A stretch of DNA of 64,000 nucleotides from Pseudocercospora fijiensis CIRAD86 (Eukaryota > Ascomycota > Dothideomycetes > Mycosphaerellales > Mycosphaerellaceae): contig NW_006921532.1 of NCBI RefSeq assembly GCF_000340215.1, forward strand, positions 8,305,735 to 8,369,734, written 5' to 3'. Positions within the stretch are counted from its first letter, which is position 1, and each line of letters begins with the position of its first letter. Made by a program: the position numbers and the translations under genes. Below, in pieces: positions 1 to 64,000 of the stretch. Below the pieces are notes generated by a model. It did not search any database, was not told the DNA's origin, and saw only the letters and a list, made by a program, of their open reading frames with translations.

Positions 1-291
1 CTTCAGAAGATCACAGCCTAATTATTACTGGTGTATTCTGTAAGTACACGCAGGAAAGCACAGAAGATGTTGAAATTACCCTTGGACGGGACAATCAATT
101 TGAAGCTCTTCTACTACATTTTGCCAAAATCTCTATTTTCGCAGGCCTTGACGCCTGAAACTAGCATGCCATCATGATGACTCTGAACGCCGTTACCCTG
201 GTATATAACAGCCGTTGCAAGCAGCAGCGCTACCTCCCAATGAATCATTCCAAATCGCCATTGCTAACGTATAAAGCCATCCAGCCATCTT
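1..291. other. Intergenic, 3' side of ENA gene
   Basis: No open frame or RNA gene is visible. The stretch is un-RIPed and lies downstream of the ATPase stop codon, so it probably holds that gene's 3' UTR. Confidence 0.5.
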
Positions 292-3200
292 CTATACTTT
301 CTTCTCATTAACGTCCATGCTCGACTGCGTCAGGTATCTCTCAAATACCCTAGTCTCCAAATCCTCGACCGCAGCACTATCCTTCTTCGCGCGCCGTCGG
401 AAGTAGATTCTCTTGGCCCACTTCCAACCCTCGACACCAGCAAAGAACAGCGCAGCAGCCACAAACACAATGCCCCACTCCCACGAAATGTTGGTGTGTC
501 TGAAGACATTCCTGTTGATGACTGGGATATATATGATGGGGAAGATGAGCACGAAGCCTGCGATGACGGCCCAGAAAAGGAACTGATTCCTCCAGACATC
601 GTACATCCATTGCGTGAAGTATCGGTCGGAGTTGGGTTGCATGCGGAAGAACGAGCGTCGCATATCGATCACTTCCCATGCCAAGAATAAGGAAAACCAG
701 GTCAAGCAAGCGAAGCATGTGGCTCGAGCTCGGAAAATGGTGTCGCATCCGTCACCGATCGAGTCGTTGCAGCGGTATCCGATGTCTCCTCCACCCCACG
801 GATATAGCACGAGGACGAAAGCTGTCAGACAGAGCGCTGCGATCCAGATCCCTAGCACGATCATATCGATCATGAGCTCCAAGCTGAAAATTCCGCGTTT
901 CAGGCTGACTGGTGGACGGGAGAGGACGTCTGGAGCTTTTTCTTGGAACCCTAGACCCATGTCGGGGATACCGGAGGTGATCATGATGATCCACAGAATT
1001 TCGATGGGCGAGATGGGGAAGACGGAGTAATTTTCGCCGTCTTTGAAGACGAGACCGATGAGGAGGACGAGGGCTTGCGAGACGTTTTGGGCGAGCAGGT
1101 GGAGCACGAATTTCTGGATGTTGTCGAAAGTTCGCCGGCCTTCTTCGATGGCTGCCAGGATCGAGGCGAAATTGTCGTCCGTCAAGATGATGTCCGATGC
1201 GTCTTTTGCTACGTCTGAGCCCGCTTGACCCATAGCGATACCGACGTCAGCGCGCTTGAGAGATGGCGAATCATTGACTCCATCACCGGTCATGGCGCAG
1301 AACTTCTTGCGTCGGTGGAGAGCTTCGATCATGCGGACTTTGGTTTGTGGGGCACAGCGAGCGATGACCAGAGGGAGGACGGGAAGTTCGTCGATTTCGT
1401 CGTCGCTGAGAGCATCGAATTGGGCAGCGGTCATGACCATTGCGTCGGTGACGTCCTTGCTGAGCTCGTACATCTTGGACGGCAGAATACCAACTTGGCC
1501 TGCAATGGCTCTGGCAGTGCCAGGATGATCACCCGTAAGCATGTGAACCTCGATACCAGCTTCGTGGCAGCGGCGGACGGAAGGCGCAGATTCGGGACGT
1601 GGCGGGTCGTACAGGCCGATGAGTCCGCGGAAGATGAGGTCCTTCTCAACACTCGCACGATCAATTTCCTTGCCATCATGATACTCTTCGTCATAATCTC
1701 TGCTGGCGAGCGCGAGCACACGAAGTCCATGCTTGGCCAAGGCTTCCATGTTCTCGAGAATCTGCTCACGGTATTCCTCCGTCATTTCGACAGCGTCTTT
1801 GTCGTTCTCGGCGAAATACGATGTGCACGAGGCAATGACACGCTCGACAGCTCCCTTGGTGTATGCAATCATCTTCTTGCTCTGGAGATCCTGGTAAATA
1901 ACACTCATCTTTTTGATGTCAGAGTCGAATGGGAACTCGACGAGAAGCTTCATGGCTGGGTTGTCACCGGAAACAGAAGCACGTCGGTTCCATTGGAAGC
2001 GGGAAGCGAACACCTGAATAGCGATCTCGGTGGGGTCTCCTCGAGCATTCCAGTGACCAGCATCGGTCTGGTGGACAGTGGCCAGGTTTGCAAGAGATGC
2101 GGCACGAAGGTAATCCTTCAGGGCGTCGTTGTTGTTCACAAGCTCGGCGTAGCTGCATTGCTTGTCCTTGTCTTTGAGCTCGACCTTTGATGGCTCCTTT
2201 TCGATGAATGAAATGGCGCCTTTCGTTGGGTTGAATGGTTCGTCGGTCTCTTCGATCGTGTATGTACCTTTAGCTGGAATCCATGCCTTCTTGGCAACCA
2301 TCTTGCCTTGGGTCAGAGTTCCGGTCTTGTCGGAGCAGATGTCAGTGACAGCTCCAAGTGCTTCGAGCGATCTCAGGTTGCGAACAATGACATTACGTTC
2401 GACCATGCGGTTGGTACCGGCGGCCATGGTGATAGTCAAGACCACGACTAAGGAGGCCGGAATCATAGATAGACCAGTTGCAACTGCGTAGATGATGATC
2501 TCTCTCTGGTTGCTGAAGTCGTTGGCTCCAAGAACGACGATTGCACAGATAACAGCAATGAAGAAAAGCAGCACTGCTAATCGCGAAAGTTTCTTCTGCA
2601 GAGGAGTTCCAACACTGACACCAAGGAAGTGACCAATGGCATCAGTGCAGGTGAGGATCGCAGCCTGAAGGTATCGGTGTGGCTTAGCCTTGCCTTGTTC
2701 GTTGCGCTTGACAGGCCTGATTTTGCTGTTCTTCTTCCTGAGAGCAGCGGCGATGGATCCGATTTCAGTATACATGCCAGTGGCGAACACGATACCGGTC
2801 GCGCGGCCTTTCGTGACAGTAGAGGAGCTGTAGGCGACATTCAAGCGGTCACCAGGTCCCGTGGCATCGTCGAAAACATCGTTGGCCGCCTTACGCACTG
2901 GCAGTGACTCTCCAGTCAACAGCGCCTCGTCGGTTTCGAAGTTGACGGCATCGATAAGTCGAACGTCAGCAGGAATGGTGTCGCCAGTCTTGAGCTCGAC
3001 CAAGTCTCCTGGAACTATGTGAGCAGTGGCAAGAGATTTTGACTCGCCGTCCCGTACTGCCTGCGCAGTGGGCGAGCTGAGCGATCGTAGAGAGTCCATA
3101 GTCTTTTCCGCTTGAAATTCCTGGTAGAAGCCAACTGCAATATTGATGAAGATGACACCTGAAATGACACCTCCCTCAATGTAAGACTGAATTGCAAAAG

Positions 3201-3474
3201 ACACGACCATGGCCAGAACAAGCACTAGGGTCATAGCATTTGCTATTTGCCGCACTAGAATCTTGCCTGGGTTGACCTTTTGGCCATCTCCAAGCTCGTT
3301 GTTGCCATATTCTTCTAATCTCGTCTTGGCTTCACTTTCGGTCAAGCCGTCGTCGATATCGGCGTTTAATTGCTCGGCCACATCCTTCCACTTGAGAGCA
3401 TGGGCAGGAGCGGTCAATGGCTTGTTGGCCTGTCCGGATACGTGCCCGTCCAGGGTGTTCTGACTCTTTCCCAT
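292..3474 (-). CDS. ENA1: ENA-type P-type ATPase (sodium/potassium efflux, subfamily IID)
   Basis: Single-exon gene of 1060 aa, the usual length for fungal ENA pumps. It should export Na+ or Li+ (or K+) across the plasma membrane at the cost of ATP. Visible in order: an N-terminal cation-ATPase region (about 28-75), the actuator motif LTGES (186-190), the TM4 ion-site motif IPASL (338-342), the phosphorylation motif DKTGT (382-386) with the catalytic Asp, the nucleotide-binding KGA (about 540), MLTGDHPGTA (about 645) and TGDGVND (729-735), then C-terminal membrane helices ending before a hydrophilic tail. The IPASL form of TM4 and the overall layout favour IID over SERCA-type pumps (family knowledge). 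The start at 3474 is the first Met of the frame. All key residues are present, so I expect a functional pump. The long open frames on the other strand are shadows. Confidence 0.95.
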   Translation of the reverse strand: MGKSQNTLDGHVSGQANKPLTAPAHALKWKDVAEQLNADIDDGLTESEAKTRLEEYGNNELGDGQKVNPGKILVRQIANAMTLVLVLAMVVSFAIQSYIEGGVISGVIFINIAVGFYQEFQAEKTMDSLRSLSSPTAQAVRDGESKSLATAHIVPGDLVELKTGDTIPADVRLIDAVNFETDEALLTGESLPVRKAANDVFDDATGPGDRLNVAYSSSTVTKGRATGIVFATGMYTEIGSIAAALRKKNSKIRPVKRNEQGKAKPHRYLQAAILTCTDAIGHFLGVSVGTPLQKKLSRLAVLLFFIAVICAIVVLGANDFSNQREIIIYAVATGLSMIPASLVVVLTITMAAGTNRMVERNVIVRNLRSLEALGAVTDICSDKTGTLTQGKMVAKKAWIPAKGTYTIEETDEPFNPTKGAISFIEKEPSKVELKDKDKQCSYAELVNNNDALKDYLRAASLANLATVHQTDAGHWNARGDPTEIAIQVFASRFQWNRRASVSGDNPAMKLLVEFPFDSDIKKMSVIYQDLQSKKMIAYTKGAVERVIASCTSYFAENDKDAVEMTEEYREQILENMEALAKHGLRVLALASRDYDEEYHDGKEIDRASVEKDLIFRGLIGLYDPPRPESAPSVRRCHEAGIEVHMLTGDHPGTARAIAGQVGILPSKMYELSKDVTDAMVMTAAQFDALSDDEIDELPVLPLVIARCAPQTKVRMIEALHRRKKFCAMTGDGVNDSPSLKRADVGIAMGQAGSDVAKDASDIILTDDNFASILAAIEEGRRTFDNIQKFVLHLLAQNVSQALVLLIGLVFKDGENYSVFPISPIEILWIIMITSGIPDMGLGFQEKAPDVLSRPPVSLKRGIFSLELMIDMIVLGIWIAALCLTAFVLVLYPWGGGDIGYRCNDSIGDGCDTIFRARATCFACLTWFSLFLAWEVIDMRRSFFRMQPNSDRYFTQWMYDVWRNQFLFWAVIAGFVLIFPIIYIPVINRNVFRHTNISWEWGIVFVAAALFFAGVEGWKWAKRIYFRRRAKKDSAAVEDLETRVFERYLTQSSMDVNEKKV

Positions 3475-4461
3475 TGTTGATTTTGCTCATGCGGAGGTTG
3501 AGAAGGGATAGGTGGCCGGCTTGTGTGAGGAATGTGGAGGCAGGTTGTTTGTTTGGGAAGCGAAGGAGAAAAGCGAATGCTGTATGTACAACGATCGCAA
3601 CATTCAAGCACCGTGGAGGATGACACAATATGAGCTGTACCAAGACCGCGGAGCATTGGACTTACTTAAGTAACGGGGCAACCTCACACGTACCCGCAGA
3701 CACGCGGTGGACAAGAAAGGATGTTCTTGGGTTCCAAGACATGGCGAGGTGGAAGCCTTGGCATAACATCAGTAGGACCGCTAGCCAACCATTGACATGG
3801 ATGTGACGCAGATGTGTCACGAGCATGGCATTGTCCATAAAGCCTGGACAGCTTCATATCCCGTAACTGTGGAGAGCCCCGTTGGCCATCTCTTTGTTCG
3901 ACCGAATGTTCCTGGTCGAGGCCGTCGTTGTTCCCAGAGCGGGCGGTGACGGCAGGGTAGGAGACGGGGTGGCATCATCACCACCGCCAGAGGGTGGAAT
4001 GGCGTGTGTCGTGCCAAGGCGAGCGGAGCCTGCAGGCGCACAGTGCGACCTACACCACACGTGGCCAAGACGATTGTTATCGCCACCGGTCAGAGGTGAT
4101 TGGAGAGGTCGAGTGCGCCAAGACGACGAGACGCACACGAAAGCTTGGGAGGCCTGCGAGCTGACGTGACGCGCAGAGCACAAATCGCGGCTGGCGAGCG
4201 GAACGAGACATGTGCCCAGACGCTAGAAGGAGAAGGAGACGGCGAAGGCGTTGCCGCAGCGCGATGCGAAGAATGTGGTTGGCCAAGTGGACGGCCTGAA
4301 ATCCCAGGCCACAATGATGTCAGCCTGAGGTTTGCCGAAAGGCAGCCCGAGGAGTCGTCGTTGAGGACGGCGAGGATGACAAATGCACAACACGCCTCAT
4401 CGGCATTGCGTGTTGGACACTCCCATCGCACACGGCTGCCGCTTGTGACAGAATACTCTTC
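3475..4461. promoter_or_regulatory. Shared upstream region of ENA and glutaredoxin genes
   Basis: 987 bp between two divergent genes, un-RIPed. The open frames in it have no recognisable domain and composition unlike the real genes, so I read it as a bidirectional promoter. No specific operator could be assigned. Confidence 0.5.
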
Positions 4462-4936
4462 ATGAATTTCTTCCGTCAAATCTTCGCCTCAGCACGACCC
4501 AGTTCACCAAACACAATCATGGCTGCCAAGACCAAGGCCCAGGAAATCATTGACAACAACGCAGTTGGTGAGCAGCGCGACGTGATGACATGGCTTGCTC
4601 GCTTGCTGATGCTTTCTCCAAGCCGTCTTCTCCAAGTCCTACTGTCCATACTGCAAGGCGACCAAGTCGCTCCTCAGCGAGATGGGCGTGAAGCCATTCA
4701 TCATCGAACTCGATCAAGTCGGTAGGTTCCAGTCGTGCCGATCCACAGTAGAACGCGCGAAGCTGACACTTCGAACAGATGATGGCGCTGCGATCCAAGA
4801 CGCCCTAGAGGAGATCACCTCCCAGCGATCCGTCCCGAACATCTTTATCGACCACAAGCACATCGGCGGAAACTCTGACTTGCAGGGAAAGAAGAGCCAG
4901 CTGCCAGAACTGCTCAAGCAGGCAGGTGCTATATGA
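4462..4936 (+). CDS. Glutaredoxin, dithiol CPYC type, possible dual-targeted
   Basis: Three exons: 4462 (or 4519)-4567, 4623-4721, 4779-4936. The introns (55 and 57 bp) begin GTGAGC and GTAGGT and end AG. From the ATG at 4519 the product is 101 aa, the standard length of a cytosolic dithiol glutaredoxin. It has the active site CPYC in exon 2, the cis-Pro motif SVPNIFI, and the glutathione-site GG with D in IGGNSDL. It should reduce protein disulfides and glutathione mixed disulfides. An in-frame ATG at 4462 would add 19 residues (MNFFRQIFASARPSSPNTI), rich in Arg, Ser and Ala and lacking acids, which looks like a mitochondrial presequence. The 4519 start has the better context (CAATCATGG). 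It converges with the DUF1857 gene 158 bp downstream. Confidence 0.92.
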
Positions 4937-5093
4937 TGGAACTGAATACTTGAGGCTTGTAAGAGCACGGTAGCGGATATGAAGCAGTCACTATACACTG
5001 TCTGACGAAGTCATGCAATTCGAATACCCTGTCGATTTCCACGTGTCCCCAACCCTCATCTCTCATGATCTATCTTGCGGCTTCCTCTTTACT

Positions 5094-5674
5094 TCAGTCG
5101 AGCTCTCCAGCAGCAGCCATCCTGCGTAGCGCCTCAATGCTCGAATGTACTGCCATCTTCGCGCCTTCACGATGCATCTTCACCAGCTTCTTGTGCTCCT
5201 CGGAACCTTCAACAACATCTGCATGCCTCCACTCAAACGTGTAGGTCATGTGCAAATCACTCTCCGTCAGGGAGGCACCATCCGACACCGTATTCGTGAT
5301 CAGAGCACCAGAAGGCTGCCAGAAATCTACCTGCTGACTGTGAGCAACCGATGATGACCCGCACGTTGGCGTTCAAGGTGATAGCTGGGCAAGCCTTGGG
5401 CTTCGGATCGGTATCGCACCTTTGTCGGGTAATAGCTCTTGCAGACTTCCTTCACCGTGCCTGCGGGAATGCCATCTCGCTCCTTGAAATGTGCCCCTCG
5501 CACCACCTCATTATCCTTCTCTTCCAGCACATCAGTGTCCACGATGATGGGTACGAAGTCTTGTGCCTTTCGGATCTTCCGTTGAAGACCCTTCCAGATT
5601 TGATCGCGAGTCAAGACCGGGGTCGCACCCGCAGGATTAATCGGCTCGGTATAGGCACAGTGGATGCTTGTCAT
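5094..5674 (-). CDS. DUF1857 family protein (AtaL-like)
   Basis: Two exons, 5674-5420 and 5330-5094, separated by an 89-bp GTGCGA...CAG intron, encode 163 aa. The product fits the fungal DUF1857 family. Recognisable blocks are PVLTRDQIWKGLQRKIRKAQ near the N terminus, a KEVCKSYYPTKVDFW segment formed across the splice junction, an MTYTFEWRH segment, and a C-terminal helix ending SIEALRRM. The family has a SRPBCC/START-like fold and is sometimes found in secondary-metabolite clusters, but its biochemical role is not established and no such cluster is visible here. I chose the start at 5674 because the frame upstream of it (to 5806) lacks family similarity. No signal peptide is apparent. Confidence 0.85.
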
Positions 5675-5920
5675 GACGATGAATTTAAAGTGACTGTGAT
5701 TATTGAGCGAGATGTTGTGGTGCGAGCAACGTTGAAACACTCCGCCTTCAGCTCCATTGGCCAAGAACTTGGAGCTTGACCATGCTGTCATGGCTTGGCC
5801 TTTCAACGTTTACAGAAGCACTCTCGCTTGTATATAGCATGAGAGCTGAAAACTCGAATGCATAGCCAATATCGCCATTACGGAAAGGTAGAGTGAGAAT
5901 TGACATGGTTATTATCAAGC

Positions 5921-8467
5921 TTAAGCTAGCTGAGGTGGCCCGTGAGGAACAAAATAATCGTCCGGAGGTCCAGCTCCTTTCTCAATACCATTCGCTCCAC
6001 ATAGCCTCGACACTTTCCACCAAGACTCAAACTGCTTCAACTCTTCGGTGTTCGTCAGAAGCTGCATCACCAAGCCTGCCTCAGCATGCCAGGAGACATG
6101 ACAGTGAAGCGCCCACACACCAGGGTTATCTGCTTGCACGCGGATCAAGATCCAGCCGTAGCCTTCTACACTAGCAGTATCTCGGCGTAGTGGGTTGCGA
6201 AGCTCGAGCTGATCGTACAAAGGCTGGACATTTTCACGAGTGATTCCTGACAGCTCGTCCTTTCTTGGCGGATAACCGTGGCCTTGAGCCAGTATCCAAA
6301 ATTTGTAGCCATGGAGATGTAGAGGATGTGTGCCATCGTCGAAATTGCCTGTTTGCGATAGTCAGCGAGTGCCAGCTGAAGACAGTGCTAGTTTGAGATC
6401 CTGACTTACTTATGAGAATGTCTATTGTTGCAGAGTCCCTAGTCTGTACGACTAGCTCGCGGGAGGCATTAAATGCTTCATCGTTGATGAAACCTGAATG
6501 GAGTTCCTGATCAGGTCGGATCCACGAGTCGTTGTCTGACCTCAAACCAGCCCAAGCTCGATCGAGCGTGGGAGAAGTGAAGTCTGGCCGGAACGACGAC
6601 TCATTGAACATGGCTCTTGCTAGCTGCCAGTCGCCTATCTTGATGCTGGAGCGAACATAGAAGAAAGAATCTTCATGCTTCGGCGGGGAATCGATAACGA
6701 CCGGCAAGAGATTAGTAGTGTTCATGTCTCTGCAATCATGTGGCAGTGGCAAATCCCAGTCCCCTGAGTTGATATCCTTGGCCAAGTCCGAGTATGTTTG
6801 CCACTTGTTCTTCGCATCGCTTCTTTCAACGGCCGATTGATAGCGGACTACAGCAAGTGCATCGGCCTGAACACCTTTCGAGTTGACAAAGCATTGAGTG
6901 TCCATTCGAGCTCGGAGCCAGAACAGTTTCGACCTTGTGGAATTTGCGTTCACGATGACACTGTATCGCTGCGCTGGGTTGATAGATACTCTCTGGGTAG
7001 TGTACGGCTGCACATCTGTGCCATCTACTTCAGTAATAGCCAAGTCGTGCTCATCGATTTGAAAGTGGAAGTCCGCAAACGCTCCCACGTTGATCAAACG
7101 AAGTCTGTGAGACTTCTCCGGCTCCAAGTCGATGCCTGGATAGTCCGGCATAACTGCCAGCTCGTACGCATACTGAGGATGAAACTTAGCGAGTCCGAGT
7201 GCAAGAGCATTCGAAGCCTTGTAGATTCCTTGGGCCGGGGTCCAGCATTTCCGACCGGGGTATCGTTTACGGATCTCTTCACAGTCTCTGTATTTCGAAC
7301 GACCATTGATCAATGCCCCAACAGGTATAGGCTCGTCGTTCTCTTTGCCAGGTGATAGATAGTCCCAAAGGAGTTCCGAGGAACTGTTCCAATAGTGATC
7401 CGAAAGCAAAAGGACGCGGTCGGTGTGGTACTTGATCTGCTGCAAGCTTTTGTCGCGGGAATGTATGATCAAGGGACCATGGACTCCGTCTGAGGACTGA
7501 ACACCTTGATGCGCATGCCACCCTGAAAAATATAGGGAGTCAGCGTCGATTTCTTCTCTAGTCAAAGGAAGGTCATGTCATCCATTGGCGAGAATCTCTA
7601 GACATACGTTCTCAGGACTCGGACATCTTCGCAGGAGACTACTGTAGTACCCCGTCTACTGCATCCGAGACACTGGAGCTTATGTTGAGGGACAATCTCG
7701 CCAACATCTTCATACATTCCATAGATTCACTTACAATATGAGCCACTTTGTCCAGTCACATTGAATCTGTACGTCAGAGAGAAGTTCGGAGCGATCGGGC
7801 ATTGGGTGATTCCAACTGTGCCGTCCATGAACGGACTGCCTCTTTGGTAGATGCCATGCCTAAAAGGAATAACTCGAAGGTCAGCAAATGTCTTAGACAT
7901 CACGGTGCTTTCCATTCTCACCAATGTATCGAGGTCGCGTTCGCGGCGTGGTTGTCGACTTTGACCTCGATGATGTCGCCTTCGTTGGCCTCTATAAGCG
8001 GCCCAGGGAATTGCTGGTTAACCAAAAGCATCGGCCTGTATATGCCATCGGGGTGGTATATGGTGTCTCTAATCTCGAAATGATATGATCGTACTCGAGG
8101 AGCCTCATGTATATCCCACGCGGGATCTAGTATGTACTCATTACGGGTTACTGCTCGATGTTAACGCAGTGCCCTCCTTTTCGTAAAGCCTGCTGACCTT
8201 ACTGTATTCGATACCCCAATCTTTTATGATTCTCTTGACCATCAGAATATACCCAACAAAAGCTAGAATCGTAAAAGCTGTAACTGCAAGCATAATGCCT
8301 TTGGCGATCCGCGTCTGGTGCCATCTTCGGCTGTTGTGAATCCGCAGACCACTCTCTGACTTGTCCCCGATGTAGCTTCCATCCCAATCAGCTAAAAGAT
8401 GTTCCTGCTCGTGCTCCTGCTCTTGCTCCTTCTCATCCGCTTTACTTGGTCTTGCCCCATCGGCCAT
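5921..8467 (-). CDS. Membrane-anchored multicopper oxidase (laccase-like)
   Basis: Five exons: 8467-8203, 8150-7922, 7859-7735, 7522-6410, 6348-5921. Introns are 52, 62, 212 and 61 bp, all GT-AG, and the joined frame is 719 aa. All four copper motifs are present: HWHG (164-167, split by intron 2), WWHAH (207-211, split by intron 3), HPLHLHG (585-591) and HCHVSWHAEAGL (659-670), giving one type-1 and the trinuclear copper sites. It should oxidise phenols or metal ions with reduction of O2 to water. Instead of a cleavable signal peptide it begins with a charged tail of about 57 residues rich in Glu and Gln, then one hydrophobic helix (about 58-77), so I infer a type II membrane protein. Substrate is unknown: melanin-type laccase or metal oxidase are both possible. 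A MULE sits about 115 bp upstream of the start codon. Confidence 0.9.
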
Positions 8468-8742
8468 GGTCTTGTTTAGTGGCGTATCTTGAGCTTACAC
8501 CATCTGTGCATCGCCGGTACGCTGGTACGAAGGGTCTCTCGTCTCTCGAAAGCGTCAAGGGAGAATCTGCATATCTGTCTCTTCTCCAGGGCTGTCCTTA
8601 AAATGAGGCAGAACCCAAGCCACACCGGGTGGGGATAGGATTGCTAAGGTGCATAGCCACCCACCAATTTCTATACCTAATTAGATGCAGTTAGCCATTG
8701 TTGTCCCGCTAGTAGGTGTTATAGATTCCTTCTCTTATAGAC

Positions 8743-8743
<1 letters not shown>

Positions 8744-8773
<30 letters not shown>
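8744..8773. repeat. (TCGCCG)n microsatellite
   Basis: Five tandem copies of a GC-rich hexamer just inside the left end of the MULE, at the boundary where RIPed sequence begins. Confidence 0.8.
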
Positions 8774-10349
8774 CTGCCCTCTCGCTCGTCCGCTCGTCCG
8801 CTCGGCCGATTTAGTCGTCGCAATATCCCTCGAAACCTACTAAATTCGTGCTCTTTCTCGACCTTTATATCGCGATAATAGACGCCGCCGAGGGCCTCCT
8901 TACCGCCGCCTAAATAGCCGCTCTATAGGCGGAGATTGCTAGTAATATACTACCTATACTAGTCGATAAGACGTCGATTAATACTTAGTTGCTAGATAAT
9001 AAATATAACTAGCAATTTAATAACGATTAGTTGCTAGATAATGCTAGATTTAATAGATTTAATAGATTAGAAGGGAATAAGGATACGCTTAGCGAGCCGG
9101 AAGTAGTAGAAGAAGAGGTAGAAGTTAAAGTTAATAAGGATAGCGAGAGCGCTAGCGCTAGCGATAGTAACGATAAGCCGTCTCGTAGTAATAATAGCTT
9201 TAATAAATTTGTATATAAATAGTCTAGCAACTACTTTAGTAGCGAGTATATAGTATTAAAGTTACTAGCGGACCTAAAGCAATAGCGCGAGAGGCTATTC
9301 TATTTAGAAGATTAGTTTATAATAACTCTAGACGAGAAAGCAATATACTAGCTATTTGTTAATAACGTATAGGTTGCTAACGGCTACTAGCCGTATACGC
9401 CGAAGAAGATAAGGCGCGAGTTTAGGTTTATCTATCGTTATAGAAGGCGGAAGAATCTTATAATAAATAAGACGAGTAATAACCCTAAGAAGAGGCAGAA
9501 GCGCAATATTACTACTACGCTAAAGTGTCTAGCGGTGCTAAATATCTAGGCTTAGTATAAGGCGGTTAAAGAAGGCGCGCCTAGCGCTTAAATAGTAAAG
9601 GACTATAAGCGTAGGCTATACTAGGTACGGCCTCTTTAATATAAGGTACTTCGAGACAAGACTAATCTACTGCCTTATAACTATAAGCTTAGTAATATAG
9701 ATCTAAGGAAGATACCTATATTCCTTCTAAAATTAGTAGACGTAGAGGTATAGCGAGGGTACGTAACGGTAGCAGTTCGACAACTTATCGCTAGAGACAG
9801 TATCGACGGCGGTAATAAGCGCCTTCTAGCTACTAGCGGTGCTAAATTCAATATCTAGACCGTATATAACGTAGCGCGTAGTTAGTTAAAAGCGTATCTA
9901 AATCTACGATATCGTAGCAACGATTTAAGTAGGAGTTTATAGGTAGAAGAAGCGAGAGACTAGTTAGAAAGAAGTAAGTCGAATTTCTTAAAGTTCCGCG
10001 CGCCTACCTCTAATACCTTACTTAGTAAACTTAATTAATAGTATAGCCCTATAACTTGCCTAATCCGGTAGGTAGCGTTACTAATTATACGTTATCTTTA
10101 CAAGCTTAGCAGGCACTAAGCTAAATTAGCAAGTACCGGAAAGCCCGGCGTACCTCCGATCTCCGCGATTTACGGCTTCTAATTAGGCTTTAGTAATTCT
10201 TAGCGCGATACCTTATTTTTAAATTTACTAATTTCTATATTTATAGACTATTATTATTACTAATATATCGATATTAAGAAAGCTGCTAACGGCAATCCTT
10301 CTCGCGCCCTCGTATTTGCTAAAGAATCTAGTTTAGACCTACTATACTA

Positions 10350-11700
10350 GTTTAGGTAGGTTTTAATCGTCGATTCTACGTATAAGACGAATTCCCTCGA
10401 GTAGAAGCTCTTCTCGATTATAGTCCGAGATTCTTCGAATATATACCGAGTTTACGCCTATTTTTATTCGCTAAGAGAAGATAGAATAATAATAGCGGAG
10501 GCCTTTAAGTTAATTAAAGAATAGTATCGAAATTAGCGAAAACCGTAGGTTGTTAGGTACTTTGTAACTAACGATAGCGGTGCGGAACAACTAGTAGTAA
10601 AACTAGCTTTCCGAGGGTTAGAGGCCGGCGAGTAAGAGGTTAACTATTTCCTTTACTAATTCTACTACGAGAAGTTACTAAATAAGTACTAGAAGGGCCG
10701 GAAATTTACGAGAGTACTTAACAACCTACTTAAAGCACTTAAATATCGACATACTAAGGGTAGTTATATCGATAGTCTTAAGCGTACTATAGACCTTCTC
10801 GTAGCTATAGACTTGCCGAAGAAGGAGATAGATAAACGGCTTAAATATATTAAAGTTACGATATATAACGATAGGCGATTATAGGCCTATTATCCTTATA
10901 GTTACTCGCCCGTTCTTCTTTAAATTAGAACGATAAGCAACCTCGAGAACTTCTACTATCTGTTTAAGCGTAGCGCCGGCGTTAAATAGTAGATAAATTA
11001 CTATTCTTTAAAGGGCAGTATTATACACTTATACTTAGTTGTTAACGCCCTCGATAGGCGCGCCGCCGTTATAGCGACTAAATACAAGAACTCGCTTTAT
11101 CTGTACGCGACGGCTTATCTATAGATAGCTTTACTTCCGTACGCTACTTGCGACCTAATCGTACCTAAGATTAACGCTAGCGTAAACGACGCGTTTAATA
11201 GTAACCTTCGGCAACGTAGTAAGAACGCTAAAGCGATCGCGGATAACGAGTGCGACTACTAATTCTACTAGAAATAGTATATGCTCTATCGATACCTATA
11301 GGCGCGCTATCTACTTCTCGAAGACCTTACTAACAACGATTTTAACGCCTAGATATTACTTTAGCGCAAGAACGGCTTTAAGCTGTATTATAGTATAGAA
11401 AAGGTCCTTATTACTAATAAGTCTTCTACCGCGGAAGAGCAAGAGCTAGTTAGTATATATAAGCGTACCGCGACAATAAAAGAGCGTATATTTAACCTAC
11501 GAGAGCGGTACTATAGCCTCGAAGATAATAAGGATTTAAACGAGGAAGAGCTATAGGTTAAGGATACTATTATAAACCTATAGTTTAAGCGTATCGCGAA
11601 GGCCTTAAATCCTTACCTAAATTACGCTATTTCTTAGCTAATCGAGGATGTAAAAGAACGCGGTCGTAATATTACCCTCCCTTAGCAAATACGACTCGGA
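10350..11700 (+). pseudogene. MULE transposase remnant
   Basis: One forward frame can be followed for over 1.3 kb, interrupted almost only by TAG codons. It reads DSTYKTNSLE (TAG) KLFSIIVRD at about 10370, FVTNDSGAEQLVVKLAFRG at about 10560, and a His near a TAG-damaged C-x-x-H block shortly after. These match the first Asp (DxTYKTN), second Asp and CxxH features of MULE DDE transposases. The stops fit CAG or TGG codons converted to TAG by RIP. The protein is dead. The region from about 8980 to 10350 probably holds the N-terminal DNA-binding part, which I could not assign. Confidence 0.75.
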
Positions 11701-12263
11701 TAAGGCCCTTTATCGGAAGGCTACGTTGCTAGTAGTTATTATACTAAACAGGGTATTAAACTACCGCAATTAGTAGCTCTAATATAGGTAGGAGCACTAA
11801 AGGCGATATAGGTAGGAGGTAGACTATTACGAGAAGAATTCGAGGTTATACGAGACGCTTAGTAAGATACTATCTTCCGTATACCTTAGTTACCTTCTAG
11901 CGGACTAAATAAGCGGGTAAGATACTAATAATTATCGGTATAGCGATAGTAGCGGTATAGCGGTAGGAGAGGCAAATTGCGCCCGGCGGATAAAGGTAAA
12001 TTGCGCCTAGTAGACATGCGCGACAACTAATAATACCTTAAATTTAATAGTATAGCACTTCTATACGTTAACTTTAGCTTTATTTAGCTTTAGAATGCGA
12101 CGATAATATAGTATATCGATGGAAATGTATACAGAATGTTGAATTCTACGCTTTACTAACAAATTAGTATGCAGGCTAGTAGTAGGGCGCATCGTCCGGC
12201 CATTGCCGTGTGTGGCAGTGCGGGGCTTGGGTTCTGCCTCATTTTAAGGACAGCCTTCTCCAG

Positions 12264-12981
12264 AGCACATCTATGCATCAGGGCCGTCCGGTTCTAAGCT
12301 GGCTCACCTTGCGCGCATCTTTACTTGGCTTGGGACTCGAGCGGCGACTCCAGACTGGCTGCGTACCTGACGACGCTGTGCCCTGCATGATCATCCACGA
12401 CCGCTACAGTAGGTCGCCCAGGGACTGTGCTTGGTCCGCACACTCGTGTCAAGAGGTCGCCGCTGGCGATGCGATCACCGCCGCGCTACCACAAATTCCA
12501 TCCAATTTCGCAGTGGAGCTTATGTCCCCACGAAGATTGCTTGAGTGGCCTTGATTTGCATTAGACATGGATCGCTGCCTTCCAGAAGAAGCTTGACGAG
12601 CCTCTCGCATCAATGTCTAGCCAATGAGCTTTTCTCTATTTACGCAGCGCTGGAACAAACGGCACCGAAGAGAACATGGGAGTGACGACCTTCTTTTCTC
12701 GACGAAGCAGAATCCGCCGTAACGCGACGGCAGGGCAACCTGCTGCTTCTCGGAGTTGGTGTAGTAATAAGGGATTACAACTCATGGAGCAATATACTGA
12801 TCACAAGGCTGCTCCGAGCCCTCAGGTCTGAATCTTTGGCTGAAAGTCTGATTTTTAGCGGCCAGAACTTTTCAAAAAGGCAGGAGACTGTACTCGCCGC
12901 TCTCCGCCAAATAGTACTGACATAAACCACCCTGCCCATTCCTCCATCTGTCCAGCAGTCGGTTACTTTCGACCTTGAATA
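12264..12981. promoter_or_regulatory. Upstream region of acid phosphatase gene (former oxidase promoter)
   Basis: Un-RIPed DNA to the right of the MULE target duplication. Before the insertion it was contiguous with the oxidase 5' flank, so it probably carries the displaced distal promoter of that gene as well as the phosphatase promoter. An open frame that starts inside the inverted repeat (12210-12554) shows no domain. Confidence 0.45.
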
Positions 12982-14453
12982 ATGGCCACCATTCTCGCTC
13001 TGATTTCGCTAGCAATTAGCGGTGCTGTAGCGCAGGCACAATACAGCAACAAAGGCGACCAAGAGCCACCCCAGCCTGATCTCTACACAGCAACTGACGC
13101 TGCACATGTATACGCCGCTCAGGCAACCGCTCCAACCTATGCTAGTCAGCCAAAATATGTTCCTGGAAAAGTGTTTGACAGATTCATCGAGATCTGGCTA
13201 GAGAACACCGATTACGACAAAGCAGCTGGAGATCCGAACTTAGCATTGCTAGCGAAGAAGGGCATCACTCTGTCGAATTACTTTGGCGTCACCCATCCAT
13301 CGCAACCTAATTATGTTGCTTCCGTGGGAGGAGACAACTTCGGCATGGACAACGATGATTTCAGTGCGTGACCAGTGACGAAAGCCAAAAATTATCATTG
13401 ACCTCTTGCGCTGACACAAAAATACCCAGACCAAGTCGCCGCGAACGTCAGTACTGTGGTCGATCTGCTCGAAGACAAGGGGATCTCTTGGGGAACTTAC
13501 CAAGAAGATATGCCATTCACAGGCTTTGAAGGGTTTGCTTGGAAGAACCAGAAGACCGGAGCGAATGACTATGTCCGCAAGCATAATCCTCCCGTCATCT
13601 ACAATGCGAACACCAGTCCGAGGAGGCTTTCATACCAGAAGAATACCACTGTGTTCTTCGAAGACTTGAAAGCGCATCGTCTGCCCCAGTGGAGCTTTAT
13701 TACGCCAAACATGACTAGCGATGGCCATGACACAACGGTTATTGTAGCCGGAACCTGGTGTCGAAACTTCCTCGAGCCTCTTCTTAACGATTCTTACTTC
13801 ATGGATCGGACCCTGATTCTGCTGACATTCGATGAGAATCACACCTGTAAGTGAAATCCCCGGGACGCGTAAAGGGTGCTCTCGCTAGGAAGTGACAAAG
13901 TGCAATTCGTTCGTGCCTTTTGCTCTGGTCTCACGTCTTTAAAAAAGCTTGTTCTGTGAGCATTGCTGACTCTGACTGTCTAGACAATGTCGGCAACCGT
14001 GTGTTCAGCATTCTCTTGGGTGGTGCTGTTCCTCAAAGCCTCCACGGCACGACAGATAATCAGTTCTATAATCACTACAGCGACATCGCGACCGTAGAGG
14101 CGAACTGGAATCTACATACGTTGGGTCGTTGGGATGTTGGCGCGAATGTGTTCAAGCTCGTTGCCGATCACACTGGAGATTTGTATCGTCCATGGGACGC
14201 GGTGACAGGTGTCAACGAGACCGTGTTTTTGAACTCTTCCTTCGCAGGTCCTTTCAACACCGGATTCGAATCGGCTCCGTATCCGATCCCGAACGTGAAC
14301 GCTGTGTCTCCAAAGACGGGACGCACAGTACTTCCAAGTATTCAGAAGGAATATGCCTCTAGCAAGGCATCGACATACTACACCAACGGAGTGGAGATTC
14401 CGGATGGCCAGCATCCTCCCAAGGGCTATGCTGTGAACACTGCAGACAATTGA
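12982..14453 (+). CDS. Secreted acid phosphatase / phosphoesterase (PF04185 family)
   Basis: Three exons, 12982-13363, 13430-13846 and 13984-14453, with GT-AG introns of 66 and 137 bp, encode 422 aa. Residues 1 to about 19 (MATILALISLAISGAVAQA) form a signal peptide. The chain carries the hallmarks of fungal phosphate-repressible acid phosphatases related to bacterial phospholipase C: a metal-binding block IEIWLENTDYDKA, the nucleophile region THPSQPNYVASVGGD, TSDGHDTT, and TFDENHTYNVGNRV, which is completed across intron 2. Several N-x-S/T sites suggest glycosylation. It should release phosphate from organic esters outside the cell. The CCC1-type gene follows in the same direction about 485 bp downstream. 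Confidence 0.9.
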
Positions 14454-14938
14454 GTATCGGTAGGCGAGTCTGTTTGGGAGATCATTGTTGACATCTGAAG
14501 TGGGAGGGCTATTGATGGAGGAGCGACTCTTGTGGTAGCTGACCATACCTCATGTATCCTCGGATTCGCTCTTCGTAATCCACATGCAGGAACTGAAGTG
14601 AAGAATTCGTGCGCCGGGGCGGGCTAACACCGGGGAGTGAAATAGGCCAGACCGCTGATGTAACATGTTTCCAGAAGTTCCGTCGACACTGACTCGACAG
14701 CGAGACCGTCATGCGCAGAGAAACCGAGGAGAAGGCTGCGGGAGCGACGGGCCGTGTGAGCCCGTGAGCCAATCACGGAGCTGCCTTATTCGCTGACACC
14801 ACACCCTTTGGAAGAAAAGGCAAGAGCAGCAACACCGCTTCCTAAAGGCATTGTATCGTTTTTCCCCCAACTTCACACCACGTTTCCCAAGCGTTCTTCA
14901 GAGCCCTTTCCCTTCTTCAAGATACTTGCCTTTGGAAC
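14454..14938. other. Intergenic between phosphatase and CCC1 genes
   Basis: 485 bp of ordinary composition. It must contain the phosphatase 3' UTR and the promoter of the next gene. No other feature was recognised. Confidence 0.5.
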
Positions 14939-15855
14939 ATGGCGCTCGTCTCATTCAAGAACCTGATCTTTCCTATCAAGCGAGACGGCGAATACCAACG
15001 CCTGCTTGATACTGAGCACGGTCCACAGTCAACATCCGTCGACTCCAGGACATCATGCCGGAGCTTCGATGACAAGAAGGACTCTGGAGAGAGCGCCTCG
15101 CTCTTGAAGTGTCGAGTCAATCCTCGAATCATCTCAGATGCTACAATTGGTCTTTCGGATGGCCTCACAGTGCCCTTCGCTTTGACGGCTGGACTGTCAG
15201 CACTCGGCACCACAGACCTCGTTGTCTACGCTGGTTTTGCAGAGTTGATTGCAGGTGCTATTTCAATGGGCCTTGGTGGATACCTTGGCTCCAAGAGCGA
15301 GGCTGATGCTTATTTTTCCGCACTTGAGGAGACCAAGCAGTGTGTTGCAGAGGACCAGCAGAAGGCTTGCGAAATGGTAGGTCCGCGTACTTCACCACTA
15401 GCTTGTGCATACACTAATCATCGCTCTCGCAGGTTCGAACGACGTTCGACAAGTACGCTTTTGCTCCTGAGACCATCAAATGCATGACCAAGAACCTCAG
15501 TGAAGACCCGGATCAGTTTGTCGACTTTCTCATGCGTTTCCACCATCAGCTTACAGAAGCTGATTTCGTGGCATCTCGAGCTTACGTCTCAGGCTTCACA
15601 ATTGCGCTTGGATATTTCCTCGGAGGTATGGTGCCATTGCTGCCGTACTTGTTCTTCACCCGCGTCCAAGACGCACTTCTGTGCAGTATACTAGTCATGG
15701 GTATCGCGCTGTTTGTCTTTGGCTGGGCGAAGACGGCTCTGTTGGGCGAGAATAGCTGGCGCATCTGCTTTTCGAATGCAGTTCAGATGTTGGTGCTCGG
15801 AGGCCTAGCTGCAGCAGCAGCAATGGGCTGCGTTAAGGCTATCGGTGGAGGTTGA
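14939..15855 (+). CDS. CCC1: CCC1/VIT1-family vacuolar iron/manganese transporter
   Basis: Two exons, 14939-15376 and 15433-15855, joined in phase 0 across a 56-bp GTAGGT...CAG intron, encode 286 aa. After an N-terminal hydrophilic region of about 60 residues come the family signature NPRIISDATIGLSDGLTVPF with the first membrane helix, then AELIAGAISMGLGGYLGSKSE for the second, an acidic/Cys-containing cytosolic helical region, and three further hydrophobic segments ending in a Gly/Ala-rich helix. Five helices and this length are typical of Ccc1/VIT proteins, which move Fe2+ and Mn2+ into the vacuole in exchange for protons. The gene converges on the GPI mannosyltransferase gene with only 28 bp between their stop codons. 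Confidence 0.92.
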
Positions 15856-15883
15856 AGACTCGTGGATGAGCCCAAAGTTCTAA

Positions 15884-17255
15884 TCACGACTTCTCCACTT
15901 TTTGTGGAGAAACATTGCCTCCTTTCGCCTGGCTCCGCACATCTTCGACAATGATACCGAGGATCCAACAATTGACCAAGAAGAAGACCATACTCGCTAG
16001 CCACAGTCCTGGCGCAAAAGTTGAGTGACCCAGGAATTCTAGCTCATAGCCTTGTTGCAGCCAAATGGCTTGGCCTGCCACCCACAGTATCAGCGCTGCC
16101 ATGCCGGCTTGCGGTTTCCTGAGTAGCGACGAAGCTGGAAGGTAGAACGGCAGGAATACCATGTACCATAAAAAGTACTGCGTATAAGATTAGCTCGAGT
16201 CGAAAATGAAGTTACGACGTGATAACCCACTTGACTTGTGCACACTTTGTTAAAAGTGACGAAAGCAAACGTCTGAGCCAGCATAGTGCTGGCTAAGTCC
16301 GTTTTTGCAAGTACCAATGGCAGTGCAAAGAGTGACAAAAATAGCTGTGGTGCGAAAGCAACAGACTCCACAGGTAATGCAGCAGTCGTGCGCGAGAGCG
16401 AGCTGAGGTGTAGCAATGTGTTGTACACAGAAAAGTTGTGCCTGTGATCGACTCGTGCCAAATGGTAGGTGTAGCTGTGCTCCACAAACGGCTTACCATA
16501 TCTACCACAATCAGAACTGAATGAGAGGATGAGTCCGGGCCGACTTACATGCTGTACATGGCAATGTTGAATGCCATGAAAGTGATGAAACTCGAAATGG
16601 CAAGCACGATGCGATCTCGATTGACTAAAGCCATCAGTCTCTGGAAACCTGATCGCGCAACGCCGAACTGTTCCCCCGAACCATGATCAAGCCATTGTGC
16701 TATTGAAGCGGCATAGATGAATGGATAAATCTTCAGGTGAACACCAAATCCTAGGAGACACCCGGCCACCACGATCTGCCGCTTCAATGTTGCCCAAAGT
16801 AATGCTACGACCAGGACGGCCAGGAGGCCTTCGGAGCTCCCACGAGTACTTATACTCGCGACCATAGGGTTCAGCAACCAGATGCTGGCGAATTTTAGAG
16901 CGGCTTCCGAACCCAGTGTCTGGGCTCGCAGAATTCGATATATCAGCCATCCCGTGGCGATATCGCTCAGAGCAAATAATGCCTTGCCGAACTCAAACCA
17001 TAGGCCTCCTCGAGCAGTTGGAACCAGAATCCAGGCCAAGAGCGGCGTATACCGGTACGTCGCTCGCTCATATGGTGATCTGCCGTAGGCTACATAGCGT
17101 GCAGCATCGGTGAAGACGAGGTAGTCGATGTCGGTATACTTGAGCGGGCTGTTGGCATCCTGCCATCGTCCGTAGAATAGCAAGGCAATGCGGAAAATGA
17201 CCGCTACTGGGAAGATCACCGAGGGCCGCCAGAAAGCCGACCGCGATTTTAGCAT
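15884..17255 (-). CDS. GPI14: GPI mannosyltransferase 1 (PIG-M / Gpi14)
   Basis: Three exons, 17255-16549, 16501-16231 and 16177-15884, with introns of 47 and 53 bp (GTAAGT...TAG and GTGGGT...CAG), encode 423 aa. It should add the first mannose to the GPI-anchor precursor in the ER lumen, using dolichol-phosphate mannose. The luminal DxD-like motif is YTDIDY (about 41-46), followed by RSPYERATYRYTPLLAW. Exon 2 carries HSYTYHLARVDHRHNFS, and the exon 2/3 junction creates FNKVCTSQYFLWYMVFLP, both diagnostic PIG-M blocks. There are multiple membrane helices. I chose the Met at 17255 because it precedes the first helix by a few residues; an in-frame Met lies upstream at 17486. Confidence 0.93.
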
Positions 17256-17584
17256 TGAACAGATCGCCGCATGTATGCTGAAGCCTGGCTCTGGATGTCC
17301 TTGTGATCGAAGTGTGTGTCGGGTCTTGTCGTTGTTGTTGCAAGGATAGGAGGTCCATGAGACTTGAAAGGTAACTTGGCAGCCCGCGCTAAGGCTAAAA
17401 GGAGAAACCTCGGAGTGGGAGACGAATGCCAAGCCCCGATGGACGCTCTTGCACGTTCGAAATCGACAGCATTCGTCTCTCATCATGACCTTAGTAATTG
17501 ATATAGAAACAGTATCGAAAAGGTAGTATTATGCATGCTTCTGGACGAAACATCCTATGTGCTTTTCCTAATCTGACTTTGAGC
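17256..17584. promoter_or_regulatory. Gap between peroxiredoxin 3' end and GPI14 start
   Basis: About 330 bp, holding the GPI14 5' flank and the peroxiredoxin 3' UTR. Nothing else is seen. Confidence 0.45.
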
Positions 17585-18607
17585 TTAGTTGGCCACACCA
17601 ATGCTCTGGTTCTGATACATCGACTGCATGTTTTCCATTCGCTGCTGCTCTATCGCCTCTTCCATCTGCTGCTCGAAGCCACCAGTGGCGTGCGAGTTAC
17701 GCTTCCCAGGACTTATGAGAGGACTGTGGTTACCACTTCCGAAGCCTGAATGGCTATGGCCTCGCAAGTATGCTGGTCTTACTGACGAGGCAGCGTTCGA
17801 GACAGTGGAGATGGTACTGGCACCAGACCAGGCACGACTGAGCTTTGGACGAGCCCAGTCCGACCAAGACTAGATCGAAGTCAATACCACGGCTACTCAT
17901 TCCAAATTGCTGCATGCACATCCGGCACTCACCTTCTTGGGCTGCACTGCAGGGATTTCAATGGGGCCCTCAATTTTATTGGGACCTTTGATGTCGATAC
18001 CCGCGTCGCCCTTCTTCCAATCGATAGGACAGCCTTCGCCGAATTCGTCCTTGAACACCAAGGCATCCAGCACGCGCTGAGCTTCGTCCACGCTACGGCC
18101 AACATCTGCATCGTTGACTGTAATGTTTCGCACTATACCCTTTGGATCAATGATGAACAGGGCACGCTGCGCAACACCTTCTTCTTCGAGCAAAACTCCA
18201 TAGTCTCGGCTCATCTGACGGTTGCAGTCAGAGATTAGTGGGACGTGTACGCCACCAAGACCTCCCTCCATTTCATCGGTGGAATTCCAAGCCTTCAAGC
18301 AGTGCTCATTGTCGGTGCTGGCAAAGACTACGGCGCAGGAGCGGGAGTAAATGAACTCTTCGAGACGCGCGGAAAATGCTTTGATTTCGGTGGGACAGAT
18401 GAATGACCAGGCCTTTGGGAAGAATACAAGGATGAGCCAGTGATTTGAGTCGGTGTATGCAGAAAGGGAAATTTCTGTGCACAATGTCAGTAGGTTGCTC
18501 CGCAGTCTTTCGTCAAAGCACTCGCCCTTAAGCTTTCCATCGACCACGGCTATCTTATTGAATGCCGGCGCCGGCTTGCCAACTTGGACCCGTCCCAGCG
18601 TGGCCAT
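17585..18607 (-). CDS. Typical two-cysteine peroxiredoxin (AhpC/TSA) with C-terminal extension
   Basis: Proposed exons are 18607-18526, 18474-17933 and 17869-17585, total 302 aa. It is a thiol peroxidase: PKAWSFICPTEI holds the peroxidatic Cys in a P-x3-S-x2-C setting, and GEGCPIDWKKGD supplies the resolving Cys. Intron 1 (18525-18475, 51 nt) starts GC, not GT, with the donor G|GCGAGT typical of GC-AG introns. It has no stop, so the frame reads through, but removing it restores the family sequence VVDGKLKEISLSAY. Intron 2 (17932-17870) has a GTGAGT donor. Using it replaces a 9-residue ending (VSAGCACSNLE region) with 94 residues rich in Ser, Gln and Met, ending QSIGVAN. An alternative start lies at 18658. 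The core assignment is certain; the two splice choices are inferred. Confidence 0.85.
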
Positions 18608-19497
18608 TTTGCGATCCGATATGTACACCGAAGGGTGACCGTACAAAGTGATTGGCAATTCTTACCATCGAAGCGCGATGAGCGAAGGGCAAGCGCAAGA
18701 CGAATATGTACTGGGACTTACGTAGGTCTGGACGCAAGAGCCAGACTATGCTCTAGTCAACCATTTCCGCAAACAGTACGCAACGACCCAACGACGTGGG
18801 AAGCATAGGTTCTGGACGTGTTATGTAGCGGATTGGTTGATCGGGAACAATGTTCTTTGTATGATATCCGGGAAGAAGTCTGGGGTCGGGAATGCAGACC
18901 ACAAAGGCCGCGAGCCGTCCCTCAGATCGAGAAAATGCAAGGCGAGGCGACGCGAGTTGGCAAGATGGTTGGCCTAGCCGGGATCAGCCGAGGATTAGGC
19001 TTTTCTGCCACGTGCGCACTCCCAGCCTTGCCAGCCACTCTTTCACAAGATCGCATCGCATCATCGCATCATGGCATCTCGGGTGACGACCGTTTAAACC
19101 TCTGCAATGTCCCGTTCCACATCTTCTGCTCTGTGCATCCGTTCCGATTGTACATAATTCCTGTTCTGGTTGCGTCGCAGGTCAATCAACCGAGCATCGT
19201 CCAGCTGCCACGCCTGACGCGAAACTGTGGGGCGCGAGCTCACTTCCAAGATTCAGGTCAAACTTCCGTCACTGTGGCCCGCCAGCTGCGACTCCGACGT
19301 GCAAAGCCGCTGCCGACCTGCACCATACAAAACCGCTCTTCGAACCACTTCTAGCCAGCCTGTCACCCGTCGCGCAACGTATGCCATCGCATTATTGATT
19401 CCAGCGTTGCGACACTCCAACCCCAATTCGACCATCACCTCATCATTCCCTTGTCTGTTCTTGGCGCCTCTGATCAGCTCCAACTCCGACTCCGACC
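18608..19497. promoter_or_regulatory. Divergent promoter region, peroxiredoxin / MARVEL protein
   Basis: 890 bp of un-RIPed DNA between divergent genes. Open frames here (for example 18818-19354) have no domain or plausible composition. No RNA gene was recognised. Confidence 0.5.
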
Positions 19498-20157
19498 ATG
19501 GCCATCTCCGGCTTTCTGTTTCTCTCATGGCGCATATTCGAAATCATCACACTCACGCCGATTGTGGGCATGCTGGGCTGGTTCGTCCACATCTACGACA
19601 GCAATAATCTCCTGACGCCCGACTACATCCTGGTGCTGTTCATAGTGTCGGTACTGGCATTGGCTTGGACGGTCTTTACCACCATCAACTACCTGCGCGC
19701 GAGACATGATGCGCTATTCGTTGCATTTGTCGATCTGGCCTTCTTCGGGGCGCTGATTGGAGGAGTCGTCGTCTTGCGCTTCATCGCGCGCCAGAATTGT
19801 GCCAATTTCGACGTGGGAAACTCATACCTATCTATAAGTTTCAACAAGCAATGCGCGATGCTGAAGGCCAGCTGGGCATTGGCCATCATCAACATCATCG
19901 CATTCTTCGTCACATTCGTAAGTAGAATGTTTCGTCAACGAACTTGTTCTGTTCACGACTGACGGAGATGATAGGTCCTCGCACTTTTGGTCCATCGAAA
20001 CCACAGAGAAGATGATGCGGTGGTTGTCAAGCGGACATATCACTCGAGCAGGCATGGACATCGCAGATCCGGGAGCCGAGCTCGCAGCCGGGACTATCAT
20101 GATGGAAGTCGGCGGAGCACGCATAGATCAACAAGCAGGAGACAATATTATGTCTAA
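19498..20157 (+). CDS. MARVEL-domain four-helix membrane protein
   Basis: Two exons, 19498-19917 and 19975-20157, joined in phase 0 across a 57-bp GTAAGT...TAG intron, encode 200 aa. Four hydrophobic helices are visible at about residues 5-27, 40-62, 72-95 and 120-143. The arrangement, with a short extracellular loop containing two Cys (QNCANF and KQCAML) before helix 4, matches fungal MARVEL-like proteins of unknown function. The C-terminal tail of about 55 residues encoded by exon 2 is cytosolic and very rich in Arg, Ser and His. MARVEL proteins associate with membrane microdomains and vesicle traffic; the role of this one is not known. Without the splice the frame stops after a short unrelated tail. 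Confidence 0.82.
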
Positions 20158-21394
20158 TACCAATCACGAGTTTTCAAGAAGCGAGTCACGAAGATACGAA
20201 GATGGGAAGTCTGGGAGCTGAGAAGCGGGACGAGATGATTAGGACGGCATCATCGTGGACGAGTTCAAGGGAATTGGATTTCAGTCTTGTTATAATGATC
20301 CGAATTTGACGACACGACCTCTCTGCGCAAAGCACTTTCCGATGCGTGGACCTGTTTTCTTCTCTGCTCTCTCGCTTCTGTCAGATCATTTGTGGCCTTT
20401 GATCAATCAGGGTCAGTCGCAGCAGCTGAAGCGCTGACACGTCTAGGCTGGCTCATTGAGACATATTGAGGATGCTTGACTATCAACTGAATTACCGCCA
20501 GGTAGATGCTATGGGTATCTTGTTCTAATTCTTCGCTTGGAACGCAACAACATAAAAATCAGATTCTCCTCCCAGCTGTCATACAACCTAATGAAATGGG
20601 AGATAGATCAACGGCATAGTGAATGCCGGATACGTGGCCGAGTTCCAAAACTGAGTATAGCTCAAGTAAATTGCATTCTCAGCCGCATTGCTGCTTGGTA
20701 GCAGTGCCGGATGCACAAGACCATCGCCATCCTGGCCTTTCCACAGGAAACTCATCTCCGTACTTCCATGGAGTCTGGAAGCCAGCTTTGCGAGCCTTCA
20801 TGCAAACGATGGTCTAAGCATGAGTTGAAACGACAATTGCTTCGAACAGCCCACTGCCCGGCTCCTTAAAATCCGACAATCATCATAAGTGAATTTATCG
20901 CCTCGAGTCGGCATATGGCGACTTCACTGATCTTGTTAGAGCAGCTTTGTAAGACTGTATCCTCTGCACCTGTGTGCTTCTGCGCCTGCCGCCTGCCATC
21001 TGTCTTGCTCTTGGACACTTCTTCACGGATTCAAATGAATGAAGCGGATCTGCGAACAGCCTTCTCCTTCCATCCAGCTCTTTCGCCACGTCCATCTCGC
21101 TGATAGCATCACACGCTTTGGCTTGAGAGGTCGGCAAAGCTCGCTGCTGACGTCTATCGAACTGTAGTGTCCAATGGGAGCCGGAGACGACACGGCGTTC
21201 TCGCTGGCCTTTCCCAGGGAGGAAATTCTTTTTATCATCTTGAGAGCTCCAGGTATCGGCGGCCGTCGCCGTCGCTGCTGCATCCGCAAGATGCGACGGC
21301 TATAAGGTTGGTAGATCGACAACGCGTGCTCAACTTCATAATAGAGAGGCGAGGAAGTCTGTGTTGCTCTTCAATTTGTGCATCCGTGCTCAAA
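20158..21394. other. Intergenic between MARVEL gene and split P450
   Basis: 1.24 kb of un-RIPed DNA, presumably the MARVEL 3' UTR and the P450 promoter. No gene or RNA is recognised. Small open frames on both strands lack domains. Confidence 0.45.
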
Positions 21395-21976
21395 ATGCTT
21401 ACTAATTCGGCTTTTCTCCCAGCTCTTCTCGTAGCAGGGCTTCTCCTTTCCATTCCCAAACTCCTAAGCTTCATCCGCAAATTGCGCATCTACCTCAAAT
21501 ATTGCAAGTCGCATCGAGCCTTCAGTATTGAAGCAGGTCAAGGGAAATATCAATGGCTTGAGGACCCGTTTTCACAGTCACCGAACTTCTGGTTGTGTCG
21601 ATATGCTGCCATAAAACATGTCTTCAGCCGAGCCGCTATACACGAGACAGATCATCGAGCTGGCTTCGATTGGTTTCATTATGCAGGTTGGGAAATACCG
21701 ACATTTGATCCACGCTACAAGCATACAGTGCGTGACGCCGATCAGGCGGTGCATGGAAAGCTAGCAAAGTCGAAACTCAACACATTACTTGATACTGTGC
21801 AGGATATCGGCTATAGCGAGATCGATCGTATTAAAGCTGCCGTTGGTCGAGATGGAAGCACCGTCTCACTTCACTCGCTGATGTATCGATTGGGTTACAA
21901 CGTCAACTGCATCGGCATTTTTGGTCCTGACCTCGACCACGTGGCCACCCGATGGGTCCTACAAGATTTCACAGAA
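21395..21976 (+). pseudogene. Cytochrome P450, 5' part (interrupted gene)
   Basis: The open frame starts with MLTNSAFLPALLVAGLLLSI, an N-terminal membrane anchor, and runs about 194 residues through ERIKAA-like helix regions and the block YRLGYNVNCIGIFGPDLDH, typical of the CYP7/CYP8-like fungal P450 group. Family similarity stops around DFTE (21976). In an uninterrupted gene the next residues would be those found 33.5 kb away at 55463. There is no RIP and no internal stop in this half. A stop follows at 21998-22000 in foreign sequence. The truncated product lacks the haem-binding region and cannot be a functional P450. Confidence 0.85.
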
Positions 21977-22002
21977 CGCCAGCATGGGCATGGACGTTGA
22001 CG

Positions 22003-22101
22003 CTGCGCGCAAAGCTATTCATCTACCCGGTCAAATCTCTGCGGCCTGTGGAAGTCCATGCCGCAGAGATCACCAACGAAGGCCTTCGCTTCGACCGCCA
22101 A
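22003..22101 (+). pseudogene. Fragment of a MOSC N-terminal domain gene
   Basis: This 99-bp stretch reads in one frame LRAKLFIYPVKSLRPVEVHA followed by a segment ending EGLRFDRQ. It is a clear match to the start of the MOSC N-terminal beta-barrel (YPVKS ... GL..DR), found in molybdenum-cofactor sulfurase-like and mARC-like proteins. The fragment keeps normal CpA and TpG content. It begins a few tens of bases after the P450 break and ends exactly where RIPed DNA starts. No other MOSC exon is seen nearby, so it is a captured or filler fragment, not a gene. Confidence 0.75.
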
Positions 22102-25100
22102 CTAAAGCTTATCGTTATTCTTATCTCCGACGAAGCCCGCACCGCCCTTATCCGAATCGTCGAGTATAACAGAATCTTCCTCTATAGCCTTCTTTGCTCG
22201 TATCTTATTAACCTTCGCACCGAAGGATCTTAGAGCCGCATTGCCTAGCTCTTTTTTATCTAATATCTAATACTCGATCTATACGCTATACGAGTAGTAT
22301 CGAACTATTCTTACTTTACGCTTCTAACCTACCCGATTCTCCTTCGTCTTCGCCTATTTACTCGCTACTAGGTTCTAGTTAAGGTCGGCTATAAGTAACA
22401 AGTTCGCTTCAACTATATTATAGCTACGCTTAGCTATATTTATAGAGTAGACGAGAATGTCTACGCCCGACGTCTAGGACCGATTAAACTCTGTAATTAG
22501 TTATAATCGCTAGCTAGCGTCCTTCGGTACCCTTAAGTTAAATAGCTACGACTTTAGACTAGCCTTCTTATACGCCTAGATAGAAGTGTTAGTATATTGC
22601 TTTAGCTCTTGTTTACGAAGGCAGAGCTTACTAGATTAATAGTATAAGCTACTACGTTAGAATAGCTTATTACTACGGCCTTACGGCCCTTATTATCTTT
22701 AATAGTATTAGCCGTCTACTTCTTAAGCTCCGCGATAATGTCCTTAATACGTAGGCTTTCTATAAGCTCGTTAAGGAAGTAAGTATATAGGTCTATATCG
22801 GGCTTAAAAAGCTAGCCGAAAGACTTAATCTCCTTTATAGTAAATTCTATTTCCTACTCCTTAGTAGATACCGGCGCGTAGCCTTTACGCTCTAGATTAT
22901 TGTTCCTTACCTTAATGAACTTATTAAGGGCCTTACTATAGTTCTTCCGTACCTAGTCGGTTATTCGAGTCGGTAAGGTAAGGCCGCGCTTATCTTTAGA
23001 TAGTAGAGGCGATAGGGTAGTTCGAATTCGTATCCTATAAGAGCCGAGGAAAAACTGCCTCTATATAACCGCCTTAGCGTTAATCTTTCCTAAACGGATC
23101 TTCTAGTTAATACTCCGCTTTAGCTTTTCTACCTAATTATTTAATTCGTTAATTATATCCTAAGGCAGCTTAATATTCTTTAGCTCCTTATCTGTATTAT
23201 CTAATAGTCGCATCTTCTATTCGGGCTTTATTGCGTTAAACGGCTAGACCGATTTATATATCCGCAGTATAAGAAAGTGCCTTAATACTAGTATAAGTAA
23301 GTTGGCTATTAGGATTTTAGGCTCCTTAATAGAATCCTTTTTCTAATACTCTCCGCCTAAAGCTTTCTCGTAGCGATTAATTATCCTCTTAAAGCCCTCG
23401 CCTAGAGGCTTACTTCTAAACTCGTTCTATACTTTAAAGTCCTTCTAGTAGTTAGGGTCGGATCGCCCCCTATTATTATAGCGAGCTAAGGCGTCGAAGA
23501 CTCTAAATTATTTAATTATCGGCTTCTACGTTCTAGCGATTAGGGTGCCTATTACGAAATATACCGTACATTTCGTATTATAGTTTACGCTTAGCTTGCG
23601 AAGCGTACTTATACTATTCGTATATATTCTATACTCCTCGTTAGCCTCGTCTACTACGATAGCTCTAACTAGTAGAGTGTTGTAGGCCGCGGTTTTGAAA
23701 TTAGTCGAGCTATTTACGTAAGGCCTGCCCTCTTAGGTCCTCCTAAACTATACGGTCGAGATAGAGAAATTCTAGTTCTCGTAGAATACGTAGAAACGAC
23801 CCTTTAGTACGAATACGAGCTTCTTATATAGACCGAGGGGCGCCTTAGTAATAATTGGATTTTACGCAGAGCCCGGATAGTTAACTCCCTTCCGGTACTT
23901 GTCTACTTTAGGAGTCGCAACGCGATTAGGCGCAAAGCGTATTACGTCTCCCCTTTTAAAGAGCTTAATACTATCTATTTCCTCTTTCGTATTATCTATA
24001 TTAGGCGGGTTGAAGTTATATAGTTTAATACCTAGCTCCTTAAAGTCCGTATAAGCTAGGAATTTCTTTATAGTATCGGGTTTTAAACCGGCAGTTAGGT
24101 ATAGAATTATAATGCCCTTACGAAGCCTGAAACTACGCTATAGGTCGCGCTGCTTATATCTATAGGGGATAGAAAACTTATTCGCAGATAGGCATTTCGA
24201 ATTTTCCGTACCCTATAGAAGGTGTTTCTCTAGATTATCTCTGTTTTTAGCGTAGTCTTTAAGTATATCGGTAATCTGCTTATAAAAAACGAAGATTAAA
24301 AGTTGCTCTATAGTTTTGCCGAGACCTATAATATCGCCTAAGATTCCTCCGGCTTCTCGAGTATACTACGGTCGGCAGAATATAAGCTAAGCAGCTCTAA
24401 ACACTTAGTAGGCGTATAGCTTTGTCTTAAAGCCCGGTAGGGCGATAGGTGTTTCGGGATCTACGAAAAGTTTAGGCGATAGACGTAGACAGAGGTAGAT
24501 ACGTTTAACGTACTCGTACGTTATCTACTCTAGCTCGGTAGTATAACTCTAGTTAAGATCCCCTACCTAGGTTTGCTTAATACGGTCGAGGAGCTCTTTA
24601 TAGGTCTAACTTAGAATATAAGGGGTCGCCTCTATCTACTCCTCTAGGTCGTCCGGCTCCGGAGTATACGTATCTATATTAACTATAGGCCGAGCGCGTC
24701 TAGCAGTCCTACTATTCCTTATAGGCTCCGAGTTAGTATTAGAGTCGAGCGGCCTAGTACGAGTATAAGGATCTCGTATACGTTTACTAGCATCTAACCC
24801 TCTTCCGTTTCTCGTTAGACTATTATTAAGACCTTTACTTATTCTATATAGTTCTATCGACATATTATCTATAGAACGCTTAGAACCTAAAGGATATAGA
24901 TGATTTTCTCGAGGAGCGACGATCCTAGGCAAAGCTCCCGGCGCGGCAGTGTCTATAGTCGACTTTTAACTATTTTCCTTAAGTCCGGAACTTTGAGCAT
25001 TCTTTTGAGTATTCTCTTAACTATTTTCCTTAAGTCTAGAACCTTAAGCATTCTCTTAAGCATTCTCTTAACTATTTTCCTTAAGTCTAGAACCTTAAGT

Positions 25101-28100
25101 ATTCTCTTAAGCATTCTCTTAAGGATTCTCTTAAGGATTCTCTTAAGGATTCTCTTAAGGATTCTCTTAAGCATTCTCTTAAGGATTCTCTTAAGCATTC
25201 TCTTAAGTATTCTCTTAAGCATTCTCTTAAGGATTCTCTTAAGCATTCTCTTAAGGATTCTCTTAAGCATTCTCTTAAGGATTCTCTTAAGGCGTAAAGG
25301 GTACGGCTAGAGCATTCGGCGTAGTAGCGTCTATAGTCGACGTATAACTGTTTATATTAAGTCTAGAACCTTAAGCCTACTATAAAGATACCGGCGTAGG
25401 GGTAGGCGGTAACTTAAGATCTCTAAGCTTAATAACCTTCGGTAGAACTCTACTAAATAGAATAGGGCGCTTATCGTTAGGCGACGGTATCGATACCCTC
25501 GATAATAGAGGGATGCTAAATGCGGCGCTACGTAAGAGTTCGCTAGATTAGAGACCTAATCGCTGTCGGCGCTACTTATAACGACGCTCCTATATCTCTA
25601 AGCTAAATAGTAGCTTCTCTCTTAGCTATAAGTCTTCCGACTCTACTAAAGCTATAGTAGCTATAGCGATCGGACTACTCGCATTCGTTTTCCGCTTCTT
25701 CTCGATATGCCTATTAATGTCTCGGCTAAATGTCGCGCGAGCCTTATTATCGAATTTCTTGTTTGCCTACTCGATAAAATCTAGCTCGTATTCTTATAGC
25801 TCTAATTAGTAGCCGATAAATAGCAGTATTTCAATACCCGCGGCGCCGTATCTGCCGGCTATACTGTATTTAGTAACGGCAGCTTCGAACTTACCGTTAT
25901 CGGTAATCTTATTCGTATCGTCCTCGCCTAGGTTTACTACTACGATTACAATATCTAACTAGTCGGTAATGTGAAACTTAGACCTTAACCAATCCTCTAG
26001 GAGGTTATACGACAAATCTAGGTATAACAATCGATGATTACCTTTATAAACAAATTTCTTTAGAGTCGCAGAGGGCGCTTGCCTAAGATATCCTACCTAT
26101 AGTATCGAAAATAGTTAGCTAAATAGCTATGCGACAAGCACTATGTCTAACCGATCGACTACGGCTAGCGTAATAGTATAGGTATTCCTAGCTTAGGGCG
26201 TCTAGAGTCTTCTAGTAGATGTAGGGAATGTAGATCCCGGCTACTATATTTGCAATTTTCGACTAGTAGCAAAGTCTCGACTACCCTTATCCTAGACGCT
26301 ATTTATATCCCCGCCGCTAGGGTTTGCTTCTATTAGAAGGACTTCACTCGCCGCCTTATTATTTAATATTGTCTTTAATAAGCTCGCTAACAATAGTATA
26401 GGTCTTAGGCGGCGGCTAGATAATAGCGTAGGTGTTTAACTAGGCTCGCGCTTAGGCGTGTCTTTATTAGTCTATTATTGCTTAATAAAGATAGACTACC
26501 CTTTACGGATCTTAGAGTCCGATATACCTAGACTAATAGCGCTGCTTAGGTAGCGGAGGCAAAATTCTACGGCGGCGCGATGCTGCTCCTTCTTATTGTT
26601 ATTATCCTTCTAAGGGCCCTAATTTCTTATATAGCGATTAAGAATTTTCTGTTCGTCCCCTTTTAGGCTCCCGTCCCGGAGACCCTACTAATCGTAGACG
26701 TAACGCTTTGCTATACTATTTCCTACTATATAGTCGGAGTGATTTGCGGGTAGCGCGTCGTTATTAGGAACAAATAACTATACGACGAGTGTGTCGATTT
26801 CGTCCTCTATAAAGTAACGGCGCTAAGGTATTAGAGCTAGTAGTAGCGGCGTCGTAGCGGGCTCCGCTATAGTAGCGGCGGCCGTAGTATACGGTTGTTA
26901 AAGCGAAGGTATAGTTGTCGCGGTTGTAGCGACCCGGTATTGTTTTAAGCTTCTAAATTAGCGAGGTAAGCTTTCGTTAATTTAGTATCTACGTAAGTGA
27001 AGCCGTTGCGAAACCGTTTGCTTAGTAATAGGGGTTCGCATTGTATATACGCGCTAGCAGAATCGTGATCTATTACTACTAGCTACTCCCTATCTATGTC
27101 TCTTATTCGATACCCTCCCTTATATTACTAAGAACTATCGCGAATTAATGCTAACTGTAACTACAAGTATTTTAGACCTTCGATATTACTCCTTACCCTT
27201 TCTAAATACTAAGTCCACCTCGCAATTAGGCTCTCGATGTTTTCTATATATACTAGTACGTATTGCGAAGTACTTCCTTAACTGCTCGGTAGGCAATCGT
27301 ATAAGGTTAATACTATATCCTTTATCGTAAAACAATGCTTTGCGATTATATATTGCTCTTTTATCCGATACAATGTGATTAATAACTATATGTCGGATAA
27401 ATGCTAGCCGATCTCCTTTAAAGTCGCAGCCCTCCTCTCGGCACTCGAGTTAGTCTAGTCTACGCTATATAATAATAAGGTTTATCTACGTACAGACATT
27501 ATTGCGTTCCTTATCTCCTAACTATCGTAGTTCTAGATAGGGAGGGTTATAGCGATAGTCCTTTCCTTTACTAGAGCGACCTTTTCTACTATAATAGTAC
27601 TTCCGATCTATGTTTTCGGTATAACTCTCTCTAACAACGTAGAATAGATTCCTATAAGAATTGTTCCTATATAGGTATAATAGCTCACGATAGTCCTAGA
27701 CTTCTGTAGCTGTATATAGGGATAGTCCTATATAGATTACCTTAAATATCGGAGCGCTTAGCGTATAAAAACTGCTATAAATGCATTTCAGGTCGAACGG
27801 CTATACGTAGAAGTCGTAAAACGAGTAAATTCCGGAACTAGTTGCATAGTATTTAGCGGCTTTCCCGTCCCTTTTAAGTAGTAGTATATAGCTAAATTCG
27901 TAATAGAAGGTTTGGATCTTTTCGAAGTCGGCCTCTATAATCGCATACTCTCTACGCTATTGCAGATTAAGGCCTAGATTAGTAAAGTATTACTAGACGA
28001 AGCTTCTATAGCGCCGTTATACGATGTCTTGCGAGAATATCTATATTATATACTTCGAGGCGTTATTGATTTTTGCGAACTCTTCCCCGCATATCTCGCC

Positions 28101-28900
28101 TAGCGCTAATATATTAATATACTTACGTCGCTCGTGCTATAGAGAATGTTCCGTAGGTATAGTAATTATAGCGACACTATCCCCCTTAGCCTAATTGCTA
28201 TACGCCTTTAGATTAGAGCGATAAGCTTACGTAGGTGCAACTAATACCCGAGCGAGTGCTTAAGCGACTATATCGGACGATGCTTAAGTAGACTAACGCC
28301 CGCCTATCGTAGTGCGATTACGACTAGGAGCGATAGGTACGCTCGTCGGCACATTTAGTAAATTGCTAGCTATAGCAGATGTTCTATAAGCAGGTTAAAA
28401 GGGTTTTACTATAGGCTTTCGTATTAGCTTTCGTAGTAGCTTCTACGGCAGGGTTTCCTAGATCTAATCTAGCGAGCTCTATAGAATCTCTAGTAAGGTG
28501 CTATAGTTAGACGAGGCTATAATGCCTAGGATATTAGGTAGAAGTGTTAATAGGCTCTATATCTCGTATATTACAAATCTCCTCTACCTCTTTCTAGGAG
28601 GTATATACAATTCGCCCTAAAGCTCTATATCGCGTTTCCTACCTCGTACCGTTGTATAAGACCCCTACTGCTTTAGGCGTAGTATATAAGACTAGTTATT
28701 ATTTGGAGCTGTTGTGCTAGCTCGTAGTCTGTCGCTAGTTTGCTCGGCGTTAATGTTAGCGGTATACGTATTTTAGGGCGGCTTAGAAGTCGTAGATTCT
28801 AGGCTGTTATTAGTAACTAGAGCAACTCTCGTAAGATAGATAAGATCCTCTCTCGTTGTTCTTACTATCCTATACTTTTAGAGTACTTTTATAGCGGATA
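22102..28900 (-). pseudogene. Zinc-finger / SNF2-type helicase remnant, copy A
   Basis: On the minus strand a long TAG-interrupted frame shows SNF2 ATPase motifs: motif I as GGILGDIIGLGKTIEQLL (about 24296-24352), motif II as IVVDEANEE (about 23640-23680, DEAH-like), a motif III-like VIGTL about 35 codons later, and a motif IV-like KAVVISYS (about 22680). Upstream, near 27375-27450, the frame has a CREEGCDF...H...H element resembling a C2H2 finger. Between them lie coding minisatellites. The frame appears to end at a TAG at 22104-22102. The protein is not one I recognise. Linking a helicase with a repeated unit suggests a large transposon, but no transposase or terminal repeats were found. 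Confidence 0.6.
24955..25285. repeat. 12-bp minisatellite (TTAAGCATTCTC-type), copy A
   Basis: Tandem 12-mers such as TTAAGCATTCTC and TTAAGGATTCTC, in frame with the helicase remnant, where they encode alternating basic/hydrophobic residues (RMLK/RILK). An apparent ORF on either strand is purely a product of the repeat. Confidence 0.9.
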
Positions 28901-29289
28901 CAAAATTCGATAGCGAGAATTCGGCGGCATAGTTGCACTTTAAGAAGCTCGTAAGCTTACCGAGCTATACGTACTTGTCCTTACATCGCTTTAAGATATC
29001 GGTAATCGTATATATAAGAGCTATAACGGGTTTACGTTTTGTTGTTAGAGAGGCTATATCGGATCCCCGATATAACTCTATATTAGGTCGAGGTAAAGAG
29101 ACGGGCTCCGTATCGTCTAGCGATCGCTTCGGCTACTAACCGTAAGCAGATACTAGAGAGTCTTTGCTATATATACTAATATCGTAGCGTCTATCGTTAT
29201 AAGGACTTAGTGTATAGGTAATCTAAGAGGGGCTATCTCGCTCTCTAGATGTTATATAGTAAGCAGCCGATATACTACCTCGAGGAGCA

Positions 29290-29700
29290 TTAAGGTCTTA
29301 ATAAGCATAAAAGTCTTAACGAGCATCCGCGTCTAGAGGAGCATCGGAATCCTAACGAGCATCGGAATCCCGACGAGTATTAAAGTCTTAACGAGCATTA
29401 AAGTCTTAACGAGCATTAAAGTCTTAACGAGCATTAAAGTCTTAACGAGCATTAAAGTCTTAACGAGCATTAAAGTCTTAACGAGCATTAACGTCTTAAC
29501 GAGCATTAACGTCTTAACGAGTATCAACGTCTTAATAAGTATTAACGTCTTAAGGAGCTAGTAAATCTTAAGGAGCCGGCAAATCTTAAGAAGCCGGCAA
29601 ATCTTAAGGAGCCGGCAAATCTTAAGGAGCATTAAAGTCTTAAGCAGCCGGCAAATCTTAAGGAGAATTAAAGTCTTAAGAAGCCGGCAAATCTTAGGGG
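29290..29700. repeat. 18-bp minisatellite and related units, copy A
   Basis: About eight near-perfect copies of AAAGTCTTAACGAGCATT, then units of the type AAATCTTAAGGAGCCGGC. The counterpart in copy B is at 41110-41490 with a different arrangement. Confidence 0.9.
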
Positions 29701-32241
29701 TACTCTAACTCTTAGTAGCGCTTCGACTGCTAGAGAGGAAGCTACTCTCTTCTCGACGATCTTAGCGCCTACTATTTTCTCGACGGCCTCGGCTCCTACT
29801 CTTCCTTTTCCTCGGTATCGAAGCCGTACTATTCTAGGTATTCTTCTGCTACCGCAGCACTAACATTCCTACGAATAGGTACGCTAAAGTTTGTACTACG
29901 TAACTAAGTAGGCTAGGAAGGTTCTAACTCTTAAGCTCGTTACTTTAGTTCGGTAGATAGAGGTAGCGTATTACCCTATACGTCGATAGCAAGGCTAGTC
30001 TTCCGTATATTAGTAAGCGGGTATGCTAACTCCCTAAGTGCTACTAACCTTCTTTCCGCTAGTACGTATGCTTCCCGTCTGTAACGTGCGTAACTTCGTA
30101 GTAGCTTTCGAAAGTAACTCCTTAAGGTATTTAAGGCTCGCGAACTTATCCTTTAGATCGTCGTAATATACTAACTGAATTCCACTATCGATCTATTGCG
30201 CGAGTTCTATTTCTATAAATAGGTACTAACTAGCACTAGGAATGTACTGTCCGTAGGCTCTAACTTGCTCTCGGAGCTTAGCGATGTCCTACGCGAGCTA
30301 ATAGCTACGGATAAAACGACGTCTCGTTGATCTCCTCTAGCTCGCAAACGGCGTAGAAGTTATTATCGGTAGTTGCGGTTGTAATCCTCCGAAGGATCAG
30401 TTTAGAGATTCGTACCTAGTAATACTACTAGCGGCGGAGTGCACGAAGTCTAATTACGATTCTGCTTAATTTAGTATAATCATCCGAGGTGTATCTACTT
30501 GCGCTTGCCTTATTATCTATTGCCGCCGCCGCTATTGCCTCTATTTTTAGATTACTACTAAAAGTCCTACTATTAAACAGCCGCCGCAGTCTTCTAGTAA
30601 GAATCGCCGGTCGTTAGTAAATACGCCTACTTACTAGTTACTAGGTTATAATATATTAATTAGCGGCGACTACTATAGTTACATAGTATATATTATCGTA
30701 GGTCTAACGGCTACGGTATAGGCATATTCGCGACGACTATTAAATAGCAAAGACCGCTTAGTATAGTAGGTATAAATAGAAAGCGCTATTAGTAAAAGAC
30801 TTAGTATATAACGTTTATTAAACTACTATCGTCTAAGGAATATATACTATATTAAAAGTGCCGTCGTCTACGTCGTACGTATTCTAAAGTACTAAGTTAG
30901 TAACCTATATAGGCTTAAATTGCGATAGTAGAGGTACCTTAAGCGATAGCGGAGAATAATAGTAACTATTTCTATACTAATTAGTATAGAGACTAGTCGC
31001 TATATACTCTATTATACGTTAGGTCGCTACGTCTAGCGTAAATAGGCCCCTTACTAGCGGCGGTCGTTATAGATAGTAAGGTTATTACTATAGGTAGACT
31101 ATCTCTTAAATGCGACTACTAATCGATAGTAATACGCCTATACCTAGATTAACCTACGCCTACTATATAGCAAATAAGATACTATCTTTATATCGCTACT
31201 AATAATACTAGAGATACTATAATAGCTATACTATCGCTAATAGGCGTATATATCTAGTATAATACTACCTAGTAGTATCGTCTCGATAGGCTAGTAATAT
31301 CTAGTATAATACTATCTAGTAATATCGTCTCGATAGGCTAATAATAGGCACGCTAGTACTAATATTTCCGCCCTCCTAGCCTTCTAATAGTAGTTATAAG
31401 TAATATTCCTAGTAAGACTATAAATTAGAAGATAGCGGTCCTTTAGTATAGTACTAGCAATACTACTAACTTTCTCGTTATTACTATCTTTAATAGGATT
31501 ATTACTATCTATAAGCTACTCGCTATAAGTCTTCGTCGAGCTAATATTGCTACTAAAGCCTTTAGGCTCGAAGAAACAGTTAGTATAGCAATCTACCTAC
31601 TTCGCGGTTATACTATCGCCTAGAATCTCTTAATTATATAGTTATACTAGGTATAGCGATATAGCTAGTACTACTACTTCTAATAGAAGAACTAGTTATT
31701 AGAAGTAGTAGTATATATCGGGGAATTAGTTATTAAGTTGTAGCTAATATCGTATCTAGTTTAGAAGACCTAAATTAGCCCTCTTCTAAGCTAGTCGATA
31801 TTACTTAGTAATAGCCGTTTAAAGGTAGTACAGAAGTTTATAGAAGCGCTTATAATAGTACTATAAAATAGCTATTATAATATAGTAGTATACTAGTACT
31901 ATATTCTAGGTATAGGCTGCCCTAAGGTATGCCTAGTCGTAGTATAGGACGAAATTCTACAAACATTAAAGTTTAGGTACAGGAAAATCAAACAAAATAC
32001 AGCTAGTATAGAGTAGCTTAATTAACACACACTTCTTAAAACTAGCTAACCTAAGACTAAAGCTATAGCAGACAGATTTCAAACTATTGTAAGGATGTAC
32101 CAAAAGTATATAGGGGTTTGTTACTAGAAACGTCGGGCCGCGGCAGTCGCACCGCTACTTACGCGCTTCCGTTCCCGCCTCCGCTCCCGCTAATACCTTT
32201 CTTTCTTTCCTTCTTCCTCGCCCCGAATACTATCTATACAG

Positions 32242-32640
32242 CACTCGACTCCTTATAGATCTTGCTAAAAGTCGTGCCTAGCACGCTCAAATTATGCCCT
32301 ATATATATCCGGCCTAACTCCTTATAGATCTCGCTAATAGAAGAAGTCGTGCTTAGTACGCTTAAATTATGCCCTGCATATACCCGGCCTAACTCCTTAT
32401 AGATCTCGCTAATAGAAGAAGTCGTACCTAGCACGCTTAAATTATACCCTATATATACCCGGCCTAACTCCTTATAGATCTCGCTAATAGAAGAAGTCGT
32501 GCCTAGCACGCTTAAATTATGCCCTGTATATGCCCGCCTAACTCCTTATAGATCTCGCTAATAGAAGAAGTCGTACCTAGTACGCTTAAATCATGCCCTA
32601 TATATGCCCGCCTAACTCCTCGTAGATCTTGCGTAAGCCG
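32242..32640. repeat. About 75-bp minisatellite, 5-6 copies
   Basis: The phrase CCTAACTCCTTATAGATCT recurs at about 32313, 32388, 32463, 32537 and 32611, giving a 74-75 bp period. The preceding partial copy begins near 32242. It lies between repeat copies A and B. Confidence 0.9.
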
Positions 32641-32764
32641 CGCGAACAGTAGGTACCTTTACGCGGTACGCGGTATAAGTAGCGAAAGCGAAACTAAGAC
32701 CTGCTAGCCTATATAGCGAATATAGCTTCCGTATTCACTCGGAGTTATATTAGCAAAAATCTCA

Positions 32765-33555
32765 AAAATTAGACCCTTAAAGTTCTTAACCTTCAAAGTT
32801 ATTAGACCCTCAAAATTCTTAACCCTTAAAATTCTTAACCCTTAAAATTCTTAACCCTCAAAATTCTTAGACCCTTAAAATTCTAGACCCTTAAAATTCT
32901 TGACCTTCAAAATTCTTAGACCCTTAAAGTTCTAGGACCCTTAAAGATCTTAGACCCTTAAAATTCTAGACCCTCAAAATTCTAGACCCTTAAAGTTCTT
33001 AACCTTTAAAATTCTAGACCCTTAAAGTTCTTAACCTTCAAAGTTCTTAGACCCTTAAAGTTCTTGACCTTTAAAGTTCTTAGACCCTCAAAATTCTTAG
33101 ACCTTTAAAGTTATTAGACCCTTAAAATTCTTAACCCTTAAAGTTCTTAGACCCTTAAAGTTCTTAGACCCTTAAAATTCTAGACCCTTAAAATTCTTAA
33201 CCTTTAAAATTCTTGGACCCTTAAAGTTCTAGGACCCTTAAAGATCTTAGACCCTTAAAATTCTTAGACCCTTAAAATTCTAGACCCTTAAAATTCTTGA
33301 CCTTTAAAATTCTTAGACCCTTAAAGTTCTAGGACCCTTAAAATTCTTAGACCCTCAAAATTCTTAGACCCTTAAAGATCTTAGACCCTTAAAATTCTTA
33401 GACCCTTAAAATTCTTAGACCCTCAAAGTTCTAGGACCCTTAAAATTCTTAGACCCTTAAAATTCTAGACCTTTAAAGTTCTTAGACCTTTAAAGTTCTT
33501 AGACCTTTAAAGTTCTTAGACCTTTAAAGTTCTTAGACCCTTAAAGATCTTAACC
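32765..33555. repeat. 17-18 bp minisatellite, about 45 copies
   Basis: Nearly 800 bp of tandem CCTTAAAATTCTTAGAC-type units with CAAAATT/TAAAGTT variants. RIP-type C/T differences separate the copies. No coding meaning is evident. Confidence 0.9.
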
Positions 33556-33639
33556 TTTATAGCCTTGCCTCGTATATTGCTCTATAACGGAAGACCGAGA
33601 CTAGTAGGACTAAGGGCACGCAAAGCATATAGAAAAATG

Positions 33640-34000
33640 AAGGTCGCTTGCCTAGTATAGACGATTAAACGCGTATACTAGATAGTCGAGGTATGCGAAT
33701 CGGTAGTTACCGTACTAACGGATTACGCGGCAACTATTAACTATAAACTAAACTGCTCTAACATCGTTATTAGTAGACAAGCTTAACAACCGGCTAACGA
33801 GATCTTTACAATACCTCTCCCTATTCCTACTAAAGATAGTCTATAAGCTAGGACGAGAGTATATCGTACTAGACGCCTTGTTACGTTTAGAAACGAACGA
33901 TAATTATCTGCTAGAGGGCGACGTATTCGAAGAACTAGTCTGTAGCTTATATACTCTTAACTCAATTATAATACGTATAACAATAGTTAAGGTCCGCTGC
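33640..34000 (+). pseudogene. Ty3/gypsy RNase H fragment
   Basis: Forward frames read TIKRV...IVEVCESVVTVLTDYAAT, then NRLTRSLQYLSLFLLKIVYKLGREYIVLDALLRLE. This is the gypsy RNase H end (LVW..K.., R..RW...L..F.., IVYRPG.....DALSR), shifted between frames and RIPed. No LTRs or other gypsy domains were found. It abuts the left end of repeat copy B. Confidence 0.65.
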
Positions 34001-36539
34001 AATTATCGGGTTCGCTTAGATTACGTTACGAACACGCCTAGCTATATATATAGAGCAGACGAGAATGTCTACGCCCGACGTCTAGGACCGATTGAACTCT
34101 ACGATTAATTGTAATCGCTAGTTAGTATCCTTCGGTACCCTAGAGTTAAAAAGCTACGACTTTAGACTAGCCTTCTTGTACGCCTAGATAGAAGTGTTAG
34201 TATATTGCTTTAGCTCTTGTTTACGAACGTAGAGCTTACTAGATCGATAGTGTAAGCTACTATATTAGAATACCTTATTACTATAGCCTTATAGCCCTTA
34301 TTATCTTCAACGGTGTTAGCCGTCTGCTTCTTAAGCTCCGAGATAATGTCCTTAATGCGTAGGCTTTCTATAATCTCGTTAAGGGAGTAAGTATATAGGT
34401 CCTTTTTAGGCTTGCTTAGCTAGCCGAAAGAATCAATCTCCTTTGTCGTAAATTCTGTTTCCTACTCCTTAGTAGACAATAGCGCGTAGCCTTGCTTCTT
34501 TATCTCTTCGTTCTTATCCTTAAGGAACTTCTTAAGGCCCTTATTACAGTTCGCCCGTACCTAGTCGCTTATCCGAGTCGCTAAGGTAAGGCCGCCCTTA
34601 TCTTTAGATAGCAGAGTCGATAGGACAGTTTTGTTTCCGGCTCTACTAGAGCTATAGGAATTTGATTCTTCTAAAACCCCTAGCAATGTTTATTTCTGAA
34701 TCGATCCCCGGGTAATGTTTTACTCTAGCTTCTGCGTCCGTATAGTTAGTTTATCGATAATATCTCGACGTAGCTAGGTGTTTATAAGGTCCTCCGCTAC
34801 ATCCTCTAAGGGTCACTTCTTCTGTTAGGGTTTTGTTACGTTAGATAGCTAGGCCGATTTGTATATCCGCAGTATAAGAAGGTCCCTTAACACTAGTATA
34901 GGTAATTTAGCTGTAAGGATTTTAGGTTCCTTAAGGGAATTATTTTCTCTAAGGCTCTCCGCCTAAAGCTTTCTCGTAGCGACCGATTATCCTCTTAAAG
35001 CCCTCGCCTAGAGTCTTACCTCTAAACTCGTTATATACTTCAACTTCTTTTCCTAGGTAGGAATCTTAGACTCTCCTTATTGCTATAACGACCTAAGATG
35101 TCGAAGACTCTAAACTGTTCAACTATTAGCCTCTACGTTCTAGCGATTAGGGTACCTATTACGAAATACACTATACATTTCGTGTTATAGTTCCCGCTTA
35201 GCTTATAAAGCGTACTTATACTGTTTATATACATTCCAAATTCCTCGTTAGCCTCGTCTACTACGATAGCTCTAACTAGAAGAGTGTTATAGGTCGCGGT
35301 TTTCGAATTAGTCGAGCTATTTACGTAAGGCCTACCCTCTTAGGTCCTCCTAAGCTATATAGTCGTAATAGAGAAATTCTAGTTCTCGTAGGATATGTAG
35401 AAACTACCCTTTAGCACGAATACGAGCTTCTTATATAGACCGAGGGGCGCCTTAGTAATGATTAGATTTTACGTAGAGCCCGGCTAGCTAATTCCTTTCG
35501 GGTACTTATCTACCTTAGGAGTACGGACGCGATTAGCCCTAAAGCCTATTACGTCTGCCTTTTAAAGAGCTTAACACTATCCATTTCCTCTTTCGTATTA
35601 TCTATATTAGGCGGGCCGAAGCCGTAGAGTCTAATACCTAGCTCCTCGAAGTTCGTATAAGTAAGGAATTTCCCTATAGCGTCGGGTTTTAATACGACAG
35701 TTAGGCACAGAGCTATAATGCCTCTACGAAGCCTAAAACTACGCTATAGGTCGCGCTGCTTATATCTGTAGGGGATAGAGAACTTATTCGTAGATAGGCA
35801 TTCCGAATTTTCCGTACCCTATAGAAGGTATGCCTCTCTATTATTTTCTTCCAATCGTAGTCTTTAAGTATATCGGCAATCTGCCTATCGAAAACGAAGA
35901 CTATAAGTTGCTCTATAGTCTTGCCGAGACCTATAATATCGCCTAAGATTCCCTAGGCTTCTCGAGTATACTACGGTCGGCAGAATACAAGCTAAGTAGC
36001 TTTAGGCATATACTAGGCGCATAGCTTTACCTTAAAGCCCGGTAGGGGAATACGTATATACAGATATGCGAAAAGATACGGTACTAGTTGTAGGTATAGG
36101 CAGATGTGTTTAATATACGGTCCCTTTATCTACTCTAACTCGGTAGTATAACTCTAGTTAAGATCCCCTGCCTAGGTTTGCTTAATACAGTCGAGGAGCT
36201 CTTTATAGGTCTAACTTAGAATATAAGGGGTCGCCTCTGCCTACTCCTCTAGGTCGTCCGGCTCCGGATTGCCCGTATCTACATTAACCCTAGACCGAGC
36301 GCGTCTAGTAGTCCTGCTATTCCTTATAGGCTCCGAGTTAGTATTAGAATCGAGCGGCCTAGTACGAGTATAACGATCTCGTATACGTTTACCGCTATCT
36401 AACCCTCTTCCGTTTCTCGTTAGACTATTATTAAGACCTTTACTTAATCTATATATTTAGATAACTTTCTCGAGGAGCGAAGATCCCGGGTAGAGCTCCC
36501 GGCGCGGTAGTGTCTATAGTCGACTCTTAACTATTTTCC

Positions 36540-36935
36540 TTAAGTCTAGAACTTTAAGCATTCTTTTAAGATATAGAGGGTACGGCTAAAGTATTCGATG
36601 CGGTAGTGTTTGCAGTCGACCCTTAACTATTTTCCTTAAGTCTAGAACATTAAGCATTCTCTTAAGAATTCTCTTAAGGATTCTCTTAAGCATTCTCTTT
36701 AGGATTCTGTTAAGCATTCTCTTTAGGATTCTATTAAGCATTCTCTTAAGGATTCTCTTAAGGATTCTCTTAAGCATTCTCTTAAGGATTCTCTTAAGCA
36801 TTCTCTTAAGCATTCTCTTAAGCATTCTCTTAAGCATTCTCTTAAGCATTCTCTTAAGCATTCTCTTAAGTATTCTCTTAAGCATTCTCTTAAGCATTCT
36901 CTTAAGCATTCTCTTAAGTATTCTCTTAAGGCGTA
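36540..36935. repeat. 12-bp minisatellite (TTAAGCATTCTC-type), copy B
   Basis: Same 12-mer as in copy A at the equivalent place, with a different copy number and order of GCATTC/GGATTC variants, so the arrays changed independently after duplication. Confidence 0.9.
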
Positions 36936-38464
36936 GAGGATACGGCTAGAGCATTCGGCGCGGTAGTAGTTATAGTCGACGTATAACTATTTACATTAAG
37001 TCTAGAACCTTAAGCCTGCTATAAAGATACCGGCGTAGGGGTAGGCGGTAACTTAAGATCTCTAAGGTTAATAACCTTCGGTAGAACTCTACCGGATAGA
37101 ATAGGAGGCTTATCGTTAGGCGACGGTGTCGATGCCCTCAATTGCGAGCTAGTATACTACTATTGTAAAGCTTGCGATATCTCTAGATTAAATAGTAGCT
37201 TCTCTCTTAGCTATAAGTCTTCCGACTCTACTAAAGCTCTAGCAGTTATAGCGATCGGACTGCTCGTATTCGTTTTCCGCTTCTTCTCGATATACCTATT
37301 AATGTCTCGGCTAAATGTCGCGCGAGCCTTATTCTCGAATTTCTTGCTTGTCTACTCGATAAAATCTATCTCGTATTCTTATAGCTCCGCCTCCTAACCG
37401 ATAAATAGCAGAATTTTAATAGTAGCGGTATCGTATCTACTACACTTAGAGACGGCGGCTTCGAACTTACCGTTATCGGTAATCTTATTCGTATCGTCCT
37501 CGCCTAGGTTTACTACTACTATTACGATATCTAACTAGTTAGTAATGTAAAACTTAGACTCTAACTAACACTAGAGGCTATTGTACGACAAATTTGCGTA
37601 TAGCGATCTACGATTATATAAAGGTATAAATGTCTTAGGAGTCGTAGAAGGCGCTTACCTAAGATTTGCTACCTCTAGCATCGCAAATGGTCTATAGAAT
37701 AGCTATGCGACAAGCACTATATCTAACCGATCGACTACAGCTAGCGTAATAGTATAGGTATTCCTAGCCTAGTGCGTCTTATATCTTCTAATAGATGCAG
37801 TAAATATTAATCTTATTTATAGTATTAGGATTTTTCGACTAGTAGCAAAGTCTCGACTACCCTAATCCTAGACGCTGTCTATATCCCCGCCGCTAGGGTT
37901 TGCTTCTATTAGAAGGACTTCACTCGCCGCTTTGTTGTTTAATATTGTCTTTAATGCGCTCGCTAGCAATTTTGTAGGTCTTAGGCGGCGGCTAGACGAT
38001 AGCGTAGGTGTTTAGGTAGGCTCGCGCTTAAGAGTATCTTTAGAGCCTGCCTATTGCTTAATAAAGATAGACCACACTTTACGGATGTCGAATTACGATA
38101 CACCTAGACTAATAGCGCTGCTTAGGTAGCAGAGGCAAAATTCTACGGCGGCGCGATGCTGCTCCTTCTTGTTATTATTATCCTTCTAAGGGCCCTAATT
38201 TCTTATATAGCGATTAAGGACTTTCGCTTCCTTTATAGGCTTGTTTTGCTAACCTGTAGAATCCCATTAGCTATAAGCGTATATAATGCTTTGTCGTACT
38301 ATTTCCTACTATATAGTCAGAATGGTTTGCGGGTAGCGCGTCGTTATTAGGAACAAATAACTATACGACGAGTGTGTCGACATCGTCCTCCGTAAAGTTA
38401 TAGCGCTTAGCTGTTATAGCTAGTAGCGGCGTAACAGTATCCTGATTAGAGCTACTAACTTGTA

Positions 38465-38850
38465 AGAAGCTGCGACTTAAAGTTCTTGCCCTACCTAACT
38501 TTTACTTTAAATTTTAACTCAAAGTTTCTTCCCCCCTTACTTAAACCTTTTACTTAAAGTTTCTTTCGCCTTATTCAAACTTTTTACTTAAAGCTTTTTT
38601 CCCCTTACTTAAAACTTTTTACTTAAAGCTTTTTTCCCCTTACTCAAACTTTTTACTTAAAGCTTTTTTCCCCTTACTCAAACTTTTTACTTAAAGCTTT
38701 TTTCCCCTTATTTAAAACTTTTACTTAAAGCTTTTCCCCTAACTCAAACTTTTTACTTAAAGCTTTTCCCCTTATTCAAAACTTTTACTTATGTTTTTTT
38801 TTTCTTTCGCCTTACTTTAAACTTTTACTTAAAGTTTTTTTTTTTCGCCT
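38465..38850. repeat. 36-40 bp T-rich minisatellite, copy B only
   Basis: About ten units of the form TACTTAAAGCTTTTTTCCCC followed by TTACTCAAACTTTT, with T-run length variation. Copy A has unrelated sequence of about 300 bp at the matching place (about 26830-27150). Confidence 0.85.
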
Positions 38851-41109
38851 TACTGCTAATAACTACTACGAACAGATCCTTATTACAACTATAAGTATTT
38901 TAGACCTTTAATGTTACTCCTTACCCTTTCTAAATACTAAGTCTACCTCGCAATTAGGCTCTCGATGTTTTCTATATACACTAGTAGTACGTACTATAAA
39001 GTGCTTCCTAAACTGCTCGGTAGACAATCGTACAAGGTTAATACTATATCCTCTATCGCACAACAATAATGCTTTGCGATTATATGTTGCTCTTTCATCC
39101 GATATAATGTGATTAAGAACTATATATCGAATAAATGCTAGCCGATCTCCTTTAAAGCGGCAACCCTCCTTTCGGCACTCGAGGTAGTCTAGTCTATACT
39201 GTGCAACAATAAGGTTTATCTGCGTATAGACATTATCGCGTTCCTTATCTCTTAACTATAGTAGTTCTAGATAGGAAGGGTTATAGCGATAGTCCTTTCC
39301 TTTACGAGAGCGAACCTTTCTATTATAATAGTACTTCCGATCTAAGCTTTCGGGCTAACTCTCTCTAAAATTGTAGAATAGATTCCTATAAGAATTGTTC
39401 TTATATAGGTATAAAGAGATATATTGAAAATGCGACAAATACATATTAGATTAAGTAACTATAGCTAGAAAGCATACTACGAATACAGTTGCTACTTACA
39501 GCTTAAAATATATATAGAGGCTTCCCCGTTCGCTTTCAATAGTAGTATAAAACCAAATGCGTAATAGAAGGTTTAGGAGCAGTTAGCGAGTGAAAACTGT
39601 TATAAATATATCTTAGGTCGAACGCCTATATATTGAAGTTATAAAACGAGAAAATTCCGGAATTGCTTGTAAAGCGTTTGCCGGCTTTCCCGTCCCTTTT
39701 AAGTAGTAGTATATAGCTAAATTCGTAATAGAAGGTTTGCATCTTTTCGAAGTCGGTATCTGCAATCGCATGCTTACTACGATATTGCAGATTAAGGCCC
39801 AATCTAGAGAGGTAATATCCGAGGTGCTATGCCTATAGAGCGCGGTACCGGGAGGGATAGACGGGTCGCTAATTTATGTCTTCGCCGAAGAGCGTTATAT
39901 TATCTATAGAGGGTACGAAGGGCCTCGTAGTATAACTACGTCGCTCGTACTATCGAGAATGTTCCGTAGGTATAGTAATTGTATCGATACTATCGCCCCT
40001 AGCCTAGTCGTAATATATCTTTTGCTTAGAGTAGTAAGCTTATATAGATGCAATTAATGCCCGAGCGGATGCCCGAGCGGCTACGCCGAAGGATAGTTAA
40101 GCGGACTAATACCCGCCGATAGTAATGCGATCGCGGCCGGGAGCGATATATAAGCTCGTTAGTATATCTAGTATATTGCTAACTATAGCAGATATTCTAT
40201 AAGCAGTTCGAAAGGGTTTTACTATAGGCTTTCGTACTAGCCTCCGCGGCGTAGGTTGTAGGACTCTAAAGATATAAGGGTTAGTTATAGACTGCTCTAA
40301 GTTTTTTATTAACGGAGGAACGTAGGTAGCTCTATAGAGAGAGGAAGTATACGGGCCGCTATTATTCTCGTTATGCGGCTAGGATAGGGACATACTTACG
40401 TCGTAAAGCTAATCCTAGATAGCGCTATCCTATTTGTGCTTCTTTATAGGAAGTGTCTGCAATTCGCTATAAGTATCTGTATCGCGTTTCCTACCTCGTA
40501 CCGTTATATAAGACTACTGCTGCTTTAGGTATAGAATGTAAGACTAGTTATTATTTGGAGCTATTGTGCTAGCTCGTAGTCTGCCGCTAACTTGCTCGGC
40601 GTATATATTAGCGATACGTAGTCTCTAGAATAACGGGGGCGGCTAGAATTTTAGACTATTATCGGCAACCGGAGCAACTCCTATAAGATAGACAAGATCC
40701 TCTCTCGTTGTTCTTACTATCCTATACCTTTTTAGTATTTTCATAGCGGATACAAAATTCGATAGCGAGAATTCGGCGGTATAGTTGCACTTTAAGAAGC
40801 TCGTAAGCTTACCGAGCTATACGTACTTATCCTTATATCGCTCTAAGATATCGGTAATCGTATATATAAGAGCTACAACGGGTTAACGTTTTGTTATTAG
40901 AGAGGCTATATCGGATCTAAGATATAACTCTATATTAGGTCGAGTTAGGGAGACGGGTTCTATACCGTCTAGCGATCGCTTCGGCTACTAACTGTAAGTA
41001 GATACTAGAGAGGGTCCGTTACGAGGACTAGAGGTAAATAGTAGGCGTCGAGGAATTTTATCTCGTACCCTAGATACTAGGAGGTAAGCAGCTAACGTAC
41101 TACCGTAAA

Positions 41110-41490
41110 GAGTTAGCAAATCTTAACGAGCATTAAAGTCTTAACGAGCTACTAAAGGTCGAAGAGGGTACAAATCTTAACGAGTATTAAAGTCTTAACG
41201 AGCTACTAAAGGTCGAGGAGGCTACAAATCTTAACGAGCATTAAAGTCTTAACGAGCTACTAAAGGTCGAGGAGGCTGCAAATCTTAACGAGTATTAAAG
41301 TCTTAACGAGCTGCTAAACGTCGAGGAGGCTACAAATCTTAACGAGCATTAAAGTCTTAAGCAGCTAGCAAATCTTATAGAGCATTAAAGTCTTAAGTAG
41401 CCGGCAAATCTTAAGGAGAATTAAAGTCTTAAGGAGCCGGCAAATCTTAAGGAGAATCAAAGTCTTAAGGAGCCGGCAAATCTTAGGGGT
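41110..41490. repeat. Composite minisatellite, copy B
   Basis: Higher-order array: blocks combining AAATCTTAACGAGCATTAAA with GTCTTAACGAGCTACTAAAG recur about five times, then AAATCTTAAGGAG units. It is the counterpart of 29290-29700 in copy A with a different higher-order structure. Confidence 0.85.
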
Positions 41491-42268
41491 GCTCTAACTC
41501 TTAGTAGCGCTTCGACTGCTAGAGAGGAAGCTACTCTCTTCTCGACGATCTTAGCGCCTACTGTTTTCTCGACAGTCTCGGCGTCTACTCTTCCTCTTCC
41601 TCTTCCTCGGTATCGGGGCCGTACTATTCTAGGTATTCTTCTACTACCGCAGTACTAACATTCCTACGAATAGGTGCGCTAAAGTTTGTACTACGTAACC
41701 GGGTAGGCTAGGTAGGTTCTAACTCTTAAGCTCGTTACTTTAGTTCGGTAGATAGAGGTAGCGTATTACCCTATACGTCGATAGCAAGGCTAGTCTTCCG
41801 TGTGTTAGTAAGCGGGTATACTAACTCCCTAAGTGCTACTAACCTTCTTTCCGCTAGTACGTATACTTCCCGTCTATAACGTACGTAACTTCGCAGTAGC
41901 TTTCGAAAGTAACTGCTCTAGAGCCTTAATATAACGTTTAGTGTCCTTAAACTAACCGGCCTTGTTCTAGTTATTTCTATAGTTTGCAACCTCGCGCTAG
42001 TTGCGTTCTAGAATTAGAACATTAAGGCTAGATAACTGTTGCTTAATATTGTCTACTTGTTGCTTTAGGCGGTCGGCCTTTGCCCTCTAGCGCTCCTTTG
42101 TCCGTCGATTGTATATAGCTCGGTCTCCTACTATTACGAGTAGCCGTTAGGGGTTATGTGTAGGGTAGTATTAAAGATCTATATACAGATAGTGCCTCCC
42201 TATACCTAGCGTTTCTACTATGCGGGGCCGATCGGCGGGCTACCCCGGCTAGGGAACTTTAATCCTAT

Positions 42269-45200
42269 AGGTGTCTATATACCCCGATTAAGCGAGATAG
42301 CGGACGGGGATAATCCCCGTAAGCGGCAGCTAGCTTGAAAACGTTAGGTGTAAACTTTTTAAAGGTACGGATAATTCCTTTAGGCAGTATACTAGCTTTA
42401 ACTAGTTAGATCCTATTTTTAGGGATTACCCCTATCCGCTATCTCGCTTAATCGGGATATATTCTAGTACCGCTAAGGCCGTACGTCCCTTCGGAAGTAC
42501 GCGGTTCCTAATAATTATAACGAAACGTACCTGTTTTTAGCACTTCTTTAGGAATAGCGTAGCACCGCTAGTACCGCTAGCACTAATAGTACCTACTATT
42601 GCTACCGCTAGTACTGTTTTAGAGTAGGGCTAAAGTGTTAGTAAGCTGTTAGTAGTATAGCAAAATAGAGGTGTTGTTATAGCGCTCTTACCTTAATTGT
42701 CTCTCTATCTACTTTACTATCGCTATCGCTATCGCTATTATCGCGCTCGCTCTACCTACTCTTCTAATATCTGATTACTTAGTATCTATAGTAGCGGTTT
42801 ATCGTATTATTCTATAGCGCCTATCTACAGATTATAGTATAGCTTAAAGCGCCTATTCTACTATTATATATCGGCATTAGGCGGTAGTCGGATTAGCACA
42901 TTCTATAGAAGGTTCTCGGTCTAACTAAGGTCGCTATCGGCGGCGGTCTCGATAGTAGTTAAATAGCGTAAGCGGCTCGGAGTGGAAGGTACGAAGGGCG
43001 TAGAGGGTAGCATTTCCGCTATATATCGAGTTAGTAAGTAGTCGTCGCTTTTTAATATATACGGACTAATATATTAGATATTATTACCGCCGGCGGTTAA
43101 CTAGAAGCTATCTAATACGCGCGTAGTATTTTAAGTCGTAAGGAAGCCTAAGGGTTATAATAAGAATAGCGGCGGTTATTGCTATTACGGCAGTACCTAC
43201 TATTACGGTACCTACGGCATCTAGTATTATTATAACGATAATAGTAGTAGTTACTAACTAAACCTCGTCTTACTAATATAAGTCTCTAGATTAGCTATTA
43301 AGCTAAGAACCTACTTATTAATATCGTCGTCGTCTACTACTATATTATTATTAATAAAGGCGTCGCGTATCTAGTTAATCTACGCCTACAGGTTGTTATC
43401 GTTAGCTAAATCTATCTTCTCGAGCTACTATTTAATAGATAACTACTAAACGGCGTTACTAACTACCTCGGAATAGTGCTTATAGAGTTACTAAATATAG
43501 TCGTTATAGTCCTTCTTCGAGAGGTTATTTATTAACTCTGCCGCTCTTACTAGGCGGTAGAAGTCTTCCTTAAAGTTATTAATAATATTATAAAGGAGAA
43601 TATAGTAGTTACGCTCTAATACGCTGTTGCTAGCTCCTTCGAGGTTGTCCTATATAATAACGTCGTCGATAGGTATACGATTGCCGTTAAACTAGTCCTC
43701 GTAGACCGTAGAAGCGTTATTTACGCCTTAGCTGCTATCTATTAACTTCTAGCGGTCTACGTACCTATCTACCTACCTCCGAGATAGCTAATTGTCCTTA
43801 AACTCGCTATTAAATAGTATACAGTTACAGGGCTAGTACTAACTAAGGAAGAATAGGCATAGGCATTTAGAAGGTGTCTCCCTATTAACTAAAGGCTTAA
43901 ACCGAGACTAGGCAATAGTGCCTCGCTCGTAAGTCGTAGCGAGAGCGTGCTATATTATATTGCTTAGCTACCTTCTTTTATAGGAAGAAGGGTAGTTCTT
44001 AAAGCCTCGAATAGCTAAGATTGCGGAAGAGTAGCAATTGTAATATAGAAGCCTCTAAATCGTTAGCCTTGCTATACTAGTAGTCGTTAATATCTAGTAA
44101 GTAAGTAAGGGCTCCTATAAGAGACTATAGGTATATAGTAGATTCTTAGTTACGCTTATAGTAGGTATAATAGCCCTCGATATAGCTAGTTATCCGATCC
44201 TTCTAGGAAAGTTAGCTCTAGCTAATATATACGAATAGGAAGAAATAGCTGTGTTTACCTGCAAAACGCGTAGATTGCCCCGGCGAGCGTAGGTATACTA
44301 AAGCTCGGCGTACTAGACCGTCTATTCTCGTTAGAAATAGGGGAACAATATATCCTATCTTCTACCTAGTAACGAGTCTTCTACGAGTTATATCTATTAA
44401 CGAGCCCCTTCGCCGTCTTCTATAAAATATAGAGCGCTAAATAGAGCATCTTATGTCTTCTTGTAGCTACGTCTAATACTAAATTTCTTTCTTATTATCT
44501 CGACGATATAGCGCTAGTATAAGAATATAGCAACCTCGTTATTAAAGCTAATCCGGAAAGCAGCCTATTCGCTAGTAGAGTTATTAATAATCGTCTATTT
44601 AAGGTGCTAACTACTAGGCTTCTTGTGATCGGCCTACGAAGACAAGTACTAGAAGCTAGTCGTAAGGACGATAGTATACTAGCTCTTAACGAGCATATAA
44701 GCAATAGGTAGTTAGTTGTTATCCTTATCTCGTATAAATAGGTTAACTAGATAGAAGCTAGCGTTATTAGTATCGTATATTGCGTCTTAAGACAAGAACT
44801 CGCTATATCTCTTTAGCAACTTAATGCCCTTCTTAGTCGTATATACTATGCTATATTTAGGCCCTTTTAAGGTAGTTATAATAAAGACTTTATACCTATA
44901 ACTACGCTCGAGCGTACGTTCTTCTGCCTCTTTAATTTGCTTCGAAATAGCGCTCTTACTAGGTATAATATATCGCTTATCGCGGTAATAGTATAGCGAC
45001 TAGCGACTAAGGTTATATAGTGTTTAATAACTAGTCGACTTGCTACTAATATCGCCGTAGTTATTCGTAAGGAAGTCCTTTACTCGACTCGTCCGTAGCG
45101 ACTAATCTAGTAACTTCTAGCCTATCTCTTTAAGATAGTCGTTCGACCGCCGTATATTATATTATTAGAGGGTATAGGTATACTAATAGCGATAGTCGGT

Positions 45201-45773
45201 TCGCTTAATAACAACATTAATAGGAGAGCCTTGCTCGCTATCTTAATATATATTAACTACTAAGCTAACCTTATAATAGTTATTAGTAGCAAACTCGGGT
45301 TTGTAATAGCCTCTAGTAATACCTTCTATAGCGTTCTTCTTCTTATCCGCCGCCGTCCGTTTCGACTTAATATAGCGATAGTATGCCTTAGATATATACC
45401 TACTACTAGCGCGATCCTGCTTTACCTCCGTAACCTTATTACGACTATATATATTAGATATTAGCTTTATACTAACTAGGAAATCGTTATACGGCAATAG
45501 TATATCCTTCTTAGCGAAGAATAGCGTTTCTCGAAGAGCTTTAAATTTAGTATAGGCCTTAGTAGCGCTAGTAGGTGCTAGTTCTTCTATTATAGCGATA
45601 TTGCTAAAGTAGTAAAGGCGACGAGGTGCTAAATATTCCGAGAAGCCTAAAATTAAGCCTCGAACGTATACAAATTCGTAGGTCTTAGCGGGAATACAAA
45701 AACGTTATTATTTATAGGTTCTCTACGAAGCGAGTTAAGCGAGATTTAGCGAGGTGCTAGTATATAGACACCT
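42269..45773 (-). mobile_element. MULE-like DNA transposon with 8-bp target duplication
   Basis: Ends are the 14-bp inverted repeats AGGTGTCTATATAC (42269-42282) and GTATATAGACACCT (45760-45773), flanked on both sides by AATCCTAT (42261-42268 and 45774-45781). The 3,505-bp body is RIPed. The minus strand carries a degraded DDE transposase with DAIYDTNNASFYLVNLFIRD (near 44730-44790), which resembles the first-Asp block of MULE transposases. An upstream open piece of 84 codons at 45497-45243 is probably its N-terminal region. An 8-bp duplication also fits hAT elements, but the protein favours MULE. Confidence 0.75.
42283..42456. repeat. Inverted repeat (hairpin-forming) inside the left end of the 42.3-kb element
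   Basis: A perfect 22-bp inverted pair lies at 42283-42304 and 42435-42456, and the match continues imperfectly inward to arms of about 39 bp with a spacer of about 95 bp. It is subterminal in the element, where transposase binding sites often lie (inference). Confidence 0.7.
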
Positions 45774-45843
45774 AATCCTATATAGCACTTATGCGCTTTA
45801 ATTGTTCTCGGTAGTAGTCTGTATTCTGCTAACACCTCGATTA

Positions 45844-48800
45844 GCGAGGTAGGGCTTCCCGTATAATTACGTAGATCCCGCTAAGACCCTATTTCCCTAT
45901 ATTATTTCGCTTAATTTCCGGGCTTCGCGTATTTCGAGATAGAGCTTAGTATATCTATACTAGGCAAGCGGAGGTCCTAAACCTCTCGTTTTATAATATA
46001 CTATATACTACTATAATAGACGATATTATAGAGCTAGAACGACTTCGGCAACTATTCTTTAACCTTACTAAACTATTTAAACTTTCCCTATCGTAATAGG
46101 AAATAATATAGGCTATTTTAAGTAATATCGCGTACTATTATATCGCGTTTAGGTAAAAGTTTAGATAAATAAGGGCGTATAACTAAGAAGTAGTATTTCG
46201 GCTATATTAAACGACGACGTAATAGTAAGAAGAAGGAAAATAGCGCTTCTAGTAGAGAGACCTTTATTAGATAGCGCTAGAACCCCGAGTTTAGGATAGT
46301 AGCGGCCTATAAACTTAAAGTATCCTTTATTATTACTATATATTACCTAGATAATATTTAATAAGAACTAGTATATATTACGAGAGGCTAATTCGATAGC
46401 GGATATATATACGACCTAGACCTTCTTAATAGCCGCAAATTAAACAAATACGTACGTAATATAATTACGACTAATATAAACAACTCTCCGAGAGCTAGAT
46501 ATATTATTAACCGTATTAGCAACGCCTTAAATAGACAACTTAGAAGTAGGAGACTATTTAGCGGCTAAAACGTATATTAAGACGCCTATAACCTAGGTCG
46601 TTCTCTACTATACTATAACCGTAATAAGAGACAAGTAATATAGCAAACAAGAGACAATATTCTAGTCTAGTTAGAAGCCGCTTATAGTAAGGCTGCTAAG
46701 TTAGGTCTATACTTCTATAGCTTTAGAATAATAACTCCTAGCGGCCTTCGAAGAAGCTCTATACCTGCCGAGCCCGCTAGTATTAAATTGCTTCGGAAAT
46801 GTAGTCGTATCGTACTTACAGACGATATATACGACACCTATAAGACTAGCTTCTATCTCTGTAACTTGATAGTGCCTAACGACTATTAAAATTTAAAAAT
46901 AGCGACCTACAGCTTATATAGCCCTAGAAAGCAAGTATAGAGTTATATATGCTATAGGTCTTCGATACCTAGCTTACTAGGCTAGTTACGGCGAGGCTAG
47001 TAGCTAGTCGCTATAACAGATAGTAACTAACGACTTAGTAAGCAAGCAGTTAGGTATTAAGACTATATTTCTAGACGTTTAACTACGCCTATATTAGCGC
47101 TATTAGTTAGAGATTATTCGGAAGAAGTTTCTACTAAATTTACTACTATATAAAGAAAGTCTATAGGTGCTTGCTAAGGTTACTTTATAACGTTAAGAAT
47201 AACAAAGAGTGTATTTAAGCGCTTACTAATGCTAAGAGGGCTTTACTAGGAGGGAATAACGACCCTCTAGCTAGCTAACTAAGGAAGGAATAGGGTTTCT
47301 AGTACGCTAGTATATAGTATACTTACGTAAGGCGGGACAATCCCTTACCTATATAGGTAGGACTAGCCGTTTCTTCCTATATAGGCATACTAGTTACTAA
47401 CCTTCGTATAGAACCGTAAACATAAGGCTAAAGTTAAGAAGGCAGCTAAGGCTAACTTCTCGCTCTCTAGCATTATTGTCTATGTAATTAAGACTAATAA
47501 GAAGTAGTATAATAGAGCTATTAAGGCGGCTAATAAGAGCTAGTAACTGCATCTCTTCCGACGTACTACTAGTAGTATAGAAGTCTCATAGCAACTACTA
47601 TATTTAGTCTAGGTCCTTCTAGCTGAACAGTACTCGAAGGCTTTAGCTTAAGTTAAACTTAGTATACTATAACAGAGCCGATCTAAGCGTTACGAGATTT
47701 ACGGCCTACTAGCAGAGCATATATATTATCTCTAGACGACTTGTTGTCTGCCTTACTAGTATATCCGAGTCTAGATCAATGCCGAGTATAAAGACAACCC
47801 TATTAGCAAGGGTATTGCTAAGACCTACGTATAGCGGTTTAAAGAGGTAGATAGCCTTAAAGCGACTATTATCTACTATAAATAGCAATAGGCGATTATA
47901 CTAGCTATTAAGGACGAGGACGAGGTATTTCTTCTAAGTTCTATCTCGGTATAATAGCGACAATATAGGCGCTCTTAAGCGGACTAATTACCTTTAGCTA
48001 TATTCGCATTTTAAGAATATTAAGGTTAACTTCTATAAGAAGCTAGACGAGGCGAGAACGCGGCTCTCGGTACTATAATATCGTTCCTTTATAAACTAGC
48101 TATCGTCTAATTATACCGCCGAGGTAGCGAGAATATCGTTACTTCTATCTATTAAGGACTTCTTATAATAGTAATAACCGCCGTAGCAAGCCGCTAGCGA
48201 GACAACCTATATACTAGAGACAATCTTCGACAAGGAGGAGATAGAAGATATTAATACGGTAGATAAGGACAATATAGACAACCTATTAGCGGCAAGAGAT
48301 AGAGACACTATAATAGCGACAAGCGGGTAGTCTAATAAGGAGGCAACTGCTATAATACGAGACCTATAACACATACCTCGTAGACACGTTATCTATTCTA
48401 TACTACCTCATATTCGAGATATAATAGCTACGCTAATACTACGAAGCGAGTTACCCTTTCTAATAGGTCTTCCGGCAGGCTTATTCTGTAGCGTAGGCCG
48501 CCCTTAGTATTAGATACTCGATCTGTAGGTTATCGAGTTTAATAGGGTAATAGGCCTACGATACAATATCTATATATACGCGCTCGAGAAGATAATACTA
48601 TACTAGTCGCTATATTAGTCGTTATTTAGTAATAGTAGTAAGTAAGCGAGTAAGAGGAGGCGATAGTAAGTAAGAGGCAATAGTATATATAGGGCGATAG
48701 CAATAGCGGCTATTGTAGGTAGGCGTAGTGTATAGAGATAATAATACCTTAGAATATACTATAATAGCTGTACTATATACAAACTTCAGCTTTATAATCG

Positions 48801-48930
48801 CCTCTATAACTAATAGTACTACTAGTAGTATTATAAGTAGAGAATAGACTATACGCGAGGCCCGGAAATTAAGCGAGATAATATAGGAAAATAGGGTCTT
48901 AGCGGGAAAGACGTAATTGCCCTACCTCGC
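45844..48930. mobile_element. TIR DNA transposon with TTA target duplication
   Basis: Long inverted repeats at 45844-45932 and 48851-48930 (outer ends GCGAGGTAGGG / CCCTACCTCGC), with one indel of about 9 bp and few mismatches, are flanked by TTA on both sides (45841-45843 and 48931-48933). A 3-bp TTA duplication is characteristic of PIF/Harbinger elements, but I could not recognise a transposase in the 3.1-kb RIPed body. The superfamily is therefore only suggested. Confidence 0.7.
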
Positions 48931-50206
48931 TTAAATAGATCTTAGGCTTCTAGCAGAATTAGTTTATTTCGTCTAGAAGGTCGACAATCTAGGTACGTAG
49001 AAGGTACGGGAGTTTTAGGATTAGCGAATGCCGAAGATTTCTGAACTTTGCGGGTGGTTAGCGCTAACTTAATAGGATTTTAGCTTGGGTCTAGATTTAA
49101 AAGCTACTATAGAGAGGGTACTTACTATTATAGACTTTAATTATACGATTAGCGTACTACCGATTACAGCGAGGTAATTAGGGCTTGCTTTTAGCGGTTA
49201 GGTAAGTTAGTAAGTAATTAAACTCTAATCCCTCGGATTTCCTATACTTCCTTAATTAGATGTTTGTCTTCTTAAATACAAAACCTACTACTTTCTGACC
49301 CTCTACTCTTCTCCCCGTTAATTTTCTACTATATAAATGTAAGAAGGGTATATTAGTAGGTAGATAGGGTAGTAGTAGGTACGAGTAGTATTCGATAAGG
49401 AGCTAGAAGGAGAGGGAGGAAGGTAGGCAAGTTAGCCTACTACTAAGCGCCAAGCCCTACCTAAGGCATCGAGACCCTAGCTTCACTCGAGCCCGGTTAC
49501 ATGCTAATCACGTATAACCTCTTTAGTCCTAACAACAAAATTGCTCCCTACCGCACCCTTAACCCTAGCTACAAATTCCCGTCTATGCCCTTATATAGTA
49601 TTATTCTTTCCGTAGATTCTAAGACAAATAACCCCGAATATACTAAAAGTAGTAATTAAGACCAAATAAGGAATATAGACATTAAAATTACTCTAATCTT
49701 TTTAGAAGTAATATCTCCTTAAATAACTATCTAAGCAAAATATATTAGGAAGGCGGCAATGCTAAGCATTGCTTATATAAGAGGTAGCATTTACTACTCG
49801 ACTCTATGTCCTCCTCCTTACGCTCCTACTTTATATTACCTTCTAGGACCTCGAATATATAGCGAGGAATTCCGAACTACCGTCCTCTAAAGATTTAGAA
49901 GATTCGGACTAAGCTTTACTTAATATAACTAATGTTACGGTATTAGGAAGAAGGACTAAACTATATAGAAGTCCGAAGATAAAGCGCATAGTAGTTATAG
50001 CCTTAGGCATTAGGCACGTAATAGACCCTAATACCTAGATATATACTCTAAGTTACCCCCTTAGTACGTACTAGTATATATCGCTATAAAATAAAACAAA
50101 TACAACAACTATCTAGCTAGCAAAGCAAATAGGAGGGTATTAGGTAAGCAAACAAGTAAACAAACTAGACTACTCTAGGCAATATAGGGCAAACAAAGGC
50201 CCCTTC

Positions 50207-53200
50207 TTAGTACTTAGCAGCTAGCTTTATAGCGCTCTTAATAGCGGCCTTGCGATCTACTAGGTTTAGCTATTTTGTAAAGCGGCCGTACTTAATCTTA
50301 TTAAGCGGCTTAGTAAAGCTATCGGCTGTCTAATTATATATACTAACATATTAGACGATAGTAGAACCGTTAGCAATCTTCTTGCAAATATAGTAAATAT
50401 AAGTATCTATATACTTCGTGCGGCTATTAATGCTAGTCGACTTAGTAATAGTAATAACGGACTAATTGTCCTCGTAGAGCGTTACTAGGAGAATATAGCC
50501 CTTATAGCTAATCTCCTTTAATAAACGAGCTAAGGCAACTACTTCCTTAGCCCCTAGTATAGTAAGCTAAATATACTTAGCTTTAGTTAATAATAGTATA
50601 ACGAGTATCTAGCGGCCGGACTTATACAATAGAGGTCTGCCTATAATAGTAAAGTAGAAACCGCCTATAGAGCGGCAAGTAACTATATTATTAGCCTATA
50701 AGGCGTTATAGTATCTAGCAAAGTTAAGCTTATCGTTCTATATGCCCTAGAAGCGTATACTACGACTAAGGGTACTAACTAGGTACTTAATTAGCTAAAG
50801 GAGTACGGCATAATACTCTTTAGTTAGGTTAGAGATAAATCGTAATAAATTAATAATAGGCCTGTAGTATAGCAAGTGTTAGGTCGTGTAATTATAGCTA
50901 GCTATAGCGCCTTACTAATTAATAACGTAAATAGTACGCTTAGTACGATCGCGAATAATACGTATACCGAGACAGTAGTAAAGGCTACTAAGTTCTCGTA
51001 TATTAAAGCGGTCCTTTAGCAGCTAGGCAACGACTTCTAGTACTAATAGGCTATAGGCAACAATAATTATATTATCGACGTAGATAACGATAATCGAGCC
51101 GCTAATAACGTATTTAAACATATATACGTTAGTTATTATCTATATAAAATCTAGGTTCTTTAAGTACTTCCGAAGCTCTTTATACTATAGCACTAGTAAT
51201 TGCTTTAGACTATATAGTGCCTTTAGCAATAGGCAAACTATGCCCTTGCTACTACGGCCCTTAAAGCCGTATAGTTGTTTAACGTAGATCTTATACTTAT
51301 TACTAATAAGGGCGTTAAGGAAGGCAGTTAGAATATCGTACTACTTAGCTTCTAGGTTATAGTATGCAATTAGGCTAAGTAAGGCCCGAAGGGTATATAG
51401 CCTAGTAATAGCTATATATATCTCGTTATAGTCCTAGCCTTTAACTTATATAAAGCTACGGACAGCCTAACGAGCCTTAAATCGGCTTATATTACCGTTA
51501 GCATCTCGCTTAATAGTAAAGACCTACCGGCTACGGACAACCTTCCTGCATTCTAGTACCTCTAACCGAGATATATAAACCTATATATAGTTGTTAATAC
51601 AAGGACCTAAACAGGGCCGAAGCAAGCCTAGCTATCCAAATTAGATCTGAACACATTGGACTCAGATCTTACCTGTTTAGAAGAAACGTCCTAGGAATTG
51701 AAAGCAGGGCTTGCTAATATAGCTACTAATCTTAGAACCCTGAGTATATGCTACTAGTCTGCCCTTAATAGTTAGAAGGCAGAAGCGATTAGAGACTAAA
51801 AGCAATAGAAAGGGAATACGATAAGCTAATCTAGAGCAAAGAAGACCTAAAGAGGATAGTAAAGTGGATTATTAAATAGGGATTTATACAACAATTCGCA
51901 CTAGCAAGGGAAACTAAGGAGTAGATAAGAAGGAGGGAAGAAGAGGGGGAAAGAAGGGTAGGGCAGTAGGCAAGGTAGTTAGAGGGTAACAACTATAACA
52001 CTAGTACACCCTAGAGGAAGGAAAACAAGGAAACGAGGAAGATCAACACTTGTAAATAGGATAGGAGGGAGGTTTTTACTAACTAAGTTGGTTTCCTACC
52101 TAAAACAATATATAGAAACAGACCTACATAGGCCGAAAGGCACTATAACAGGCAAATGAAATATCTATCTATCTATCTATCTATATAGTTGTTAATTAGT
52201 AACTTGTATTTAGCCTCGTAAGCCTCCTTCTACTATAGCTAATATAGCGACTAAGTCGCCTCCTTATAGCTCTTTAGGATAGGGATAGTTTCTTCAGGCT
52301 TGTTAGACTACTTAGCAATATAGTAGGAGGCTACAAAACCTTTAATATATGCTATTAGTATATTAGCTATTATACGTCGAGTTAACCGCCTAATACTACA
52401 ATCCGCTAGGCAGCTACGTAACAGTTTACGAGCGCTCTTATTACTTCGTATCTTACGTATAGAGCGGCTACTAACTATATCTAGCCGCTTAAATTTAGGT
52501 AACTATTGCAGCTAGGCTCGCCCTTCTTAGCTTCTAGATTATATGCTAGCTATTCTTCTTTAGCTAACTAAAAGCTATCTTTATTAGTACTTAAAGCTAG
52601 CGGCTAAACGTCTAGAAGGTCGTCGTCGATTAGTAATAGATTAGCGACCTAATCGGGCATCTACTAAGCAGGCTCGTCTAGAGGCTCTTCTTGCTAAGCT
52701 AGAAGCTGCTAGACTATACTAGCTGCCTTAGCTAGTAGCGGAGACTCGTTAGTTATAGAATTAAACAGGGCCGGTATAATAGACTTAAGGGTAACAAACT
52801 CATTCTTAGACAAGTCGTTAGAGTTAGTATATAGCTTTATACCCTCTAGAAGTAGGAGGTTACCCTATAACTTAACAAGCTAAATATCTTTAGAAGTAAT
52901 AGCCTTATATCAATTAGGCAGATAAATTATATATTTTCTAGAATCTATAGTCTATAGAGCTATTAATATAGCTAACTAGCTTGCTAACTAGGCCTCTACT
53001 ACCTATCTTCTTTCTACGAGCGATACTATAGTCGTATACGATAGCAGTATAGCTATATATACGAAGGTGCTAAAGTCGAAGCTACTTTCGAGACTAATTA
53101 AACTTCTTAGCTATAATAGTATAGAGGCTATTACCTTCTAAGGTACTAGGAGTAATGTTAAGGACTAATATGGTAGTAGTAACTAGATAGAGCTATAGAG

Positions 53201-54700
53201 CCTTTAGAAGGTTAGCCTATAGCATTATCTTTCTTATAGTCGTATATACGATATAGTTACTAACCTTAGTAAGGCTATTCTAAGTCGAAGAATAAGGTAT
53301 AGTAATCTATAGTATAATGCCCTTATCTCGAGCCTAACTTAATAGCTAATTTTCGCCGTATTTACTACCTCTATCGAGGCGGTAGATCGGGATTAAGTAA
53401 CTAGTCTATATACGGATGTATATACGATAGTAGTTAATTGCTATAGCAGCCCCTAACTTAAGCGTACTAGCATATTCGTATCGATAGCCTAACTTAGTAT
53501 ATATAAATAGTGTAAAATAGCGCTCTTATAATAGGCTAGTGTTAGTAATAGTAACTATATCTATATAGACAATATAGTAAATCGTAGATAGTAGAAGGCG
53601 TAGTAGACAGTTGTATTCCTTATAAGCTATCGCTATTCGATAGGCAATATAGTTCCGGAAGTCCTTCTTAGCGCTAGTAATAACAATCTAGTCCTTAGCT
53701 TCTACTATTAGCAGCTTTAAGTTGCGGTAATAGATATAGCTATATTATAGATGCTATTCTTCTATCGTGCCTATTAGCACCCCCTTCTTCGATAGAAGCG
53801 TAACTACCTTACTATCTACACTAGAGGTTAGTATATATAGGTAGGGGAGACTATTCTTTTAGTATGTCTAAGCGATAGTAACCTCGTTACCTTCTACTAT
53901 CGTAAATAGGACACGCTTATTACTACGGCAGAAACAACCCTTATTAGTAAGCTTCTTAGTAGATAGGAGGTTAGCTACTAGCCTAGACCTAGTATATATA
54001 GTATATTAGATAGCTTTATACTACTTATACTACGCTTATTAACTACCTTAGTCTAAGCTATACTAACTATAGTAGCGTGCTTTATATTGCTACTAAACCG
54101 GGTAGGGATATAGCAGCCTTCGTATTTAATAAGCAACGAAGGGTCGTTAACTATATATATACTAGTACCTAAGTCGACAACCTAATTAGTAGTACGAGTA
54201 CTAGTAGTAAGAGCGGTAGAAACGCAGTCGCTAATAGTAACTATAGCGGTAAAGGCGTAATTATCGCGAAGTCTCTAAGTACTTTACTTTCTATCTCGGA
54301 AGGCCTATACGACTTCTATATATCGGCGGTACTAGCTAACGAGAGATTCTAAGCACAGTCTTTATACCGAAGTGTAAATATTAAGTACTTTCTATCGCTG
54401 TTAATAATAAGCTACAACCCTAACGAGTTAGATTTACTAATATAGCTCTAATTCTCGTTATATCCCTAGTATTAAAAGAAGATACGAGATCCGCCTATAG
54501 CGAAGATATTATTATTGTTAGGTTCCGGCTAAATATCTATATCGATGTAGGTAATAAAGTCGTACCGTACGACGAAGATTAATAGGATCTACTAACCGTA
54601 CGGTCGAAAGCCGATTCTATATAAGAGGTGTCTATACGCTACTTGTTTAGATACGTTTAGTACCTAAGCCTAAATATAGACTTAGCGAAAGGGAATATAA
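50207..54700 (-). pseudogene. Ty1/copia retrotransposon polyprotein, RIPed
   Basis: The minus-strand frame contains copia reverse transcriptase: VFTIKRDANGNISRFKARW at about 51540, YDILTAFLNAL, KIYVKQLYGFKG, and the catalytic YVDN (YVDD with one change) near 51080. It ends with RNase H (YIDTYIYYICKKIANGSTIV ... ADSFTKPLNKIKYGRF) and a TAA at 50209-50207. Upstream on this strand (above 52197) the frame continues towards integrase and gag, but I could not place their limits, so the right boundary is approximate. Many TAG codons inactivate it. A 583-bp retroposon interrupts it. LTRs were not identified. Confidence 0.75.
51599..52181. mobile_element. Short retroposon (SINE or truncated LINE) inside the copia element
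   Basis: A 583-bp insert is flanked by a perfect 15-bp duplication TATATAGTTGTTAAT (51584-51598 and 52182-52196). Its right end is an (ATCT)n tail of about five to six units. It keeps CpA and TpG, unlike the copia DNA around it, so it entered later or escaped RIP. Removal restores the copia frame (AKYKLLINNY). No clear tRNA-type A or B box was found, so SINE versus 5'-truncated non-LTR element is open. Confidence 0.75.
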
Positions 54701-55462
54701 TTAATACTAATCGATAACTATATAGCTTATTAGCAAAGGATCGTAGAGTAAATAATCTATTCCTACGTATATAGCGTAAATATAAAAGGAGATACTTGCG
54801 GCTAACTTTGCTTTTAGATAAGCCGGTATTTAGGTAGTATATATACGCCGGTCTAACCGTCTAAGTAGAGCTATCTTACGTATAGGAGACGACGTCGATA
54901 TTACCGAGCGCGTTAGCCGGCCTATCTCGCTAGCTATACTAGGGTTACTAATAACGCCTATTATCGCTAATAGAGAAGAGGCTAAGGTTAAGTAAAAGAT
55001 CTCTATATTTACGAGGAGTAAGCTCTAGTAACGTACGAATAATTATAAATTAAACTTTATAATCGATATACTTATACGCCTACTAAGCGAAATTCCGGCC
55101 TATACCTTATCGCCCTCTTTTAAGTATTTACTTAGCGACAAAAACTAGACTTTAATAAAGAAATAGACGAAGAAAGAGATTCTCCGAGCTATAGAAACAA
55201 ACTCGTAGAGCTTTCTAGTATCGCTATAAACAGGCTATTAGGGCACGTAACTAGACGCTAATATTTAGATAGACTAAGTCGTAGTACCCTTAAATACTCC
55301 GAGTCTTTACGCTATTTGTTATACGACTAGGGAACTATATAAGCCTATATAATTACTAAGAAGTCGTCGTCTATACTAGGCCTAAGCAGCTCGCTATCCT
55401 TCTACTAAATAAGGTTGGCGGGAGACTAGCTAGATAGAGCAAAAGTATAGCGATAAGAGGTC

Positions 55463-56446
55463 ATGTTCAATTGCTTCAACTGGCCAGTACCCGTCTGGCT
55501 TTCTACTCGGATCATTCCTGCTGCCAGACAAACTGCCGCCGCTCGAAAAGCTCTGTACGATCTTCTGCTGTCATGGTACCAGTCTGGTGGTTTGAAGACA
55601 GCTTCCGAGGAGATGAAAGCAATTGTGACTGTCTTCGAACGAGCCAAATCGCCCCCTGATGTCGGGACCAAGTTTCTCAATATGATGATGATCGCCTTTT
55701 TGGCCAATACGCCTGAAACACTGGGCTGGCTCATGATGTATCTTGTTCAGGCTCCGGAGCTTTTCAAAGTCATCAAAGCAGAATGTGATGCTCTGGGCGA
55801 GTCTTTAGTCACCTTGAACTTCAAATCCGCAACACCGCATTTGTACTCGGCATTCTTCGAGACTTTTCGGATGTATGTCTTCACAGGAACACCGGCGACA
55901 GTGACGAAGCCATGCACGCTGCCTGGTATGGGAGACCACGTCTTTCAGCCTGGTGACATTTTGCACTCTTTTGCAGAGGCTTGTGCGATGGATGTCGAGA
56001 TATATGGATCGGACGTTGAGTATTGGAAGGGCCATCGCTTTGTTGGTGAGGGCGAGGCTTTGTTGAAGTACGATCTGACATTCGGACTTGGACGAAGCCG
56101 TAAGTATCGAAATAACTGTGATAGCTCTGCCAGTACTGACGCATCTCATTTCATAGCCTGTCCGGGTCGCAACTTTGCTATCATAGAACTGTGCATGCTG
56201 GCGGCTCGCATGATCAAAACCTTCGACTTCTCTGATCCCTTCATCAGCGAGAAGCTCAGCTTCAAAGACCCAGACTTTGTGGTGCATAAACCTGCTGAGG
56301 CAGGCAAGGCGAAAATCATTGATCTTGATGGAAGCATCAAAGAGGTCCTGCATCCTGGCAACAAGAGCGATCAAGGTCTTCCCGGGATGACAGCGTCGAA
56401 CATTCCTTTAAACGACTTTGCTTGCAAGCTGACGCCGCGATGCTGA
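55463..56446 (+). pseudogene. Cytochrome P450, 3' part (interrupted gene)
   Basis: Two exons, 55463-56099 and 56157-56446, with a 57-bp GTAAGT...TAG intron, would encode about 308 residues. They start MFNCFNWPVPVWLSTRIIPA and include the I-helix region (LNMMMIAFLANTPETLGW), the K-helix E-x-x-R motif (ETFRMY) and the haem ligand block FGLGRSPCPGRNFA completed by the splice. Together with the 194 residues at 21395-21976 this equals a normal P450 of about 500 aa. The half has no RIP damage and no stop. It has no promoter of its own apart from transposon DNA. The Met at 55463 is an internal Met of the original protein. Confidence 0.88.
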
Positions 56447-56989
56447 GTGCCTGGGCGGAGAAAGCGATATGCTGCTTACTGTCTATCAGATCTTCTGGTG
56501 TGCTATGGCGCTTTGGTCTCAAATGAATCCGACGATCTATTTCTCCTTATAGATATACTCACTGTCCAGGACATCCTGTATATCTCTCAGCGTCTTAGAT
56601 CGTTTGCACAGGCAAATTATCATTGAGGCCGGGCTGATAAGCATCGAGTAGCAACAAGTCCGATGGATGTTTGTTCGGACTTCGTAAGTGGGGCCATATC
56701 TGAAGATCCATGATTATGCATCAGAAATGAACAAGTATCGTGTCAAGTAACGGACTAGCCATTGATTCCATCGACCAAGTAACGGATCGATGGAGATCGA
56801 CAAACGCAAACTGGTATGCGGGGGCTGCAAAAACTCACACAAGCTCTTCCCTTGATCAAGTTACATCGATCTCACATGCTTCCAGGCATTTTTGGCGACG
56901 GAGAGGTAATGTAGTGCTGGATAGACTGTGCCAAGTTGCTGGTAGATCATATACGATCAAAACTCGCCAAGCCATCATCCAATCACATC
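56447..56989. other. Intergenic between P450 3' part and tRNA-Phe
   Basis: About 540 bp of un-RIPed sequence with no recognised gene. It includes the P450 3' UTR. Confidence 0.45.
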
Positions 56990-57145
56990 GTCGCTTTAGC
57001 TCACTTGGGAGAGCGCCAGACTGAAGCCTGCAAACTTTGGTCCAACGCACTGTGCGGTATCTGGAGGTACTGTGGTATGTAATCGCCTCGCTATGATATA
57101 TGTTACCACGTCTAACCAGTAATAGTTCGATCCACAGAAGCGACA
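56990..57145 (+). tRNA. tRNA-Phe (GAA) with two introns, one in the T arm
   Basis: Exons 56990-57026, 57059-57074 and 57126-57145 give a 73-nt tRNA. Acceptor GTCGCTT pairs with AAGCGAC; D stem GCTC/GAGC; anticodon stem CCAGA/TCTGG around CTGAAGA (anticodon GAA); T stem CTGTG/CACAG around TTCGATC; discriminator A. Every stem pair is Watson-Crick. Intron 1 (57027-57058, 32 nt) is at the normal 37/38 position. A further 51 nt (57075-57125) separates the T-stem 5' strand from the T loop; it begins GTATGT and ends TAG with CTAAC 11 nt before its end. The A box (about 56997-57008) and B box core GTTCGATCC remain intact. Positions 15 (C) and 48 (A) are not the usual G-C Levitt pair, so a decaying gene is possible. 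Confidence 0.85.
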
Positions 57146-57148
57146 ATC

Positions 57149-57155
57149 TTTTTTT
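57149..57155 (+). terminator. RNA polymerase III terminator (T7)
   Basis: A run of seven T on the sense strand starts 4 nt after the tRNA discriminator base, the normal pol III stop. Confidence 0.85.
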
Positions 57156-57640
57156 GTCCACTAGATGTGTTCTTTTGAACGAAAAATCCAATTTTTCCAA
57201 ATTTCGAAAAACGCCAAGACTTCACATCCGAGCCTTGCCACGGCGGGTATACGGATTGCACACTCTTCTTTTGAGCATAGTAGGCTTTTTCAGCATCGTA
57301 AAATGATCGTGTGTAAATGTCGCTTCCTCAAAGTGTTGTGTGGTTGTGCGTGGATGAATAGGCTTCGGATCATTCATCCGCACGCAGCAAGCGCCTTGGA
57401 CGTCACCTCCTCAAACTTGAACCCATGATTAGCCTACCCATCATCACCATCTCAACAACCTACAGCATAATAACAATGCACCCTGGGCGGTCGACCGATC
57501 ATCATCATCATCATGGACAACCCAGGTATCATACCAACGGCAGCTGAGCGACTGAACGCTGCAACAAGATGAAGACAACAATGACCTCGTCCTGAAAGCC
57601 TCAGATCCATCTGGACAAGGCACAAAACTACCCAGCCCGC
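57156..57640. other. Intergenic between tRNA-Phe and SSU1-like pseudogene
   Basis: No gene recognised. It contains short CAT/ATC-type runs near 57500. Composition is ordinary. Confidence 0.4.
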
Positions 57641-57689
57641 AAGCAAAAAGATGAGAACAACAGAGCTCGAAAAATTATCATGGCTGGCG

Positions 57690-58620
57690 TCGAGTGGTGC
57701 GCAACTTCAGCCCGCCCAGGTTCCGCGTTGACGATGGCAGGCTGGAAGCACCCAAAGTCCGAGACATTTCTCACTTTGTATGGCCACTATCCTCTACCCC
57801 TTTCATAACTAGGAAAAGCAGACTGGCTCTGAGTTACTATCTCTCCATCGGATTCTTCATGCTCGTCATAAGCGTCATGAGATACATACAGCACAGGATG
57901 TGGCCGGAGATCTGGACAGTGATGATGCGTAGGAAGATACGAGTAACTCCCTGTTCTTGGGCACGATACCTTACCGATGGGCTTCGCTACGATTATTGAG
58001 ATGTGGAAGTTCGTGTGTGTGTGCCGGCTTGGGGAAGTTCGGCGCGGATTTTGCTTGGGTATTGTGGATTCTGGATTCGATTGTTGCTGTGTCTGTCACG
58101 GTGGGTCTGGGAGTTCAACGACTCGCTCTGCCAAACCCTGCCGCATCGCGAGGTCATTGTGAACTGCTTTCTACCTCTAGGACCGCTTGGCTGATCTCAT
58201 ACTTCGGAAAAGTCGCCAAGGAGCTGTTTACAAGAAAAAGCACCATCGATCCTATGGCTGGTTCAGTCGCGTGCCTCTCGATCGTATTGATCATGTGGGG
58301 CTAGAATATGGCTTGATCTGGTTTGCACTGGCACTGGCAAGCATTCACAAAGCCAAACTTTTTTTTTGTTTTTTCGTTCAACATGGACCGGTGGGGTTTC
58401 ACATTTCCATTATGCGTATACTGTGCTGATCGGGGAAGAGCTTCCTTCGCGTTTCTTTCGAGAGTCCTGGGCACCATTGTTTTTTTTTTCGGAGTCTGCG
58501 CCATCTTGCTCTGGATCTACATCTTCACTCGGATCCGGCGTGGAAGGGAAAGATGATCCATGCACCTTGTGTGGCCGACTTGAAACAAAAAGACGAAGAC
58601 GCGATCACAGAGTGTTCGGA
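57690..58620 (+). pseudogene. SSU1-like sulfite efflux transporter (TDT/SLAC1 family), decayed
   Basis: Blocks of the family appear in order but in different frames: VVRNFSPPRFRV (about 57690), ISVMRYIQHRMWPEIWTVMM (about 57870), SLFLGTIPY then MGFATIIEMW (57950-58010), VRVCVPAWG (about 58005), GADFAWVLWILDSIVAVSV (about 58045), LPHREVIVNCFLPLGPLG (58138-58194), SYFGKVAKELFT and MAGSVA...IMWG (58197-58304), NMDRWGFTFPL (58380), LPSRFF/RVLGTI (58440-58480), and APCVADLKQ (58560). At least six frameshifts and a gap of roughly 80 residues between the VGLG and PHREV blocks rule out a functional product. Damage is by indels and deletions with T-run expansions, not RIP. Confidence 0.82.
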
Positions 58621-58739
58621 GCAGATGACAGCGAGCCGAGACGACGGATGCCGAAGGATACTGATCGTCATACATACCAAAACAGCTTCGTCCAAGATGC
58701 CAAGGACGCGCGCGAAAGCTGAGCCAGCTCAGCCTTGTC

Positions 58740-59525
58740 CTGCTTACCGGTGAAACACTCAAATCCTCCGTCCTCGTCTCATTTTCATCCTATCTTACAT
58801 ATTCTATTGTCTCACCAAGCGGAGCGAAGGCATGTGATGAACGGACATATAATTCAACCCGATCACCCTCAACACCAGTGCTGACTACCCAACTGCCCAA
58901 ACAAGGGAAAAACAAAATGTCAAAAATCGCAAAATTAGAGTCACCACGTGGGCACTTTTAAAACGTGGTGCTAGGTGCTAGGTGCTAGGCAAGGATCCTT
59001 GCGAAGTGGAGGACAACAACAAAGCCAGCCAACAGCTACAACAATTATTGTCATAGACCATGCCTGTTGTTTCAGAATTTCGTTCACGGCAAAATTTTGA
59101 ACTCGGCACCTTGAATCTCGAGCTAACTTACCTTACTTACCTCAGCTAGGCAGTCCAGTCCACGCTAGACGTCTTACTTCTTTCTCCTTGATGATGAGAC
59201 TGTGATATCAGGAAACGAGGCTGACGAGTCTTTGTGATGTGTGATGATATTCTTCGTGTTAGGTAGTAGATAGGTAGATCGGTAGAAATGTCGCGCAAAC
59301 ATTACCATTACCCATGATTCCCGTTGCTCTCATCAACATTCATGCCTCCAGTGCTAGGTATGCCATGCAAATTTTGTCCACACGCATGTCCAACACATGC
59401 CCACCCTCGTTTTGATTCCTCAGTCAATCTTTTAAAAGATGCTCCTGCCTCTTCCGTCGACGACGAACTCTATGCGCATTCATTCCTCATCATCATGTCA
59501 TATCAATATTGTGTATCGACCCCTT
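58740..59525. other. Intergenic, 3' side of STE11
   Basis: About 790 bp, holding the MAPKKK 3' UTR. GTGCTAG is tandemly repeated three times near 58970-58990. No gene recognised. Confidence 0.45.
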
Positions 59526-62433
59526 TTATCCTTTCACCTTCGTGAACTCCATCTCCATGAGCCCCTCGGCGCTTGGCCTCTTTTCATGCTCGAGCTCGAA
59601 GGTTCTCCGCAAGAACTCCTTTGCATGCTCAGAGGCCGACTCTGGTAGATCAGGTTTGGCATTGTCGGGCGATGCTCCGCTTCCGCCGATCTTGAAGATG
59701 GCCTGCAGTTGTGTACAGTTCGGATGCGGGTGACTTCCTGTCATCATCTCCACCACCAAGCAGCCCAGTGACCAGATGTCGGCCTTCTTGGTGTAAGCTG
59801 TTTGGCGCACCACTTCAGGTGCCATCCAAAAGACTGAGCCTTGGAGCGACACACGAGGTCCGCCACGCTTGTGAGGTGACGGGTTGAGCAGCGTGCTTGC
59901 TTCCACGCGCTTGGAGATACCGAAGTCGGAGATCTTGACTGTGCCTTTGTTGTCGACTAGAATGTTGGCCCCCTTGATGTCGCGATGGATGATATCCTTG
60001 GAGTGGAGGTAGTTGAGTCCCTGCAAGATCTGACGTACAAAATTCGACACCAGTCCTTCGGGCAGTGAGCCGTAGTTGACCAACATAGTAGCCACAGAAC
60101 CGCCGGCAACATACTCCAAGAAAATGTTGAGGTTCTTTTCATCGCTGTTCGAGCCAAGGTATCGGACGATGTTGTCGTGCTTCAAATCTCGCAAAAGGCT
60201 GATCTCGTGCTTGAGAGCCTCGATCATGTTGTTCTTCTTGGCATCCATAGCGGTGCCCGAATTTGTTGGCATCTCCACTTGCTTGACTGCCATGAGCTCA
60301 GCCGTGACAGCATGTAGAGCAAGGAAGACGGTGCCGAAAGAACCTTGCCCGATCATAGCACCCTTGAGATACTTCAAATCGTCCCAGCTGTTGCTCTCGA
60401 GGTGCGCAATCAGCTCATCATCCGATTCCTCACCATCTTCAGCAATGAATCGCGACAATCGAGAATTGAGACTTTCGCTGCCGCCCTCCGTTCCACCCGG
60501 ACTGCTGCCCGTCTCGTCAAAGTATGACGTGACAGTGTTGCCCTCAGGATCAGTGACGGCGAAATTGCTGGTGGTGGTGTCAGATCCACTGTCACCGCCG
60601 AACGATACATAGCTCTTCCGGTTCGGTTCGAGCGGCGACTCCTCGTCAAGAGGCTCCAAGACACTACTCGTCACAGACTCACGATGCGAATCCGATCTTC
60701 CTAGCCGAACCACACTCAGAGGTCGAAGACCAGCCTTCTGCGCCTGCCCTGCTTCCTTTAACCACGTGTCCGCGATCGTAGGTAAAGGTGGTGCATCCTT
60801 GAGGCTGCTAGCAACACTGAAGTTACTGGCCATACTCAACGTCCGCACAGCTCGACTCAGTCTTCTACTTCGACGGATGGACATGCGCACCGTTCGATCC
60901 ATCTCCTCCTTGCCGACTTCCGGGAAGTACGATTGTAAATCCTGTGTGATCAGCTCGGTTGGAGGGCGAGCACCGTAGAAGTCCTTAAGCTTCCTGGCTC
61001 TCGCAGATGCTGTCGACGCTGCGCTGACATTCCGAGATATGTTGCCACTGCTCTGCGTGGCGAAGTAGTCGTTTCGTTCTGCTTGAGTGGCAGGACTCAT
61101 AGGATAGCTTACCGCGGCCAGCGACGGTTCTCCAGTCAGTTTCTCGATCTTCAACTGACTCTTGGTCTTGTATGGCGTCTGCACTTCTATTGCCGGCGGC
61201 TCTGGTTGCTGCTGTTCTGCTATTTGTGCAGCAGTCTTCAGCTGTTCGCCATCTGGCTCGCCAGCATGGATCTTTCGAAGGATCAGACGACCTCTTTCTG
61301 TGCGAACTGCGTCTTGGCACAACTTGCACAGCTCTGCCTCGCCAAGCCTTCGACAAAAGTTTGGATTCGGGTCGGTGCCATCGAGGACGTAAAAACAGTA
61401 CGAGCGGAAATGATTCTCGTTCAAGGCTCCTTTCCGAAGTGTCTTCCGAATGATATCTTCAGCCGTCCGGAAACCGTCAATGTTAATGACAGACGCGTTG
61501 CCACTCTCGAATATAACGCGAATGAGAGGCTTCCCAGCCGGCAGGGAACTTGCATTTGAATTCAAGTTGTCCAGAGATGGTTGTGCTCGCACGTGTTGCT
61601 GGAATCGAGCAGTCTGTGGCGTATCCAGAGGCGTTCTTGCGTTGCCTGCGAATCTGGCGGTGAGAGGCGGGTTCTGGCTGGAATAGACATTGCTGCTTTC
61701 CTTTCTGACTCCTTCCATGGGGCTTGGGGCCCCATGGCGCCGCGTTCGGTTCTCTTGGTCCACCATGGGTGAGCTAGGCCGTGAGGATGACTTGCCGATT
61801 TGTGCGGTATAGGCGAGGTCGGCTCCGTTGAGCTGTCGTGATATGCGCTTGTCAGCCCTCGAAGTGGTTCCGGATCTGGCTGAATGTAAGGGCCTGGGTG
61901 AGCCGGACGATGGCGGTGTGAGCTGTTGGTTGCCATCTAGGGTAGCGAGCGAGTGCTTCAACATTGTCAGCCGCTGGAGAGAATTTCAAGCACTTTGGTA
62001 GTCCTACCCTGTTCATGACGCGCTTACTCGTGCGCTTGTATAGATTACTTCGGAATACCTTGGCATGTGTATTAATGCGCACGCGATCTCCAATCTTCTT
62101 GATACCCATCTCCTTGAGCGTGGCTTGATCAAGGTCCAGGAGGTTCTCGCCCGTGATATGATTCTTGCGGAAGATTTCGACATATTGCGCACAGTTGATA
62201 CTCTTCAGCCAATCGCCCACACGCGACTCATCCCAATCCAAGATGGACTCCTTTGCCTCCTTGTAAGATTCACTGAACTCGGACTCGGTCGGTGAAGTGA
62301 AGACGCCATGGCCGTTGACACCATGCGGTGCAGGCGGAGCCAGAGGTCGATAGTGCGGCGTGGTCGATGCGGGCGCCATGGTGCTGGCGAGAGCGGGTGC
62401 TGGATATGGCGAGCGGGAGGCCAGCGCCGCCAT
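59526..62433 (-). CDS. STE11: MAP kinase kinase kinase, Ste11/NRC-1/SteC type
   Basis: Two exons, 62433-62008 and 61955-59526, joined in phase 0 across a 52-bp GTAGGA...AAG intron, encode 951 aa. Domains: SAM (about 66-130, WDESRVGDWLKSI...), through which Ste11 orthologues bind the Ste50 adaptor; a Ras-association/Ras-binding-like domain (about 284-369, starting KPLIRVIFESG); a Ser-rich linker with a basic stretch (IRRSRRLSR) expected to be inhibitory; and a C-terminal kinase domain (about 670-951) with GQGSFGTV, VAVK-type Lys (AVKQ), HRDIKGANIL, DFG and APE (MAPEVV). All catalytic residues are present. It should head the mating/filamentation and osmotic MAPK cascades (family knowledge). Confidence 0.95.
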
Positions 62434-62635
62434 AGTGGTGGTGGAAGGTGAGATGGGTGTGCGCAGTCAGACAAGGGAGCGGTGGTATGGCTGCTTGGCG
62501 GACGGTGCGGTGCAACAAAGGATCAAAGAAGGTAGGGTCGAATGTTTGTCAGCGCGATGGCATGTTCAAGCGGTCTCGTCTCGTCTCGCGTCGTCCAGCA
62601 GGTATGGGAGAGGGTAGGTGGTAGGGGAGGGAGGT

Positions 62636-62673
62636 TAGGGTAGGGTAGGGTAGGGTAGGGTAGGGTAGGGTAG
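62636..62673. repeat. Telomere-like (TAGGG)n tract
   Basis: Seven tandem TAGGG units preceded by TTAGGG, about 200 bp upstream of the STE11 start codon. The unit lacks one T of the standard fungal telomere hexamer. Confidence 0.9.
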
Positions 62674-63872
62674 CAATATCGCCTCGTCTCCTCCGCGGTG
62701 CTCGGGATGGGTGTGCAGTCTGTAGCGCGCCTGGTGCAACGACGTCTCCAGTATCGGTGTGTGGATGTGTGCCTCTAGTCACGCCCAACAACGCCAACAA
62801 CAGCGACAGCTCCCCGACAATGACGATGAGCAGGGGACAGCGCTGGACAGGCAGGCAGGCAGGCTGTTTCGACACTCGATGCGAGCGCGTACGGCAGTCG
62901 GTTTTGAAGGCCAGCGGCCTGCGACCGTCAGACCGAGTGTCGGCGTGTCGCAGTGCGAGTTCAATGTGAAACCGCGAGCACTTTACGCCTGTCCAATGAA
63001 CGCCGCCGTCCAGCGACGGGCTATTCTCAGTATTCTGGCAGCAGCACGAGGCGTAGCAAGAACAGCTGCACTGGCCCACGCGAAATCGGCCTGTCCAAAG
63101 CTGTGAGATATGTGGAAGATGTTCGACGTCTTCACAGACAGAGATGCAAAACCAGACGGGATGCTGTTGGACTTCTTCAACTCCCTACGCTGGTCGTTTC
63201 AAGATAATCCCTACACTTCTCTGAACCAGGGGCCTCAGGGCCGCAGACGGCCGTTAGGAGTGCCATAATACGTATGTTTCGTGCACAGGTTTCGTGTGGC
63301 AGTCTACAGACACTACTGACGCTTATGATCCAGCCTGGGAAGCTGTCATGTTGATCGATATGGTCAGGACGCAAGTGAGATACAGATCCGGAGTCTCGGC
63401 CGGCTGATGAGGCCATGGTTGATCTCCCCGAACAGCTCGCAGAGCCGCAGAGCTCTCACGTCTGCATCTATATGCAGGTGTGAACGGGGCGGGGCGTAGG
63501 AAATCCGGTGACGAGCTTCTCTCACGTCTCGAAGTGACTGTTCATTACTGTACTTGTCGCTGTATATATCAAGTCGAATCATGCCTTGCCTGGCGCCGCA
63601 TCGGGCAAAGCAAACCAGCGTTTGAGAGTTTAGGCTTTGGCAAGCCATCGAGGTCGATACCCTGGGCTGCCATCCTCCAACGCTCCAAGGCTGCTCTGTG
63701 TCCAGGAATTGTTGCGGGAGAAACGACCATCACACGCTGCATGCTCACGACCTCCCACGTGACGGCCGGCGCTTCACAAACACAATGATCACAGCACGAG
63801 GCTGAATCTCCGACGTGCCGATTAACGTTATTGCGTGCACTGCACTGGAAAGACTTGGACATACATATCTCT

Positions 63873-63916
63873 CACGCCCACGCCCACGCCCACGCCCACG
63901 CCCGCGCCCACGCCAA
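63873..63916. repeat. (CACGCC)n microsatellite
   Basis: About seven tandem hexamers, one with an A-to-G change. No feature is attached to it. Confidence 0.85.
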
Positions 63917-64000
63917 CACCTACCGCCGCCCGCTTCCTGTTCCATATCCTTCTTCCCTCGCATTCGTCGACGCTGGCAGCTGCCTCTAGCAACGCGCAGC

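Follow-up and report, generated by a model that had tools for sequence, protein, structure and literature searches.

The stretch of DNA analyzed here, referred to as the window, covers 64,000 nucleotides from the genome of the banana fungus Pseudocercospora fijiensis CIRAD86 (C1:8305735-8369734), which is assembled as 73.9 Mb in 30 contigs. It contains a nuclear tRNA-Phe(GAA) gene, Phe1, that is interrupted twice (Table 1). A first-pass annotation of the window described this gene as carrying a standard intron between nucleotides 37 and 38 and an additional insert in the T arm. The letters and coordinates agree with that anatomy.

Table 1. Features of the tRNA-Phe gene of the window (Phe1; positions in the window) and of the second tRNA-Phe gene (Phe2)
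Feature	Position	Strand	Basis or remark
Phe1, possible TATA element TATAC at -40	56950..56954	+	weak; background 20% per 30 nt
Phe1 exon 1, nucleotides 1-37, tRNA-Phe(GAA)	56990..57026	+	letters, ARAGORN; same in Phe2
Phe1 standard 37/38 intron, 32 nt	57027..57058	+	ARAGORN, once the T-arm insert is removed
Phe1 exon 2, nucleotides 38-53	57059..57074	+	letters; comparison with Phe2
Phe1 spliceosomal-type intron at 53/54, 51 nt	57075..57125	+	signals, excision test; same insertion point in Phe2
Donor GTATGT	57075-57080	+	part of the 51-nt intron, which ends TAG
Branch motif CTAAC	57112-57116	+	part of the 51-nt intron
Phe1 exon 3, nucleotides 54-73, discriminator A	57126..57145	+	letters; comparison with Phe2
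T7 run, likely Pol III terminator	57149..57155	+	letters; T-run count
Phe2 gene	C3:746424-746645		genome DNA search with the spliced Phe tRNA
Phe2 37/38 intron, 30 nt
Phe2 T-arm intron at 53/54, 63 nt			diverged from that of Phe1
Phe2 acceptor-stem intron between nucleotides 4 and 5, 56 nt			GTATGT...CTAAT...AAG

Two tRNA-Phe genes and their introns

ARAGORN reports no tRNA in the unspliced DNA of Phe1 under four intron settings. When the 51 nt are excised, it reports a 73-nt tRNA-Phe(gaa) with the 32-nt intron at 37/38, and the restored cloverleaf predicted by the first-pass annotation is thus recovered. Among 6,451 distinct excisions of 40-80 nt, the best ARAGORN score belongs to 57075-57125 and to no other, and a donor, a branch motif and an AG end are present together in 0.062% of these excisions. 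The junction can be slid by one base, and GT-AG ends appear in just one of the two registers. The likeness of the insert to mRNA introns also stood up, as the four mRNA introns that were read (two in PIG-M, one in STE11 and one at locus L039) are 52-57 nt long and carry CTRAY. Across the window, a comparable donor and branch motif occur in 24 of 4,122 GT..AG stretches of 51-65 nt. An intron of the cytochrome P450 gene, sought as a further mRNA example, was not found. The P450 gene itself is split in the window, with its N-terminal and C-terminal parts at 21395-21985 and 55451-56440, about 33 kb apart. In P. musae the same protein is in one piece, and a large insertion between the two parts is likely.

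A genome DNA search with the spliced Phe tRNA found one other locus, Phe2, which has three introns. After their removal, the exons of the two genes are identical at 73/73 positions. The introns differ at 11 of 80 aligned sites plus gaps, as against 0 of 73 in the exons (Fisher p = 0.00075). The unusual bases C15 and A48, which had left room for the idea that Phe1 is decaying, are present in Phe2 as well and are therefore no sign of decay. Decay of Phe1 is unlikely because the exons of Phe1 and Phe2 are identical and no other Phe gene was found. It had also been noted that GTGGTA can pair with TACCAC across the 5' junction of the T-arm intron. The complementary stretches are indeed present, and Phe2 is predicted to form a similar hairpin, but an importance for it found no support.

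The search for an uninterrupted tRNA-Phe gene used patterns for both halves of the molecule. The 5'-half pattern, from the A box to the anticodon with up to three mismatches, matches Phe1 and Phe2 alone in the whole genome. The pattern for an uninterrupted 3' half, again with up to three mismatches, has zero matches in the assembly. Normal intact tRNA-Phe genes, which would have pointed to Phe1 as an inactivated copy, were thus found by neither pattern. A pattern with gaps, built to find T-arm introns of this kind, matches three places (Phe1, Phe2 and one mRNA-like intron), and its reversed control matches one. Three other loci were considered as Phe genes and dropped. With free intron placement, ARAGORN calls L026 Phe(gaa) and both L023 and L024 Phe(aaa), but with the intron fixed at 37/38 it calls L026 Arg(ccg) and sees no tRNA in the other two; L026 is identical to the Phe tRNA in just 33 of 82 aligned columns.

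Interrupted tRNA genes across the genome

The spliceosomal-looking T-arm intron is not confined to Phe1, since Phe2 carries one at the same site and 15 further tRNA genes have introns of this kind. In all, GT-AG introns occur in 17 of 40 catalogued nuclear tRNA genes, with 19 introns of 51-65 nt lying in the acceptor stem, D arm, variable loop and T arm. This catalogue is incomplete, as the RF00005 search scored 63 of 3,083 candidates and listed 40 matches, which were sorted into 21 ordinary nuclear genes, 10 interrupted genes and 9 that were set aside. This search gave interrupted genes for Asp(GTC), Ser(GCT), His(GTG), Leu(CAG), Gly(GCC), Ser(TGA), Thr(TGT), Gln(CTG), Val(CAC) and, with two introns, Arg(TCT). 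Other searches supplied the two Phe genes, a second Gly(GCC), a second iMet, Arg(ACG), Ala(TGC) and Ala(AGC), together with two ordinary genes (L083 and L085). Five yeast tRNA sequences gave no match to further isoacceptors and were an uninformative query set. In unspliced DNA, ARAGORN detects 2 of 12 interrupted genes.

The matches set aside are of several kinds. L006, L007 and L014 are organelle-like and AT-rich (24-33% GC). L006 and L007 form a cluster on the largest contig (C1:2533000-2536300) that looks mitochondrial and contains tRNAs for Asp, Ser, one with anticodon TCA, Ile and Ser. L023, L024, L029, L030 and L041 are tRNA-like repeats with long inserts and similar copies across contigs. 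L048 (C10:1124450-1125350), which belongs to neither group, consists of two adjoining tRNA-like stretches in which ARAGORN with a 37/38 intron sees no tRNA.

The junctions, assigned by eye in standard tRNA numbering, are spread along the molecule. They lie at 4/5 (Phe2 and Asp), 9/10 and 10/11 (the Ser genes), 14/15 and 15/16 (the Ala genes), 18/19 (the second Gly gene), 19/20 (the second Arg(ACG) gene, Arg(ACG)2), 25/26 (iMet2), the variable loop and 59/60 (the two introns of Arg(TCT)), 52/53 (the first Gly gene), 53/54 (Phe1 and Phe2), 61/62 (His, Gln and Val), 62/63 (Thr) and 69/70 (Leu). By eye, 12 of the 19 junctions lie within a box of the internal promoter (A or B), and two more sit at the edge of one. 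This clustering may come from detection bias or from a true preference, and it is only a lead.

Within the reach of the searches, nine isoacceptors were found in the nuclear set in interrupted form only: Phe, Asp, Ser(GCT), Ser(TGA), Leu(CAG), Gly(GCC), Thr(TGT), Val(CAC) and Arg(TCT). His is perhaps a tenth, given that L027 (C2:3308788-3308878), with a 19-nt intron, shifts identity with intron placement: ARAGORN calls it His(gtg) at free placement and Ile(gat) at 37/38. The agreement of L027 with the interrupted His tRNA is 43 of 91 aligned columns. When 10 spliced tRNAs (His, Thr, Gln, Val, Asp, two Ser, Gly, Leu and Arg) served as queries in a DNA search, no uninterrupted near-identical copies were found. 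The matches were the interrupted gene of each query, the second Gly(GCC) gene and an ordinary Gln(TTG) gene, and the reach of this search is such that it missed L012, a diverged uninterrupted Gln(CTG) gene.

Four interrupted genes have a close uninterrupted paralog, with identities of 71/72 for Ala(AGC), 69/72 for Arg(ACG), 68/72 for Ala(TGC) and 65/72 for iMet. Acceptor-stem changes between the members are still paired in three pairs of iMet2, one of Arg(ACG)2 and one of Ala(TGC)2; the acceptor stem of Ala(TGC)2 has one unpaired position, T-T. The two Gly(GCC) genes have identical exons (71/71) and carry their introns in the T arm and the D loop, respectively, so that each gene serves as the empty site for the intron of the other.

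These observations bear on the possibility that the genes with GT-AG introns are merely pseudogenes or insertion alleles, with working uninterrupted genes missed by the searches or lying outside the assembly. According to a review, short D-arm and T-arm insertions of eukaryotic tRNA genes mostly affect a single gene among many synonymous ones, and the genes that carry them are supposed to be pseudogenes (PMC4090602). The genome is assembled in 30 contigs, the searches were not exhaustive, and the pseudogene reading was weighed on sequence evidence. The L006 cluster carries uninterrupted Asp(gtc), Ser(gct) and Ser(tga), which were set aside solely for their AT-rich setting. Against this stand the nine isoacceptors, or ten with His, for which the nuclear set yielded interrupted genes only. 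The Phe and Gly pairs have kept identical exons while their introns differ, pairing survives the acceptor changes in iMet2 and Arg(ACG)2 and at one of two places in Ala(TGC)2, and downstream T-runs are retained in 17/17 interrupted genes. We regard inactivation as extremely unlikely. The insert of Phe1 is very probably a spliceosomal intron of the U2 type, residing in a working nuclear tRNA-Phe gene and forming part of a genome-wide set.

The paralogs differing by the presence or absence of an intron point to clean gain or loss, as would be expected of an introner-like mobile intron that spread recently into tRNA genes. The first-pass annotation had raised an origin of this kind, and introner-like elements have been described in related Dothideomycetes (PMC4457414). 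However, such elements are recognized by several near-identical copies per genome, and in a BLAST search with 15 of the 19 introns, each had its own locus as the sole match. The reach of this search is short; it missed the likeness between the T-arm introns of Phe1 and Phe2, and more diverged relatives could escape it. That pair is the only case of clear likeness among the 19 introns. In the study cited above, P. fijiensis served as the negative control for primers to the Fulvia element (PMC4457414). A recent introner-like spread is, on balance, quite unlikely. The tRNA introns of P. fijiensis and the introner-like elements have in common related host fungi and spliceosomal intron gain, but the elements, as described there, form repeated families in protein genes, whereas the 15 searched tRNA introns have no near-identical repeat.

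Splice signals and the excision test

Spliceosomes recognize a GT donor, a branch motif and an AG acceptor. All 19 tRNA introns have GT...AG ends, although the GT-AG register was picked by us where a junction is slidable or is left unfixed by ARAGORN. A YTRAY branch motif is present in 19/19 and CTRAY in 18/19, the exception being the Ala(TGC)2 intron, in which TTAAC is the sole branch motif. The distance from the branch A to the intron end is 10-14 nt in 18 introns and 19 nt in one. Splicing restores the cloverleaf in all 17 interrupted genes, as judged by ARAGORN.

The choice of junctions was examined by cutting every stretch of 40-80 nt at each of the 19 introns and scoring the product by ARAGORN. 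By this score, the called GT-AG excision stands alone at the top in 8 cases, shares the top in 5 and is beaten in 6. Better-scoring rival excisions number 1 for the T-arm intron of Phe2, 3 for Leu, 7 for Ser(TGA), 167 for the first Arg(TCT) intron, 1 for iMet2 and 41 for Ala(AGC)2. Over all 19 introns, 475 rival excisions score at least as well as the called one; full signals are present in a single one, which lies at the first Arg(TCT) intron, and another 8 have GT-AG ends but lack the full signals. The base rate of full signals across excisions is 0.014-0.092%. Junctions that fall in the D loop or the variable loop are left unfixed by ARAGORN, and those in the D arm are fixed by the uninterrupted paralogs. 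Confidence in the junction is lowest, among the 19, for class II tRNA-Leu and for the first Arg(TCT) intron.

The same signals argue against a second suggestion of the first-pass annotation, that the T-arm insert is another endonuclease-cut intron. On this account, the inserts would be ectopic introns with a bulge-helix-bulge (BHB) motif, of the type that the tRNA splicing endonuclease excises in archaea and the alga Cyanidioschyzon merolae. Positions 53/54 and 3/4 are known for archaeal introns, and the tRNA-Ile(UAU) gene of C. merolae has introns at 12/13, 37/38 and 53/54 (PMC4090602, PMC9602550). A relaxed scan finds a loose BHB-like fit in both Phe T-arm introns, but none in the acceptor-stem intron of Phe2. 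A stricter scan, with the two Arg(TCT) introns left out, finds a fit in 1 of 17 introns, but as it also finds one in 0 of 3 standard 37/38 introns taken as controls, it carries little weight and did not enter the judgement. GT, YTRAY and AG at mRNA-like spacing in 19/19 introns are not expected of endonuclease introns, and removal by the endonuclease is very unlikely.

C. merolae and nucleomorphs have ectopic tRNA introns, up to three per gene, including some at 53/54 of the T arm (PMC4090602, PMC9602550, PMC3978253). P. fijiensis resembles them in having eukaryotic tRNA genes with several introns, a T-arm position at 53/54 among them. However, the tRNA-Ile introns of C. merolae are described as forming BHB motifs, and the non-canonical introns of Guillardia theta as 3-24 nt long, many of them without a defined BHB, whereas those of P. 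fijiensis are 51-65 nt long with GT, branch motif and AG. The ectopic tRNA introns of archaea, nucleomorphs and C. merolae are described as either BHB introns or unexplained short ones (PMC4090602, PMC9602550, PMC3978253, PMC8450103). The standard eukaryotic intron at 37/38 is also present in both Phe genes, beside the GT-AG introns, and differs from them in position and signals.

Transcription, maturation and implications

Transfer RNA genes are Pol III genes, and the SEN endonuclease excises their introns at 37/38. A run of at least four T residues lies within 60 nt downstream of 17/17 interrupted genes (background 14%), and a run of at least five in 15/17 (background 3.5%). Among the ordinary tRNA genes, 19 of 21 have a downstream run of at least four. 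An upstream TATA element that would explain the tolerance of split promoters was considered and rejected, as TATA-like sites are scattered and their background is high (20% per 30 nt). A CCAATCA-like motif is seen just upstream of several interrupted tRNA genes, for example at 56979-56985 of the window, and may or may not exceed chance. The Thr intron includes TTTT, which could halt Pol III early.

Since a T-run follows the gene, Pol III is the most likely polymerase. Alternatively, the introns could be spliceosomal and the tRNAs carried within Pol II transcripts, from which they would then be processed. Transcripts made by Pol II are the normal substrates of spliceosomes, and in several cases an intron interrupts the A or B box. 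On the other hand, the T-runs close downstream in 17/17 genes speak against Pol II transcripts. The need for Pol II is also weakened by a precedent, as the U6 snRNA gene of Schizosaccharomyces pombe, which is transcribed by Pol III, reportedly contains an mRNA-type intron that is removed by the spliceosome. Transcription by Pol II therefore seems unlikely to us, and Pol III transcripts that are substrates of the spliceosome are the preferred reading.

The S. pombe U6 intron is the nearest precedent. The two cases are alike in that an mRNA-type intron resides in a small Pol III gene, with spliceosomal removal deduced from the signals in P. fijiensis. They differ in that U6 is a part of the spliceosome, whereas in P. 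fijiensis many tRNA genes are concerned and the U6 genes are free of such introns: two U6 genes above the cut-off align with the full U6 model along 110 bases and show no insert of intron size (47 of 3,662 candidates scored). For 5S rRNA, one full-length gene was found at C10:560931-561050 (47 of 2,888 candidates scored), which is few for a filamentous fungus. A second match, at C7:1352160-1352213, is partial and covers the 3' part alone, and in 401 bases fetched around it no 5S match reaches E 1. An mRNA-type intron is also said to have been described in 1993 in the nuclear 18S rRNA genes of fungi (title cited in PMC11782384). It is likewise an mRNA-type intron in a gene for a non-coding RNA, but the host is rRNA there and tRNA in P. 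fijiensis.

A pathway for the maturation of these tRNAs can be proposed. Pol III would transcribe the interrupted tRNA gene up to the T-run at its 3' side. The spliceosome would then remove the GT-AG introns by means of the mRNA-type donor, branch and acceptor signals. The tRNA splicing endonuclease would take out the 37/38 intron, and the ends would be trimmed before the addition of CCA. GT-AG splicing would probably occur before the tRNA folds enough for end trimming and the endonuclease cut. In C. merolae, introns of the D and T arms are removed ahead of the anticodon intron (PMC9602550), which is a parallel only to the order proposed here. With no uninterrupted tRNA-Phe gene found in the assembly, the spliceosome of P. 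fijiensis is likely to be an obligatory machine of tRNA maturation, such that tRNA-Phe and several other isoacceptors could be made solely through spliceosomal removal of introns. The products would presumably be functional tRNAs.

In the textbook view, the introns of nuclear tRNA genes are a separate world, with one intron at 37/38 and a dedicated endonuclease. The tRNAscan-SE 2.0 paper likewise gives one intron as the limit for eukaryotic tRNA genes (PMC8450103). Spliceosomal cutting is a step not known for tRNAs, and among the titles listed by searches of the open-licence PMC literature, none concerns spliceosomal introns in tRNA genes. If the proposed pathway is true, the spliceosome would be needed for making tRNA, and Pol III transcripts would feed it in bulk. 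The supply of tRNA would depend on mRNA splicing and compete with it. Essential genes could also escape tRNA finders, as the low detection by ARAGORN in unspliced DNA illustrates. Finally, the paralog pairs with and without an intron make gain or loss of introns directly visible in genes that have no reading frame.
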